Shown here piece by piece: positions 1 through 49,688 of a stretch of DNA of 49,688 bases. The notes below the pieces were generated by a model, which was not told the DNA's origin, did not search any database, and worked only from the letters and a program-made list of their open reading frames with translations. The translations under genes and the position numbers were made by a program. The first letter of the stretch is position 1. Every line of letters begins with the position of its first letter. The stretch comes from Lysobacterales bacterium 63-13 (GTDB lineage: Bacteria; Pseudomonadota; Gammaproteobacteria; Xanthomonadales; Rhodanobacteraceae), in NCBI GenBank assembly GCA_001899855.1, contig MKWR01000030.1, positions 1 through 49,688 on the forward strand. The letters run 5' to 3'.

Positions 1-407
1 GCCTGTATCCCGAGCAGTACGCCGCCACCGTCAGCGGCGACCAGATGTACCGCGACGCGCAGGAGCGTTGGCGGAACACGCTCAACGGCTTGCAGACCAC
101 GATGCAGATGCAGGCGCAGGTGTCGCAGAACCTGGGCGAAGACGAAAGCGTGCTGGCCGATCTTGTGGGCAAGAGCCAGTCGGCCGAAGGCGCGCTGCAG
201 GCGATGCAGGCCATGAACCAGTTGCTGGCCTTGCAGGCCAAGCAGTCGATCCAGTCGCAGCGGCTTCAGATCACGCAAGACCGGGCCACTTCGCTGGAGC
301 TGGCGCGGCAGGCGGCGGCCACGGAGCGCGCCCGCGAAGTGCGGCGGCGTTTCCTGGGCGAAGGCACGCCGTACACGCCGCAGCGCGTGGATTTCTACGG
401 TAACTGA
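1..407 (+). CDS. trbJ: TrbJ, conjugal transfer protein (5' truncated by the window)
   Basis: This is the C-terminal ~134 residues of a TrbJ protein; the reading frame is open from base 3 and ends with TGA at 405-407. TrbJ is a periplasmic protein of the P-type conjugation channel, related to VirB5, and is thought to act at the pilus. The visible part is rich in Gln, Ala and Met and predicted helical, with the family-like stretch MQAMNQLLALQAKQSIQSQR and a C-terminus ending in a VDFYGN-type motif. The downstream trbK-like gene starts 12 bases after the stop, so the two are one transcript. Identity rests on residue pattern and on position before trbL. Confidence 0.8.
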   Translation, partial: LYPEQYAATVSGDQMYRDAQERWRNTLNGLQTTMQMQAQVSQNLGEDESVLADLVGKSQSAEGALQAMQAMNQLLALQAKQSIQSQRLQITQDRATSLELARQAAATERAREVRRRFLGEGTPYTPQRVDFYGN

Positions 408-419
408 CGGGAGGCCGCC

Positions 420-752
420 ATGCGATGCGTCCTCGCCCTGTCGGTTTCGCTGCTTATGGCACTGGTGGCCGCGTGCAGCGACCAGCCGGCCGACAACCTT
501 GCCGATGCCCTGGCCACCGATCCCATACGGCTCAAGGCATTGCGCGCGCAATGCGCGGCCGACCGCCAGACCACGGGCGAGGACGCTTGCCGCGCCGCCG
601 CCGAAGCCTTCCGACGGCGCTTCTTCTCCGGTCAGACCGGGCCGGATGAATACCAGACGCTGGCCGACCTGCCGCCGATCCCGCCGAGCTTCGATGAACC
701 GGGCGATGGCACGGCGCCGGCATCGCCGGCCGAACCGGAGGGCACGCCATGA
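420..752 (+). CDS. TrbK-like entry-exclusion lipoprotein
   Basis: A 110-residue lipoprotein. The N-terminus has a basic start, a hydrophobic core and a lipobox ending LVAAC at residues 15-19, so the mature protein would be lipid-anchored at Cys19. The body is short, has two further Cys (about residues 45 and 57), and ends in a Pro/Ala/Glu-rich tail. Small lipoproteins between trbJ and trbL are usually TrbK or EexN, which block redundant mating into cells that already hold the element. The last four bases overlap the trbL start (ATGA at 749-752), implying translational coupling. Sequence is weakly conserved in this family, so the call leans on position and the lipobox. Confidence 0.7.
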   Translation: MRCVLALSVSLLMALVAACSDQPADNLADALATDPIRLKALRAQCAADRQTTGEDACRAAAEAFRRRFFSGQTGPDEYQTLADLPPIPPSFDEPGDGTAPASPAEPEGTP

Positions 753-2149
753 ATGACGTGACCATCATCGACCAGTTCCTCAATATCTTCTCCGCCTACA
801 TCGACTCGGGTTTCGGGCTGTTGCAGGGCGAAGTGGCCTTCCTCACCGCCACGCTGATCGTCATCGACATGACGATCGCCGGACTGTATTGGGCGATGAG
901 CCACGCCACCGGCCAGGGCGAGGACGTGATCGCCAAGCTGCTGCGCAAGGTGCTCTACGTCGGTGCCTTCGCCTACATCATCGGCAACTTCAACTGGCTG
1001 GCCGGCATCGTGTTCCGATCCTTCGCCGGGCTGGGCCTGACGGCCACCGGCTCGGCGATCACCATGGAAAACTTCTTGCAGCCGGGCCGGCTCGCCAAGA
1101 CCGGCATCGACGCCGGGGCGCCGATTCTGGAGCAAGTCGGCGAGATGGCCGGCTTCCCCGAGGTGTTCGTGAACCTCGATGCCATCACGGTGATGTTCCT
1201 CGCGTGGCTGGTCGTGGTGCTGTGCTTTTTCGTGCTGGCGATCCAGCTTTTCATCACCCTGATTGAGTTCAAGCTGACCACGCTCGCCGGGTTCGTGCTG
1301 GTGCCGTTCGCGTTGTGGAACAAGACCTCGTTCCTGGCAGAGAAGGTGCTGGGCAATGTCGTTTCCGCCGGCATCAAGGTGCTGGTGCTGGCCGTGATCG
1401 TGGGCATTGGCTCGGGCCTGTTCGCTCAGTTCCAAGTCCATCCCGCCGAGCCGTCCATCGACCACGCACTGGTCATCATGCTGGCCTCGCTCACCTTGCT
1501 GGCGCTAGGGATCTTCGGCCCTGGCATCGCCACGGGCCTCGTCTCCGGTGCGCCCCAGCTCGGCGCGGGCGCGATGGCCGGCGCTGCGGTGGGTGCTGCC
1601 GGAGCCGCTGTTGCTGTCGGTGCCGCCGCGACGGGCGTAGGCGGCGCGGTCATGGCCGGGGCGCGCATGGCGCCTGCCGCGGCCAAGCTCGCCGGCAGTG
1701 GTGCGCGTGCTGCCACCTCGACGGCCAGCAGCGCACGCTCGGCGTTCCAGGCCGGTTCCGCCGCCGCAGGCGGTGGCGCGAAAGGCGCGATGGCCGGCTT
1801 GGGAAATGTCGCCAAGACCGGCGCGCAGTCTGCCGGACGGGGTGCAGCGTCCCGCGCATCCGCCTTCGGCCAGAAGATGACCAGCTCCTTCCGTGCCGGG
1901 TGGAACGGCCCGACTGACGACGGTGCGGGTGCGGCATCCGGTGGAGCCGGAGCATCCAGCCAGGCCTCCACAGGCGAAGCCGCAGCGGGCGGCGCCAACG
2001 CGCAGAAGCAAGAACAGCCCGCTTGGGCCAAGCGGCTGCACCGCCGCCAGCAACTCACTCATGCCGCGACCACCACCGCCCACGCGCTGCGCGGTGGCGA
2101 TGGCGGCGGCTCCGGCCAGGGGCCGAGCCTGCGCGATTCCAATTCATAA
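749..2149 (+). CDS. trbL: TrbL, inner-membrane channel component
   Basis: A 466-residue polytopic membrane protein of the P-type conjugation system, corresponding to VirB6. The N-terminal ~260 residues contain about six hydrophobic segments with the family pattern, including FLTATLIVIDMTIAGLYWAM, VVVLCFFVLAIQLFITLIEF and the following LTTLAGFVLVPFALW. After residue ~270 the protein turns into a long Ala/Gly-rich tail of low complexity, usual in ICE-encoded TrbL. It starts within the stop of the lipoprotein gene and ends 12 bases before trbF. It should form the inner-membrane pore through which DNA and protein substrates pass. Confidence 0.92.
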   Translation: MNDVTIIDQFLNIFSAYIDSGFGLLQGEVAFLTATLIVIDMTIAGLYWAMSHATGQGEDVIAKLLRKVLYVGAFAYIIGNFNWLAGIVFRSFAGLGLTATGSAITMENFLQPGRLAKTGIDAGAPILEQVGEMAGFPEVFVNLDAITVMFLAWLVVVLCFFVLAIQLFITLIEFKLTTLAGFVLVPFALWNKTSFLAEKVLGNVVSAGIKVLVLAVIVGIGSGLFAQFQVHPAEPSIDHALVIMLASLTLLALGIFGPGIATGLVSGAPQLGAGAMAGAAVGAAGAAVAVGAAATGVGGAVMAGARMAPAAAKLAGSGARAATSTASSARSAFQAGSAAAGGGAKGAMAGLGNVAKTGAQSAGRGAASRASAFGQKMTSSFRAGWNGPTDDGAGAASGGAGASSQASTGEAAAGGANAQKQEQPAWAKRLHRRQQLTHAATTTAHALRGGDGGGSGQGPSLRDSNS

Positions 2150-2161
2150 GGAGAACTGACC

Positions 2162-2866
2162 ATGCGATTTAAACGACCGCAGGTGCGCTACGCCGACACG
2201 CCGCAGCCTGCCACTCCGTACCAAGCTGCCGGCCAGGTGTGGGACGAGCGCATTGGCTCGTCCCGCGTGCAGGCGAAAAACTGGCGCCTCATGGCCTTCG
2301 GCTGCCTCGCGCTTGCGCTGCTGATGGCGGGCGGCCTGGTCTGGCGCTCGGCGCAGTCCATCGTCACGCCCTATGTGGTGGAGGTGGACAACGCGGGCCA
2401 GGTGCGCGCCGTGGGCGAAGCCGCTACGCCGTACCGGCCCAGCGATGCGCAGACGGCGCACCACATCGCGCGTTTCGTCACGCTGGTTCGGTCGCTGTCC
2501 ATCGACCCGATCGTGGTGCGGCAGAACTGGCTGGACGCCTACGACCACACCACCGACAAGGGCGCGGCCGTGCTCAACGACTACGCGCGCGTGAACGATC
2601 CGTTCGCGCGCATCGGCAAAGAGTCGGTAACGGTGCAGATCACCAGCGTCGTGCGCGCCAGCGACACGTCGTTCAACGTGCGCTGGACGGAACGCCGCTA
2701 CGTCAATGGCGCCGCGGCTGGGCTGGAGCGGTGGACGGCCGTGGTGTCCATCGTGCTCCAGCCGCCGCGCACCGAAGAACGCCTGCGCAAGAACCCCCTG
2801 GGCATCTACGTCAATGGCCTGTCGTGGAGCCGCGAACTGGATTCTTCCGAAGGAGCCAAGCCATGA
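2162..2866 (+). CDS. trbF: TrbF, inner-membrane protein of the conjugation channel
   Basis: A 234-residue bitopic protein of the VirB8/TrbF family, which bridges inner-membrane and periplasmic parts of the conjugation machine. One membrane span lies at about residues 41-61 (LMAFGCLALALLMAGGLVW), followed by a periplasmic domain with the family motifs TPYVVEVDNAGQ and FNVRWTERRYVNG. The start is preceded by a good ribosome binding site (AAGGAG at 2148-2153). The stop overlaps the trbG start by four bases (2863-2866). Length is normal for the family. Confidence 0.92.
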   Translation: MRFKRPQVRYADTPQPATPYQAAGQVWDERIGSSRVQAKNWRLMAFGCLALALLMAGGLVWRSAQSIVTPYVVEVDNAGQVRAVGEAATPYRPSDAQTAHHIARFVTLVRSLSIDPIVVRQNWLDAYDHTTDKGAAVLNDYARVNDPFARIGKESVTVQITSVVRASDTSFNVRWTERRYVNGAAAGLERWTAVVSIVLQPPRTEERLRKNPLGIYVNGLSWSRELDSSEGAKP

Positions 2867-3864
2867 ATGCACTTTTCCGTAGATCCGCTTTGCCGGTGAT
2901 CCTGCTTGCATCAACCATCTTGTTCACAGGCTGCGCCACGCAGGGCAAGCCGCCGCCGGTGATTTCGCTCGATGAGCCGGTGCAGGCGCAGCCACTGCCC
3001 GAACCGCCTCAGCCAGTGGAAGTTGTGACTGTGCCCGAGGTGTTGCCGATGCCGGCGCAGTTGAAGCCAGTGCCCGAGGGCGAGGAAGCCAAGCCTGCGC
3101 CGGAACCGGCCGACGAGAAGGTGCGCGTCTCGCGTGCCAACGCCGAGGCACGCATCGCGCCCACGCGCGAGGGCTATGTCAACGCGATTCAGGTGTGGCC
3201 CTTCACCGATGGCGCGCTGTATCAGGTCTATGCGGCCGTGGGCCGAGTGACCGTGATTGCACTCCAGCCGGGCGAGGAACTGGTGACGGTGGCCGCTGGC
3301 GATACCGTGCGCTGGATCGTGGGCGACACGTCCAGCGGCAACGGCGCCGACCTGCGCGTGAACGTGCTGGTCAAGCCGATCCGCTCGGGTCTCAAGACGA
3401 ATCTGGTCATCACCACCAGCCGCCGGACGTACCTGCTGGAGCTGACCTCGACCGAGAAGACGTGGATGGCGTCGGTGTCCTGGGAGTACCCGCGCGACCG
3501 GATGCTGGCCTTGCAGCGCCAGGCGCAGGCGGCCAGCGCCGCCGCGCCTGTCGGTACCGGGCTATCGCTGGAAAACCTGCGCTTCCGCTACGCGATCAGC
3601 GGCAGCAGTCCGCCGTGGAAACCACTGCGCGCCTTCGATGACGGCGAGAAGGTCTATATCCAGTTCCCGCCGGGCATCGCACAAGGCGAGCTGCCGCCGC
3701 TGTTCGTCATCGGTGCGCAAGGCGACGGGCAACTGGTCAATTACCGTTTCCGTTCACCGTACTACATCGTCGATCGTCTTTTCGGCGCCGCCGAGTTGCG
3801 CTTGGGTGGCGACAAGGGCGACATGGTGCGGATCGAGCGCACGGATGGCACGCGGAGGAACTGA
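2863..3864 (+). CDS. trbG: TrbG, outer-membrane/periplasmic channel protein
   Basis: A 333-residue protein of the VirB9/TrbG family. It begins with a lipoprotein-type signal (hydrophobic stretch ending LFTGC at about residues 20-24), so it is likely lipidated. A Pro/Glu-rich linker follows to about residue 85, then the TrbG beta-domain with IQVWPFTDGALYQVYAAVGR and a C-terminal segment with LRFRYAISG and PPLFVIGAQGDGQLVNYRFR. With TrbI it should form the envelope-spanning core. The ATG at 2863 overlaps the trbF stop, which fixes the start. trbI follows one base after the stop. Confidence 0.92.
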   Translation: MNALFRRSALPVILLASTILFTGCATQGKPPPVISLDEPVQAQPLPEPPQPVEVVTVPEVLPMPAQLKPVPEGEEAKPAPEPADEKVRVSRANAEARIAPTREGYVNAIQVWPFTDGALYQVYAAVGRVTVIALQPGEELVTVAAGDTVRWIVGDTSSGNGADLRVNVLVKPIRSGLKTNLVITTSRRTYLLELTSTEKTWMASVSWEYPRDRMLALQRQAQAASAAAPVGTGLSLENLRFRYAISGSSPPWKPLRAFDDGEKVYIQFPPGIAQGELPPLFVIGAQGDGQLVNYRFRSPYYIVDRLFGAAELRLGGDKGDMVRIERTDGTRRN

Positions 3865-3865
3865 C

Positions 3866-5125
3866 ATGGGCCAGGACGACACCCCCGACCTTGCCACGCC
3901 GCAGGCGGGCAAGATGGCGCCCGAGGCGGTGGCGCTGCGCGCCCAGCCGCGTCCGGTCACGCGCCTGAACCGGCGCACGCTGGCCATCCTCGTCGGCGGC
4001 CTGTCGGTCGCCGTGCTCGGGGCCACGATCTGGTCGCTACAGCCGCAGCGGCGCGGGGCCAACGAGCAGACCGAGCTTTACAACGTCGATCGCGTGTCCA
4101 AGTCCGAAGGGCTGGATGGCCTGCCGGCCGACTACTCGAAGCTGACGCCGAAGGTGCCCGAGCTGGGGCCGCCGCTACCGGGCGACCTCGGACCGGCCAT
4201 CGTGGCCTCGCAGCAGCCGGCCGTGGCCGCCTACTCGGCGCCCGGCCACGACCCGAATGACGCCTTGCGCAAGGAGGCGGAAGCCGCTGCGGCTTCGTCG
4301 GTGTTCTTCCGCTCGGGCGGCCAAGCCGCCGCCATGGTGGCGCAGGCGGCGCCGGGTGCAGCAAGCACGCTCGCGGCCTTCGACCCGCTCGCTGCCGGGC
4401 CCGCTTCGACATCGGCCCAGCCCGCCGACCCGACCGCCGTGCAGAACCGGCAAGATCAGAAAGAGGCATTCCTGAAAGCCGGTTCTACGGAAACCCGCAA
4501 TTCCGGCAACCTGGCGTTGCCGGCGTCGCCGTATCAGGTGATGGCGGGAACGGTGATCGCCGGTGCGCTGGTGACGGGTATCAAGTCGGACTTGCCGGGC
4601 GACGTGATCGCCACGGTGACGGAGCCGGTCTATGACTCGGCCACGGGCAAGTTCCTGCTGATCCCGCAAGGATCGCGCATCCTCGGGCGCTACAACAGCC
4701 AGGTCAGCTACGGGCAGAGTCGCGTGCAGGTGGTGTGGAACCGGGTCATCCTGCCCGACACGTCCTCGCTGGCGCTCGACAACCTTGTCGGCACCGACCC
4801 GGCCGGCTACGCCGGCCTGGAGGACGACGTGGACTGGCATTGGAATCGCATCATCGCGGGCGCGGTGCTGACGACGCTGCTGGGCGTCGGCGCTGAGTTG
4901 GCTGCGCCGGAGAACCGGCAGGACGGCAACCGCATCGTCATTGCCGGACGCGACAGCGCACAGGACAGCATCAATCAGGTCGGCCAGGAGATGACCCGGC
5001 GCAACATGAACATCCAGCCGACGCTGACGACGCGGCCGGGCCTGCCGGTTCGCATCATCGTCAACCGGGATCTGGTGCTGCGGCCGTACCAGCCGCTGTT
5101 CTTCAATCGGGGAGTTTCGCAATGA
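3866..5125 (+). CDS. trbI: TrbI, VirB10-like channel core protein
   Basis: A 419-residue protein of the VirB10/TrbI family. It has a cytoplasmic N-terminus, one membrane span at about residues 36-55 (LAILVGGLSVAVLGATIWSL), a long Ala/Pro-rich periplasmic linker to about residue 220, and the conserved C-terminal domain from about residue 225, with YQVMAGTVIAGALVTGIKSD, LIPQGSRILGRYNSQVSYGQ and PVRIIVNRDLVLRPY. It spans both membranes and senses energy from the coupling ATPases in this family. I chose ATG 3866, just after the trbG stop. The stop overlaps the DUF2274 start. Confidence 0.93.
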   Translation: MGQDDTPDLATPQAGKMAPEAVALRAQPRPVTRLNRRTLAILVGGLSVAVLGATIWSLQPQRRGANEQTELYNVDRVSKSEGLDGLPADYSKLTPKVPELGPPLPGDLGPAIVASQQPAVAAYSAPGHDPNDALRKEAEAAAASSVFFRSGGQAAAMVAQAAPGAASTLAAFDPLAAGPASTSAQPADPTAVQNRQDQKEAFLKAGSTETRNSGNLALPASPYQVMAGTVIAGALVTGIKSDLPGDVIATVTEPVYDSATGKFLLIPQGSRILGRYNSQVSYGQSRVQVVWNRVILPDTSSLALDNLVGTDPAGYAGLEDDVDWHWNRIIAGAVLTTLLGVGAELAAPENRQDGNRIVIAGRDSAQDSINQVGQEMTRRNMNIQPTLTTRPGLPVRIIVNRDLVLRPYQPLFFNRGVSQ

Positions 5126-5364
5126 GCGCGACCAAGAAGCTGCGGCTCGGGCCGCTGCCCAAGACCGAGAGCGTCAAGCTGACCTTTGCCTGCCCGGCCA
5201 GCCTGAAAGCCGACCTCGACCGCTACGCCGCGTTGCACGCGCAGGCGTATGGCGAGGCGGTCGATGCCATGACGCTGATCCCGCACATGCTGGAAGCCTT
5301 CATGGCCGGGGATCGTGGCTTCAAGCGCACACAGCCCAAGAACGGAAAAGCCGCCCCTGCGTGA
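5122..5364 (+). CDS. DUF2274 protein, last gene of the trb cluster
   Basis: An 80-residue cytoplasmic protein with no signal or membrane segment, matching the small DUF2274 proteins that follow trbI in many ICEs. It has a basic N-terminus (SATKKLRLGPLPKTESVKLT), a helical middle (SLKADLDRYAALHAQAYGEA) and a conserved LIPHMLEAFMAGDRGFKR segment. The fold pattern is reminiscent of small ribbon-helix-helix-like proteins, but I cannot assign DNA binding from sequence. It overlaps trbI by four bases (5122-5125). Its last codons double as one arm of the terminator of the oppositely oriented tRNA-Leu. Confidence 0.85.
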   Translation: MSATKKLRLGPLPKTESVKLTFACPASLKADLDRYAALHAQAYGEAVDAMTLIPHMLEAFMAGDRGFKRTQPKNGKAAPA

Positions 5365-5375
5365 GCAGGGGCGGC
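5346..5375 (-). terminator. Rho-independent terminator of the intron-bearing tRNA-Leu
   Basis: Read on the minus strand, just 7 bases after the tRNA CCA end, there is a perfect 11-bp GC-rich stem (5365-5375 with 5350-5360), a 4-base loop, and a TTTT run (5349-5346). The structure lies inside the last codons and the stop of DUF2274, so coding sequence of the ICE also works as terminator for the convergent tRNA. On the plus strand the stem is not followed by T residues. Confidence 0.8.
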
Positions 5376-5382
5376 TCTGGAT

Positions 5383-5701
5383 TGGTGCCCGAGGCCGGAA
5401 TCGAACCGGCATGACCGTGAGGTCGAGGGATTTTCTTACCACTTCGGCTTTCGCCGCCGTCCTGCTCACACAGGGCGTTCGTGGTCTGGAGCACGCCTTC
5501 ACCATAGCCTTACAGCCGTAGGTGCCCGCCGTCTGCTCTCTACACCTTCCCAAGCGCATAGCTTGGGCTTGGCTCGGCGTTGGCTCGGATGCCGAAGCAT
5601 CCAGGGCTTTCGCCGAATTTGACGGGCTTCACTTCGGGCGTTTCCCCCCGAAGGCTCAAATTGTTCAAGTCCCTTGTGTCTACCGATTTCACCACTCGGG
5701 C
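5383..5701 (-). tRNA. tRNA-Leu(UAA) interrupted by a group I intron
   Basis: The first exon is 5701-5667 (35 nt) and the second 5434-5383 (52 nt, with encoded CCA). Joined, they give an 87-nt class II tRNA: a perfect 7-bp acceptor stem (GCCCGAG with CTCGGGC), a D-arm with GGTAGAC, anticodon stem AGGGA/TCCCT with loop CUUAAAA (anticodon UAA), a long variable arm, and the T-arm GCCGGTTCGATTCCGGC. Neither exon alone can make the anticodon loop, and the sequence between has group I intron structure. It sits between the trb genes and a broken ordinary tRNA-Leu and is followed by its own terminator. No clear promoter is visible upstream. Confidence 0.93.
5435..5666 (-). ncRNA. Group I self-splicing intron (IC3-like) in tRNA-Leu(UAA)
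   Basis: A 232-nt intron lies between the first and second base of the UAA anticodon, the site used by cyanobacterial tRNA-Leu introns. The exon end CUU pairs with an internal GAG, giving the U-G wobble needed at the 5' splice site, and P1 extends as GAA-CAA-UUU. P2 is CTTCGGG/CCCGAAG. Core blocks closely match my memory of the Azoarcus tRNA-Ile intron: GTCAAATTCGGCGAAA, AACGCCGAGCCAAGC, GAAGGTGTAGAGA and CTATGGTGAAGGC. P7 is GAGCA/TGCTC, where Azoarcus has GACUA/UAGUC, a compensatory change. A GCGAAAGC hairpin (P9) precedes the terminal G at 5435. It is too small for a homing endonuclease. Confidence 0.92.
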
Positions 5702-5861
5702 GTAGCGCGGTGCGCTGGAAACACCTACCTCTATCTACTGGCGCCTAGTTGGCTCCTGATCGCCAAGCCAAGCTATGAAGCTACATCTTGGATGCTCGCA
5801 AACCGTTGTCACTATTGACCTTCTGGCCCGGTAGTTCAAGCAGAAAGGACTTGACAGAACA
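5702..5861. other. ICE-end spacer between the two tRNA-Leu sequences
   Basis: About 160 bp with lower GC content than both flanks. I see no open reading frame with coding character. It should hold the promoter of the intron-bearing tRNA-Leu (minus strand) and the integrase-binding arm sites if the ICE boundary is at the broken tRNA. No convincing -35/-10 pair could be identified. Confidence 0.45.
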
Positions 5862-5876
5862 GATTTTAAGTCCCTT
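5862..5876. other. Putative ICE attachment-site core in a tRNA-Leu anticodon loop
   Basis: The minus-strand sequence AAGGGACTTAAAATC is the last stretch shared with a normal tRNA-Leu(UAA) gene before the sequence diverges, so the crossover should lie within it. Anticodon-loop sequences are a known target class for tyrosine integrases. The matching copy would have to be found at the far end of the element. Confidence 0.55.
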
Positions 5877-5902
5877 GCGTATACCAGTTTCGCCATCCGG
5901 GC
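5862..5902 (-). pseudogene. 5' half of a chromosomal tRNA-Leu(UAA), cut after the anticodon loop
   Basis: On the minus strand the 41 bases from 5902 read as the acceptor 5' strand GCCCGGA, a tRNA-Leu D-arm, and anticodon stem plus loop AAGGGACTTAAAATC with anticodon UAA. The sequence then departs from any tRNA: the 3' anticodon strand is TCTGT instead of TCCCT, and there is no variable arm or GTTCGA T-loop. It resembles the E. coli leuZ product over this half. The break point is consistent with site-specific integration in the anticodon loop, with the missing 3' half expected at the other end of the ICE, outside the window. Confidence 0.82.
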
Positions 5903-6176
5903 CAGCGCGCAGGATGCCCGATGAGGCCCGCTTCGACCAGCGCTTCAACGCCGACGCAGGGCGATGTCATGTTTTCCCTCGAAACCGTGTGTTCCCCCGA
6001 CGAGGAGACAAGAACGATCTGATGGCGGCGATCGTCATGCCGCCGGCCAGGGCCAAAGGCCTGGTCGGGCACGGACGACAAAGCCATTTGCCAGAACATC
6101 CTGCCTCGCTCGAATCCATCGCCGGCATGCGCATGCATGACGGCGGAACCACGCAGAAATCGAGGGAGTAAACGAA

Positions 6177-7742
6177 ATGCTCAAGTACATCCTGCTGGCC
6201 GCTGCCTGGCTGTTGCCGTGTGCCGTGGCACATGCGCAGGCAGCAACGCCCTGGGAGGTCGCCGTCAAGGAGTCGATCGACGCAACCCATGTTGTCGATC
6301 AGCCCCTGGCAGCGGATGGCTCGCTGGTGCCGAGCGACCTGACCCTGGATACGAGCTTCCTGAATACCGGGATGTTCGCATTCTGGCCAACGCCAGCACC
6401 GCCGAATGCCACGGACATTGAAGATGGCCTGCGCGTATTCCCGTGGAGCAACTGCAACCCGCTTTGCACGCACAAGGGCTTTTACGTCGTCGGTCGGGTC
6501 AAGAATACCGATGGCACCTGGCAATCGAGCATCACGCGCAGGAAGGCAGACGGCTCGCTGGACCTGGCTTTCGGCACGTCCGGCTGGATGTATCCAAGCT
6601 CCCAGGCCAGCGATGTCGTCGATGCCGCGCTCGGTGCCGGAAAAATATACATCCTGACAACCGTGGATCTTGGCGGCATTCCGGTCATGCGCGTCACCTG
6701 CACCGATCTGGCCACGGCGGACAGTTGCTTCACAGGTTTCGGCGGCTTCGTCAGCTTCGGCGCATCGGCCAGCGGTGCCATCCGCAGCGCCCATGCGCGA
6801 CGCATCGTCTACGACGCCCGCTACGGGCTGTTCATCGCCGGGCGTGTGTGGACAACCGCGCGCGGATGGGAGCTTGCAGCCGCCCGCCTTGATGCGGATA
6901 GCGGCGGCTTGGTCACCGCATTCCACGGTGACGGCACGAACGTCGGCTTGCCCGCCTATGCGGCGCAAACGGCTGCGGACATCGACATCCTGGAGTTGGC
7001 CGTCACACCGGCCGGGAATCCCGGCACCGAGCGGCTGTATATCGCCGGCACGGTCAAACTCACTGCCGCCGACTACGATGGATTCGTGCTCGGACTCGAT
7101 CCGCTCAGCGGATTTTCGACAACGGGCTGGTTGTGGCCGCAGGTCTATTTCGAAGGCGACAATCTGGACTTCAAGAAGGATGCGGTCACCGCCCTGACCG
7201 TGCTGCGCACGGGTCGCGTGGTGATGGCGGGCTGGTCGGAAACCGACGTTGCCGGGGAGCGTGTCGCCTTCATCCAGCGCGTCAACAATGACAACAGTGT
7301 TGATTCTTCGTTCTGCACTTCAGGGTCTTCCGGAAAATGCAGAATCCCCGTGCGCCCCCTGGTTGGCGTTGTCAACGACGAATTACCGGTGGCGTTGGCC
7401 GAGCGCTACCAGAACCGCGATCTGGTGGTCGCCATGAAAACCCGGACAAGATCGGGCGATTACCATCCAGCACAGGCCGTCATGCAGTTCAGCTCCAATG
7501 GCAACGTGCTCCACGCGCTGCAGACCCTGGATTTCGCCGCGGATCCTGGCGACGCGCAGTGGTCGCGTCCATTCGACATGTGGGTCGGCAATATCGCATT
7601 CGTCACCGCCCCGGTGAACGAGGTGGTCACGGTCGTCGGCACGCGCTTGTACCTGCCCACCGACTACGACGGCACGCTGTCGCAGATGCTCGCCAACGAC
7701 AGCATCTTTGCCGACCGCTTCGGCGGCACGCAGGGTGATTGA
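6177..7742 (+). CDS. Secreted delta-60-repeat-like protein
   Basis: A 521-residue exported protein of unknown function. A Sec signal peptide covers about residues 1-22, ending AVAHAQA. The body has several stretches like the delta-60 repeat, in which a short beta segment ends in a D-S/F-G pattern: KADGSLDLAFGTSGW, LTLDTSFLNTGM and RVNNDNSVDSSF. Such proteins are predicted to form beta-propeller-like folds at the surface or outside the cell. The C-terminus SIFADRFGG resembles an IFxDGF-type tail that I associate with many secreted Lysobacterales proteins, possibly a sorting tag. The start has a good ribosome binding site (GAGGGAG at 6162-6168). It is monocistronic, with a strong terminator after it. 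Confidence 0.7.
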   Translation: MLKYILLAAAWLLPCAVAHAQAATPWEVAVKESIDATHVVDQPLAADGSLVPSDLTLDTSFLNTGMFAFWPTPAPPNATDIEDGLRVFPWSNCNPLCTHKGFYVVGRVKNTDGTWQSSITRRKADGSLDLAFGTSGWMYPSSQASDVVDAALGAGKIYILTTVDLGGIPVMRVTCTDLATADSCFTGFGGFVSFGASASGAIRSAHARRIVYDARYGLFIAGRVWTTARGWELAAARLDADSGGLVTAFHGDGTNVGLPAYAAQTAADIDILELAVTPAGNPGTERLYIAGTVKLTAADYDGFVLGLDPLSGFSTTGWLWPQVYFEGDNLDFKKDAVTALTVLRTGRVVMAGWSETDVAGERVAFIQRVNNDNSVDSSFCTSGSSGKCRIPVRPLVGVVNDELPVALAERYQNRDLVVAMKTRTRSGDYHPAQAVMQFSSNGNVLHALQTLDFAADPGDAQWSRPFDMWVGNIAFVTAPVNEVVTVVGTRLYLPTDYDGTLSQMLANDSIFADRFGGTQGD

Positions 7743-7765
7743 ACGGCGCTGATCGGCGACGCTTT

Positions 7766-7802
7766 GGCGCAATCCGGCGGGATCCGGGTTGCGCCGTTTT
7801 TT
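7766..7802 (+). terminator. Rho-independent terminator after the delta-60 protein gene
   Basis: A stem GGCGCAA/TTGCGCC (7766-7772 with 7789-7795) with an inner TCCGG/CCGG extension is followed by G and six T residues. It ends transcription 24 bases beyond the stop codon at 7742. In the remaining ~290 bases up to the sigma factor gene I see no other gene or clear signal, although the frame of the sigma factor stays open upstream. Confidence 0.85.
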
Positions 7803-8096
7803 CCGCAGGCCGCGGCAACGGATGGCGATTGCGCGACTGCACGAGGCAAGGTGCGCGTGAGCCGTACCGGTCACGACGCAGAGGTCTTCTTCATCCCCGG
7901 CGGTCTGCCCATGCCAGCATCACGCACGCATTGCCTTGGCCCGCGCATCGCCCTTGCCGCTTGTCGAACAAGCCCGGGCAACGGGCGCTTTTGCCGCAGG
8001 CGGTTGAGAAGCCGATCACCGACACGCATACTCGCGCCATCGGTCAGCCGACAGCGCAGGTGCCAGGAAGTTGCTTTCAGCCAAGGTTTGTGGCGC

Positions 8097-8672
8097 ATGA
8101 ACCATCCCGCAGCGGTTCCGGCCGAGGACACGCTGGCCCTGGTGCAACGCTGCGCTGCCGGTGACAAGGCCGCCTACAACCAGTTGTTCGAGACGATCTA
8201 TCAGGATCTGCGGCGGCGTGCGCACCTGCAAGTTGCCGGTCGCCGCGACGGCACCATGTCGACCACCCTGCTGGTTCACGAGACTTACCTGAAATTGGCT
8301 GGCACGCGCCTGTCGCTGAACGATCGCACGCATTTCTTCGCCATTGCCGCGCGCGCCATGCGCCACATCCTGATCAACGCGGCGCGCGACCGTGCCGCGC
8401 AAAAACGCGGCGGCGGCCAGCAGCAAGCCACCTTCGACCCGGATGCGCTGGCCGCACCCGAGTTGAGCCACGACCTGCTCGGCCTTGATGCCGCCATGCA
8501 GGCGCTGGAAGCCAGCGACGCCCGCCTGGCGCAGGTGGTGGAACTGCATTTCTTTGCCGGTCTCGACTTTGCCAGCATTGCCGAACTGCTGGATCTGTCC
8601 GAGCGTACCGTGGCGCGTGACTGGCGCGCCGCACGCGCAATGCTGCGCATGCACCTGGAAGACTCTGCGTGA
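8097..8672 (+). CDS. ECF-type RNA polymerase sigma factor
   Basis: A 191-residue sigma factor resembling the TIGR02999 (Sig-70_X6) group. Sigma region 2 is at about residues 15-85 (YNQLFETIYQDLRRRAHLQV, then TTLLVHETYLKLA and FFAIAARAMRHILINAARDR); region 4 is at about 125-185 (VVELHFFAGLDFASIAELLD, LSERTVARDWRAARAML). The frame is open upstream, but homology begins at the ATG at 8097. The last four bases overlap the kinase gene (8669-8672). ECF factors paired with a Ser/Thr kinase, such as ECF43 with PknS or PknT in Xanthomonas and Vibrio, are activated by phosphorylation; membership in that system is inferred from gene context only. Confidence 0.88.
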   Translation: MNHPAAVPAEDTLALVQRCAAGDKAAYNQLFETIYQDLRRRAHLQVAGRRDGTMSTTLLVHETYLKLAGTRLSLNDRTHFFAIAARAMRHILINAARDRAAQKRGGGQQQATFDPDALAAPELSHDLLGLDAAMQALEASDARLAQVVELHFFAGLDFASIAELLDLSERTVARDWRAARAMLRMHLEDSA

Positions 8673-10946
8673 ACACGCGCTGCGCCGCCCTGCTGCGCGA
8701 AGCACTGGATCTGCCGGAATCGAAACGACGCGCGTTCCTGGAGCACGCCAGCGCCGGTGATGCCACCTTGCTGGGCAGCCTGTTGCGCCTGCTCGAACTC
8801 GACGCCGACAGCGATCCATTGCTGGATGCGCCGCTGGATGGCGTCGTTGCCGACCTGCTTGCCGATGACGCGGATGCCGCCGACGAAGTGGACGATGTCG
8901 CCGCTGGCGATCGCATCGGCCCGTGGCAGATCATCAGCAAGCTCGGCGCAGGCGGCATGGGCAGTGTCTGGCTGGCTGAACGCGCCGATGGCGTGTACGT
9001 GCAGAAGGTGGCACTGAAGACCATCAAGGGTGCTGGCGCAGTTCCGCCGCGAACGCGCTCTGCTGGCGCGGCTGAAGCATCCCGACATCGCCAGCCTGAT
9101 CGACGGCGGCGTGGACCAGCGGGGTCGCCCGTGGTTCGCCATGGATCACGTGCAAGGCCTCGGCCTGCGCGCCTGGATCGACCGCCAGCCAGCGTTGGAG
9201 GCACGCCTGCGCCTGTTTGAAAAGCTCTGTCGCGCGGTCGCCCACGCGCACCAGCAACTGGTGATCCATCGCGACATCAAGCCCGGCAACGTGCTGGTGC
9301 AAGCCGATGACGAGCCCAAGCTGCTGGATTTCGGCATTGCCAAGCTGCTTGCCGATGACGATGTCGAGCAGACCCTGACCGTGCAGCGCTTCGCCAGCCG
9401 CAGCTATGCCGCGCCGGAGCAACTGCGTGGCGAGGCGGTGACCACGGCCACCGATGTCTACGCGCTGGGTGCATTGCTGTTCGAGATGCTGACCGGCACG
9501 CGCTACGCCAGCGTGCACGAGGGCGATGGCGCGCCAACGCCGGCGAGCCGGGTCGCCAGGCAGGATTCCACCGGCCAGTCACTGCCGGCGACGCTCCTGC
9601 GCGGCGATCTCGATGCCATCGTCACGCGGGCGCTGGCCGTCGAACCGGAACGCCGCTACGCCACGGCACTGTCGCTGGCCGAGGACGTGCACGATCATCT
9701 CGCTGGCAAGACCATCAGCGCGCGGCCTGATGGCTTCGCCTATCGCACCAGCAAGTTCATCCGTCGCCACCGGGTCAGCGTGGCAATTGCCATCATCGGC
9801 TTGCTGGGCCTGCTCGCAACCAGCGGCGTGGCCTTGTCGCAGGCGCGCGCGAAGACTGCCGAAGCGGCACGCACCCAGGTCGCCCTGCAGCGCTCCGAGG
9901 CAATCCGCGGTTTCATCGAATCGGTGTTCCTCGACGCCGATCCGTCCCGCGCGCGCGGCGAGAGCACCACCGCTGGTGAACTTCTCGAAGCGGCGCGCAC
10001 TCGCGTCGCCAGCGATCTCGGCGATCAGCCCGATATCGCCGCGACCATGCTCAATCAGATCGGCAATGTCTATGTGTCGCTGGGCAAGGACGATGTCGCC
10101 AGCGAGATCCTGCACGAAGCACTGGCGATGAACGCACGTGCCGCGCAGCCGTCGCTCTCCGTCGAAGCCCTGGCCGGTGGCCGCCTGGCCTACTACGATT
10201 TCGTTGGCGGCAACGCCGAACTGGCCCTGCAAAAACTCGAGCGCATCATCACCTCCTTGCGCCCACGGCCGGAGCTGGCGGGGGAATTGTCCAAATCGCT
10301 GCAATTCAAGGGCACGGTGCTGCATGCGATCGGTCGCAACGAGGAAGGCCTCGCCGCCAGTGCCGAGGCGGCAAAGGTGCTCGCCACGCATGCCGAAACG
10401 CTGGCCGCCGAATATGGCGTCGCCCTGGTCGTCTACGCCGACGCGGCGGCAGGTGCCGGCCAAGGCTTGCCGGCATTGCAGGCGGTCGAGCAGGCACTGG
10501 CCTTGCCCCTCGTCCGGGATCACGGCGCGCCGGCACTCGAACTTGCCGTGCTCGGTGCCAAGGTACGTGCCCTGCAGGCCTTGCAGCGCGATGCCGAGGC
10601 CGAGCCGATCCTCGGCGAAGTCATCGAGGCATCGAGCAAGCTGTACGGAGCCAATTCCGCACGCACCCGCTACTGGGTCTATCGGCAGGCGCAGGTCCTG
10701 CACAAGCTGGGTCGCCTCGACCAGGGCCAGGCGCGCGTGGATGGCTTGCTCGCGCAGCCAGCCAGCGATACCGAGCAGCCCATCGCCCGATCCGCGTTTG
10801 CGCTCACCGCCGCCGAGATCGCCATCCTCCGGCACAGCCCCGATGCACCGAGGCGCATTGCCGAGGCGCAGGCTATCGCCTGCTCCGCAAGCGGCAACGC
10901 GAGTTTCTGCGAGCGCAGCCGCGCGCTGAAGCCATCCACGGACTGA
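8669..10946 (+). pseudogene. TPR-containing Ser/Thr protein kinase, frameshifted in the N-lobe
   Basis: Two frames together encode one membrane Ser/Thr kinase. Frame one (8669 to about 9031) carries an ~85-residue N-terminal region, the P-loop LGAGGMGSVWLA (from residue 92) and the ATP-binding Lys in VALKTIK (residue 117). The protein then continues in another frame from about 9030: FRRERALLARL (helix C), HRDIKPGNVL (catalytic loop), LLDFGIAKLL, YAAPEQLRG, a membrane span near 9772-9846 and a ~360-residue TPR-like periplasmic part. The usual 6-8 residues between KTIK and the FRRER helix are missing, which suggests a short deletion not divisible by three. A GTG at 9030 could start a product lacking the ATP-binding lobe. 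A sequencing error is the alternative. Confidence 0.8.
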
Positions 10947-11165
10947 ATCACCGTCACCCAAGCAAGCCCACGGCCAGGCGCGCCACGGCAATCGCTTGCG
11001 ACTGGGCTTCTCCAACGTGCCCAGCAGACGTGTCCGCTTGTCGTGCCGCAGGAACTCTGCGCGACGCAACAGCTTTGCTGTCGCCCACGGCGGGAAATCG
11101 ATTGGAATGTCGCGAGCTGAAGACGCATGCACCGCCGCGAGGCTGCGAAACCGCCATCACACCCA

Positions 11166-11189
11166 AGAAAAAACCCGCAAGCGCGGGTT
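11166..11189 (-). terminator. Rho-independent terminator of tRNA-Cys
   Basis: On the minus strand AACCCGC (11189-11183) pairs with GCGGGTT (11178-11172) around a 4-base loop and runs into six T residues (11173-11168). It begins about 17 bases after the tRNA-Cys CCA end. Confidence 0.8.
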
Positions 11190-11205
11190 GGATGCTTGAT
11201 TCGGC

Positions 11206-11279
11206 TGGAGGCCTGGGTCGGAATCGAACCGGCGTACGCGGCTTTGCAGGCCGCTGCATGACCACTCTGCCACCAGGCC
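11206..11279 (-). tRNA. tRNA-Cys(GCA)
   Basis: A 74-nt tRNA with encoded CCA. The acceptor stem GGCCTGG pairs with CCAGGCC, the D-arm contains GCAGAGTGGTCATGC, the anticodon loop CTGCAAA gives anticodon GCA, and the T-arm is GCCGGTTCGATTCCGAC. It lies downstream of tRNA-Gly and pgsA, matching the E. coli order pgsA-glyW-cysT-leuZ. In this genome the leuZ equivalent is no longer adjacent: it appears as the broken tRNA-Leu near 5.9 kb, separated by the delta-60, sigma factor and kinase genes. Confidence 0.97.
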
Positions 11280-11311
11280 GGTGGGATGGCGAGCTTGATG
11301 CGTCGTCATCA

Positions 11312-11342
11312 GAAAAACAAAAACCCCGGTGAGGCCGAGGTT
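11312..11342 (-). terminator. Terminator-like hairpin between tRNA-Gly and tRNA-Cys
   Basis: On the minus strand AACCTCGG (11342-11335) pairs with CCGGGGTT (11329-11322) with one mismatch around a short loop, followed by a T-rich run (TTTGTTTTT). It may end part of the transcripts from the tRNA-Gly promoter, with tRNA-Cys reached by read-through or from a promoter I cannot see. Confidence 0.65.
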
Positions 11343-11420
11343 TCCGAGCCGGCAGCCACCTGGGTACTGACCGGATCTTCACGAAACCGCTGCTGGCAGC
11401 CGGTACATCGTGCAAAAAAC

Positions 11421-11496
11421 TGGAGCGGGAAACGAGGCTCGAACTCGCGACCTCAACCTTGGCAAGGTTGCGCTCTACCAACTGAGCTATTCCCGC
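11421..11496 (-). tRNA. tRNA-Gly(GCC)
   Basis: A 76-nt tRNA with encoded CCA. The acceptor stem is GCGGGAA/TTCCCGC, the D-arm TAGCTCAGTTGGTAGAGC, the anticodon loop TTGCCAA with anticodon GCC, and the T-arm CGAGTTCGAGCCTCG. It follows pgsA as in E. coli (glyW), and a good promoter lies directly upstream. Confidence 0.98.
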
Positions 11497-11507
11497 GTGG
11501 GACGCGC

Positions 11508-11535
11508 ATATTACGGAATGCACCGAAAGAGTCAA
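11508..11535 (-). promoter_or_regulatory. Sigma-70-type promoter for tRNA-Gly
   Basis: On the minus strand TTGACT (11535-11530) is separated by 16 bases from TAATAT (11513-11508). A GC-rich stretch (GCGCGTCCC) follows, as expected for the discriminator of a stringently controlled stable-RNA promoter. The tRNA begins 12 bases past the -10 box, so the 5' leader is very short. Confidence 0.65.
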
Positions 11536-11607
11536 CCCGTTTGTTCGAATTGATTGGTTTGATCGGTCGCGCCCGGGCCTGCGTGCCGCGGACAGTGGCC
11601 CTGCACT

Positions 11608-12198
11608 TCAGATCTTGCCGCTGTCGGCATCGCGCATGATCGGCCAGGCGGCACGCACATAGATGAAGGCCGACCAGATTGTCAGCACGGCGGCAAGAAC
11701 CAGCAGGCCCTCGCCGATCCGGTACAGGCGCAATTCGGGCAGATCTCGCTGGTGCAGGCAGACGACGATGGCGACGATCTGCATCATGGTCTTGAACTTG
11801 CCGATCCAGGCCACGCTGACCGCGGCACGCTGGCCAAGCTCGGCCATCCACTCGCGCAGGGCCGAGATGCTGATCTCGCGGCCGACGATGACCGCGCTGG
11901 AGACGGCCATGAGTGCAGTCGGGTTCTGCTGCACGATGAGGAACAGGGCGACGGCGACCATGAGCTTGTCGGCGACCGGATCGAGGAAGGCGCCAAACGC
12001 GGAACTCAGGTTGTAGCGACGCGCGATCCAGCCATCGAGCCAATCGGTGATGCCGGCGAGGATGAAGATGCCGGCGGCGGCCAGGTTCGACCAGCTGCGC
12101 GTCGCCGGGAAATACTCGGGCAGGTAGAAGACGACCACGATAACAGGCAGCAGAACGATGCGAAACAGCGTGAGCAGGGTCGGCAGGGTCAGGCGCAT
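11608..12198 (-). CDS. pgsA: CDP-diacylglycerol-glycerol-3-phosphate 3-phosphatidyltransferase
   Basis: A 196-residue integral membrane enzyme that joins CDP-diacylglycerol and glycerol-3-phosphate to give phosphatidylglycerol phosphate, the committed step to phosphatidylglycerol and cardiolipin. The CDP-alcohol phosphatidyltransferase motif, DGxxAR followed by GxxxDxxxD, is visible as DWLDGWIARRYNLSSAFGAF and LDPVADK around residues 51-77. The N-terminus (LPTLLTLFRIVLLPVIVVVF) is typical of PgsA. It starts 10 bases after the uvrC stop, a coupled pair conserved in gammaproteobacteria, and tRNA-Gly follows. Confidence 0.97.
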   Translation of the reverse strand: MRLTLPTLLTLFRIVLLPVIVVVFYLPEYFPATRSWSNLAAAGIFILAGITDWLDGWIARRYNLSSAFGAFLDPVADKLMVAVALFLIVQQNPTALMAVSSAVIVGREISISALREWMAELGQRAAVSVAWIGKFKTMMQIVAIVVCLHQRDLPELRLYRIGEGLLVLAAVLTIWSAFIYVRAAWPIMRDADSGKI

Positions 12199-12208
12199 GG
12201 CTCAGCAA

Positions 12209-14026
12209 TTATCCATGGAGTGCGGCATAGATCCGTTCGGCAAGCTCACGATTGATCCCGTTGACCTGCATGAGTTCTTCGACACCGGCGCGGGTGACCC
12301 CGGCCAGCCCGCCAAATTGACGCAACAGCGCGGCCCTGCGCTTGGCTCCGACACCGGCCACTTCTTCGAGACTCGAGGCTTCGCGTGCCTTTTCCCTTCG
12401 CCCGCGATGACCGGTGATGGCAAACCGATGAGCTTCATCGCGGACCGACTGGATCAGATGCGAGGCAGCGGACTCCGGCCCCGGCCACAGAGTGCGGCCG
12501 GAATCGCCAAGGATCAAGCTTTCATGGCCGGCCTTGCGCGCCTCGCCCTTGGCCACGCCGACAACCTGCACGCCCTCGACGCCCAGCGTGGCCAGCACAT
12601 CGAGCGCCTGGCGCACCTGGCCGAGCCCGCCATCGATGAGCAGGATATCCGGCAGGAGTCCCTCGCCGGCCTGGATGCGCTTGTAGCGGCGCTCCAGCGC
12701 CTGGTGCATGGCCGCATAGTCATCGCCGCCGGTGATGCCGCTGATGTTGAAGCGCCGATACTGTGATTTTTCCGGGCCTTCGAGGCCAAACACCACGCAC
12801 GAGGCCACCGTCGCCTCGCCCATCGTGTGGCTGATATCGAAGCATTCGATGCGCTGCGGCAGCTCGTCGAGCTGGAGCAGGTCGCGCAGCGCCTCGAAGC
12901 GCTTCAGCAGGGTCTGTCGGCTGGCCAGGCGGGCCGCCAAGGCGGCCGCCGAATTGGTCACCGCCATGTCGAGGAATCGCGCCCGATCCGAGCGCACCGA
13001 GGCTTTCAGCTCGACCTTGTGCCCGGCGTGTTCGCTGAGTGCCTCGCTCAACAGGCGCATGTCCTCGGGCGCATGGCTGAGGATCAACTCGGCCGGAACC
13101 GGGCGCTCGAGATAGTACTGGCCGAGGAACGAGGCGATCACCGTGGCCTCGTCGGCATCCAGGCCGAGGCGCGGGAAGAAATCGCGCGAGCCGAGACTGA
13201 TGCCCTCGCGGAAGAACATCACGCTGACACAGGCAATGCCGTTGCCGATCGTGCAGGCGAGGATGTCCATGTCACGCCCGGCCCCCTGCACATAATGATT
13301 GGCTTGCACCTTGCGCACCGCGGCGATGCGGTCGCGCATCAAGGCCGCGCGCTCGAAATCGAGCCTGGCACTGGCCTCCTCCATCTGCGCGATGAGTTCA
13401 TCGAGCAAGGCGTTGCTCTTGCCTTCGAGGAAAAGGATCGCGTGGCGCACGCTGGCCTGGTAATCGGTGACTGAAACGAGATTGACGCAGGGCGCGCTGC
13501 AACGCCCGATCTGGTACTGCAGGCACGGCCGCGAACGATTCCTGAAATAGCTGTCCTCGCAATTGCGGATGCGAAACAGCTTCTGCAGCAGGCTCAGGGT
13601 TTCGCGCACGGCGATGGCGCTCGGATACGGCCCGAAATAGCGCCCGCCACCGGTGCGCGCGCCGCGATGGAACGCCAGTCGCGGAAAATCACCCGCAGTC
13701 AGGTGGATGTACGGATAGCTTTTGTCATCGCGCAGCAGGATGTTGTAACGCGGACGCAGGCTCTTGATCAGTTGCGCTTCGAGCAGCAAGGCCTCGGCCT
13801 CGGTGCGCGTGAGGGTGATTTCAATGCGGCTGATCTGCGCAACCATCGCGGCAATGCGCGGTTGCATGCTGGGCTTGAGGAAATAACTGCCGACACGCTT
13901 TTTCAGGTTGCCGGCCTTGCCCACGTACAGCAGGTCGCCGCCCGCACCGAGCATCCGATAGACCCCGGGGGCGCTGCTCAGGTTGGCGACAAAGGCCTTG
14001 CCGTCGAAGGGGGGGTGTTCCTGCAT
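12209..14026 (-). CDS. uvrC: UvrC, excinuclease ABC subunit C
   Basis: A 605-residue nuclease of nucleotide excision repair that makes both incisions around UvrA/B-marked lesions. Visible are the N-terminal GIY-YIG domain (GVYRMLGAGGDLLYVGKAGN, residues ~21-40), a Cys motif (CLQYQIGRCSAPC), the UVR segment DELIAQMEEASARLDFERAA, the RNase H-like C-terminal nuclease with ECFDISH and LLIDGGLGQV, and a terminal helix-hairpin-helix pair. The frame stays open upstream to 14104, but homology and normal length favour the ATG at 14026. pgsA follows after 10 bases. Confidence 0.96.
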   Translation of the reverse strand: MQEHPPFDGKAFVANLSSAPGVYRMLGAGGDLLYVGKAGNLKKRVGSYFLKPSMQPRIAAMVAQISRIEITLTRTEAEALLLEAQLIKSLRPRYNILLRDDKSYPYIHLTAGDFPRLAFHRGARTGGGRYFGPYPSAIAVRETLSLLQKLFRIRNCEDSYFRNRSRPCLQYQIGRCSAPCVNLVSVTDYQASVRHAILFLEGKSNALLDELIAQMEEASARLDFERAALMRDRIAAVRKVQANHYVQGAGRDMDILACTIGNGIACVSVMFFREGISLGSRDFFPRLGLDADEATVIASFLGQYYLERPVPAELILSHAPEDMRLLSEALSEHAGHKVELKASVRSDRARFLDMAVTNSAAALAARLASRQTLLKRFEALRDLLQLDELPQRIECFDISHTMGEATVASCVVFGLEGPEKSQYRRFNISGITGGDDYAAMHQALERRYKRIQAGEGLLPDILLIDGGLGQVRQALDVLATLGVEGVQVVGVAKGEARKAGHESLILGDSGRTLWPGPESAASHLIQSVRDEAHRFAITGHRGRREKAREASSLEEVAGVGAKRRAALLRQFGGLAGVTRAGVEELMQVNGINRELAERIYAALHG

Positions 14027-14155
14027 GAGCAGGATTGTCGCGTGGAACGCATGAATCGGGAACCGCCGGCAGTGCGGAATGGCGGATGCGCCGCGCTTGT
14101 CCACCCTGCCGGCTGTTCAAGCCGCTGGATGGACATCCATGCCTGATCCAGCTCC

Positions 14156-15580
14156 CTACTCGCCAATCGGCACGCGTTTGCCGACGCCGCTGGCGAGGTC
14201 GATGCGGACGATTTCGTGGGCGTTGGTATTGGCCAGCCACAAGGCGCCGGCGCCGATCGACAAGCCGCCGGGTTCAAGCAGGCGGTAGTTGACGTTGAGC
14301 GCACGCACCGCGCCGCTCTTCAGGCTCAGGGCCTTGATCTTGCCGTTGTAGCTGTCGGCGATGAAGACGATGCCGCGCGGATCCATGGCCACATCCAGCG
14401 GATTCTGCAGGCGCGCGCTGTCGCGGTTGCCGGATGCATCGCCAAATTCGTAGAGGCCGCTGCCGACCAGGGTGGTGACGCGGCCATCGATCAGGCGCAC
14501 CAGGCGGATCGCCGACGACGACGCGTCGGCAATGATCAGCTGCAGGCCACTGGTGGTGATTCCCGAGGGCTGCGCAAAGGCCGCTTCAAGTGAAAGCCCG
14601 TCCTGCAGGGCGAGCTTGCCACTGCCGGCAAAGACATCGACGCGATTGCGCGTGAGGTCGAGTTCCCACACCTGGTTCTGCGCGGTCGACAGCACGTAAA
14701 GTTTGTCGGCCACCACGGCGAGGTCGGATGGCGTGCCGATGGGCGTTTCCGTGGGCTCCGCGTTGCGTGGCCGCAGGCGCCCGGGCTCGCCATTGCCAAG
14801 CACGGTTTCCACTTCGCCGTTTTCAAGGCGCACGCGACGTACCGAGTGGTTGCCGCGATCGGCGACATAGAGGAAATCGTCGCGCAGGGCGAGCCCTTGC
14901 GGATCGGCGAGGCCGCATTCCTCATTGCGTCCATCCCAGTAGCCGCGATCACCGGAACCGAACTGGCGCAGGATGCGGCCATCGTGATTGCATTCGAGCA
15001 CGCGATGATGGCCGCTGTCGGCGACAAACAGACGCGTGTCGGTGGCCAGCAGCTTGCCCGGAAACAGCAGTGGATGACGTGCCTCCGGCCGTGATGCCGG
15101 AATGGCCGGTTCGTACTCGCGCAGGTCGCGCTCGGCGGCTTCATCGAGCAATTGCGCAATCTGCTCATCGAGATCCTGGCGCCGGCCTTCGCCGGGCAGG
15201 ACGGCGGCAAGCAGGCCTTCGGCATCGATCAGCACCACGCTTGGCCAGGCGTCTATCTCGTAGCGTTGCCAGAGTTCCATGTCGGCATCACTGGCCACCG
15301 GATGCCGGATACCCAAACGGTTGACGGCCTTGAGCACGGCGCTGCCATCGCGCTGGTGCGGATACTTCGGGCAGTGGATGCCGAAAACGGACAGGCCGTC
15401 GCTGTAGCGGTTCTCCAGCCAGCCGAGATCAGGCAGGAGATTCCAGCAATTGACATTGTCGTAGCTGAAAAACCAGAGCAGGACGACGCGCCCGCGCAGG
15501 GCCGAAAGCATCGGCGCCTCGCTCGCGTTCACCCAATCCAGGGCGGCCGGAAACTCCGGCGCGGGTGATCTTGCTTGCAT
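14156..15580 (-). CDS. Thioredoxin-like protein with NHL-repeat propeller
   Basis: A 474-residue protein with the layout of NHLRC2-type proteins: a thioredoxin-like domain (residues ~1-150) followed by an NHL beta-propeller (~165-470). The propeller repeats are clear, e.g. LFVADSGHHRVLECNHDGRI, LYVADRGNHSVRRVRLENGE and VFIADSYNGKIKALSLKSGA. In the thioredoxin part, the usual CC/CxxC site is reduced to a single Cys (NVNCWNLLPDL), so ordinary disulfide exchange is unlikely. No signal peptide is seen, so it is probably cytoplasmic. A strong ribosome binding site (AAAGGAGGGAGG) precedes the start. The substrate or partner is unknown. Confidence 0.82.
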   Translation of the reverse strand: MQARSPAPEFPAALDWVNASEAPMLSALRGRVVLLWFFSYDNVNCWNLLPDLGWLENRYSDGLSVFGIHCPKYPHQRDGSAVLKAVNRLGIRHPVASDADMELWQRYEIDAWPSVVLIDAEGLLAAVLPGEGRRQDLDEQIAQLLDEAAERDLREYEPAIPASRPEARHPLLFPGKLLATDTRLFVADSGHHRVLECNHDGRILRQFGSGDRGYWDGRNEECGLADPQGLALRDDFLYVADRGNHSVRRVRLENGEVETVLGNGEPGRLRPRNAEPTETPIGTPSDLAVVADKLYVLSTAQNQVWELDLTRNRVDVFAGSGKLALQDGLSLEAAFAQPSGITTSGLQLIIADASSSAIRLVRLIDGRVTTLVGSGLYEFGDASGNRDSARLQNPLDVAMDPRGIVFIADSYNGKIKALSLKSGAVRALNVNYRLLEPGGLSIGAGALWLANTNAHEIVRIDLASGVGKRVPIGE

Positions 15581-15630
15581 CCTCCCTCCTTTGCATGAGT
15601 GCCGCGACGATGCGCGGCCGGTGGCCCGGT

Positions 15631-16086
15631 TCAGCGCAACCGGCCCCGGATCAGGGCCATGATGCCATCGCGAGCCAGATCCAGCGCACGTCCGAAGTCG
15701 CTGGCGCCCCCATAGTACGGGTCGGGCAGTTCGGCAGGCTCGGAAATGCCGACAAACGGCAGGAACAAGGCCACGCGATCGCCTGCATCCGCAGGTGCTT
15801 TGGCCAGCGCGGCGCGCAGATTGGCGTGGTCCATCACCAGCAGGTGGTCAAAGCGCGAGAAATCGGCCGCGCACAGCTGGCGTGCGCGATGCGCGCGCAT
15901 CGGGTAACCGTGGGCCTCGGCCAGCGCGATCGAGCGCGGATCGGCCGCATCGCCAATGTGATAGCCCTCGGTGCCAGCCGAGTCGACTTCGATATCCAGT
16001 CCGGCCCGGGCAAATTCGACGCGGGCAACCGCCGCCACCGTCGGCGAGCGGCAGATATTGCCCATGCAGACGAAGAGCAGCTTCAT
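15631..16086 (-). CDS. Low-molecular-weight protein-tyrosine phosphatase
   Basis: A 151-residue cytoplasmic phosphatase. The catalytic P-loop CX5R is at residues 7-13 within [13 protein letters not shown], and the general acid Asp is in LPDPYYGG near residue 120. It removes phosphate from phosphotyrosine; in other Gram-negatives relatives counteract BY-kinases in polysaccharide export, but no such kinase is in view. The ATG at 16086 overlaps the end of kdsB by four bases (16083-16086), so the two are co-translated. The overlap may only reflect compact gene packing, or may link both to envelope polysaccharide synthesis. Confidence 0.93.
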
Positions 16087-16859
16087 TGCCTGGCCTGGGC
16101 AAGGATCTGCTCGACGCGAGCGAGATCCTCCGCCGTGTCGACACCGGCCGGAAACGGCTCGGGGGCGATGGCGACGGCGATGGCGTGGCCGTGCTCGAGG
16201 GCGCGCAGCTGTTCCAGCGATTCCGCGATTTCCAGTGGCGTGCGCGGCAGGCTTGCCAGGGTGCCGAGGAATCCGGCGCGATAGGCGTAGATGCCGATAT
16301 GGCGCAGGAACGGGATTCCGACCGGCAGCTCGTCGCGATTGGCGGCAAACGCATCGCGCGGCCACGGCAGCGGTGCGCGGCTGAAATAAAGCGCACGGTT
16401 TGCCGCATCACGCACGAGCTTCACGCAGTTCGGATCAAACAGCTCGTGCGCGGATTGGACCGGCGTCGCCAGGGTTGCCATCGGGCAGTTGCTTGCAGCC
16501 AATGCCCTGGCCACGGCTCGGATGCCGCTGGCTGGGGCGAGCGGCTCGTCGCCTTGCAGGTTGACGACGATGGTGGCCGCGTCCCAGCCGCGCAATGCCG
16601 CGAGTTCGGCAAGGCGATCGCTGCCCGAGGCGTGATCGGCACGGGTGAGCACGGCATCCACGCCGCTGCCGACCAGTGAGTCGACGATGCGTTGATCATC
16701 GGTGGCGACGATGACTTCACGCGCACCCGCGTGCAGCGCGCAACGTGCCACGTGCACGATCATCGGCACGCCGGCAATCGGCAGCAGCGGCTTTCCCGGC
16801 AAGCGCGTGGAGCCATGGCGGGCGGGGATGGCAACGACGAAATCGAGGACGGAATCCAT
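16083..16859 (-). CDS. kdsB: 3-deoxy-manno-octulosonate cytidylyltransferase
   Basis: A 258-residue enzyme that activates Kdo with CTP to CMP-Kdo, needed to build the inner core of lipopolysaccharide. The N-terminal nucleotide-binding motif [20 protein letters not shown] (residues 7-26) is diagnostic; [20 protein letters not shown] and [11 protein letters not shown] also match the family. I take ATG 16859, where homology begins. Presence of kdsB confirms a Gram-negative envelope. The gene overlaps the phosphatase gene downstream and is divergent from the EamA transporter gene, with a 107-bp shared upstream region. Confidence 0.97.
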
Positions 16860-16966
16860 CGGGCGATTCTGGCTGAACCGGATCCATCCGGCCAGCCCGC
16901 GGCGGCCAATCCACGGCGCTGCGCGATGTACAATGCGCGCCTTCCCCGAGTCGGTGCCCTCCTGAA

Positions 16967-17878
16967 GTGAATCCCGCGAGCAGCGTGCCGTCCGCGCTTC
17001 CGCCGCGAGCCGCATTGCTGATGGCAGCAAGTGCCACGTTGTTCGGCCTGATGGCGATTGCCATCCGCTATGCCTCCAAGCAGCAGCACCCGTTCGAGAT
17101 CGCCTTTTTCCGCTGCCTGTTCGGCGCCCTCTTCGCCCTGCCCCTGCTGCGCGTGCATGGCCTGGAAATCCTGCGCACGCGGCGCATCGGTTTCTACATC
17201 GCGCGCTGCGCCATTGGCATCGTCTCGATGCTGTGCGGGTTCTGGGCACTCGTGCACCTGCCGCTGGCGCAGGCGGTCGCCCTGTCCTACTCGACGCCGA
17301 TGTTCGTCACCATCGGTGCGGTGATCGCGCTGGGCGAAGTCGTGCGCATGCGTCGCTGGAGTGCGGTCGTCATCGGCTTCATCGGCGTCATCGTCATCGT
17401 GCGTCCGACAGCCGCCGATTTCAGCAGCGCCACCCTGGTCGCCTTGCTGGCAGCGGCCTTGAGCGGCATGGTCACGATCAGCATCAAATACCTGGCGCGC
17501 ACCGATCCGCCAGATCGCATCATCCTGCTGACCACCCTGCTGTGGGTGCCGCTGAGCCTGCCCGCCGCCTTGACCGTGTGGAAGTGGCCGGATGCCGGGA
17601 TCTGGCCGTGGCTGATCCTTTCAGGCGCGCTTGGCACCGGCGGCCACTATTGCTGGACACGGGCGCTGAAGATGGCCGAGGCATCGGCACTGGCACCATT
17701 GAGCTATCTGCAACTGCTCGTGGTCGGCTTCCTCGCCTGGGCGTTGTTTGGAGAAAACGTCGATGGTTACACCGTGATCGGTGCGGTGATCGTGATCAGC
17801 GCCAGTCTCTACATCGCCCGCCGCGAAGCGCAGGTGGCCAAGGCGGCGCTGGTTGGCAAGGGCGAGACGCAACTCTGA
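16967..17878 (+). CDS. EamA/DMT-family transporter
   Basis: A 303-residue integral membrane protein with about ten hydrophobic segments in two EamA repeats (residues ~15-150 and ~155-290). Family-like stretches are AAGATLFG-type [40 protein letters not shown] and [20 protein letters not shown]. Members export or import small metabolites; the substrate here cannot be told. The start is a GTG at 16967. The gene is alone on the plus strand, divergent from kdsB and convergent with the membrane-protein gene that ends at 17910. Confidence 0.9.
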
Positions 17879-17909
17879 GCAGCGGGCCAGATGCGGGCCG
17901 CGCTGTCCG

Positions 17910-19610
17910 TCAACGACTGGCGCGACGGCGGCGCTGCCACCACCAGGATGCGCCGCTGACCAGCAACCAGGCGAGGAACAACGGCCAGCGCGGCATGGGT
18001 GCCTGCCAGGTTCCGACTGACGAGGGCGCACGCAGCCGTTGCCGGGTCGCTTCGCGGGTTTGCGCGCGGATCAGGTTGTCTGTCGCCGTCGCCGCGAGGA
18101 CATGGATCGATCGGCGCTGGCCTGCATCGAGCAGGCGATGCCAACCCGCCTCGCCCGGCCACCATGCCGCGCAGTTGCCGGCATCGCTGTCGATCAACAG
18201 ACGCTGGCGCTGGCCTTGCGCGTTCTCGATGAGCGCATCCGCGCCGATGCCGCAAATTGCCGCACGCTGGTCGACGCGGACCGGCTGCGGCAGCGACGCC
18301 GCGGGCGTGCCGCGCGCGCGCGCCAGGGTCGAAAACACCTTGCCCCAGAGTGTGCCGTAACGCGCCGTGTCGCCGCCGGTCGCCAGTCGCCAGGTATCCA
18401 GCGGCAACCACACGGCGATCCGGCCCTGGCCGTGGGCACGCCAACGCGCCAGCACCGAGGCATCACTTGCACTCAGCAGCGCGACTGAATCATCCGCCAC
18501 CACACGCAGCGGCAGTCGCGCCACCTCGAAGTCCGCGCCGCCATCAAGCAGGCGTGCCGAATGCGCCAGATCGGCATCCTCGATGGCAAAGCCCAGCGCG
18601 GCCCAGTCGGCCCGGGTCTGTGCGGACAGTGGCCCGCCAATGCGCAGCAACAGGCCCATGCCCTCATCCACCGCGCTGCGGATCAAGGCCTTGCTTGCGC
18701 CGGGCAAGGCCGCCCAGGCGCGCTCGTCGATGACCAGCAGATCCGTCGCCTGCAGGGTTTGCGTCGTCAACCCGGTGTCGTTCCGGCGTTGTTCGATGCC
18801 GCGGCTCAAGCTGATCCGGCTTGCCAGCGCGCTGCCGGAATCGATGATCCAGCGGCGCAGGTATTTGCTTTCGGCATCGGCGCCACCGGCCAGCAGCAAG
18901 GCATTGATGGAATCACCGGCCTCGATGACGACGCCAAGCGCCAGCTCATCGACCACGGCATTGTCGGCATCGAGCAGTTGCAGGCGATAGTCGGCCTCGG
19001 CGGGGGTCCTTGCCGTCACCTCGAGTCGGAATCGACCCGCCGCATCGACGAGCGCCTCGGCGGCGACCGCGCCACTGCGATCAAGCAGGCGCAACTGGCC
19101 GCCTTCGACGCCGGCAGTCTCGCCATGCATTGTCCACAATGTCCCGGCGCGCACCGTCGCCGGCCATTGCACATCGAGCAGGCCGCGCAGCTCGGTGCCA
19201 GGCTCGAATGCAAGCCCGCGCCGGCCGAGCGCCTGCAGGTCATGTTCGGGCAAGCCGTCGCCGAGCACGCGCAGGTTGCCGATGGCCGGATTGCGTCGCA
19301 GCGCCGTTGCCAGATCGGGAACGACCTCGATCGAGGCATTCACCGCGACCACGCCGGGCAAGGCATACACGGGCACGCGCGAGTCCAGTTCCGCCAGTTG
19401 TTGCGTGGATACGCCGGCACTCAACACCACGGCTTCGACGCGCGTGGTTTCAATCAATGGCGGATACAGCAGCAGCCAGAGCAGGCCCGCCATGGGCAGC
19501 GGCGCAATGACGGCAAAGCCGCGCCGCGATGGCCCATGCCACGTGCGCCACATGCCGATCGCCGCAGTCAGCGCCAGCAGGACCAGGGTTGTCCATTGCA
19601 GCGCGCTCAC
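17910..19610 (-). CDS. Membrane protein at the end of the MoxR operon
   Basis: A 566-residue protein with two N-terminal membrane spans (about residues 3-20 and 35-52), a large periplasmic part, and a C-terminal span (WPLFLAWLLVSGASWWW) followed by a basic tail RRRRASR. The GTG start at 19610 overlaps the preceding gene by four bases, which fixes it. The middle contains glutamine-amidotransferase-like or VWA-like alternating strands (ATDLLVIDERAWAALPGASK, GMGLLLRIGGPLS), as often seen in the largest Bat-type membrane proteins, but I do not recognise a named family. As the last gene of a tight five-gene unit it probably belongs to one envelope complex. Confidence 0.75.
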   Translation of the reverse strand: MSALQWTTLVLLALTAAIGMWRTWHGPSRRGFAVIAPLPMAGLLWLLLYPPLIETTRVEAVVLSAGVSTQQLAELDSRVPVYALPGVVAVNASIEVVPDLATALRRNPAIGNLRVLGDGLPEHDLQALGRRGLAFEPGTELRGLLDVQWPATVRAGTLWTMHGETAGVEGGQLRLLDRSGAVAAEALVDAAGRFRLEVTARTPAEADYRLQLLDADNAVVDELALGVVIEAGDSINALLLAGGADAESKYLRRWIIDSGSALASRISLSRGIEQRRNDTGLTTQTLQATDLLVIDERAWAALPGASKALIRSAVDEGMGLLLRIGGPLSAQTRADWAALGFAIEDADLAHSARLLDGGADFEVARLPLRVVADDSVALLSASDASVLARWRAHGQGRIAVWLPLDTWRLATGGDTARYGTLWGKVFSTLARARGTPAASLPQPVRVDQRAAICGIGADALIENAQGQRQRLLIDSDAGNCAAWWPGEAGWHRLLDAGQRRSIHVLAATATDNLIRAQTREATRQRLRAPSSVGTWQAPMPRWPLFLAWLLVSGASWWWQRRRRASR

Positions 19611-21748
19611 GGCACGGCCTCCTGCTGCAGGAGTTCGAGGTAGCGGCGACCGCTCGCATCCGGAGCAATGCGCGAATGCGCCGCCGCTGCTGGAACCGGC
19701 AACAGCGCCCAGAGCTGGTCGAGCAGGCGCATGCGGCATTCAGCACAATCCGGCCGCCGCTGCAACTCATCGACCGCGCCCAGCACGCCCAGCGTATCCG
19801 GCAGCGTCGTCGAGGGTGCGCGCAGCCATGCCGCCAAGGCATCGAGATCGCTTGAATCACCCTCGGCAAGTTGCTGATAAGCATCGGAAATGATTTTCCG
19901 ATCCACGACAGGATCAGCCAGCACGCCGCGCCGATCGCGGAGCCCGCTGCGCTCGCCCGACAGGCGTCGGCTCTCGTCGACCGGCGGCAGCTCCAGGCCG
20001 ACGCGAGCCAGGTAGATGCGCGTGGATTGCTGCACCTGCTTGATCAGGTCGAGCGCACGATTCTCGAACGGCAAAGCCTTGCCCGGTTCGCCCTGGCGCA
20101 GATGCAGTTCGGCCTGCCACATTTCCGCGAGTGCGGCCTTGAGGATCTTCCTGGTCGCCGGATCGAGCAAGGTTGCCGCTTCGGCGTGATCATGGGTATG
20201 GCCGAATTCGGCGAGGATGTCCGCCTCCTTGCCAAAACCTGCCGCCGGTTGTGTCGCCGTCTCGTGATCGTGATCGCCGCTCAGCGCATCCTGCTGGGTT
20301 GGCGCATCGTCGTGATCTTCATCAGGCGCATGGGTCTTCTGGCCGCCCGACTCGAACTCCTCGCCGAGGAATTGCCCGTAGCGCAGGCGCAGGATCTTCT
20401 GGTCGACGCCGATGGTGTCGGAGCGCGCCAGGAAACGCTCGTCGTCCAGGCGTGGTCGTTCCGCGATCAAGGCCTCGGTGTCGATGATGATCTGCCGCTG
20501 GCTGCGGAAATAGGCCGGCAACACTTTCTGCACAATGCCATCGACGCCTGCGCTGTCGCTGCCGGGATCCGCCGGCCAGCGCAGGATGTAGCTGGCGCTG
20601 CGCGCCTGGTTGGCCTGCGGTTGCCGATTGTCGCTGACGAGCAGGCGCACGATCAGGTCATCGCCTTCGGCAAATCCCGAGGCGGCGAGGTCGAGGTGGC
20701 GGCGGTAGCGCCGATGTCGTGGATCGTCACCGGCCTCCGCGCGCAGGCGTTCGCTGCGCTCACTGACCGTGACCTGTTCGCCGCTGCCCTGGGCAAGGGT
20801 GATGGCAAGCTGCGCATTGGCGACGCCGTAGTCATCGGCTACTTCGAAATCAAGCGACCACTGGCGCTGCCCGGCCTCAAGCTGGGTCAAGGTTTTCTCG
20901 GGCGCGATGACCTTTATCTCGGGGATCTGGTCGATGATGGCATCGAGGCGGTACAGGCGATCATCGGCCAGCGCTGGTGCTGCGCCGACGACAATCCGGT
21001 ACAGGCTCGATTGGCTCAGGGTGATCTCGGCCTGCCAACCGTCCTTGCCCTGGATCAGGGCAACTTCCCGGCCATCGAGGAAAACCAGCTTCGCCTGCCC
21101 GGGATCCGGTTCGAAATGGATGCGCCAGCGCAGGATGGAGCCTTCGGCCGCCGCCGCTTCGAGTGCCGATCCGCTGCGCGGCGGCAGGCCGGTGTAAGCC
21201 GGTGCCTCGATGTCCAGGCGCGCTGCGCGGATCACGGTCCGCGTGTCGGCAGGGGTTTCCTGTTGCGGCGGCGCATTCGTGCGCTGCGTATCCGTATCGG
21301 CATCGGGCAGGAAAAACGATGCCAGCACGAGCACGCCAAGCACGCCGGCAAGCGGCCACACGAAGCGCGGCAGTGGCGCGCGCGCAATCTCCGGCAACGC
21401 CTGCGCGCGCAGGCGGGCGAGCACGCGCTCGCGCTGCAACGCCTGCAGGGGCGCGAGGTCGCCCACGCTCGCCAGCAGCAGGTCCGCGCTGTCTTCAACA
21501 ACGCCTGACTGCGCATCCAGCCGGCGCACCGCCATCCGCGCATCGACCATGCGCCAGGCGCGCACAAGCAGGACCAGCAGGATCGCGCAGGCGACAGCGA
21601 CAGAGGCGGCAAGGACAGCAGCCGAGGCAAACCGGCTGATGAGGAAAACCGTTGCGACCAGGATCAGCGGCAGCCAGCGCAGCAGATCGACGATCGCGCG
21701 TCGGCGCAGGCGTGCCTGCCATTGGCGCAACACGGCATGCATCGTCAT
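19607..21748 (-). CDS. DUF4175-like membrane protein
   Basis: A 713-residue protein. Two membrane spans lie near residues 22-65, a third near 125-145 (FVWPLAGVLGVLVLASFFLP), followed by a large periplasmic region with beta-rich segments and long helices. The pattern (VIAPEKTLTQLEAGQRQWSL, DDYGVANAQLAI) resembles DUF4175 proteins found in MoxR/Bat operons. Residues ~490-545 form a linker rich in Asp and His (HAPDEDHDDAP, SGDHDHETATQ, FGHTHDHAEAA), which might bind metal. The start (ATG 21748, with a second ATG two codons in) overlaps the upstream gene end. Function is unknown. Confidence 0.75.
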   Translation of the reverse strand: MTMHAVLRQWQARLRRRAIVDLLRWLPLILVATVFLISRFASAAVLAASVAVACAILLVLLVRAWRMVDARMAVRRLDAQSGVVEDSADLLLASVGDLAPLQALQRERVLARLRAQALPEIARAPLPRFVWPLAGVLGVLVLASFFLPDADTDTQRTNAPPQQETPADTRTVIRAARLDIEAPAYTGLPPRSGSALEAAAAEGSILRWRIHFEPDPGQAKLVFLDGREVALIQGKDGWQAEITLSQSSLYRIVVGAAPALADDRLYRLDAIIDQIPEIKVIAPEKTLTQLEAGQRQWSLDFEVADDYGVANAQLAITLAQGSGEQVTVSERSERLRAEAGDDPRHRRYRRHLDLAASGFAEGDDLIVRLLVSDNRQPQANQARSASYILRWPADPGSDSAGVDGIVQKVLPAYFRSQRQIIIDTEALIAERPRLDDERFLARSDTIGVDQKILRLRYGQFLGEEFESGGQKTHAPDEDHDDAPTQQDALSGDHDHETATQPAAGFGKEADILAEFGHTHDHAEAATLLDPATRKILKAALAEMWQAELHLRQGEPGKALPFENRALDLIKQVQQSTRIYLARVGLELPPVDESRRLSGERSGLRDRRGVLADPVVDRKIISDAYQQLAEGDSSDLDALAAWLRAPSTTLPDTLGVLGAVDELQRRPDCAECRMRLLDQLWALLPVPAAAAHSRIAPDASGRRYLELLQQEAVP

Positions 21749-22893
21749 GTCCCCGCCCTGCGCGTTGCCAGCACGCGCTCGATCAGGAAGACGATGCCGA
21801 TGAGCAGGCCGAGCCACGCAGTCAAATCGGTGGATTGGGCGAATCGCGGCAGCGCCTCGGTCGCCAGCCGCGGCTGCACGGCCTCGGCATGCGCGCGCGC
21901 AGGTGGCGGCAAGCGCGGCTGCAGCAGGGCCTGCAAGCGCTCCGGGAAATCGGCATCGAGCACGGCCGGCATGGACTCTGCAGTCAGCGGCCCGCGCAGG
22001 TGGATGAGCTGGCCGTTGCCGAGGCTTTCCTCGCCTGCAAGCACCACGCCCTGCTCGTCGCGCCAGAGCACCGCTCCGGCCGCCGCATCGTCATCGACAA
22101 GCAGCGCCCGTCCGCCCTCGCCAACCCAGTTCCTGAGCACGTCCGGGATTGGCGATCCCAGCCAGATCACGGCATCGGTCTGCGCCGGCAAGGCTGCGCT
22201 GGCGGCTTGATCATCAATTTTCCAGCGCACGGCATCCGTCGCATCCCGGCTGGCGAGCGCGGCACGGAACACACGCAGCCCTGCGTCATCGGGTGTCTGA
22301 TGGCGCAAGGCCAGCGTGTACTCGACTGGCGTGCGCGGACGTTCCTCATGCACTGGCGATGGCACGACAATCCAGTCGATCGCGCGGCCGAGGCGGATCC
22401 TTTGCGCATCGAGGCCATGCATTTCATCGGGCACGACGACGCTCAGCGCATCGGCGTCCGCCAATTCCGCATCGAGTTCGCGCAACAGGCTTGAAAGCGA
22501 TTGCGCGCCTGCAGGCGGTGCCTCGTCGATCGCCGGGAAACCGCTTGCCAGCCAATGCCACTCGGCCGGCGCGGCCGCAATCTTCTGCCGCGCGGCGTCG
22601 ACATCGACACCGGGCACCACGGCGATCCAGTGCCGCGGCGCACGCCACGAGCCATTGAGGATCGGCTGCGCCAGCAGCACCGCCGCGAGGGCAACCAGGA
22701 GCAGGCGCGCCAGCAGCAGCCAGCGATCCTCGAAACGCAGGCGTCGACGCGGTCGCTCGCTTTCGCGCAGCCAGCGCAAGGCCGGAAAATCAATCAGCGG
22801 GTGGTCGGATTGGCGAACCAGGTGGATCAGCAGCGGCACGATCAAGCCGGCCAGTGCGATCAGGCCCAGCGGCAGCAGCAAGGCAAGGCTCAT
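21745..22893 (-). CDS. BatA-like membrane protein
   Basis: A 382-residue protein beginning with the aerotolerance/BatA N-terminal domain (TIGR02226-like): LPLGLIALAGLIVPLLIHLV, then FPALRWLRESERPRRRLRFE and a second span RWLLLARLLLVALAAVLLAQ. The middle is periplasmic, and a last span lies near the C-terminus (LTAWLGLLIGIVFLIERVLA). No VWA metal site (DxSxS) is visible. It overlaps the DUF58 gene and the DUF4175-like gene by four bases on each side. Members of MoxR/Bat operons are linked to envelope stress and to protein maturation, but the exact role is not known. Confidence 0.85.
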   Translation of the reverse strand: MSLALLLPLGLIALAGLIVPLLIHLVRQSDHPLIDFPALRWLRESERPRRRLRFEDRWLLLARLLLVALAAVLLAQPILNGSWRAPRHWIAVVPGVDVDAARQKIAAAPAEWHWLASGFPAIDEAPPAGAQSLSSLLRELDAELADADALSVVVPDEMHGLDAQRIRLGRAIDWIVVPSPVHEERPRTPVEYTLALRHQTPDDAGLRVFRAALASRDATDAVRWKIDDQAASAALPAQTDAVIWLGSPIPDVLRNWVGEGGRALLVDDDAAAGAVLWRDEQGVVLAGEESLGNGQLIHLRGPLTAESMPAVLDADFPERLQALLQPRLPPPARAHAEAVQPRLATEALPRFAQSTDLTAWLGLLIGIVFLIERVLATRRAGT

Positions 22894-23780
22894 CGACGCT
22901 CCTGCGCCGGCTGCGCCGTGCCGAACATGCGTCGCAGCGGCTCATCCAGCGGCCGATCAAGCACATGCTCGACATGCAACACGCCGGCTGCCGCCATGCT
23001 CCGGGCCAGCGCCGCACGCGCGGCGGCAAAGCGCTCGATGAAATCCTGACGCGCCACAGCGGCGTCGACGCGCAATTCGACACCCGTCTCCGGATCGCGG
23101 AAGCGCATGCCGCCCTTGAACGGAAAGTCACGTTCGGCCGCACTCAGCAACTGGATCGAGAGCACTTCACGACGCGCCGCCGCCAGGCGCTGGATCAAGT
23201 CGGTCAAATCGTCATCGAAGCCGTCGCCGAGAAACAAAACCAGCGATCCCGGGCGGATGCGCTCCCACAACGGACGCAACTGCTCGGCCGCCGGCAGTTG
23301 GCCGCCACTGGCAAGGCGATCGAGTTCGAGCAGGCAGCGATCACGCTGGCGCGCCCCGCCACCTTCGGCGACCAGGGCCAGGGCATTGGCGGAAAGTCCA
23401 ATCAGGCCAAAGCGATCGCCCTGGCGCAGGGCCAGTTCGATGACGCAGGCGGCCAGCAGTTTCGCTGCCTGCAGCTTGCTGAAATCAGGCCGTGCCGGAT
23501 CCGCCACGGCCATCGAGGCGCTTGCATCGATCACGATCCAGATCGTCAGCGGGCTGTCGCGTTCGGCCTCGCGCACGAAATAGCGATCCGAGCGCGCATA
23601 CAGTTTCCAGTCGATCCGCCGCGGCTCGTCGCCGGGTTCGTAACCTCGATACTGGGCAAACTCGAGTCCGGCACCGCGGCTGCGGCTGGCATGCATGCCG
23701 AGGCCATCGCCACCGGCAGCCGAACGCGCACGCAAGTGAAGATCCCGCAAGCTGGCACGCAGTTCGTCAGGAAGACGCAT
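22890..23780 (-). CDS. DUF58 domain protein
   Basis: A 296-residue soluble protein with the DUF58 signature YEPGDEPRRIDWKLYARSDR (residues ~45-64) followed by a VWA-like domain carrying an intact metal-site motif DASAS (residues ~85-89, in WIVIDASASMAV). DUF58 proteins are almost always next to a MoxR ATPase and are presumed adaptors or substrates of it. The gene begins five bases after the moxR stop and overlaps the BatA-like gene by four bases. Confidence 0.93.
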   Translation of the reverse strand: MRLPDELRASLRDLHLRARSAAGGDGLGMHASRSRGAGLEFAQYRGYEPGDEPRRIDWKLYARSDRYFVREAERDSPLTIWIVIDASASMAVADPARPDFSKLQAAKLLAACVIELALRQGDRFGLIGLSANALALVAEGGGARQRDRCLLELDRLASGGQLPAAEQLRPLWERIRPGSLVLFLGDGFDDDLTDLIQRLAAARREVLSIQLLSAAERDFPFKGGMRFRDPETGVELRVDAAVARQDFIERFAAARAALARSMAAAGVLHVEHVLDRPLDEPLRRMFGTAQPAQERR

Positions 23781-23785
23781 CGGGG

Positions 23786-24781
23786 CTAACCCGGCAGGGC
23801 AACCGCGCGCAACAACACTTCAATCACGTCATCGGGACTGCGGCGTTCGGCTTCGGCGGCAAAGGAAAGCAGCAGGCGATGGCGCAGCACCGGCGAGGCC
23901 AGCGCCTTGATGTCCTCGCGGGTCACCGCCAGGCGACCGTGGATCAAGGCCCGCGCCTTGGCCGCCAGCACCAGTGATTGCCCCGCACGCGGACCGGCAC
24001 CCCAGCGCACCCATTCGCGCACTTCGGCAATCTCGCTGTGCTGCGGTCGCGAAGCACGCACCAGGCGCGTGATCCAGTCCATCAGGTCATCGCTGACGTG
24101 CACATCGCGCACGAGTTGCTGCAAGGCGATCACTTCCTCGCCATCCATGACTTCGCGGACCTTGCCCGCGGCGCGACCGGTGGTGCGCGCGATGATCGAT
24201 CGCTCCTCCGCCTCGCTTGGGTAATCGACGCGGACATGCAGGAGGAAGCGGTCAAGCTGGGCCTCGGGCAGCGGATAGGTGCCCGCCTGTTCGAGCGGAT
24301 TCTGCGTGGCGAGGACGAAGAACGGTTGCGGCAACGGATACGTCGTGCCGGCATAGCTGATGGTGTGTTCCTGCATCGCCTCGAGCAGGGCTGCCTGGGT
24401 TTTCGGCGGCGTGCGATTGAGCTCGTCGGCAAGCAGCAGGCTGGTGAAGACCGGGCCCTTCTGGAACTTGAAGACGCGCTTGCCGGTGCCGTGATCCTCC
24501 TCGAGGATTTCCGTGCCGAGGATGTCGCTGGGCATCAGATCCGGGGTGAACTGGATGCGCCGGAATTCAAGGTTCAGGGCCTCGCCAAGCGAGCGCACCA
24601 GCAGGGTCTTGCCAAGCCCCGGCACGCCTTCGAGCAGGCAATGGCCGCCCGCCAGCAGGCCGATCAGCAATTGCTCGACGACTTCGTCCTGGCCGACGAT
24701 CGCTTCGGCGATCGAGTCGCGCAATGCGGCCAGCTTGCCGATGCGCTGCTGCACGTTTTCTTCTGTAACCACGTCATTCAT
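23786..24781 (-). CDS. MoxR-family AAA+ ATPase
   Basis: A 331-residue AAA+ ATPase of the MoxR group, thought to act as a chaperone for protein or complex assembly. Walker A is GVPGLGKTLL (residues ~54-63), Walker B LLLADELNR (~117-125), a sensor-1-like ATQNPLEQAGTYPLPEAQLD, and the lid domain at the C-terminus includes LVRASRPQHSEIAEVREWV. It has no signal peptide and should be cytoplasmic. It heads the tightly packed genes DUF58, BatA-like, DUF4175-like and the final membrane protein; the DUF4159 gene lies 59 bases upstream on the same strand. Confidence 0.96.
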   Translation of the reverse strand: MNDVVTEENVQQRIGKLAALRDSIAEAIVGQDEVVEQLLIGLLAGGHCLLEGVPGLGKTLLVRSLGEALNLEFRRIQFTPDLMPSDILGTEILEEDHGTGKRVFKFQKGPVFTSLLLADELNRTPPKTQAALLEAMQEHTISYAGTTYPLPQPFFVLATQNPLEQAGTYPLPEAQLDRFLLHVRVDYPSEAEERSIIARTTGRAAGKVREVMDGEEVIALQQLVRDVHVSDDLMDWITRLVRASRPQHSEIAEVREWVRWGAGPRAGQSLVLAAKARALIHGRLAVTREDIKALASPVLRHRLLLSFAAEAERRSPDDVIEVLLRAVALPG

Positions 24782-24840
24782 TGCCGGATTTCCATCATTG
24801 GAACAAATGCCGGACCGATCCCGCAGCGATCATCCGGCGG

Positions 24841-25566
24841 CTAATTCGTCATCGCATAGACCACGACATTGACGGCGAACTTCGTGTTGTCTTCGGCGAG
24901 AAAGCGCTTGTTGCGCCAATCGTAGTCCCACTCGCAGCCATAATCCTTGTTGCTGTAGAGCACGCCGAGGCGGCCGTCGATGTCGATGCCCTTGAGGTAA
25001 TCATGGACGAGATCGTCGCCCCAGCCATTCAACTCGAAGCCGGTCGCCGGCGGCCCGTCGAAGTTGAAGAAACATGAATACAGCGGATGCGACTTGCTCA
25101 ATTTGCCCAGCGCATCGCCGCCGAAGATCTTCGCCATCTCGCCCTCGAAGGAGCGCGCGAACAAGCCGTCAATGTCGTGGTTGCAGTCATCGACGAAGAC
25201 GAAACCGCCGTTGCGCACGTACTTCTCGAAATTGCGCCGCTCGTCCGGGCTGAACTCCACCAGCTTGTGTCCCGCCAGGTAACAGAACGGCGCTTCGAGC
25301 ATGCGCGGATCGGCCAGTGGCAGGACATGCTCGTTCGGATCGACGCGCAGCGTCGTGTACTGGATCAAGGCATCGATCAGGTTCGACGGCATGCGCTGGT
25401 CGACATCCCAGTCACCCGACTCGTACATGAGCCGGGTGAAGCGAAAGTCATAAGAGCCGGGAATGGGGAATGGAGAATCGGGAATGGAGGACGCGCCGCG
25501 CGCCCGTGCGAGCGGCGCAAGTGCGACACTGGTAACCAGGAGACGAAGAAAGTCTGCGCGCGTCAT
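24841..25566 (-). CDS. Secreted DUF4159 protein
   Basis: A 241-residue protein with a Sec-type signal (MTRADFLRLLVTSVALAPLA). The rest matches DUF4159: YESGDWDVDQRMPSNLIDAL, FCYLAGHKLVEFSPDERRNF, YVRNGGFVFVDDCNHDIDGL, and a C-terminal LGVLYSNKDYGCEWDYDW. The fold is predicted to resemble a glutamine-amidotransferase/GATase-like Rossmann sheet, but catalytic residues are not evident. Just after the signal, residues 27-36 (SIPDSPFPIP) are encoded by an inserted heptamer array (25459-25486). The frame is open further upstream, but signal peptide and homology favour ATG 25566. Position suggests work with the MoxR operon. Confidence 0.85.
   Translation of the reverse strand: MTRADFLRLLVTSVALAPLARARGASSIPDSPFPIPGSYDFRFTRLMYESGDWDVDQRMPSNLIDALIQYTTLRVDPNEHVLPLADPRMLEAPFCYLAGHKLVEFSPDERRNFEKYVRNGGFVFVDDCNHDIDGLFARSFEGEMAKIFGGDALGKLSKSHPLYSCFFNFDGPPATGFELNGWGDDLVHDYLKGIDIDGRLGVLYSNKDYGCEWDYDWRNKRFLAEDNTKFAVNVVVYAMTN
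25459..25486 (+). repeat. GGGAATN heptamer array inside the DUF4159 gene
   Basis: Four consecutive 7-base units read GGGAATG, GGGAATG, GAGAATC, GGGAATG on the plus strand. The array lies within the coding sequence, directly after the signal peptide, and encodes a proline-rich spacer. A second array in opposite orientation lies at 25647-25674. Confidence 0.85.
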
Positions 25567-25646
25567 TGGACCATCACTTGCCAGTGCACGCTGAATGGCG
25601 GCCGGCCGGGACAGCGCACGATTGCCCGGCTTCGACCGCTCTTCAC

Positions 25647-25674
25647 CATTCCCTAATCCCAAATCCCGAATCCC
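25647..25674 (-). repeat. GGGATTN heptamer array between the TldE-like and DUF4159 genes
   Basis: Four 7-base units read CATTCCC, TAATCCC, AAATCCC, GAATCCC on the plus strand, i.e. GGGATTC, GGGATTT, GGGATTA, GGGAATG on the minus strand. The array begins two bases past the TldE-like stop codon and lies in inverted orientation to the array at 25459-25486, so the DUF4159 start region is framed by both. Confidence 0.85.
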
Positions 25675-25676
25675 GG

Positions 25677-27011
25677 CTACACAGCATCCGACAACGAGGT
25701 GAACGTGAAGTCGCGGATCTTCAGCGGCGGGATCATCATCACGAACGGGGATTCGTCGTCGCCGACGCGCACCGGCTTGCCGATCTCCTCGATGTTGTTG
25801 AGCATGATCACCGGCGATTCGTTGAAGCGGAAGTTCTTGATCGGATACTTGATCTCGCCGTTCTCGATGTAGAAGGTGCCATCGCGGGTCAGTCCGGTGA
25901 GCAGCACGGTCTGTGGATCAACCATGCGGATATACCAGGTGCGCGTGACGAGGATGCCCTTCTTGGTCGACTTGACCAGGTCCATGGTCGATTTGTCGCC
26001 GCCGACCATGATCAGGTTGCCGGGCTGGCCGACCGCCTTCTTCTCCTTGAGCTTGGCCCAGTAGCGCGAGTACTGCATGTACTCGACCTTGCCCTTGGTG
26101 ATGATCGGCGTGCGCTCGCGCGGCAGGCCTTCGTTGTCCCATGGCAATACGCCGGCCACCGGATCGGCGGGATCCGCATACAGGGTCACGCGTTCGTCGT
26201 AGAGCTTCTCGCCAACCTTGTTGCCGCCGCCTTTTTTCGACAGGAAGCTGCGGCCCTCATCGGCCTGGCGCGCATCGAAGCCGAACATCATGAAGGAGAT
26301 CAGGCCGGCGCTGGCAGCCGGCTCCATGATGACCGTGTACTTGCCCGGCTCGAGTGCCTTGGCATCCCTCGATGCGGTGGCTTTCTGCACCGCGACCTTG
26401 ATTTCATCGGCGGCGTTGAACTGCTCGACATCGGCAAGGTTGCGCGCCACCCAGCCCGAACCGGTGCCATCCTCGGTACGCACGGTGCAGGTGAAGTCGA
26501 GATTGGTGCTGGTCTGGTAGGCGAAATTGCCGTTGCTGTTGGCAATGGCCGAAAAACGCGCGCCATCGGAAAGGAATCCGGCGGCCACGCACTTGGCCTC
26601 CTTGCTCGGTCCAATCGAAGCCGCAGCCACACTGGCACGGAATTCCGGGGTGATTGCCGCGGTCTTCTCGAAGTACGTCTTGGTCTTGGCATACGCCTGC
26701 TTGCCGATGGCAGGCACGAATTCCGGGTTCTCCGGGGCCAGCCTGGCCAGTTCCTCGGCACGGCGCACGACTTTTTCCAGCGACGCGTCGTCGAACTCGT
26801 TGATCGTCGCGGTACCGACGCGCTTGCCGAAAGCCACCTGCACGCCAAGCTCGGCATCGCTGACGATGCCGCTGGTGGATACCGCGTTGAGCGCGTAGCG
26901 GATGTTGCCATCCACGGAACCGCCAAGGGTAGCCGTGCACTCGTCAGCCTTGGACAGCTTGATGACCTTGTCGAGGATCGCCTTGGCGTCCTGTTCGGAA
27001 TAGATACTCAT
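25677..27011 (-). CDS. TldE/PmbA-like subunit without export signal
   Basis: A 444-residue protein of the TldD/PmbA family. It lacks the HExxxH zinc motif of TldD and instead has VIMEPAASAGLISFMMFGFD at the equivalent place, as in TldE, the non-catalytic partner. Other family parts are DERVTLYADPADP, LPRERTPIITKGKVEYMQYS and a C-terminal MIPPLKIRDFTF. The N-terminus (MSIYSEQDAKAILDKVIKLS) has no signal. The ATG at 27011 is chosen over an upstream GTG. It follows two TldD genes, 17 bases after the second. E. coli TldD/TldE degrade unfolded peptides and mature microcin B17. Confidence 0.92.
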   Translation of the reverse strand: MSIYSEQDAKAILDKVIKLSKADECTATLGGSVDGNIRYALNAVSTSGIVSDAELGVQVAFGKRVGTATINEFDDASLEKVVRRAEELARLAPENPEFVPAIGKQAYAKTKTYFEKTAAITPEFRASVAAASIGPSKEAKCVAAGFLSDGARFSAIANSNGNFAYQTSTNLDFTCTVRTEDGTGSGWVARNLADVEQFNAADEIKVAVQKATASRDAKALEPGKYTVIMEPAASAGLISFMMFGFDARQADEGRSFLSKKGGGNKVGEKLYDERVTLYADPADPVAGVLPWDNEGLPRERTPIITKGKVEYMQYSRYWAKLKEKKAVGQPGNLIMVGGDKSTMDLVKSTKKGILVTRTWYIRMVDPQTVLLTGLTRDGTFYIENGEIKYPIKNFRFNESPVIMLNNIEEIGKPVRVGDDESPFVMMIPPLKIRDFTFTSLSDAV

Positions 27012-27028
27012 CGATAAGACTCCTGTTC

Positions 27029-28663
27029 TCAACCGAGGCTGCGTGCGGTGTTGATGACATTGATACCGTTGAATCGAGCCGTGCTCGAACCGTGCGATAC
27101 CGCGGATACCTGTCCCGGCTGGCCCTTGCCGTCGAAGAACGAGCCATTCAGGCGGTAATCACTCTGATCGCAGACGGCGACGCAGGCATTCCAGAACTCA
27201 GGCGTGCGCATCTGGTAGGCCACGTCCTCGATCATCTGCGTGATCTTGCCGTTCTTGATCTCGTAGAAGAGCTGGCCGCCGAATTGCGCGTTGTAGCGCT
27301 GCTGGTCGATCGAGAACGAGCCGTCGCCGACGATGTAGATGCCGTTCTCGACATCCTTGACCATGTCGGCAGGCGACAACTTCTGCTTGCCGGCTTCCAG
27401 CGAGACATTGGCCATGCGCTGGAACTGCACGCTCGACCAGGAATCGGCGTAGCAGCAGCCCTGAGAATGATCGAGGCCGAGGATGTGCGCCTGGTCGCGG
27501 ATCACCTGGTAGTTGACGAGGATGCCGTCCTTGATCAGGTCCCAGCGCTGCGTCTTGACGCCTTCGTCGTCGTAGCCGACCGCACCGAGCGAGTTCTTCT
27601 GCGTCTTGTCGGCAACAATCGTGACCTTGTCGCTGCCCCAGCGGTAGTCCTTGGATTTCCACTTGTCGAGGGTGGCGAAACTGGTGCCGGCGTAGTTGGC
27701 TTCGTAGCCAAGCACGCGATCGAGTTCGGTCGGATGGCCGACCGATTCATGGATGGTCAGCCACAGGTGGCTCGGATCGAGGACGAGATCGTACTTGCCC
27801 GGCTTGACCGAAGGTGCCTTGAGTTTCTCCTGCGCCTGCTTCGCCGCGGCAACGGCATCTTCCAGCATGTCGTAGGAATTGCCATAGCCGATCACGCCGC
27901 CGGGCAGCGCGAACTTGTCTTCCTTGCGCCCATCGAGGTACTCGAAACCCATGCCTGCCGGCATCGACAAGCCATCGCGGCTGCGGAACTTGCCGGTCGC
28001 CTTGTCGATCGCGGAAACCGTCATCGGTGCCCAGATGCGGTGGATGTCCTGATCGATGTAGGAACCATCGGTGGAGGCAAAATACTTCTGCTCGTTGACC
28101 TGGAACAGCATCGAATTGACGAAGTTCGCACCGGCCTTGATCGCCGCCGCATTCACGCCCAGCAGCAGCTCGACCTTGTCCTTGATCGGCACTTCCATTG
28201 AATTCTTGACGATCGGAGTGGCCCAGGAGACCTCGCCGACACCCTTGACCGGGGCGAGCTGCACCGGTTCGACGGTCAGCTTGGAGTTGGCCTTGGCGAT
28301 CTGCACGGCCTGGCGCGCGGCCTTGGCGACGGAGTCCGCACCGAGATCGCTGGTTGCGGCAAAGCCCCAGGTGCCATTGGCAATCACGCGGATGCCAATG
28401 CCGGTCGACTCGGTGTTGACGACGTTCTGCACCTTGTCCTCGCGGGTGATGACGAACTGGCGCAGGTAACGACCGATGCGCACATCGCAATACGTCGCGC
28501 CGTCGGCCTTGGCCGCCGTCATCGCGGTGTCGGCCAGGCGCTTCTTCAGCCCCGCATCCAGCTTGCCGACCAGCTCCTCGGCGGCAATGACCCGGCCATG
28601 GGCCGGAAGCAGCAGCACGCCGAGACCGATGCCGCTGGCCTTGATGAAATCACGTCTTTGCAT
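27029..28663 (-). CDS. TldD-like metalloprotease with Tat signal (copy 2)
   Basis: A 544-residue protein of the TldD family. The N-terminus MQRRDFIKASGIGLGVLLLP is a classic twin-arginine signal (RRDFIK), followed by AHGRVIAAEE, so the folded protein should be exported to the periplasm. The zinc motif HExxxH is intact: His305-Glu306-His310 in LTIHESVGHPTELD. It has the same length and zinc position as copy 1 (28819-30453), and the two are alike over nearly the whole length, pointing to a tandem duplication. Ordinary TldD is cytoplasmic and ~480 residues long. The TldE-like gene follows after 17 bases. Confidence 0.93.
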   Translation of the reverse strand: MQRRDFIKASGIGLGVLLLPAHGRVIAAEELVGKLDAGLKKRLADTAMTAAKADGATYCDVRIGRYLRQFVITREDKVQNVVNTESTGIGIRVIANGTWGFAATSDLGADSVAKAARQAVQIAKANSKLTVEPVQLAPVKGVGEVSWATPIVKNSMEVPIKDKVELLLGVNAAAIKAGANFVNSMLFQVNEQKYFASTDGSYIDQDIHRIWAPMTVSAIDKATGKFRSRDGLSMPAGMGFEYLDGRKEDKFALPGGVIGYGNSYDMLEDAVAAAKQAQEKLKAPSVKPGKYDLVLDPSHLWLTIHESVGHPTELDRVLGYEANYAGTSFATLDKWKSKDYRWGSDKVTIVADKTQKNSLGAVGYDDEGVKTQRWDLIKDGILVNYQVIRDQAHILGLDHSQGCCYADSWSSVQFQRMANVSLEAGKQKLSPADMVKDVENGIYIVGDGSFSIDQQRYNAQFGGQLFYEIKNGKITQMIEDVAYQMRTPEFWNACVAVCDQSDYRLNGSFFDGKGQPGQVSAVSHGSSTARFNGINVINTARSLG

Positions 28664-28818
28664 GGTGTCCTCCGCCTTGCAGTTGATTCGATGGATCGAT
28701 CCCGCTCGATCCGTTGTTGTCTCGCGAGGGATGCGTTCCCGCCGCAATGCGCTACCGATCGAGGATGGCGCTTGCCGGTTGTGCCGTCATGTGGCGAATG
28801 GCATGGTAGCGATCAGCA

Positions 28819-30453
28819 TCAGCCCAGGCTGCGCGCGGTGTTGATCACGTTGATGCCATCGAAACGCGCCGTGCTCGCTCCATGCGAAACCGCCGACACC
28901 TGCCCCGGCTGGCCCTTGCCGTCGAAGAAGGTGCCGCCAATCCGGTAATCGCGCTCGTCGCAGATCGCCGAACAGGCATTCCAGAACTCAGGCGTGCGCA
29001 TCTGGTAGGCGACATCCTCGATCATCTGCGTGATCTTGCCGTTCTTGATCTCGTAGAAGAGCTGGCCGCCGAATTGCGCGTTGTAGCGCTGCTGGTCGAT
29101 CGAATAGGAGCCGCGGCCGACGATGTAGATGCCGTTGTCGACACCCTTGACCATGTCGGCAGGCGACAGCTCCCGCGTGCCCGGCTGCAACGAGACATTG
29201 GCCATCCGCTGGAACTGCACGCTCGACCACGAATCGGCGTAGCAGCAGCCCTGCGAATGATCGAGGCCGAGGATGCGCGCCTGGTCGCGGATCACCTGGT
29301 AGTTGACGAGGATGCCGTCCTTGATCAGGTCCCAGCGTTGCGCCTTGACGCCTTCGTCGTCGTAGCCGACCGCGCCCAGGGAATGCTTCTGCGTGCGGTC
29401 GGCAACGATTGTCACCTTGTCGCTGGCGTAGCGGTAATCTTTCGATTTCCACTTGTCCAGGGTGGCGAAACTGGTGCCGGCGTAGTTGGCTTCATAACCG
29501 AGCACGCGATCGAGCTCGAGCGGATGGCCAACCGATTCGTGGATGGTCAACAGCAGGTGGCTCGGATCAAGCACGAGATCGTACTTGCCGGGCTTGACCG
29601 AGGGCGCCTTGAGTTTCTCCTGTGCCTGTTTCGCCGCGGCAACCGCGTCTTCCAGCATGTCGTAGGAATTGATGTAGCCGATGACGCCGCCCGGCAGCGC
29701 GAGCTTGTCCTCCTTGCGGCCATCGAGATATTCGTAGCCCATGCCCATCGGCGCGCCCATGCCTTCACGACGGCGGAACTTGCCCGTGCTCTTGTCGACC
29801 GCGCTGACCTGCAGCGGTGCCCAGATGCGGTGGATGTCCTGATCGATCCAGGAACCATCGGTGGAGGCGAAATATTTCTGCTCGTTGATCTGGAACAGGT
29901 TCGAGCTGACGAAGCTCGCGCCGGCCTTTATCGCCGCCGCATTGGCCTCGAGCAGGCGCTCGATCTTTTCCTTGATCGGCACTTCCATGGCATTGCGCAC
30001 GATCGGCGTCGCCCAGGACACCTCGCCGACGCCCTTCACCGGCGCCAGTTGCACGGGCTCGATGGTCAGTTTCGAATTGGCCTTGGCGATCTGCACGGCC
30101 TGGCGGGCGGCCCTGGCGACACCTTCGATGCTGAGATCGCTGGTCGCGGCAAACCCCCAGGTGCCGTTGGCAATGGCGCGGATGCCCACTCCGGTCGACT
30201 CGGTATTGACGACGTTTTCCACCTTGTCCTCGCGGGTCATCAGGAACTGGCGCAGGTAGCTGCCGATGCGCACATCGCAATAACTGGCGCCACCCTCCTT
30301 CGCCGCCGTCATGGCGGTATCCGCCAGACGCTTCTTCAGACCCGCATCAAGCCGCGTCAGCAGTTCCTCGGCGGCAATGGCACGCCCGCAAGCGGGAGCC
30401 AGCAAGACGCCGAGGCCAATGCCGGACATCTTCAGAAAATCGCGTCGTTCCAT
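28819..30453 (-). CDS. TldD-like metalloprotease with Tat signal (copy 1)
   Basis: A 544-residue TldD-family protein beginning MERRDFLKMSGIGLGVLLAP, a twin-arginine signal with RRDFLK; a Cys in the hydrophobic part (LLAPACGRAIAA) could alternatively act as a lipobox. The zinc motif is His305-Glu306-His310 (LTIHESVGHPLELD). It differs from copy 2 at scattered positions (for example RRREGMGAPMGMGYEYLDG against SRDGLSMPAGMGFEYLDG), so both appear to be under selection rather than one decaying. It is the first gene of a probable unit with copy 2 and the TldE-like gene. A 155-bp gap separates the two copies. Confidence 0.93.
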   Translation of the reverse strand: MERRDFLKMSGIGLGVLLAPACGRAIAAEELLTRLDAGLKKRLADTAMTAAKEGGASYCDVRIGSYLRQFLMTREDKVENVVNTESTGVGIRAIANGTWGFAATSDLSIEGVARAARQAVQIAKANSKLTIEPVQLAPVKGVGEVSWATPIVRNAMEVPIKEKIERLLEANAAAIKAGASFVSSNLFQINEQKYFASTDGSWIDQDIHRIWAPLQVSAVDKSTGKFRRREGMGAPMGMGYEYLDGRKEDKLALPGGVIGYINSYDMLEDAVAAAKQAQEKLKAPSVKPGKYDLVLDPSHLLLTIHESVGHPLELDRVLGYEANYAGTSFATLDKWKSKDYRYASDKVTIVADRTQKHSLGAVGYDDEGVKAQRWDLIKDGILVNYQVIRDQARILGLDHSQGCCYADSWSSVQFQRMANVSLQPGTRELSPADMVKGVDNGIYIVGRGSYSIDQQRYNAQFGGQLFYEIKNGKITQMIEDVAYQMRTPEFWNACSAICDERDYRIGGTFFDGKGQPGQVSAVSHGASTARFDGINVINTARSLG

Positions 30454-30658
30454 CGTGTTCTCCACATCGGGATGGGCAGCCAGCGCAACTTGCGAACACC
30501 AGGTGCCGCCTGCACGCAGCCGATCCTGACCCAATTGTCTGCCCGCGTCATGTGTGGATCGGCACGGTCGATCCGCGACGATCGGATGCTGGATGCAGGC
30601 TGTGCATGATGCCATCGCGTGAAGCGGGCGGCAGAGATCGAAGCGGGAATGCCCCGAC

Positions 30659-32221
30659 TCAGGAACTGCACGAAAGCATCGAGCAACCCGCGCGATTCCT
30701 CGCCCAATCGGGGCGACGCTGGGCGTAGCGCTCGTTGCCGGGTTGATCGTCATACGGGCGGCGCATGACCTCCAGCAAGGCGTGGATTTCCGATTCATCG
30801 CCATCGTTGGCCTTGTCGATGGCCTGCTGGGCCAGCCAGTTGCGCAGGACATAGCGGGGATTGGCGGCACGCATGCGCGTACGGCGTTGTTCCGCGGACT
30901 GCGCATCGTCTGCGAGCCGACGCCGATAGCGGGCCAGCCAGTCCTGCAATGCTGGTGTCGCCTGTTGCCGTTTCGTCTCGTCGTAGAACGCTGCGCTGAA
31001 GAAATACGGGACGAGATCGGCCGCGCTTGAATCGGACAGCGTGCGGAAGAAGATCGTCATGTCGATCTCGGCTGTCGCCATCAGCTCGTGCAGTCCCTGC
31101 ATCAGGGCCACATCGTCGTCGCGGCATTCCAGCAGGCCGAGCTTGGCGGCGATATTGGCGCGATCGGCTGCCAGGTACGCCTCCGCATGGCGTTGCAGGC
31201 CGGCCTGCAGCGGCTCGATGGAATCGAAGGCAGGGGCCAGCGCCTGCGCCAGGCAGGCCAGGTTCCAGTGCGCGACCTGTGGCTGCTGGCCGAAGCGGTA
31301 GCGTCGGTGCTGGCGATCCGTCGTGTTCGGCGTCCAGTCCGGATCGAAGTTGTCGATCCAGCCATATGGGCCGTAATCGATGGTCAAGCCGAGGATCGAC
31401 ATGTTGTCGGTATTCATCACGCCATGCACGAAACCGACCCGCATCCAGTGCGCGATCATCCTCGCCGTGCGCGCACAGATCTCGCCGAACCAGTCCGCGC
31501 GCAGGCTTTCGCCCTCGCCCCGCAACTCGGGGAAATCACGGCGGATGGTGAAATCGATCAACTGCCTGAGCAGGGCAGTCTCGCCGCGCGCCGCGGGCAG
31601 CTCGAAATTGCCGAAACGGATGAAGGATGGCGCGACCCGGCAGACAATGGCGCCTTTCTCCGCTGCCGGATGGCCGTCGTAAAACATGTCGCGAACGACA
31701 TCCTCGCCGGTCGCGATCAGGCTCAAGGCCCGTGTCGTCGGCACACCGAGATGGTGCATTGCTTCGCTGCAGAGGAATTCGCGGATCGAGGAGCGCAGCA
31801 CGGCGCGGCCATCGGCGCTGCGCGAATACGGCGTCGGCCCGGCACCCTTGAGCTGCAGTTCCCAACGCTGACCAGCCGCATTGATGACCTCCCCCAGGGA
31901 GATGGCGCGACCATCGCCCAACTGCCCCGCCCAGTGGCCAAACTGATGTCCACCGTAGTTGGCGGCAAACGGCTGCATGCCAGTCAGCAAGGCATTTCCG
32001 CCGAAAACATCGGCAAAGAGCTGCGATTTGACCTGATCTTCGTCAAAACCGAGGGTCTCCGCCATTTCAGCCGAGTGCGCGATCAGGCGTGGCGCACTGA
32101 CCGGCGTTGGCGAAACCGGCGAATGCAGGGCACCGCGAACCTCGCGCAGGCGCGGGCCGGTTTCCGCATCGGCGGGCAATTCGCGGACAAACGCGTTGTC
32201 GAAATGCAGTCGGGGGAGCAT
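30659..32221 (-). CDS. selO: SelO-type protein adenylyltransferase (YdiU)
   Basis: A 520-residue pseudokinase-fold enzyme that transfers AMP to Ser, Thr or Tyr of target proteins, linked to redox homeostasis. Typical motifs are [20 protein letters not shown] (residues ~89-108), [49 protein letters not shown] (active-site region, with the metal-binding Asn and Asp) and [10 protein letters not shown]. The C-terminus CSMLSCSS contains the conserved Cys pair. Length is normal. The start at 32221 overlaps no gene and lies 97 bases from the rpmJ -35 box, which points the other way. Confidence 0.96.
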
Positions 32222-32317
32222 GTGGTTCCTGCACCAGGGAGATGGTCAACAGCCTGCTTCAACATCGGTGTCGCCTTGCGCCATGACAAGCCCCGGATGA
32301 GCCGGCCTGCCATGGCT

Positions 32318-32346
32318 TTGCAAGTTTTGCGGCTGGCCGATATACT
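32318..32346 (+). promoter_or_regulatory. Sigma-70-type promoter of rpmJ
   Basis: TTGCAA (32318-32323) and TATACT (32341-32346) are separated by exactly 17 bases. The -10 box lies 39 bases before the rpmJ start codon, giving a leader of about 32 bases. Confidence 0.75.
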
Positions 32347-32385
32347 TGCGCGCTTTGCTCAAGCCCGTTCGCCCCGAGGTTTCCA

Positions 32386-32511
32386 ATGAAAGTGCTTTCT
32401 TCGCTCAAGTCCGCCAAGGCCCGCCATCGCGATTGCAAGATCGTGCGTCGCCGCGGCAAGGTTTTCGTGATCTGCAAGAGCAATCCGCGTTTCAAGGCGC
32501 GCCAGCGCTAA
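32386..32511 (+). CDS. rpmJ: 50S ribosomal protein L36 (C-minus type)
   Basis: A 41-residue ribosomal protein starting [20 protein letters not shown] and ending in PRFKARQR. It matches the longer L36 form (YkgO-like) known from Xanthomonads. Of the four zinc ligands of ordinary L36 only two Cys remain (residues 17 and 30); the first Cys and the His are replaced, so the protein should not need zinc. It is monocistronic, with its own good promoter and terminator. Whether a second, zinc-binding rpmJ exists in the genome cannot be seen here. Confidence 0.95.
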
Positions 32512-32535
32512 GCGCAACAGCGCAGATTGACGTTG

Positions 32536-32558
32536 AAAGGCCGCGCAAGCGGCCTTTT
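32536..32558 (+). terminator. Rho-independent terminator of rpmJ
   Basis: AAAGGCCGC (32536-32544) pairs with GCGGCCTTTT (32549-32558) around the loop GCAA, ending in a T run. It starts 25 bases after the rpmJ stop codon. Confidence 0.88.
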
Positions 32559-32680
32559 GCGTTTGCGGGTCTGCGACACCCCCACGGGATTTTTGTGCAG
32601 GACGGCATGGAACTCGTGCCACGCTTCTGTTAAAACTGCGCTTCGTTGGGGAACCATCATTCAAATCAGGAGGTTCGGCG

Positions 32681-32980
32681 ATGAACTTGAAGTTTGTTCT
32701 CGGTAGCACGCTGCTTGTTTCCGGCCTCATTCTGGCCGCTCCCGCAGTGCACGCCGATACCGTAACCCTTGCCCAGACCAATGTCCGTGCCATTGCGGCA
32801 CCGGAACGCGGCCTCAGCATGAGCCAGGTGGAAAAGCGCTTTGGCGCGCCGCAGGCAAAACTGCCCCCCGCAGGTGGCGACACCGCCCTGCACCCGGTGA
32901 TCAACCGCTGGCAGTACAACGGCTTCACCGTGTATTTCGAAAAGAACATCGTCATCCACAGCGTCCGCGACGGCGCCTGA
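32681..32980 (+). CDS. Small secreted protein
   Basis: A 99-residue exported protein with a Sec signal (MNLKFVLGSTLLVSGLILAA, cleavage likely after AVHA at ~25). The mature part includes LSMSQVEKRFGAPQ, which resembles the short helix-turn at the start of SmpA/OmlA-like (BamE-type) domains, and INRWQYNGFTVYFEKNIVIH, a two-strand hairpin. A BamE-like fold is only a suggestion. A Shine-Dalgarno sequence (AGGAGG at 32668-32673) precedes the ATG. The agmatine deiminase gene starts 14 bases after the stop, so they may share a transcript, with no obvious functional link. Confidence 0.75.
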   Translation: MNLKFVLGSTLLVSGLILAAPAVHADTVTLAQTNVRAIAAPERGLSMSQVEKRFGAPQAKLPPAGGDTALHPVINRWQYNGFTVYFEKNIVIHSVRDGA

Positions 32981-32994
32981 GCCGAACCCGATAA

Positions 32995-34029
32995 ATGACC
33001 GAGACAGCGATGCGCCTGCCGGCCGAATGGGAGCCGCAGGCGGCGATTCTTGTTGCCTGGCCACATGCCGGAACCGATTGGGCCGAGCGCCTCGAAGCGG
33101 TCGAGGCGACCTATGCCGCGCTGATTGCCGGCATCACCCGCTTCCAGACCGCCATCGTCCTGGTCGGCGATGAGCGGGTTCACGCGCGCGCGGAGGAATG
33201 CCTGGCGCGGAAATCCATCGATCCGCAGCGCGTGCGCTACATCGAACTGGCCTATGACGACACCTGGCTGCGTGATTCGGGGCCGATCACGCTGCGTGAC
33301 GGCACGCAATTCACGCTCGATGATTTCCGTTTCACCGGCTGGGGTGGCAAGTTCGAGGCCAGCCTCGATGATCGCATCGTCGGCGAATTGATCGCGCGCA
33401 AGCTGTTCGTCACCGCCCGCCATCGCCATGTCGACTGGGCGCTGGAAGGTGGCGCGATTGAATCGGATGGCCAGGGCACCATCCTGACCACCTGGAAATG
33501 CCTGCATCTGCGCCATCCGCAGCTGAGCCGGGCAGAAATCGAAGCAACCTTGCTCGATACGCTGGCGGCCAAGCGCGTGTTGTGGCTGGATCACGGCCAT
33601 CTCGAAGGCGACGACACCGACGCGCATATCGACACCCTTGCCCGCCTGGCACCGGACGATGCCATCGTCTTCCAGGCTTGCGACGATCCTGCCGACAACC
33701 ACTACGCCGAACTCAAGGCGATGGCGGAGGAACTGGCCGCGCTGCGCACGCTGGCAGGCAAGCCCTACACCTTGCACGCATTGCCGTGGCCGCAACCGAT
33801 TCTCGATGAAGGCCGCCGCCTCGCCGCCTCGTATGCCAACTACCTGATCATCAACGGCGCGGTGCTTGTTCCGGCCTATGGCGATGCGGCGGACGACGAA
33901 GCTGCACGCATCATCGGCCGCGCCCATCCGGGTCGTGAAATCGTGCAGGTGCCGTGCCGGTCGCTGATCTGGCAAAACGGCAGCCTGCATTGCGTGACCA
34001 TGCAGTTGCCGCACGGGGTGCTCCGCTAG
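32995..34029 (+). CDS. aguA: Agmatine deiminase
   Basis: A 344-residue enzyme of the porphyromonas-type peptidyl-arginine deiminase superfamily that turns agmatine into N-carbamoylputrescine and ammonia. Conserved parts are MRLPAEWEPQAAILVAWPHA, DDTWLRDSGPITL (substrate-binding Asp), ALEGGAIESDGQGTIL (Glu-Gly-Gly), WLDHGHLEGDDTDAHIDTLA with the catalytic His, and the C-terminal catalytic Cys in NGSLHCVTMQLP. aguB follows 84 bases on, and the two together make putrescine. Confidence 0.95.
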   Translation: MTETAMRLPAEWEPQAAILVAWPHAGTDWAERLEAVEATYAALIAGITRFQTAIVLVGDERVHARAEECLARKSIDPQRVRYIELAYDDTWLRDSGPITLRDGTQFTLDDFRFTGWGGKFEASLDDRIVGELIARKLFVTARHRHVDWALEGGAIESDGQGTILTTWKCLHLRHPQLSRAEIEATLLDTLAAKRVLWLDHGHLEGDDTDAHIDTLARLAPDDAIVFQACDDPADNHYAELKAMAEELAALRTLAGKPYTLHALPWPQPILDEGRRLAASYANYLIINGAVLVPAYGDAADDEAARIIGRAHPGREIVQVPCRSLIWQNGSLHCVTMQLPHGVLR

Positions 34030-34113
34030 GGCAGGTCGTGCCATGGGCAGCCTGATTCCGCCCTCAACCTGCATTCCACGCTAACATCCCGCTTTTGCCC
34101 GCATCCGAATCGC

Positions 34114-35001
34114 ATGAGCCGCAAATCCCTCAAAGTCGCCCTGCTCCAGGAAATCGATCACGGCAGCACGCAAGCCAACCTCGCCGCGATTGAGACCGGC
34201 CTGCGTGAAGCGGCGGCGGCAGGCGTCGAACTGGTCGTGCTGCAGGAACTGCACAACGGCCCGTATTTCTGCCAGCACGAGAGCGTCGAGGAGTTCGATC
34301 GCGCCGAGTCGATTCCCGGGCCGTCGACGGAGCGCCTCGGTGCACTGGCCGAGGAACTCAAGCTGGTCGTGGTCTGCTCCTTGTTCGAGCGCCGCGCGGC
34401 CGGGCTGTACCACAACACGGCCGTGGTCTTCGATCGCTCGCGCAGCATTGCCGGCATCTATCGCAAGATGCACATTCCCGACGATCCGGCGTTCTACGAG
34501 AAGTTCTATTTCACGCCCGGCGACCTCGGTTTCGAGCCGATCCAGACCTCGGTCGGCAAGCTCGGCGTGCTGGTGTGCTGGGACCAGTGGTATCCGGAAG
34601 GCGCACGCCTGATGGCCCTGGCCGGTGCGGAACTGCTGCTTTATCCCACGGCGATTGGCTGGGATCCGGCCGACGACGAGAAGGAAAAAGTCCGCCAGCA
34701 CGATGCCTGGATCACCGTGCAGCGCGGCCATGCCGTGGCCAATGGCCTGCCCTTGCTGGCGGTCAACCGAACCGGCTTTGAAGCGGCAGCCGATGGTGGC
34801 CGTGGCATCCAGTTCTGGGGATCGAGTTTCGCGGTCGGCCCGCAGGGCGAATACCTGGCCCAGGCGTCGGTTGATCGGCCGCAATTGCTCATTGTCGATG
34901 TCGATCTCGCGCGCAGCGAATCGGTACGTCGCATCTGGCCCTTCCTGCGCGACCGCCGCATCGACGCCTACGCCGATCTGCTCAAGCGTTATCGCGATTG
35001 A
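34114..35001 (+). CDS. aguB: N-carbamoylputrescine amidase
   Basis: A 295-residue enzyme of the nitrilase superfamily; it hydrolyses N-carbamoylputrescine to putrescine, CO2 and ammonia. The catalytic triad is visible: Glu in VVLQELHNGPYFCQ (~residue 45), Lys in YRKMHIPDDP (~120) and Cys in VLVCWDQWYPEGARL (~157). Length and the FWGSSFAVGPQGEYL segment fit AguB. It follows aguA, completing the agmatine route to putrescine. Confidence 0.96.
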   Translation: MSRKSLKVALLQEIDHGSTQANLAAIETGLREAAAAGVELVVLQELHNGPYFCQHESVEEFDRAESIPGPSTERLGALAEELKLVVVCSLFERRAAGLYHNTAVVFDRSRSIAGIYRKMHIPDDPAFYEKFYFTPGDLGFEPIQTSVGKLGVLVCWDQWYPEGARLMALAGAELLLYPTAIGWDPADDEKEKVRQHDAWITVQRGHAVANGLPLLAVNRTGFEAAADGGRGIQFWGSSFAVGPQGEYLAQASVDRPQLLIVDVDLARSESVRRIWPFLRDRRIDAYADLLKRYRD

Positions 35002-35012
35002 ATCGGAAACCC

Positions 35013-36263
35013 ATGCAAGAAACCCATGCAATCCCCGGCTCGCCAGTCGCCATGAGCGAGTCTCTCGCCGCGCAACCAATCGCCCGCATCCACCGCGATG
35101 GCGTGGAGTACGTGCTGCTCGGCACCGCCCACGTTTCGCGCGCCAGTGTCGAGGCCGTGCGCGAGATCCTCGAACACGAATCCTTCGATGCCGTTGCCGT
35201 CGAACTCTGCGAACCGCGCTACAAATCGATGCGCGATCCGGAATCGTTCCGCAATCTCGATTTGTTCCAGATCATCCGCCAGGGCAAGGCCGGTCTGGTT
35301 GCCGCCAACCTTGCCTTGTCCGCGTTCCAGCGGCGCCTCGCCGAACAATTCGGCATTGAACCGGGCGCCGAGATGAAGGCGGCGATGGACGGTGCCGAGG
35401 CGCGCGACCTGCCGGTCTGGCTGATCGATCGCGAAGTCGGCATCACCCTGAAACGCGCCATGCGCAGCGTCGGCTTCCTCGATCGCCTCGGCATCATCGG
35501 CGGCCTCGCCGGCAGCCTGATCACGCGCGAGGATGTCGAGGAAAGCGAGATCGAGAAACTCAAGGAAGGCGACATGCTCGGCAGCATGTTCAATGAGTTC
35601 GCCAAGGAATCGCCACCACTGTTCGAAGCCCTGATCGCCGAGCGCGATCGCTACATGACGGCACGACTACGCGAGGAATCGGCGGATGCGCAGCAGGCGG
35701 GCAAGCCGGTGAGGAAAGTGCTTGCCGTGATCGGTGCCGGCCACCTCGCCGGAATCCGCACGGCCATCGAGACGCAGACCGACGATCCCGCGCCCATGCA
35801 AGAGGCGCTTTCCGCCCTGCCGCCCGGTTCGCCGTGGCCCAAACGCATCGGTTTTGCCATCTTTGCCCTCATCGCCGTCGCCATTGCGGTGCTGTTCTAT
35901 CGCGGCACCGACACCGGCACCGAAGCGCTGTGGACCTGGGTGCTGTGCACGGGCATCGGTTCGGCGCTGGGTACCCTGGTCGCTGGCGGCCATCCGCTCA
36001 GCGCGCTTGCCGGATTCGTCGTGGCACCGCTGAAACCCTTCCGCCCGGGCGTTCCGGTCGGTGCAGCCAGCGCCGGCGTGGAAGTCTGGATCCATCGCCC
36101 GCGGGTCGCCGATTTCGACAGCCTGCGCGACGATGTCATCCATTGGACCGGTTGGTGGAAAAACCGCATCTCGCGCATCCTGCTGGTTTTCGTGCTGACC
36201 AACCTGGGCATGATGTTCGGCACCTGGGTCGCCGGTTTCCGAATCATCAAAGCCCTGATTTGA
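35013..36263 (+). CDS. TraB/PrgY-type membrane protein
   Basis: A 416-residue protein with an N-terminal TraB-like domain (residues ~20-255) and a membrane C-terminus. The first domain has the conserved YVLLGTAHVS and VAVELCEPRYKSM motifs (the Glx and His residues shared with Tiki/TraB proteases) and ends GAGHLAGI. The C-terminal third has four predicted spans (IGFAIFALIAVAIAVLFYRG and following). In enterococci TraB/PrgY-like proteins limit peptide pheromone; here the substrate is unknown. The frame is open to a TTG at 34998; ATG 35013 or ATG 35052 is more likely, so the N-terminus is uncertain. It follows aguB closely. Confidence 0.82.
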   Translation: MQETHAIPGSPVAMSESLAAQPIARIHRDGVEYVLLGTAHVSRASVEAVREILEHESFDAVAVELCEPRYKSMRDPESFRNLDLFQIIRQGKAGLVAANLALSAFQRRLAEQFGIEPGAEMKAAMDGAEARDLPVWLIDREVGITLKRAMRSVGFLDRLGIIGGLAGSLITREDVEESEIEKLKEGDMLGSMFNEFAKESPPLFEALIAERDRYMTARLREESADAQQAGKPVRKVLAVIGAGHLAGIRTAIETQTDDPAPMQEALSALPPGSPWPKRIGFAIFALIAVAIAVLFYRGTDTGTEALWTWVLCTGIGSALGTLVAGGHPLSALAGFVVAPLKPFRPGVPVGAASAGVEVWIHRPRVADFDSLRDDVIHWTGWWKNRISRILLVFVLTNLGMMFGTWVAGFRIIKALI

Positions 36264-36294
36264 GCCACCCTCACACCTGCCTGCGGAATCTCCG

Positions 36295-38964
36295 ATGAGT
36301 CTTGCCCGTTTCTTCTCCAAACCGCGTTGGCAATCGAAAGACGCGGCGACACGCCGTCATGCCGTAGCCACCGAGCAGGCCAGCGAACTGGTCGCGCAAC
36401 TTGCGCGATTCGCGCGCGAAGATGCCGATGCCGGGGTTCGCCTTGCGGCAATGAAGCGGCTGGCCGATCCTGGCCTGGCGCAAGCCATGGCCCAGGATGA
36501 TGGCGACGAGGGCGTGCGCAATGCGGCGCGCAACCTGTTTGCCGAATTGCTCACCGGCACGCATGCCGCGGCACCACCACTGGCTGACCGCATCCGCCTG
36601 CTGCGCGCCCAGGACGATGCGCGCCTGATTGAACAGATCGCCACCCAGGCACCGGAAGCGGCGCTGCGCCTGGCGGCACTGGCTCGGGTCGAGCGCCCTG
36701 CCCTGATCCTCGAACGTGTCACTGCCGATGCGGATGCGGCGGTGCGCCTGGCCGCGCTTGAACGCATCGACGATGAAAGCCAGCTCGCGCGCATCAGCGA
36801 ACGTGCACGCAAGGGCGACAAGGTCATCAGCCGCCTGGCCGGCGAGCGCCTCGCCGCACTGCGCATCGGGCGCGGCGATGTTGCCGAAATCACCGTGCAG
36901 GCGCGCAGCCTGTGCGAGCAACTCGAACGACTGTTGCGTGAGGGCGAGGGCGACGAGCAGGCGGCGACGATCGCGGCTGCCTGGCAAGCGCTGGGCAAGA
37001 ACGTGCCGCCAGCGCTGCTTGCGCGCTACCAGAGCGCACGCGAATTGTTCGAGCTCAGCCGTGACCCGGAACGCATCGCCCTGATGTGCCAGCGCAGCGA
37101 AGATCGCCTGCGCCTCGGCAATGAATTGCGCGCCATCGAAGCGGGATTGCGGGAACCGGCAAACGCCGCGCGCGAAGACCTGCAGCAGCGCTTCAACGCC
37201 TTGGCGGAACTGCACGCCCGCTACGCCAATGACGAGGACGAATTTGGCGCCGATGTTTCCGTGCGCTTCACCCGCGTCGGCGCGCAACTGGCCACGCTGG
37301 CAGCCGTGCCGGTCGCAGCGCCGGCCGCCGCGCAAGCCGAAACCGACAACCGCCACGAGCAGGCCGCCGCCGAACGCGCGGCACGCAGCGCAGCAGCCCG
37401 TGCCGAACGCGAACAAAAGGAAAAGGAACTCGCCCGGCAGATGCAGGAGGCGATCAGCGCCACGGCAACTGCCATGGCCGCGGGCAAGACCGCCGAGGCG
37501 CATGTCCAGCACGAGCAGTTGGCGAAGTTGCGCCGCCAGCTCGGCCAGGTTCCGGCGGCGTTGCGCGAAGCGCTTGCCGACGTCGAAAGCAACTACATCA
37601 GGCTGGCCGACGCGCAGCGCTGGAGCGATGACAAGCGCCGCCAGCAATTGTGCGAGGAACTCGAAGTGCTGCCGGAGGCGGGCCTGCATCCGGATGCGCT
37701 GGCGACACGGGTTCGCGAGATCCAGGCCGAATGGACCACGCTTGACCGCCTCGAGGCACATGCCGCACGCCGCAATGACGGTCTCGCTCGCCGCTTCCGC
37801 GCGCTTTGCCAGAAGGCCATCGCACCGGCCAAACCGTATTTCGAGAAGCGTGACGAACTGCGCAAGCAGGGCAGCGAGGAAACCAGCCAGCTCATCGCCG
37901 AAGCCAGGGAAGCGGTGGCGGTCGAGGATCCCGATTGGCGCGCACTCGCCGCCATGCGCAAACGCAGCGTCGAAGGCCTGCGCACGCTCGATCGCGTCAA
38001 CCCGCGCGAACGCAAGAATCTTGCCGCTGAACTCAAGCAGGTACTCGGCATCATCGATGAGCGCATCAAGACGCAGCACGCACAAATCGAATCGGCGAAA
38101 GCGGCATTGATCGCGCGCGCCGCCGCCCTCGCCGAACAAGCCGACACGCGCACGGCAATGAACCAGGCACGCGACCTGCAAAAACTCTGGCAGGCCGCCG
38201 GCAACGGCAAGCGCGCGCGCGACCAGGCGCAATGGGTCGTCTTCCGCGCTGCCATCGACGCGGTGTTCGCGCGTGCAGACAGCGAGCGCGCCGAGCGCAC
38301 CGCGCAGGATCGCCAGGCTGTGGAAGCCGCCGAAAGCCTCTGCGCCGAACTCGAAGCCGTGGCCAGCGCCAACGGCGCCGCGGAACGCAGCGAGGTGCAG
38401 CGCATCGAATCCGCGTGGCGCGCACTTGCTCCCGGCGATGCGGCCTTGCGACAACGCTTCCAGCGCGCCCGGGATGCCCTGGAAGCCTTCCAGGCAAAGC
38501 TCGACAAGGACAAGCGCCGGGCTCATTTCGATGCCTGGATCGCCCACTACGACCTGTTGCGCCAATTTGAAACAAGGCAGATCGACGGCGAAGCACTGAC
38601 CGCCGCGCGCGCACGACTGGCACCGCTTGTCATTGGCGCGGACGCTTTCCAGACGCGTATCGAGGCCCTGGCCGACGGATCCGCCATTGCCACCGCGGAT
38701 GCCGATGACCTGCGCGATTGCGTGCTCGAGGCCGAGCAACTCGCCGGCCTCGAATCGGTCGGGGAAGATCGACAGCGGCGCATGGACCTGCAGGTCGAGA
38801 AGCTCGCCGCACGCATGCGCGGTGTGCAGGCGCCTGCAGCCTCGGCAGCGCTTGAGGAATTGATGAACCGCTGGATCGAACTCGGTTTGCCTGGCGATGG
38901 CGATGGCGAACGGGAAGCACGGTTCAAGCGCGCGGCGGCGGCGATCCTCGATACGCTGGGCTAG
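36295..38964 (+). CDS. Large DUF349-repeat protein
   Basis: An 889-residue, mostly alpha-helical cytoplasmic protein rich in Ala, Glu and Arg. The first ~190 residues contain repeated helical pairs of HEAT type (VRLAAMKRLADPGLAQAMAQ, LRLAALARVERPALIL, VRLAALERIDDESQLARI). The middle has a long coiled-coil segment (residues ~350-400), and DUF349-type units follow (LQKLWQAAGNGKRARDQAQW, IESAWRALAPGDAALRQRFQ). No membrane segment or signal is seen. DUF349 proteins occur widely in gammaproteobacteria without a settled function. A large minus-strand frame antisense to it is an artefact of codon bias. Confidence 0.82.
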   Translation: MSLARFFSKPRWQSKDAATRRHAVATEQASELVAQLARFAREDADAGVRLAAMKRLADPGLAQAMAQDDGDEGVRNAARNLFAELLTGTHAAAPPLADRIRLLRAQDDARLIEQIATQAPEAALRLAALARVERPALILERVTADADAAVRLAALERIDDESQLARISERARKGDKVISRLAGERLAALRIGRGDVAEITVQARSLCEQLERLLREGEGDEQAATIAAAWQALGKNVPPALLARYQSARELFELSRDPERIALMCQRSEDRLRLGNELRAIEAGLREPANAAREDLQQRFNALAELHARYANDEDEFGADVSVRFTRVGAQLATLAAVPVAAPAAAQAETDNRHEQAAAERAARSAAARAEREQKEKELARQMQEAISATATAMAAGKTAEAHVQHEQLAKLRRQLGQVPAALREALADVESNYIRLADAQRWSDDKRRQQLCEELEVLPEAGLHPDALATRVREIQAEWTTLDRLEAHAARRNDGLARRFRALCQKAIAPAKPYFEKRDELRKQGSEETSQLIAEAREAVAVEDPDWRALAAMRKRSVEGLRTLDRVNPRERKNLAAELKQVLGIIDERIKTQHAQIESAKAALIARAAALAEQADTRTAMNQARDLQKLWQAAGNGKRARDQAQWVVFRAAIDAVFARADSERAERTAQDRQAVEAAESLCAELEAVASANGAAERSEVQRIESAWRALAPGDAALRQRFQRARDALEAFQAKLDKDKRRAHFDAWIAHYDLLRQFETRQIDGEALTAARARLAPLVIGADAFQTRIEALADGSAIATADADDLRDCVLEAEQLAGLESVGEDRQRRMDLQVEKLAARMRGVQAPAASAALEELMNRWIELGLPGDGDGEREARFKRAAAAILDTLG

Positions 38965-39115
38965 CTATGCATCTGCGCCAAGCGGGATTCGGCGCCGTGC
39001 AAACAGGGGCCTCGGGCACGAATGCCCTTCATGCATGAATCCGGCTATCGGCGCAGGCACATTGGCATTGCACGAGCAATGGTTTCCGCTGGAACCTTTT
39101 GGACGTCCATCTAGT

Positions 39116-39171
39116 TTGACGCATCGCAGCAATTGTGATTGATTGGAGTCGCATCGATCGCTGATCGATGC
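39116..39171 (+). promoter_or_regulatory. Candidate gltBD promoter with an inverted repeat at the start site
   Basis: TTGACG (39116-39121) and the weak -10 candidate TTGATT (39139-39144) are 17 bases apart. Seven bases further lies a perfect inverted repeat, GCATCGATC (39151-39159), three bases, GATCGATGC (39163-39171). The repeat would sit at the transcription start, suiting an operator or a 5' RNA hairpin. The gltB start is 84 bases downstream. Confidence 0.45.
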
Positions 39172-39255
39172 CACAGCGACGGGAATCCGCCGTGTTGAAC
39201 TCCTCGGGCAACCCGTCATGGATCGGCGCGCCCGACTTTTGCGCAGGATGCTTCA

Positions 39256-42200
39256 ATGACAGCGCTGCAGGCTACCGGGCTTTACGATCCCGCTTTCGAA
39301 CACGACAGTTGCGGCTTTGGCCTGATTGCGAACATCGACGGCAAGGCCAGCGCCTGGCTTGTCGATCAGGCGTTTTCGGCACTCGCGAAGATGTCGCATC
39401 GTGGCGGCGTCAATGCCGATGGCATCACCGGTGACGGCTGCGGCGTCCTCATCTATCGCGCCGAGTCCTGGTTGCGCGCACTCGCCGGCGAAGCCGGCAT
39501 CCTGCTCTCGACACGCTTCGCCGCCGGCCTGGTTTTTCTCGACAACGATGCCGGCAAGGCCAACGCTGCGGCGCAGCAACTTGAACGCTGCCTGCGCGAG
39601 GAAGACGTTGCACCTGCCGGCTGGCGCGACGTGCCGGTAAGCGATGCACCTTGTGGCCCGCTCGGTCGCGCCAGTCGACCGCGCATCCGCCAGATCTTCG
39701 TCAATGCCGCCGACGGCATGGACGAGGCGGCATTCGATCGCGCCTTGTTCCGCGCACGCCGGCGCAGCGAACTGGCCCTGGCTGACGATGCCGGCTTCTA
39801 TGTCGTCACGCTCGCCGCGGCAACGATCGGCTACAAGGCCATGGCCGCGCCGGGGCAACTGCGCGAAGTCTTTCCGGATCTCATGCGCGCCGAACTTGAA
39901 AGTTCGGCGGTGACCTTTCACCAGCGCTTCTCGACCAACACCTCGCCGAACTGGAATCTCGCCCAGCCCTTCCGCATGCTCGCCCACAACGGCGAGATCA
40001 ACACCATCCGCGCCAATCGCAACTGGGCGCTCGCGCGCCAGCCCAAGCTGCACTCGCCCCTGCTGGACATTTCCGACATCGGCGATCACGTCAGCCGCAG
40101 CGGTTCGGATTCGCAGAGCCTCGACAACATGTTCGAGTTGCTGGTCGAAGGAGGCATCGACCTGCTCGCGGCAACGCGCATCCTCGTGCCGCCGGCCTGG
40201 AGCGCGGATGAGAATCTCGATCAGGACCTCGAAGCGTTCTACCAGTACTACGCCTTGCACACCGAACCCTGGGATGGTCCGGCGGGCCTGGTCATGTGCG
40301 ATGCGCGGCATGCCGTGTGCGCGCTGGATCGCAACGGCCTGCGCCCGGCGCGTTGGTCGCGGAGCGATGATGGCCATCTGATTGTCGCCTCCGAAGCCGG
40401 CCTGTGGGATGTGCCCGAGCAACGCATCGTCGCCAAGGGCCGGCTTGGACCGGGGCAGATGCTGGCGGTCGACCTGCGCGAACATCGCCTGCTCGACAGC
40501 GCCGCGATCGATCGCATCAACGCCGCGCGTGCGCCGTATCGCCAGTGGTTGCGCGAGGGCGTGATCTATCTCGAATCACACCTGATCGATCCGGCGCTGG
40601 CCGCCGAGCCGATGCCGGCGGACATGCTGGCGCGCTTCCAGAAACAATTTGCATTGACCTGCGAGGAACGCGACATCGTCCTCAAGACCCTCGCCGAAAC
40701 AGGCGCCGAAGCCACCGGTTCGATGGGTGATGACACGCCGATTGCGGTGATGTCGCAGCAATCGCGTTCGCTGTATGACTATTTCCGCCAGGCATTTGCG
40801 CAGGTGACCAATCCGCCGATTGATCCCTTGCGTGAACGCATGGTCATGTCGCTGGTCTCGCAGATCGGTCTGGAAGGCAACCTGTTTGACCTCTCCGCCG
40901 ACAGCGCGCGCCAGGTCCTGCTCAGTTCGCCGGTGCTTTCGCAACGCAAGCTGCGCCAGCTGCTGGCCTTGCCGCACCTGGCCGATCGCCAGATCCGCAT
41001 CGATCTCTATTACGACGAGGAAATCGGCCTCAGGAAGGCACTGGAAGACATCTGCCGGCAGACCGAGAACGCCGTGCGCGACGGCGCAGCCATGGTGCTG
41101 TTGTCCGATCGCTATCCGCAACCGGGCCTGACGCAGATCCATGCCCTGCTCGCCACCGGCGCAATCCATGCGCACCTGACCCGCACGCAACTGCGCTGCG
41201 ACTGCAACCTGCTGGTGGAAACCGGCACCGCGCGCGATGCGCATCATTTCGCCTGCCTGATCGGCTTCGGCGCGACGGCCGTTTATCCGTTCCTCTCCTA
41301 CCAGACCTTGTTCGACATGAACCAGCGGGGCGAGATCAAGGGCGGCGAGAACGAAACCGTGCACGAGATCGGCCGCACCTATCGCCACGGCATCCGCAAG
41401 GGCCTGCTGAAGATCCTCTCGAAGATGGGCATCTCGACCATTGCCGGCTATCGCGGCGCGCAGTTGTTCGAAATCATCGGCCTCGATCGCGAAGTCGTCG
41501 ACATGTGTTTCCCCGGCACGCCCTCGCGCATTGCCGGTGCCGGCTTCGTCGACATCGAGAATGAATACCGCACGCAACTGGCGCGCTCGCGCAATCCCAA
41601 CTACACCTTGCCCGCCGGCGGCCTGCTCAAGGCGCTGCCGGATGGCGAATACCACATGTACAACCCTGGCGTGGTCGGCCATCTGCAGGCTGCCGTGCGC
41701 AGCGGCGACATGCGCCACTACCGCCAGTACGCCGATGCAGTGAACTCGCGCCCGCCCTCGACCCTGCGCGACCTGCTCGCCGTGCGCGAGGGCGCGCAGG
41801 CGATCGCGCTCGACCAGGTCGAGGCGCGGGAAACCATCGTCAAGCGTTTCGACTCGGCCGGCATGTCGCTGGGCGCCTTGTCACCGGAGGCGCACGAGGC
41901 GCTGGCGATCGGCATGAACCGGCTTGGCGCGCGCTCCAATTCGGGCGAAGGCGGCGAGGATCCCGCCCGCTACGGCAGCGAGAAGACCTCGAAGATCAAG
42001 CAGGTCGCCTCCGGTCGTTTCGGCGTCACCGCCGCCTACCTGGCCAGCGCCGAGGTATTGCAGATCAAGATTGCGCAGGGCGCAAAGCCCGGCGAAGGCG
42101 GCCAGCTCCCGGGCGACAAGGTAAACGGCCTGATCGCCCGCCTGCGCCATGCAAAGCCCGGCATCGGCCTGATCTCGCCGCCGCCGCATCATGACATCTA

Positions 42201-43719
42201 CTCGATCGAGGACCTCACCGAACTCATCCACGACCTGCGCGAAGTCAATCCGCGCGCCCTGGTTTCGGTGAAGCTGGTTTCGCATGCCGGGGTCGGCACG
42301 ATTGCTGCCGGCGTGGTCAAGGCCGGTGCCGACCTGATCACCATCTCCGGCCATGATGGCGGTACCGGCGCGAGTCCGATCACCTCGATCCGCTATGCCG
42401 GCACGCCGTGGGAATTGGGTTTGTCGGAAACCCACCAGACCCTGGTCAGGAACGGCCTGCGCGATCGCGTCATCGTGCAGACCGATGGCGGCCTGAAGAC
42501 CGGCCTCGACGTGATCAAGGCAGCCATCCTTGGTGCCGATTCGTTTGGTTTCGGCACCGGGCCGATGGTTGCGCTCGGCTGCAAATACCTGCGCATCTGC
42601 CATCTCAATTCCTGCGCCACCGGCATTGCCACGCAAAACGACATCCTGCGTCGCGAGCATTTCATCGGTGCGCCGGAGATGGTCCAGCATTTCTTCCAGT
42701 TCATCGCCGATGACGTGCGCGAACGACTGGCGGCGCTTGGCATGCGCTCGCTGCATGAGCTGGTCGGGCGCACCGACCTCCTGCATGTCCTGCCCGGCAT
42801 CACCGCCAAGCAGGCAAAGCTCGATCTCGGCAGCCTGCTCGTGCGCGCCACGGCCAACGGCCCCGCAGCCGACCTGTGCGCTGCCGGGCCGCTGGCACCG
42901 GCAGCCACCGAGCTCGCCCTGGCCACGGCCCGCGATACCCGCGAAGCAGTTGCCCAGTGCAGTGGTGGAAATTTCCGCTACGCCATCAGCAATGTCGATC
43001 GCGCAATCGGTGCGCGCCTCTCCGGTGAAATCGCGCGGGCACACGGTGATCAGGGCATGCTCGATACGCCGATCACGCTCGAACTCGAAGGCTCGGCCGG
43101 GCAAAGCCTTGGCGCCTGGAATGTCGGTGGCCTCAATCTCGTGTTGACCGGCGAGGCAAACGACGGTGTCGGCAAGGGCATGACCGGCGGCCGCATCGTC
43201 GTGCGCCCGGCCGCAGGCGTGAAATTCTCCAGCCAGGAATCCAGCATCATCGGCAACACCTGCCTGTACGGCGCAACCGGCGGCGAGTTGTTTGCCGCGG
43301 GACGTGCCGGCGAGCGTTTCGGCGTGCGCAACTCCGGCGCGATCGCGGTGGTTGAAGGACTCGGCGACCACGGCTGCGAATACATGACCGGCGGCACCAT
43401 CGTCGTGCTCGGTCGCAGCGGCCTCAATTTCGGTGCCGGCATGACCGGCGGCTTCGCCTATGTGCTCGATCTCGAGCGCGATTTCGTCGATCGCTACAAC
43501 CACGAGCTGGTCGACATCAACCGCATTTCGCTTGAAGGCATGGAAAACCACCTGCAGCACCTGCGCGCGCTGATGCAATTGCACATCGAGGCGACGCACA
43601 GCGCCTGGGCCCGCCAGTTGTTCGGCGATTTCCGCGATGTGCTGCACAAGGTCTGGCTGGTCAAGCCGAAGGCCGCAAGCCTCGCCGCCTTGTCGGCCGA
43701 ACTGCGGGAGGCGGCATGA
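39256..43719 (+). CDS. gltB: Glutamate synthase (NADPH) large subunit
   Basis: A 1487-residue enzyme that makes two glutamates from glutamine and 2-oxoglutarate. The N-terminal class II amidotransferase domain begins after a short propeptide at Cys19 (EHDSCGFGLIANIDG). A central domain and the FMN/2-oxoglutarate synthase domain follow (SNSGEGGEDPARYGSEKTSK, VKLVSHAGVGTIAAGVVKAG, ISGHDGGTGASPITS), with the 3Fe-4S Cys cluster in CKYLRICHLNSCATGIATQ, and the C-terminal GXGXG helix (MTGGRIVVRP, GATGGELFAAGRAGERFGVR). Length equals the family norm. The ATGA overlap with gltD (43716-43719) shows an operon. Confidence 0.98.
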   Translation: MTALQATGLYDPAFEHDSCGFGLIANIDGKASAWLVDQAFSALAKMSHRGGVNADGITGDGCGVLIYRAESWLRALAGEAGILLSTRFAAGLVFLDNDAGKANAAAQQLERCLREEDVAPAGWRDVPVSDAPCGPLGRASRPRIRQIFVNAADGMDEAAFDRALFRARRRSELALADDAGFYVVTLAAATIGYKAMAAPGQLREVFPDLMRAELESSAVTFHQRFSTNTSPNWNLAQPFRMLAHNGEINTIRANRNWALARQPKLHSPLLDISDIGDHVSRSGSDSQSLDNMFELLVEGGIDLLAATRILVPPAWSADENLDQDLEAFYQYYALHTEPWDGPAGLVMCDARHAVCALDRNGLRPARWSRSDDGHLIVASEAGLWDVPEQRIVAKGRLGPGQMLAVDLREHRLLDSAAIDRINAARAPYRQWLREGVIYLESHLIDPALAAEPMPADMLARFQKQFALTCEERDIVLKTLAETGAEATGSMGDDTPIAVMSQQSRSLYDYFRQAFAQVTNPPIDPLRERMVMSLVSQIGLEGNLFDLSADSARQVLLSSPVLSQRKLRQLLALPHLADRQIRIDLYYDEEIGLRKALEDICRQTENAVRDGAAMVLLSDRYPQPGLTQIHALLATGAIHAHLTRTQLRCDCNLLVETGTARDAHHFACLIGFGATAVYPFLSYQTLFDMNQRGEIKGGENETVHEIGRTYRHGIRKGLLKILSKMGISTIAGYRGAQLFEIIGLDREVVDMCFPGTPSRIAGAGFVDIENEYRTQLARSRNPNYTLPAGGLLKALPDGEYHMYNPGVVGHLQAAVRSGDMRHYRQYADAVNSRPPSTLRDLLAVREGAQAIALDQVEARETIVKRFDSAGMSLGALSPEAHEALAIGMNRLGARSNSGEGGEDPARYGSEKTSKIKQVASGRFGVTAAYLASAEVLQIKIAQGAKPGEGGQLPGDKVNGLIARLRHAKPGIGLISPPPHHDIYSIEDLTELIHDLREVNPRALVSVKLVSHAGVGTIAAGVVKAGADLITISGHDGGTGASPITSIRYAGTPWELGLSETHQTLVRNGLRDRVIVQTDGGLKTGLDVIKAAILGADSFGFGTGPMVALGCKYLRICHLNSCATGIATQNDILRREHFIGAPEMVQHFFQFIADDVRERLAALGMRSLHELVGRTDLLHVLPGITAKQAKLDLGSLLVRATANGPAADLCAAGPLAPAATELALATARDTREAVAQCSGGNFRYAISNVDRAIGARLSGEIARAHGDQGMLDTPITLELEGSAGQSLGAWNVGGLNLVLTGEANDGVGKGMTGGRIVVRPAAGVKFSSQESSIIGNTCLYGATGGELFAAGRAGERFGVRNSGAIAVVEGLGDHGCEYMTGGTIVVLGRSGLNFGAGMTGGFAYVLDLERDFVDRYNHELVDINRISLEGMENHLQHLRALMQLHIEATHSAWARQLFGDFRDVLHKVWLVKPKAASLAALSAELREAA

Positions 43720-45125
43720 GCGAACGCCCGTTTCCTTTCCTCAAATTCGCCCGCGCCCTGCCCAGCGAAATCCGCATTCCCATCCGCGTGGTCAATTTCC
43801 GCGAGATCCATGCCGATTTCGTCGGCAGCGAGCGCGTCGACCAGGCCTCGCGTTGCATCGATTGCGGCAATCCGTATTGCTCGTGGGGCTGCCCGCTCGG
43901 CAACCGCATTCCGCAATGGTTGAAACTGGCCCGCGAGGGCCGCGTCGAGGATGCCGCAACCTTGATGCACGAAACCAATCCGCTGCCGGAAATCTGCGGC
44001 CGCGTCTGCCCGCATGACCGCCTCTGCGAAGGCGTCTGCACCTTGGAGGAAGGTTTCGGCGCAGTCAGCATCGGCGCCATCGAGCGCTCGATCACCGACG
44101 AGGCAATCCGCCGCGGCTGGCGTCCGCCAGAGGCCTCGCGCAAGACCGACAAGCGCGTCGCCATCATCGGCGCCGGACCCGCCGGACTTGCCGCCGCCGA
44201 TCGTCTCGCCCGCGCTGGCGTCAGCGCCGACGTGTTTGACCGCCACGAGGAAATCGGCGGCCTGCTGACCTTCGGCATTCCATCGTTCAAGCTCGAAAAG
44301 GACATCGTGCGCATGCGCCGCCGCGTGCTCGAGGAACAAGGCGTGCGTTTTCACCTCGGCGTCGAGGTCGGTCGCGACATGGCCTTTGCCAGTCTGGTCG
44401 ATGACCACGACGCCGTGTTCATGGCGACGGGCGCCTACACGGCGGTCGATGCCGGCTTGCCGGGCCAGGACCTGCCCGGCGTGATCGTCGCCCTGCCCTT
44501 CCTCATCGCCAATGCGCGGCAGCAACTCGGTATCGCGACTGCCGCGGATGTGCTGCCCGATCTCAAGGGCAAGCGCGTCGTTGTCCTCGGCGGCGGCGAC
44601 ACGGCGATGGATTGCGTGCGCACCTCGGTGCGACTCGGCGCCGAGCGCGTCACCTGTGTCTATCGTCGCGACGAGGAAAACATGCCGGGCTCGCGCAAGG
44701 AAGTGAAAAACGCGCGTGACGAAGGCGTGATCTTCCGTTTCCTCGCGCAACCGCTGGCCATTGTCGGCAATGGCTTCGTCGATGGCGTGGCGATTGCCGA
44801 TACCCGACTGGTCGCCGATGGAGACGGCCGCGCCCGCGCTGAAATCGTCGCCGACAGTGCGCAGACGATTCCCGCCGACATCGTCATCCTCTCGTTCGGC
44901 TTTCTTGCCAGCCCGCCGGACTGGTGCGCCAGCGCCGGCATCGAACTCGACGGAAACGGACGGCTCAAGGTTGGCGGCGCATCGCGACTGCCGCAGCAGA
45001 CCACGCATCCGAAGGTGTTTGCCGGCGGCGACAACGTGCGCGGTGCCGACCTGGTCGTGCGCGCGGTGCTCGATGGCCGTGAGGCGGCGCGGGCCATCCT
45101 CAGCCAGTTGGGGGTGGTCGCCTGA
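43716..45125 (+). CDS. gltD: Glutamate synthase (NADPH) small subunit
   Basis: A 469-residue subunit that carries electrons from NADPH to GltB. The N-terminal Cys-rich region (CIDCGNPYCSWGCPLGNRIP at ~residues 48-67, then ICGRVCPHDRLCEGVC) holds the 4Fe-4S clusters. The FAD-binding Rossmann motif is VAIIGAGPAGLAAADRLARA (~149-168) and the NADPH motif VVVLGGGDTAMDCVRTSVRL (~289-308). The start overlaps gltB by four bases. Together they are the main ammonia-assimilation route with glutamine synthetase, which is outside the window. Confidence 0.98.
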   Translation: MSERPFPFLKFARALPSEIRIPIRVVNFREIHADFVGSERVDQASRCIDCGNPYCSWGCPLGNRIPQWLKLAREGRVEDAATLMHETNPLPEICGRVCPHDRLCEGVCTLEEGFGAVSIGAIERSITDEAIRRGWRPPEASRKTDKRVAIIGAGPAGLAAADRLARAGVSADVFDRHEEIGGLLTFGIPSFKLEKDIVRMRRRVLEEQGVRFHLGVEVGRDMAFASLVDDHDAVFMATGAYTAVDAGLPGQDLPGVIVALPFLIANARQQLGIATAADVLPDLKGKRVVVLGGGDTAMDCVRTSVRLGAERVTCVYRRDEENMPGSRKEVKNARDEGVIFRFLAQPLAIVGNGFVDGVAIADTRLVADGDGRARAEIVADSAQTIPADIVILSFGFLASPPDWCASAGIELDGNGRLKVGGASRLPQQTTHPKVFAGGDNVRGADLVVRAVLDGREAARAILSQLGVVA

Positions 45126-45156
45126 CTTGGCTGGCGCTTCGCGTTAGTCTTCCCGC

Positions 45157-45813
45157 ATGACCCGCATCCTCGTCGTCGATGACCACCCGTTGTTCCGCCT
45201 CGCCCTCGTGCAGGCCGTCGGCAACCTCGAGGAGGACATCGAGATCATCGAAGCCGATGGCCTCGACTCCGCCCGCGACGTGCTCGGCCGACGGCCGGAC
45301 ATCGACCTGGCCTTGCTCGACCTGCACATGCCTGGCAGCCATGGCTTGATGGGCCTGGTCACCTTGCGCAGCGAATTTCCGGCCGTCGCCGTCGTCATGA
45401 TCTCGGCCAATGACGATCCGCTGGTCATGCGTCGCGCGCTGACTTTCGGCGCCGCCGCTTTCATCCCCAAGCACAGCAGCATCGCCGAGATCCAGGGCAT
45501 GCTGCGCTCCGTGATCGCCTGCGAGAATCCGCCACGACCGGTGCTGCATGACCGCAGCAGTGAAGCCGCCCACGACCGCGAAGTGGCCAAGCGCCTTGCT
45601 TCACTGAGCCCGCAACAATTGCGTGTGCTCGGCCTGGTCGCCGAAGGCCTGCTCAACAAGCAGATTGCCGATCGCCTGGAAATCCAGGAGCGCACGGTGA
45701 AGGCGCACATGAGCGCGGTCTTCGAACGCCTCGAAGTGCGCAACCGCACCCAGGCAAGCACCCTGCTGCGCTCGCTCGAAATCACCGATCCCTCACGCAA
45801 GGTCGCGGACTGA
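45157..45813 (+). CDS. Orphan LuxR-type response regulator
   Basis: A 218-residue two-component response regulator of the NarL/FixJ class. The receiver domain (1-120) has the acidic pair DDH (residues 8-10), the phosphoacceptor Asp in LALLDLHMPG (~54), and the conserved Lys in FIPKHSS (~107). The C-terminal LuxR HTH (~150-210) reads LSPQQLRVLGLVAEGLLNKQ and ERTVKAHMSAVFERLEVRNR. There is no histidine kinase in the window. The gene begins 31 bases after gltD and may be partly co-transcribed with it. Confidence 0.94.
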   Translation: MTRILVVDDHPLFRLALVQAVGNLEEDIEIIEADGLDSARDVLGRRPDIDLALLDLHMPGSHGLMGLVTLRSEFPAVAVVMISANDDPLVMRRALTFGAAAFIPKHSSIAEIQGMLRSVIACENPPRPVLHDRSSEAAHDREVAKRLASLSPQQLRVLGLVAEGLLNKQIADRLEIQERTVKAHMSAVFERLEVRNRTQASTLLRSLEITDPSRKVAD

Positions 45814-46006
45814 AGCACGTGCAAGCGGAATTGCACGATTCACGGCGGTTTCCTTCCACACCGCTGACGCCCTGGATTCCATGACTGATCCGAATCCGCT
45901 TGTTCCACAACGACAGGCTCTGTGGCGGCGCGCCAGTGAACCAATCCTTTCAATCGCACTCCCACTTTGCGGTCGCAATCCCGCGATCGCAAAGCGGAGG
46001 TGGACA

Positions 46007-46348
46007 ATGTTGGGAAGAATGATTCTTGCGCTCGCGCTTGCATTTGCGGCAACGGCGCCGCTTTCGGCGCTCGCAGCGGGCGAAGCCAATGCCGGGGCGG
46101 AAACCAGACCCGCACTTGAGGTCATCATGTACTCGACGGCGACCTGCACGTATTGCCAGAAGGCGCGGCAATGGTTCAGCAGTCACCAGGTGGCCTGGGA
46201 CGAGCGCGATATCGAAACCTCTGCAACCGCGCAAAAGCAATGGAAGGAACTGGGTGGTGTCGGCACGCCACTTGTCGTCGTCAACGGCAAGCCCTTCCAG
46301 GGCTTCATGGAAAGCGCAATCGAAGCCGAGATCGCCAAATATCGCTGA
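46007..46348 (+). CDS. Exported glutaredoxin-like protein
   Basis: A 113-residue protein with a Sec signal (MLGRMILALALAFAATAPLS, likely cleaved after LAA). The mature part is a glutaredoxin-like domain with redox motif CTYC (MYSTATCTYCQKARQW), the cis-Pro region GVGTPLVVVNGKPFQGF, and a helical C-terminus. Glutaredoxins depend on glutathione and are normally cytoplasmic, so the export signal is unusual. The frame is open upstream to 45881, but the ATG at 46007 has a good ribosome binding site (GGAGG at 45997-46001) and opens the signal peptide. Periplasmic thiol exchange is an inference. Confidence 0.85.
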   Translation: MLGRMILALALAFAATAPLSALAAGEANAGAETRPALEVIMYSTATCTYCQKARQWFSSHQVAWDERDIETSATAQKQWKELGGVGTPLVVVNGKPFQGFMESAIEAEIAKYR

Positions 46349-46430
46349 GGCCGCGTGCAGTATCCTGCTGCGGGCCATGCATGCCTGATTGCAGGTCCGC
46401 GGCAATGTTCGATCCATGCGGAGGAGCACC

Positions 46431-46841
46431 GTGGCAACAGTCTTCGAGAAGCTGAACCTGAAGGATCAGCGCGAGATCCTTGTCGTCAACGCACCCGCAT
46501 CATTTGCGACCGAGCTTGATTCGCTCAGGGGCGTGCTCGTCCAGCATGATCCGGCGAAAGCCACCCGCGTCGACTTTGCCCTGGCCTTTGCCACGACGCA
46601 GGCCGAGGTTGATGCGCTGGCCGGCCTGCTCGTCCCTCGCGCGCACGGTGATGCCGTGCTCTGGTTCGCCTGGCCGAAAGGAACATCGCGCCGCTACCGC
46701 TGCGGGCTCAATCGCGACACTGGCTGGGATGCGCTGCGCAAGGCCGGCTTCGACAGCGTGCGCGTTGTCGCCATTGACGAGGACTGGTCGGCACTGCGGT
46801 TTCGCCGCATCGAGTACATCAAGCCCCGTGCCCGCACTTGA
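46431..46841 (+). CDS. DUF3052-like protein
   Basis: A 136-residue cytoplasmic protein. The family pattern is visible as LKDQREILVVNAPASF, DFALAFATTQAEVDALAGLL, VLWFAWPKGTSRRY, NRDTGWDALRKAGFDSVRVV and DEDWSALRFRR, close to DUF3052. I chose the GTG at 46431, which has a Shine-Dalgarno sequence (GGAGGAG) spaced correctly; an ATG at 46416 lies upstream of that ribosome binding site. Function is unknown. Confidence 0.75.
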   Translation: MATVFEKLNLKDQREILVVNAPASFATELDSLRGVLVQHDPAKATRVDFALAFATTQAEVDALAGLLVPRAHGDAVLWFAWPKGTSRRYRCGLNRDTGWDALRKAGFDSVRVVAIDEDWSALRFRRIEYIKPRART

Positions 46842-46928
46842 TGGCACGTGCACAGCGATGCGTGTCGGCAGCGGCGGCTGCCTGTAAAGTCCGCGTTTTG
46901 CCGGTGGCGAGTGCGGAGCGTGGCCGAG

Positions 46929-47714
46929 ATGGACAATCCTCCCGATGGGCGGCACAAGGACAGCGATCCGGCGGCAAGACCGTTCGTGACCCCGTGTCGC
47001 CAACTGCAGTTGGACGCGCCGTGGCGCTGGCTCAGGCTCGGCTGGCAGGATCTGCGCAGGGCACCTGCCCTGAGCGCGATGTTCGGCGCGGTCATCGTCG
47101 TCGTCAGTGCGGCAATATCCTGGTTTGCCTGGTCGCTTGGCCGCTTCGCCCTGCTTGCCGTGCTGCTCTCCGGCTTTGTATTCCTTGCGCCTTTGATCGG
47201 GGTCGGCCTGTACTCGGTCAGCCGCGCCCTGCTCGATGGCCGCCAGCCGCGCCTGGCCGACTCATTCGTGGTCGCCCGCCGCGTGCTCGGTCATGCCAGC
47301 ATTTTTGCCTTGATCCAGTTTGTCATCGTGTTGGTGTGGTCACGCTCCGGGATGATGCTGGTGGCATTCTTTCCCGAGCAGGAAGGCAACACGCATGTGC
47401 TGATGGAGTTCCTCGCCGTCGGCTCGCTGGTTGGATCGGTCTTTGCCGCGCTGACCTTTGCGATCGCGGCATTCTCGCTGCCGATGATCGCCGACCGCGA
47501 AGTGGACATGGTCACCGCCTGCATTTCCAGCATCAATGCCGTACTCAGGAACAAATGGGTCATGCTCGAATGGGCGGCGATCCTTTGCCTGCTCACCGCA
47601 TTCGGATTTGCCAGCGCCCTGCTCGGGCTCGGCCTGGTCATGCCCTGGCTCGCCTACGCGACCTACCACGCCTATCGCGAGACAATAGACGCGTCAGCCT
47701 GGCCGCCGGCCTGA
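46929..47714 (+). CDS. DUF2189 integral membrane protein
   Basis: A 261-residue inner-membrane protein with about six hydrophobic segments and a cytoplasmic N-terminus. The pattern LGWQDLRRAPALSAMFGAVI, APLIGVGLYSVSRALLDGRQ, FSLPMIADREVDMVTACISS and a C-terminal YATYHAYRETID matches DUF2189. The frame is open upstream to 46848, but the ATG at 46929 fits the family start. The gene converges on yggS, with a hairpin between them. Function is unknown. Confidence 0.85.
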   Translation: MDNPPDGRHKDSDPAARPFVTPCRQLQLDAPWRWLRLGWQDLRRAPALSAMFGAVIVVVSAAISWFAWSLGRFALLAVLLSGFVFLAPLIGVGLYSVSRALLDGRQPRLADSFVVARRVLGHASIFALIQFVIVLVWSRSGMMLVAFFPEQEGNTHVLMEFLAVGSLVGSVFAALTFAIAAFSLPMIADREVDMVTACISSINAVLRNKWVMLEWAAILCLLTAFGFASALLGLGLVMPWLAYATYHAYRETIDASAWPPA

Positions 47715-47731
47715 CGGGAATACCCGTCAGG
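47710..47731. terminator. Hairpin between convergent DUF2189 and yggS genes
   Basis: A perfect 9-bp stem, CCTGACGGG (47710-47718) with CCCGTCAGG (47723-47731), and loop AATA. It begins in the last codons of the DUF2189 gene. No T run follows on either strand, so if it terminates transcription it does so without the usual signal. Confidence 0.4.
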
Positions 47732-47781
47732 CGCGACGCCCGCCGCCTGAGCCGAGCGACGCTGCGCATCGGCACTTGCGC

Positions 47782-48525
47782 TCAAACGGGATTCGGCTTC
47801 TCCGGCCAGTAGTAGGAATCCGGATACGCGCGTTCACCGAAGATCGCCGTACCGATGCGGACTTCAGTCGCGCCTTCGGCAATGGCCAGGGCGAAATCAC
47901 CGCTCATGCCCATCGACAGGCGCGGCACATCGTGGCCGCTTGCCATGGCCTGATCGCGCAACTCGCGCAACATGCGGAAACATGTGCGCACCCGGGATTC
48001 ATCGTCGGAATTGACCGCCAGGGTCATCAGGCCACGCACGCGCAAGGTGTCGAAACTGCGCAAGGCATCGAGGAACCCGGGCAGTTCATCGGCGGGCAAG
48101 CCATACTTCGTTTCCTCGGTGGAGGTCTTGACCTGGACCAGCACATCGAGCACGCGGCCCTCGATCTGCATGCGCTTGTGCAGCGCCTCGGCCAGTTCCA
48201 TCCGATCCAGCGACTGCACTTCGCTGACCAGGCGCGCCACTTCCTTTACCTTGTTGGTCTGCAGGTGGCCGATCATGATCCAGTCGATCGCGCAATCAGC
48301 CAGCGGCTCGTACTTGGCCTTTATTTCCTGCACCTTGTTCTCGCCAAAGCGGTGCAAGCCGAAGGACACCGCCTCGCGGATGACTTCGACCGGGAACGTC
48401 TTGCTTACCGGCAGGATGTCGACTTCGGCCGGGTCGCGTCCGGCCGCACGACAAGCAGCATCCACGCGCTCGCGAACCGCCTGCCATCGTGCCTGCAATC
48501 CACTTTGGGGATGATCCGGACTCAC
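47782..48525 (-). CDS. yggS: YggS-family pyridoxal-phosphate homeostasis protein
   Basis: A 247-residue cytoplasmic PLP-binding protein of the alanine-racemase fold. The Lys that binds PLP is in ILPVSKTFPVEVI (~residue 42). Further motifs are GLHRFGENKVQEI, WIMIGHLQTNKV and LSMGMSGDFALAIAEGATEV, with the C-terminal IRIG-type segment VRIGTAIFGER. It regulates vitamin B6 and amino-acid balance. The GTG start at 48525 overlaps the stop of the upstream secreted-protein gene by four bases. Confidence 0.96.
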   Translation of the reverse strand: MSPDHPQSGLQARWQAVRERVDAACRAAGRDPAEVDILPVSKTFPVEVIREAVSFGLHRFGENKVQEIKAKYEPLADCAIDWIMIGHLQTNKVKEVARLVSEVQSLDRMELAEALHKRMQIEGRVLDVLVQVKTSTEETKYGLPADELPGFLDALRSFDTLRVRGLMTLAVNSDDESRVRTCFRMLRELRDQAMASGHDVPRLSMGMSGDFALAIAEGATEVRIGTAIFGERAYPDSYYWPEKPNPV

Positions 48526-49193
48526 GGCACTCCGGCCTGTCCGCGATGCGTGCTGCCGCCTGCTGCGGAGGGCTTGGCCGCGGCGGGTTTCGCCTTGACT
48601 GGTTTCGCCTTGGCGGCTGGCGGTGCCCCGGATTTCCCTTCGCCGCCGTCCTTGCCGTTGTCATCGAGCGTGCGCAGGCGCACGTGATCGGCCCAGCCGG
48701 TGCCGCCATCGAGCAGCAGGAAACCGACCTCGACCATGTTCGTCGTTGCCGGTGCGATGCTTTTCAGCTCGACATCCGTCCACGCCGTATCGCCCGTCAT
48801 GGGTGCCGCGCGAACCTGATCGAGAATGTTTTCGTGATCGCGGAACGTCATCACCATGACCCAACCGCGTTTGCCGACATCCGCGGTCTTCAGCTTCGCC
48901 GTGAATGCAACCGGCTTGCCTGCCAATTCCTTGCTCTCGACGCGTTGCATGATCAGGCCGTAAGCCTGCTGGGTCGTGCGGCGCATGCTGATGCTGTGCT
49001 TGCCATGGGCGGGATCATTCGAATCGGTGCTGACGACGTAGGCACCCACGCCGGCGTGCTGGGTCCGCGACCAGCCCGGAATGCGCGTGCCGACGATGGC
49101 CTGTTCAAAACCGGCGTTCTTCAGCGGGATTTCCGCCGCCGCCACGCCACCCACCATCAGCAATCCCGCAACGAGCAAGACACACTTCACCAT
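48522..49193 (-). CDS. Secreted protein with basic Ala/Pro/Lys-rich tail
   Basis: A 223-residue protein with a Sec signal (MVKCVLLVAGLLMVGGVAAA). The domain after it (IPLKNAGFEQAIVGTRIPGW and following, to about residue 175) resembles a galactose-binding, carbohydrate-binding-like beta sandwich, with a C-terminal FLLLDGGTGWADHVRLRTLD. The last ~45 residues form a low-complexity tail of Ala, Pro, Lys and Gly (AKAKPVKAKPAAAKPSAAGG). A ribosome binding site (GGAG) precedes the ATG at 49193. It overlaps yggS by four bases, though the genes have no evident common role. The carbohydrate-binding idea is not certain. Confidence 0.7.
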   Translation of the reverse strand: MVKCVLLVAGLLMVGGVAAAEIPLKNAGFEQAIVGTRIPGWSRTQHAGVGAYVVSTDSNDPAHGKHSISMRRTTQQAYGLIMQRVESKELAGKPVAFTAKLKTADVGKRGWVMVMTFRDHENILDQVRAAPMTGDTAWTDVELKSIAPATTNMVEVGFLLLDGGTGWADHVRLRTLDDNGKDGGEGKSGAPPAAKAKPVKAKPAAAKPSAAGGSTHRGQAGVP

Positions 49194-49412
49194 GAGGCAC
49201 TCCGATCGGACCGCCATGCGGTCGCTGGTCAAACCCCGAAAGGGGTCGCAAGATTTCGCATCTTGGCCACAGATCGATCCAGCGGCAAGCCCGCAGGCTT
49301 GATTACGGCGGCACTGGGCAGGTCCGCGACGCGCGCCACACGTCGTACCAGGCACAAGCAAGCGGCAAACGCTTCGTCTGTCGGCACCAGGGCCATCAGG
49401 CCGACCAGGCAG

Positions 49413-49688
49413 TTTGAATACTTGTACAATGGCCATGGCGAACGGGTCATGATGCGGCAATCACTGCTGTTGCAGGACACAACCTATGTCTATGACGAAG
49501 CTGGCCATCACCTGGGCAAATACCTCGGAATCGGCAACAAGAATCCGGGCGAGGAGGTCATCTATCTGGATGACATGCCCATCGCGATGACCATCGGCGG
49601 CGTACTGAGTTACCTGGAGACGGATCACCTGGGCACGCCGCGTGTCGCAGCCAACCCGGCAACGAACGCCTTGCAGTGGGAGTGGGAT
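49413..49688 (+). CDS. RHS-repeat family sequence (runs off the window)
   Basis: The frame is open from before 49413 and continues to the end of the window. RHS/YD-repeat homology begins around FEYLYNGHGERV (from 49413), with the repeat TYVYDEAGHHLGKYLG, EEVIYLDDMPIA and the strongly conserved core YLETDHLGTPR near the end. An ATG pair at 49449-49454 could start a short protein, but it lies inside the homologous part, and residues before 49413 do not look like RHS. So this is either a remnant of a larger RHS gene lacking its 5' part or a displaced C-terminal cassette. RHS proteins are polymorphic toxins delivered to competitors. Confidence 0.65.

Follow-up and report, generated by a model that had tools for sequence, protein, structure and literature searches.

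Gene content of the locus

The window, i.e. the whole stretch of 49,688 nucleotides that was analysed, carries conjugation genes, a tRNA-Leu(UAA) gene interrupted by an intron, one half of another tRNA-Leu(UAA) gene (leuZ) and two further tRNA genes, arranged as follows:

749-2149 (+): TrbL, conjugation ORF of the ICE (Pfam PF04610, 1.8e-50)
2162-2866 (+): VirB8/TrbF, ICE conjugation ORF (Pfam PF04335, 1.8e-68)
3638-5125 (+): TrbI, ICE conjugation ORF (Pfam PF03743, 4.9e-61)
5122-5364 (+): DUF2274 protein, final ICE gene before the tRNA (PF10038, 5.2e-25)
5350-5375 (no strand): GC-rich hairpin separating the trb operon from the tRNA (inverted repeat GCCGCCCCTGC/GCAGGGGCGGC)
5383-5434 (-): 3' exon of the putative replacement tRNA-Leu(UAA), ICE-borne (ARAGORN, joined exons)
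5435-5666 (-): group I intron, 232 nt, at the U34/A35 boundary (RF00028 under cut-off; covariation, 45 introns)
5667-5701 (-): 5' exon of the putative replacement tRNA-Leu(UAA), ICE-borne (ARAGORN, joined exons)
5702-5861 (-): right arm of the ICE, from TGTTCTGTCAAGTCC... on (G025 and Ottowia beijingensis have similar arms; L001, L138, L089)
5862-5870 (-): attachment core CTTAAAATC in the leuZ anticodon loop (common to both junctions)
5862-5902 (-): disrupted intronless leuZ of the host, 5' half (bases 1-41 of the joined gene match at 100%)
11206-11279 (-): tRNA-Cys, host synteny anchor (ARAGORN)
11421-11496 (-): tRNA-Gly, host synteny anchor (ARAGORN)

The tRNA-Leu(UAA) gene at 5701-5383 on the minus strand consists of a 35-nt 5' exon, a 232-nt intron and a 52-nt 3' exon. 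An earlier note on this DNA had placed a group I intron in a tRNA-Leu(UAA) gene at 5383-5701, and this was confirmed: the coordinates are exact, the exons join (ARAGORN), and the intron shows covariation in a set of 45 introns. The exons, 232 nt apart, join to a tRNA-Leu(taa) of 87 nt with a cloverleaf and a long variable arm, in agreement with the class II tRNA-Leu that had been proposed; the unspliced 5383-5701 received no ARAGORN call by default and was called with the intron option. As had also been claimed, the intron lies between the first and second anticodon bases (U34 and A35) and contains the P7 sequences GAGCA/TGCTC; its terminal base is G. The location of this gene on a mobile element of a gammaproteobacterium held as well, based on the Trb genes, ARAGORN, RF00028 and covariation. 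The intron and the tRNA had thus been read correctly, but the broken host leuZ 160 nt upstream, and hence the role of the gene, had been overlooked. Between the trb operon and the tRNA, a terminator-like match was found at 5351-5368 (one found vs 1.0 in shuffles), and the hairpin at 5350-5375 is a possible two-way terminator.

Group I identity of the intron

The RF00028 search suggested in the earlier note returned a match at 5486-5676 (-) with an E-value of 2e-8; its score of 39.2 bits, however, is below the curated cut-off of 50 bits, at which no match was obtained at the window intron. Only 5 of 20 loci with this intron type (the window's being in the sample) and 2 of 5 in a second sample reached the cut-off, and RF00028 is therefore weak for this subgroup. 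For the analysis of covariation, 45 introns of the window's type were hand-chosen among 123 distinct ones, and a P1-P9 structure comprising 59 pairs was drawn on the window's own sequence. Across these pairs, 90.5% of the cells were paired, and 402 cells showed double changes compared to a shuffled mean of 138.7 (0 of 500 shuffles were as high). When the partners were slid by 1-3 columns, 53-86 double-change cells were left, a comparison that favours the drawn structure because it was drawn on the window's own sequence. The covariation score was 0.385 vs 0.136 in shuffles, and 42 of the 59 pairs contained double changes. P7 was 100% paired and P2 was the weakest helix (68.7% of cells paired); the conserved P3-P9 core, including the P3/P7 pseudoknot, is present and covaries. 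A U-G pair occurs at the 5' splice site of all 45 introns, and the last intron base is G in 123/123 intron tRNAs, a base that the extraction pattern itself demanded. We conclude that 5435-5666 is a group I intron, the covariation being far beyond chance.

The broken leuZ of the host

The 5' half of the host leuZ (first 41 nt, intronless) is located 160 nt upstream of the intron tRNA on the same strand and leads straight into non-tRNA sequence. Its matching 3' half was found on another contig of the window's genome (G000:C28:12914-12968), beside a tyrosine integrase. Joined at CTTAAAA, the two halves yield a tRNA-Leu(UAA) with complete acceptor (7/7) and anticodon (5/5) stems, and relatives of this joined form, 95-99% identical, are intact in seven of nine same-genus genomes; in the remaining two (G001, G006), leuZ had no intact match and the intron-bearing form was present twice per genome. 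The leuZ downstream flank was unmatched in the same-genus relatives and the upstream match extended over only ~40 nt; for this reason, the evidence for an empty site comes mainly from the tRNA itself. In the window's genome (listed as 100% complete), tRNA-Leu(UAA) matches were limited to both leuZ halves, one 3' fragment without a partner, and the copy with the intron. The earlier note had considered another gene as a possible source of tRNA-Leu(UAA); no intact intronless gene was found in this genome. The copy at 5383-5701, spliced by its own group I intron, would then presumably be the cell's source of tRNA-Leu(UAA). The rarity of UUA (1 of 4047 codons in ten sampled ORFs) counts against the replacement explanation.

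The additional tRNA-Leu(UAA)-like 3' half at G000:C1:20962-21002 (L183) is 92% similar; as partner of the window half it was ruled out, since only 1/7 acceptor pairs formed. An extra 3' half was also seen in three relatives (G002, G005, G007), a few kb away from an intact leuZ; these cases resemble ordinary islands that restore their target at the same site. For the window site itself an ordinary restoring island was rejected, because the junction tRNA is broken.

The genes for tRNA-Gly and tRNA-Cys lie upstream of the leuZ half on the same strand, and the adjoining ORFs were read as pgsA and uvrC. In the relatives at L126, L129 and L130, tRNA-Cys precedes leuZ by ~63 nt, and tRNA-Gly, tRNA-Cys, leuZ is the usual gammaproteobacterial gene order. 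In the window, tRNA-Cys and leuZ are ~5 kb apart, and the DNA between them (6177-10946) encodes an ECF sigma factor and a protein kinase. Within 5816-5902, AAGTCC and CCGGGCC of the right arm are by eye complementary to GGACTT and GGCCCGG of the half, and a transcript of the broken leuZ half might fold into a closed stem with the ICE right arm. No sigma-70 promoter was found between the half and the replacement, which is weak evidence either way.

The integrative element

The DNA of the conjugation ORFs (749-5125) is 82% identical in the complete element of G025, and 5346-5902 shows 88% identity to the same genome. The integrase adjoining the 3' half on C28 is a tyrosine integrase of 400 aa with an Arm domain; the element of the window is thus split, with integrase and Trb genes on two contigs. 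In G025, the element is on a single contig: the leuZ halves, at 71501 and 115310, are separated by 43.8 kb; the integrase is next to the 3' half and the intron tRNA next to the 5' half. Between the halves, G025 encodes a DUF3363 protein (a relaxase match just under the cut-off), a coupling protein, TrbE, a chromate transporter and others, i.e. the ICE gene set (integrase, relaxase, coupling protein, type IV secretion) was found in this relative between attachment repeats. The leuZ halves, the core CTTAAAATC and the Trb and integrase genes show at the sequence level that the host leuZ has been split in its anticodon loop by an ICE, which has the halves at its two ends and carries a complete second tRNA-Leu(UAA) just inside its right end, on the same strand as the host half.

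Alternatively, 5383-5701 might be the host's own leuZ containing an intron, and 5862-5902 an unrelated relic. In two genomes (G031, G265), intron-bearing tRNA-Leu genes directly follow tRNA-Gly and tRNA-Cys, the usual place of leuZ, and intron copies can therefore be residents. In the window, however, the half at 5862-5902 matches intact leuZ of the same genus and pairs with the half on C28, and the intron copy recurs in G025 and Ottowia, next to a right arm similar to that of the window; in G025, trb genes accompany it as well. An ordinary resident intron gene was rejected because the halves of the host leuZ are present, and this reading is extremely unlikely.

Near the integrase (L007, G000:C28, 5466-10639) two TIR proteins (one ThsB-like), Nmad2, MazG_C and uracil-glycosylase-like proteins are encoded, and this cargo is perhaps a defence cluster. 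Integrases of the type found here (A1) were detected in 2 of 274 genomes of the class (its own and G193) and in 6 of 299 genomes of the order (its own included). A leuZ half near an A1-type integrase was seen only in G000 and G025, and none in L193 and L207-L211. ICEs of the Tn4371-like family have their own integrase, a trb backbone and a non-tRNA target. On a possible membership in this family, six integrases that are 61-68% identical (G193, G721, G773, G806 twice, and G837) are without a nearby leuZ half.

Recurrence of the arrangement

A pattern scan with one genome per species gave at least 118 loci. The 123 distinct intron tRNAs are the kept part of 148 pattern matches; 25 were dropped (15 duplicates, 7 without a parsed 3' exon, and 3 cut or without an ARAGORN call). 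A broken leuZ 5' half is present upstream, on the same strand, at 23 of these 123 (the script counted 24; L056 was rejected as tRNA-Leu(CAA), and three of the 23, L013, L026 and L139, are decayed), at least 1700 nt of upstream sequence being available for 92 of the 123. Downstream of the intron tRNA or on the opposite strand, a leuZ half was found at 0/123, and 100 of the 123 tRNA-Leu(UAA) intron loci have no visible half; two loci outside the 123 (L011, L112) also display an upstream 5' half. The distance between half and intron tRNA is mostly ~150-240 nt or ~1.4-1.5 kb. In 10 of the 11 longer stretches a protein of 398-449 aa is encoded in between (the exception, L028, spans 2.2 kb). By motif reading these proteins are tyrosine recombinases, 49-79% identical to one another; the one that was scanned just missed the cut-off of PF00589 (25.3 bits, E 1.5e-5; cut-off 27.1).

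An Arm-type integrase accompanies the 3' half in G000, G025, G061, G062, G065 and G066, and in G074 in two reading frames. Across groups, identity is 60-68% among the A1, A2 and G061 integrases and ~30% for that of G065; for the class B integrases it is only ~22-29%, over short stretches. The same arrangement is found in alpha-, beta- and gammaproteobacteria and is associated with two integrase groups that are very distant from each other.

The 3' half was searched for in 22 genomes, and in 16 both halves were joined (a 3' match was lacking in G001, G006, G064, G072 and G077, and a pattern-matched 5' half in G071). Twelve of the 16 joined pairs form perfect tRNA-Leu(UAA) stems. As for the rest, G063 is short of one acceptor pair and G075 of one anticodon-stem pair, the G060 join has a mismatch in a stem and its end is misplaced, and the match in G070 is an AT-rich intact tRNA elsewhere. 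With G060 and G070 left out, own halves fitted fully in 12/14 cases and cross-paired halves in 8/182, and 0 of 20000 permutations were as good. Ten half pairs are on one contig, on the same strand and in the correct order, 7-101 kb apart. The intronless leuZ pattern was matched in 17 of the 18 genomes that have a half, and the broken half was the sole match in 15, the pattern being exact so that a deviant intact gene could escape; G070 and G076 have an intact leuZ besides the broken half, perhaps as binning artefacts. Ten comparison genomes with an intron tRNA and no visible half gave no match to the exact intronless pattern, and in the search of relatives, one (G035) of 11 genomes with a full-length intron copy also holds an intact leuZ.

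Restoration of the Islander type was not found: ARAGORN called a tRNA at 2 of 19 matched places, both being separate intact genes. Two class B junctions (L204, L228) scored 36.1 and 34.1 bits, above the Rfam tRNA cut-off of 29, and ARAGORN called none there; hence not every junction tRNA is plainly dead, and these two may be partly restored. At L062, L204 and L228 the element adds a short tRNA-like 3' part behind the host half, possibly left over from an older attP of the restoring kind.

These tRNAs could also serve in counter-defence, restocking tRNA-Leu cut by anticodon nucleases with no gene being replaced. Enterobacterial plasmids carry an intron tRNA-Leu, which in the single junction read (L004) comes after non-tRNA sequence, as such a role would allow. 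The proximity of the copy to a broken leuZ at 23/123 loci, and the broken half as the sole intronless match in 15/17 genomes (by the exact pattern, which a deviant gene could escape), argue against it, and we consider this role very unlikely.

Surveys starting from the integrase

In a first survey, the class B integrase of L059 was compared with 289 alphaproteobacteria, resulting in 12 matches in 10 genomes. Three loci were at leuZ, all with a half and an intron-bearing replacement (one is the centre genome G075); of the other loci, six were beside tRNA-Met, one beside tRNA-Arg, one beside tRNA-Leu(UAG) and one beside none. A second survey used the G075 integrase against 398 genomes of its order and gave 42 matches in 34 genomes, of which 30 matches were examined. 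Fourteen of these 30 loci were at leuZ, 13 with whole replacements, and the intron was present in 13/13 (seed included); in the fourteenth the replacement is truncated at the contig end. Three of the 13 replacements were seen only in longer stretches; L230 was named tRNA-Phe by ARAGORN with a slightly misplaced intron, and L225 has no half in reach. G075 is counted in both surveys (13/13 and 3/3 intron replacements).

Six further loci of the second survey were at tRNA-Leu(CAA) (L239, L240, L246, L247, L249, L252), and a whole intronless replacement occurs at five of these six broken loci, representing four distinct elements. The split-and-replace layout, therefore, needs no intron. The remaining loci comprised two beside tRNA-Phe, two beside tRNA-Met and six at which no tRNA was found. 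In the case of L197 (G367), where the element is at tRNA-Met, its integrase is preceded by an intact tRNA-Met and followed by a second complete one, which is intronless. The notion that replacement always needs an intron was rejected by the tRNA-Leu(CAA) elements and L197.

Distribution and history of the introns

In the phylogenetic tree, intron tRNAs of the window's type form one supported group with those of the betaproteobacteria Ottowia and Cupriavidus, the window's intron tRNA being 93% identical to that of Ottowia and 89% to that of Cupriavidus. The broken leuZ of Ottowia has a different acceptor stem, which we cite as evidence of mobility; beside the Cupriavidus copy no half was seen. 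Within the order of the window, G037 (Pseudofulvimonas gallinarii) has an identical row in the table of intron tRNAs. Starred branches in the tree force at least three label changes for the class B copies (with the bootstrap not settled), which may be one gain and two losses. The leuZ halves of L139 and L140 are decayed; this and the placement of the G031 and G265 copies are as expected if decaying elements leave an intron copy behind. The intron core pattern occurred in 17/270 alphaproteobacterial and 6/248 gammaproteobacterial genomes, centre genomes included.

The same intron type was also seen in genes for tRNA-Arg, tRNA-Thr, tRNA-Lys and tRNA-Leu(CAA) (L258-L280; assigned by ARAGORN or by eye, some uncertain). 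A broken half upstream was found in 0/9 of these other intron tRNAs, and because nine other tRNA genes carry the intron without it, the intron family is wider than the use described here; for the same reason, an extension of the replacement role to all tRNA introns was dropped.

Two enterobacterial plasmids (L003, CP042640.1; L004, NZ_CP139688.1) carry an A2-type intron tRNA-Leu(UAA) at 4001-4250, in the two stretches viewed near aac(3)-IId. Among 72,556 plasmid records, 1353 contained a match to the 501-base stretch, in 1244 of them across 80% or more of its length, as did 655 of 5,426 E. coli genomes (618 across 80% or more). In L004, the A2 right arm begins at ...GGACTTAAAA; the sequence there is not that of a tRNA, which would suit an insertion at a secondary site. 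In a Bradyrhizobium plasmid (L006, NZ_CP094524.1; ~4700-5240), an intron tRNA-Leu(UAA) close to trb genes is immediately preceded by a fragment similar, by eye, to the end of class B integrases.

Role of the intron

It is very probable that the ICE replaces the broken leuZ with a whole intron-bearing copy. The ICE has entered the leuZ anticodon loop (core CTTAAAATC), thereby breaking the host gene, and supplies a whole intron-bearing tRNA-Leu(UAA) instead of rebuilding its target; once spliced, this copy would serve as the cell's source of tRNA-Leu(UAA). Because the intron is in the middle of the loop and interrupts the sequence used by the integrase (CTT|AAAA), the replacement copy would presumably not be an attachment site. 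With its replacement masked, the element could not recombine with its own tRNA, rivals targeting leuZ would be excluded, and imprecise loss of the element would be costly, depriving the cell of its tRNA-Leu(UAA). In a review, the 7-nt anticodon loop and its stem are likened to the core site of a recombinase (PMC8371274). Retention of the intron for its masking of the attachment site is in our estimation about an even bet, and the explanation as a whole (a replacement leuZ of the ICE, the tRNA source of the cell, with an intron-masked attachment site) is the one we consider probable.

The cores of the elements bear on this question. Disregarding the intron, the 9-nt core of the replacement equals that of the host in 26/26 elements of the intron class, whereas in the intronless CAA class it differs from the broken host core in three of four distinct elements. 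The difference (3/4 vs 0/26, p 0.001) is post hoc, involves non-independent elements and a small sample, and was obtained with patterns that favour the standard core; it fits masking in the intron class and mutation in the CAA class.

The replacement could be real and the intron simply inherited from an intron-bearing donor leuZ, with no shielding. This would account for the common occurrence, in the same families, of intron tRNA-Leu(UAA) genes without a visible half, which in the tree are interleaved with class B copies, for the tRNA-Leu(CAA) elements, which manage with intronless replacements, and for same-type introns in other tRNAs, where no link to an element was found (0/9). Against such simple inheritance, all whole leuZ replacements found integrase-first contain the intron (13/13 and 3/3), two very distant integrase groups both carry an intron copy, and the core is changed in 3/4 intronless CAA elements vs 0/26 of the intron class (p 0.001, post hoc). 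We regard inheritance without shielding as possible and, on balance, somewhat doubtful. Even under masking, the intron did not arise for shielding, because it is found in other tRNAs and at 100/123 loci without a half. More generally, and with a little less than even confidence, we suggest that group I introns in proteobacterial tRNA-Leu(UAA) act as DNA-level shields on elements whose decay leaves resident copies behind, producing a patchy spread.

Comparison with known systems

A tRNA-Leu(UAA) intron of 231 nt was reportedly described from a gammaproteobacterium in 2002, with a P8 motif CCTACG...TATGG. It concerns the same tRNA and the same class of bacterium, and the window also has CCTACG...TATGG; that report is said to describe no broken host gene, element or integrase. 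The earlier note had called the window's case unusual; the intron and its element stand, but this precedent had been overlooked. The introns in tRNA-Ile of Azoarcus and tRNA-Arg(CCU) of Agrobacterium are small and have a similar core, and the cyanobacterial tRNA-Leu(UAA) intron has the same insertion position as that of the window. To our knowledge, none of these has been linked to a broken tRNA gene. Such introns are treated in a review (PMC4033280). The accessible portions of a review on bacterial group I introns (PMC3984707) and of a paper on tRNA fragments (PMC9897764) contain nothing of the intron-replacement kind, and in our search of open-licence PMC papers neither an intron-bearing replacement tRNA on a bacterial element nor a bacterial test of the proposal that introns block integration was found. 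The element-borne copies provide a vehicle for the spread of tRNA introns and, if masking is true, a well-known kind of intron may serve as a shield against DNA integration.

Islands in tRNA genes, as treated in the Islander paper, restore their target from an attP fragment and include an anticodon-centred class (PMC4383910). The elements described here likewise have a tyrosine integrase, a crossover in the anticodon loop and a repeated core; unlike those islands, which restore the target, they leave it broken and supply a whole, different copy. Rebuilding of the target is considered the reason why a tRNA gene can tolerate an island; these elements would break the gene and replace it instead.

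In Archaea, introns in tRNA genes were proposed by Randau and Soll to block integration (as told in PMC4090602 and PMC4033280), and the elements studied here would offer a concrete bacterial system for this proposal that tRNA introns protect against integration. For Caldiarchaeum, Sugahara et al. (2012) presented a model in which tRNA-Thr(GGU) was disrupted by a mobile element, and there too a tRNA fragment, a recombinase gene and an intron-bearing tRNA are found side by side (PMC3293823). That case concerns archaeal introns and one locus, and the intron enters the rebuilt tRNA (PMC3293823); here, in contrast, a group I intron is involved, the replacement is a separate gene, and the arrangement extends over many lineages.
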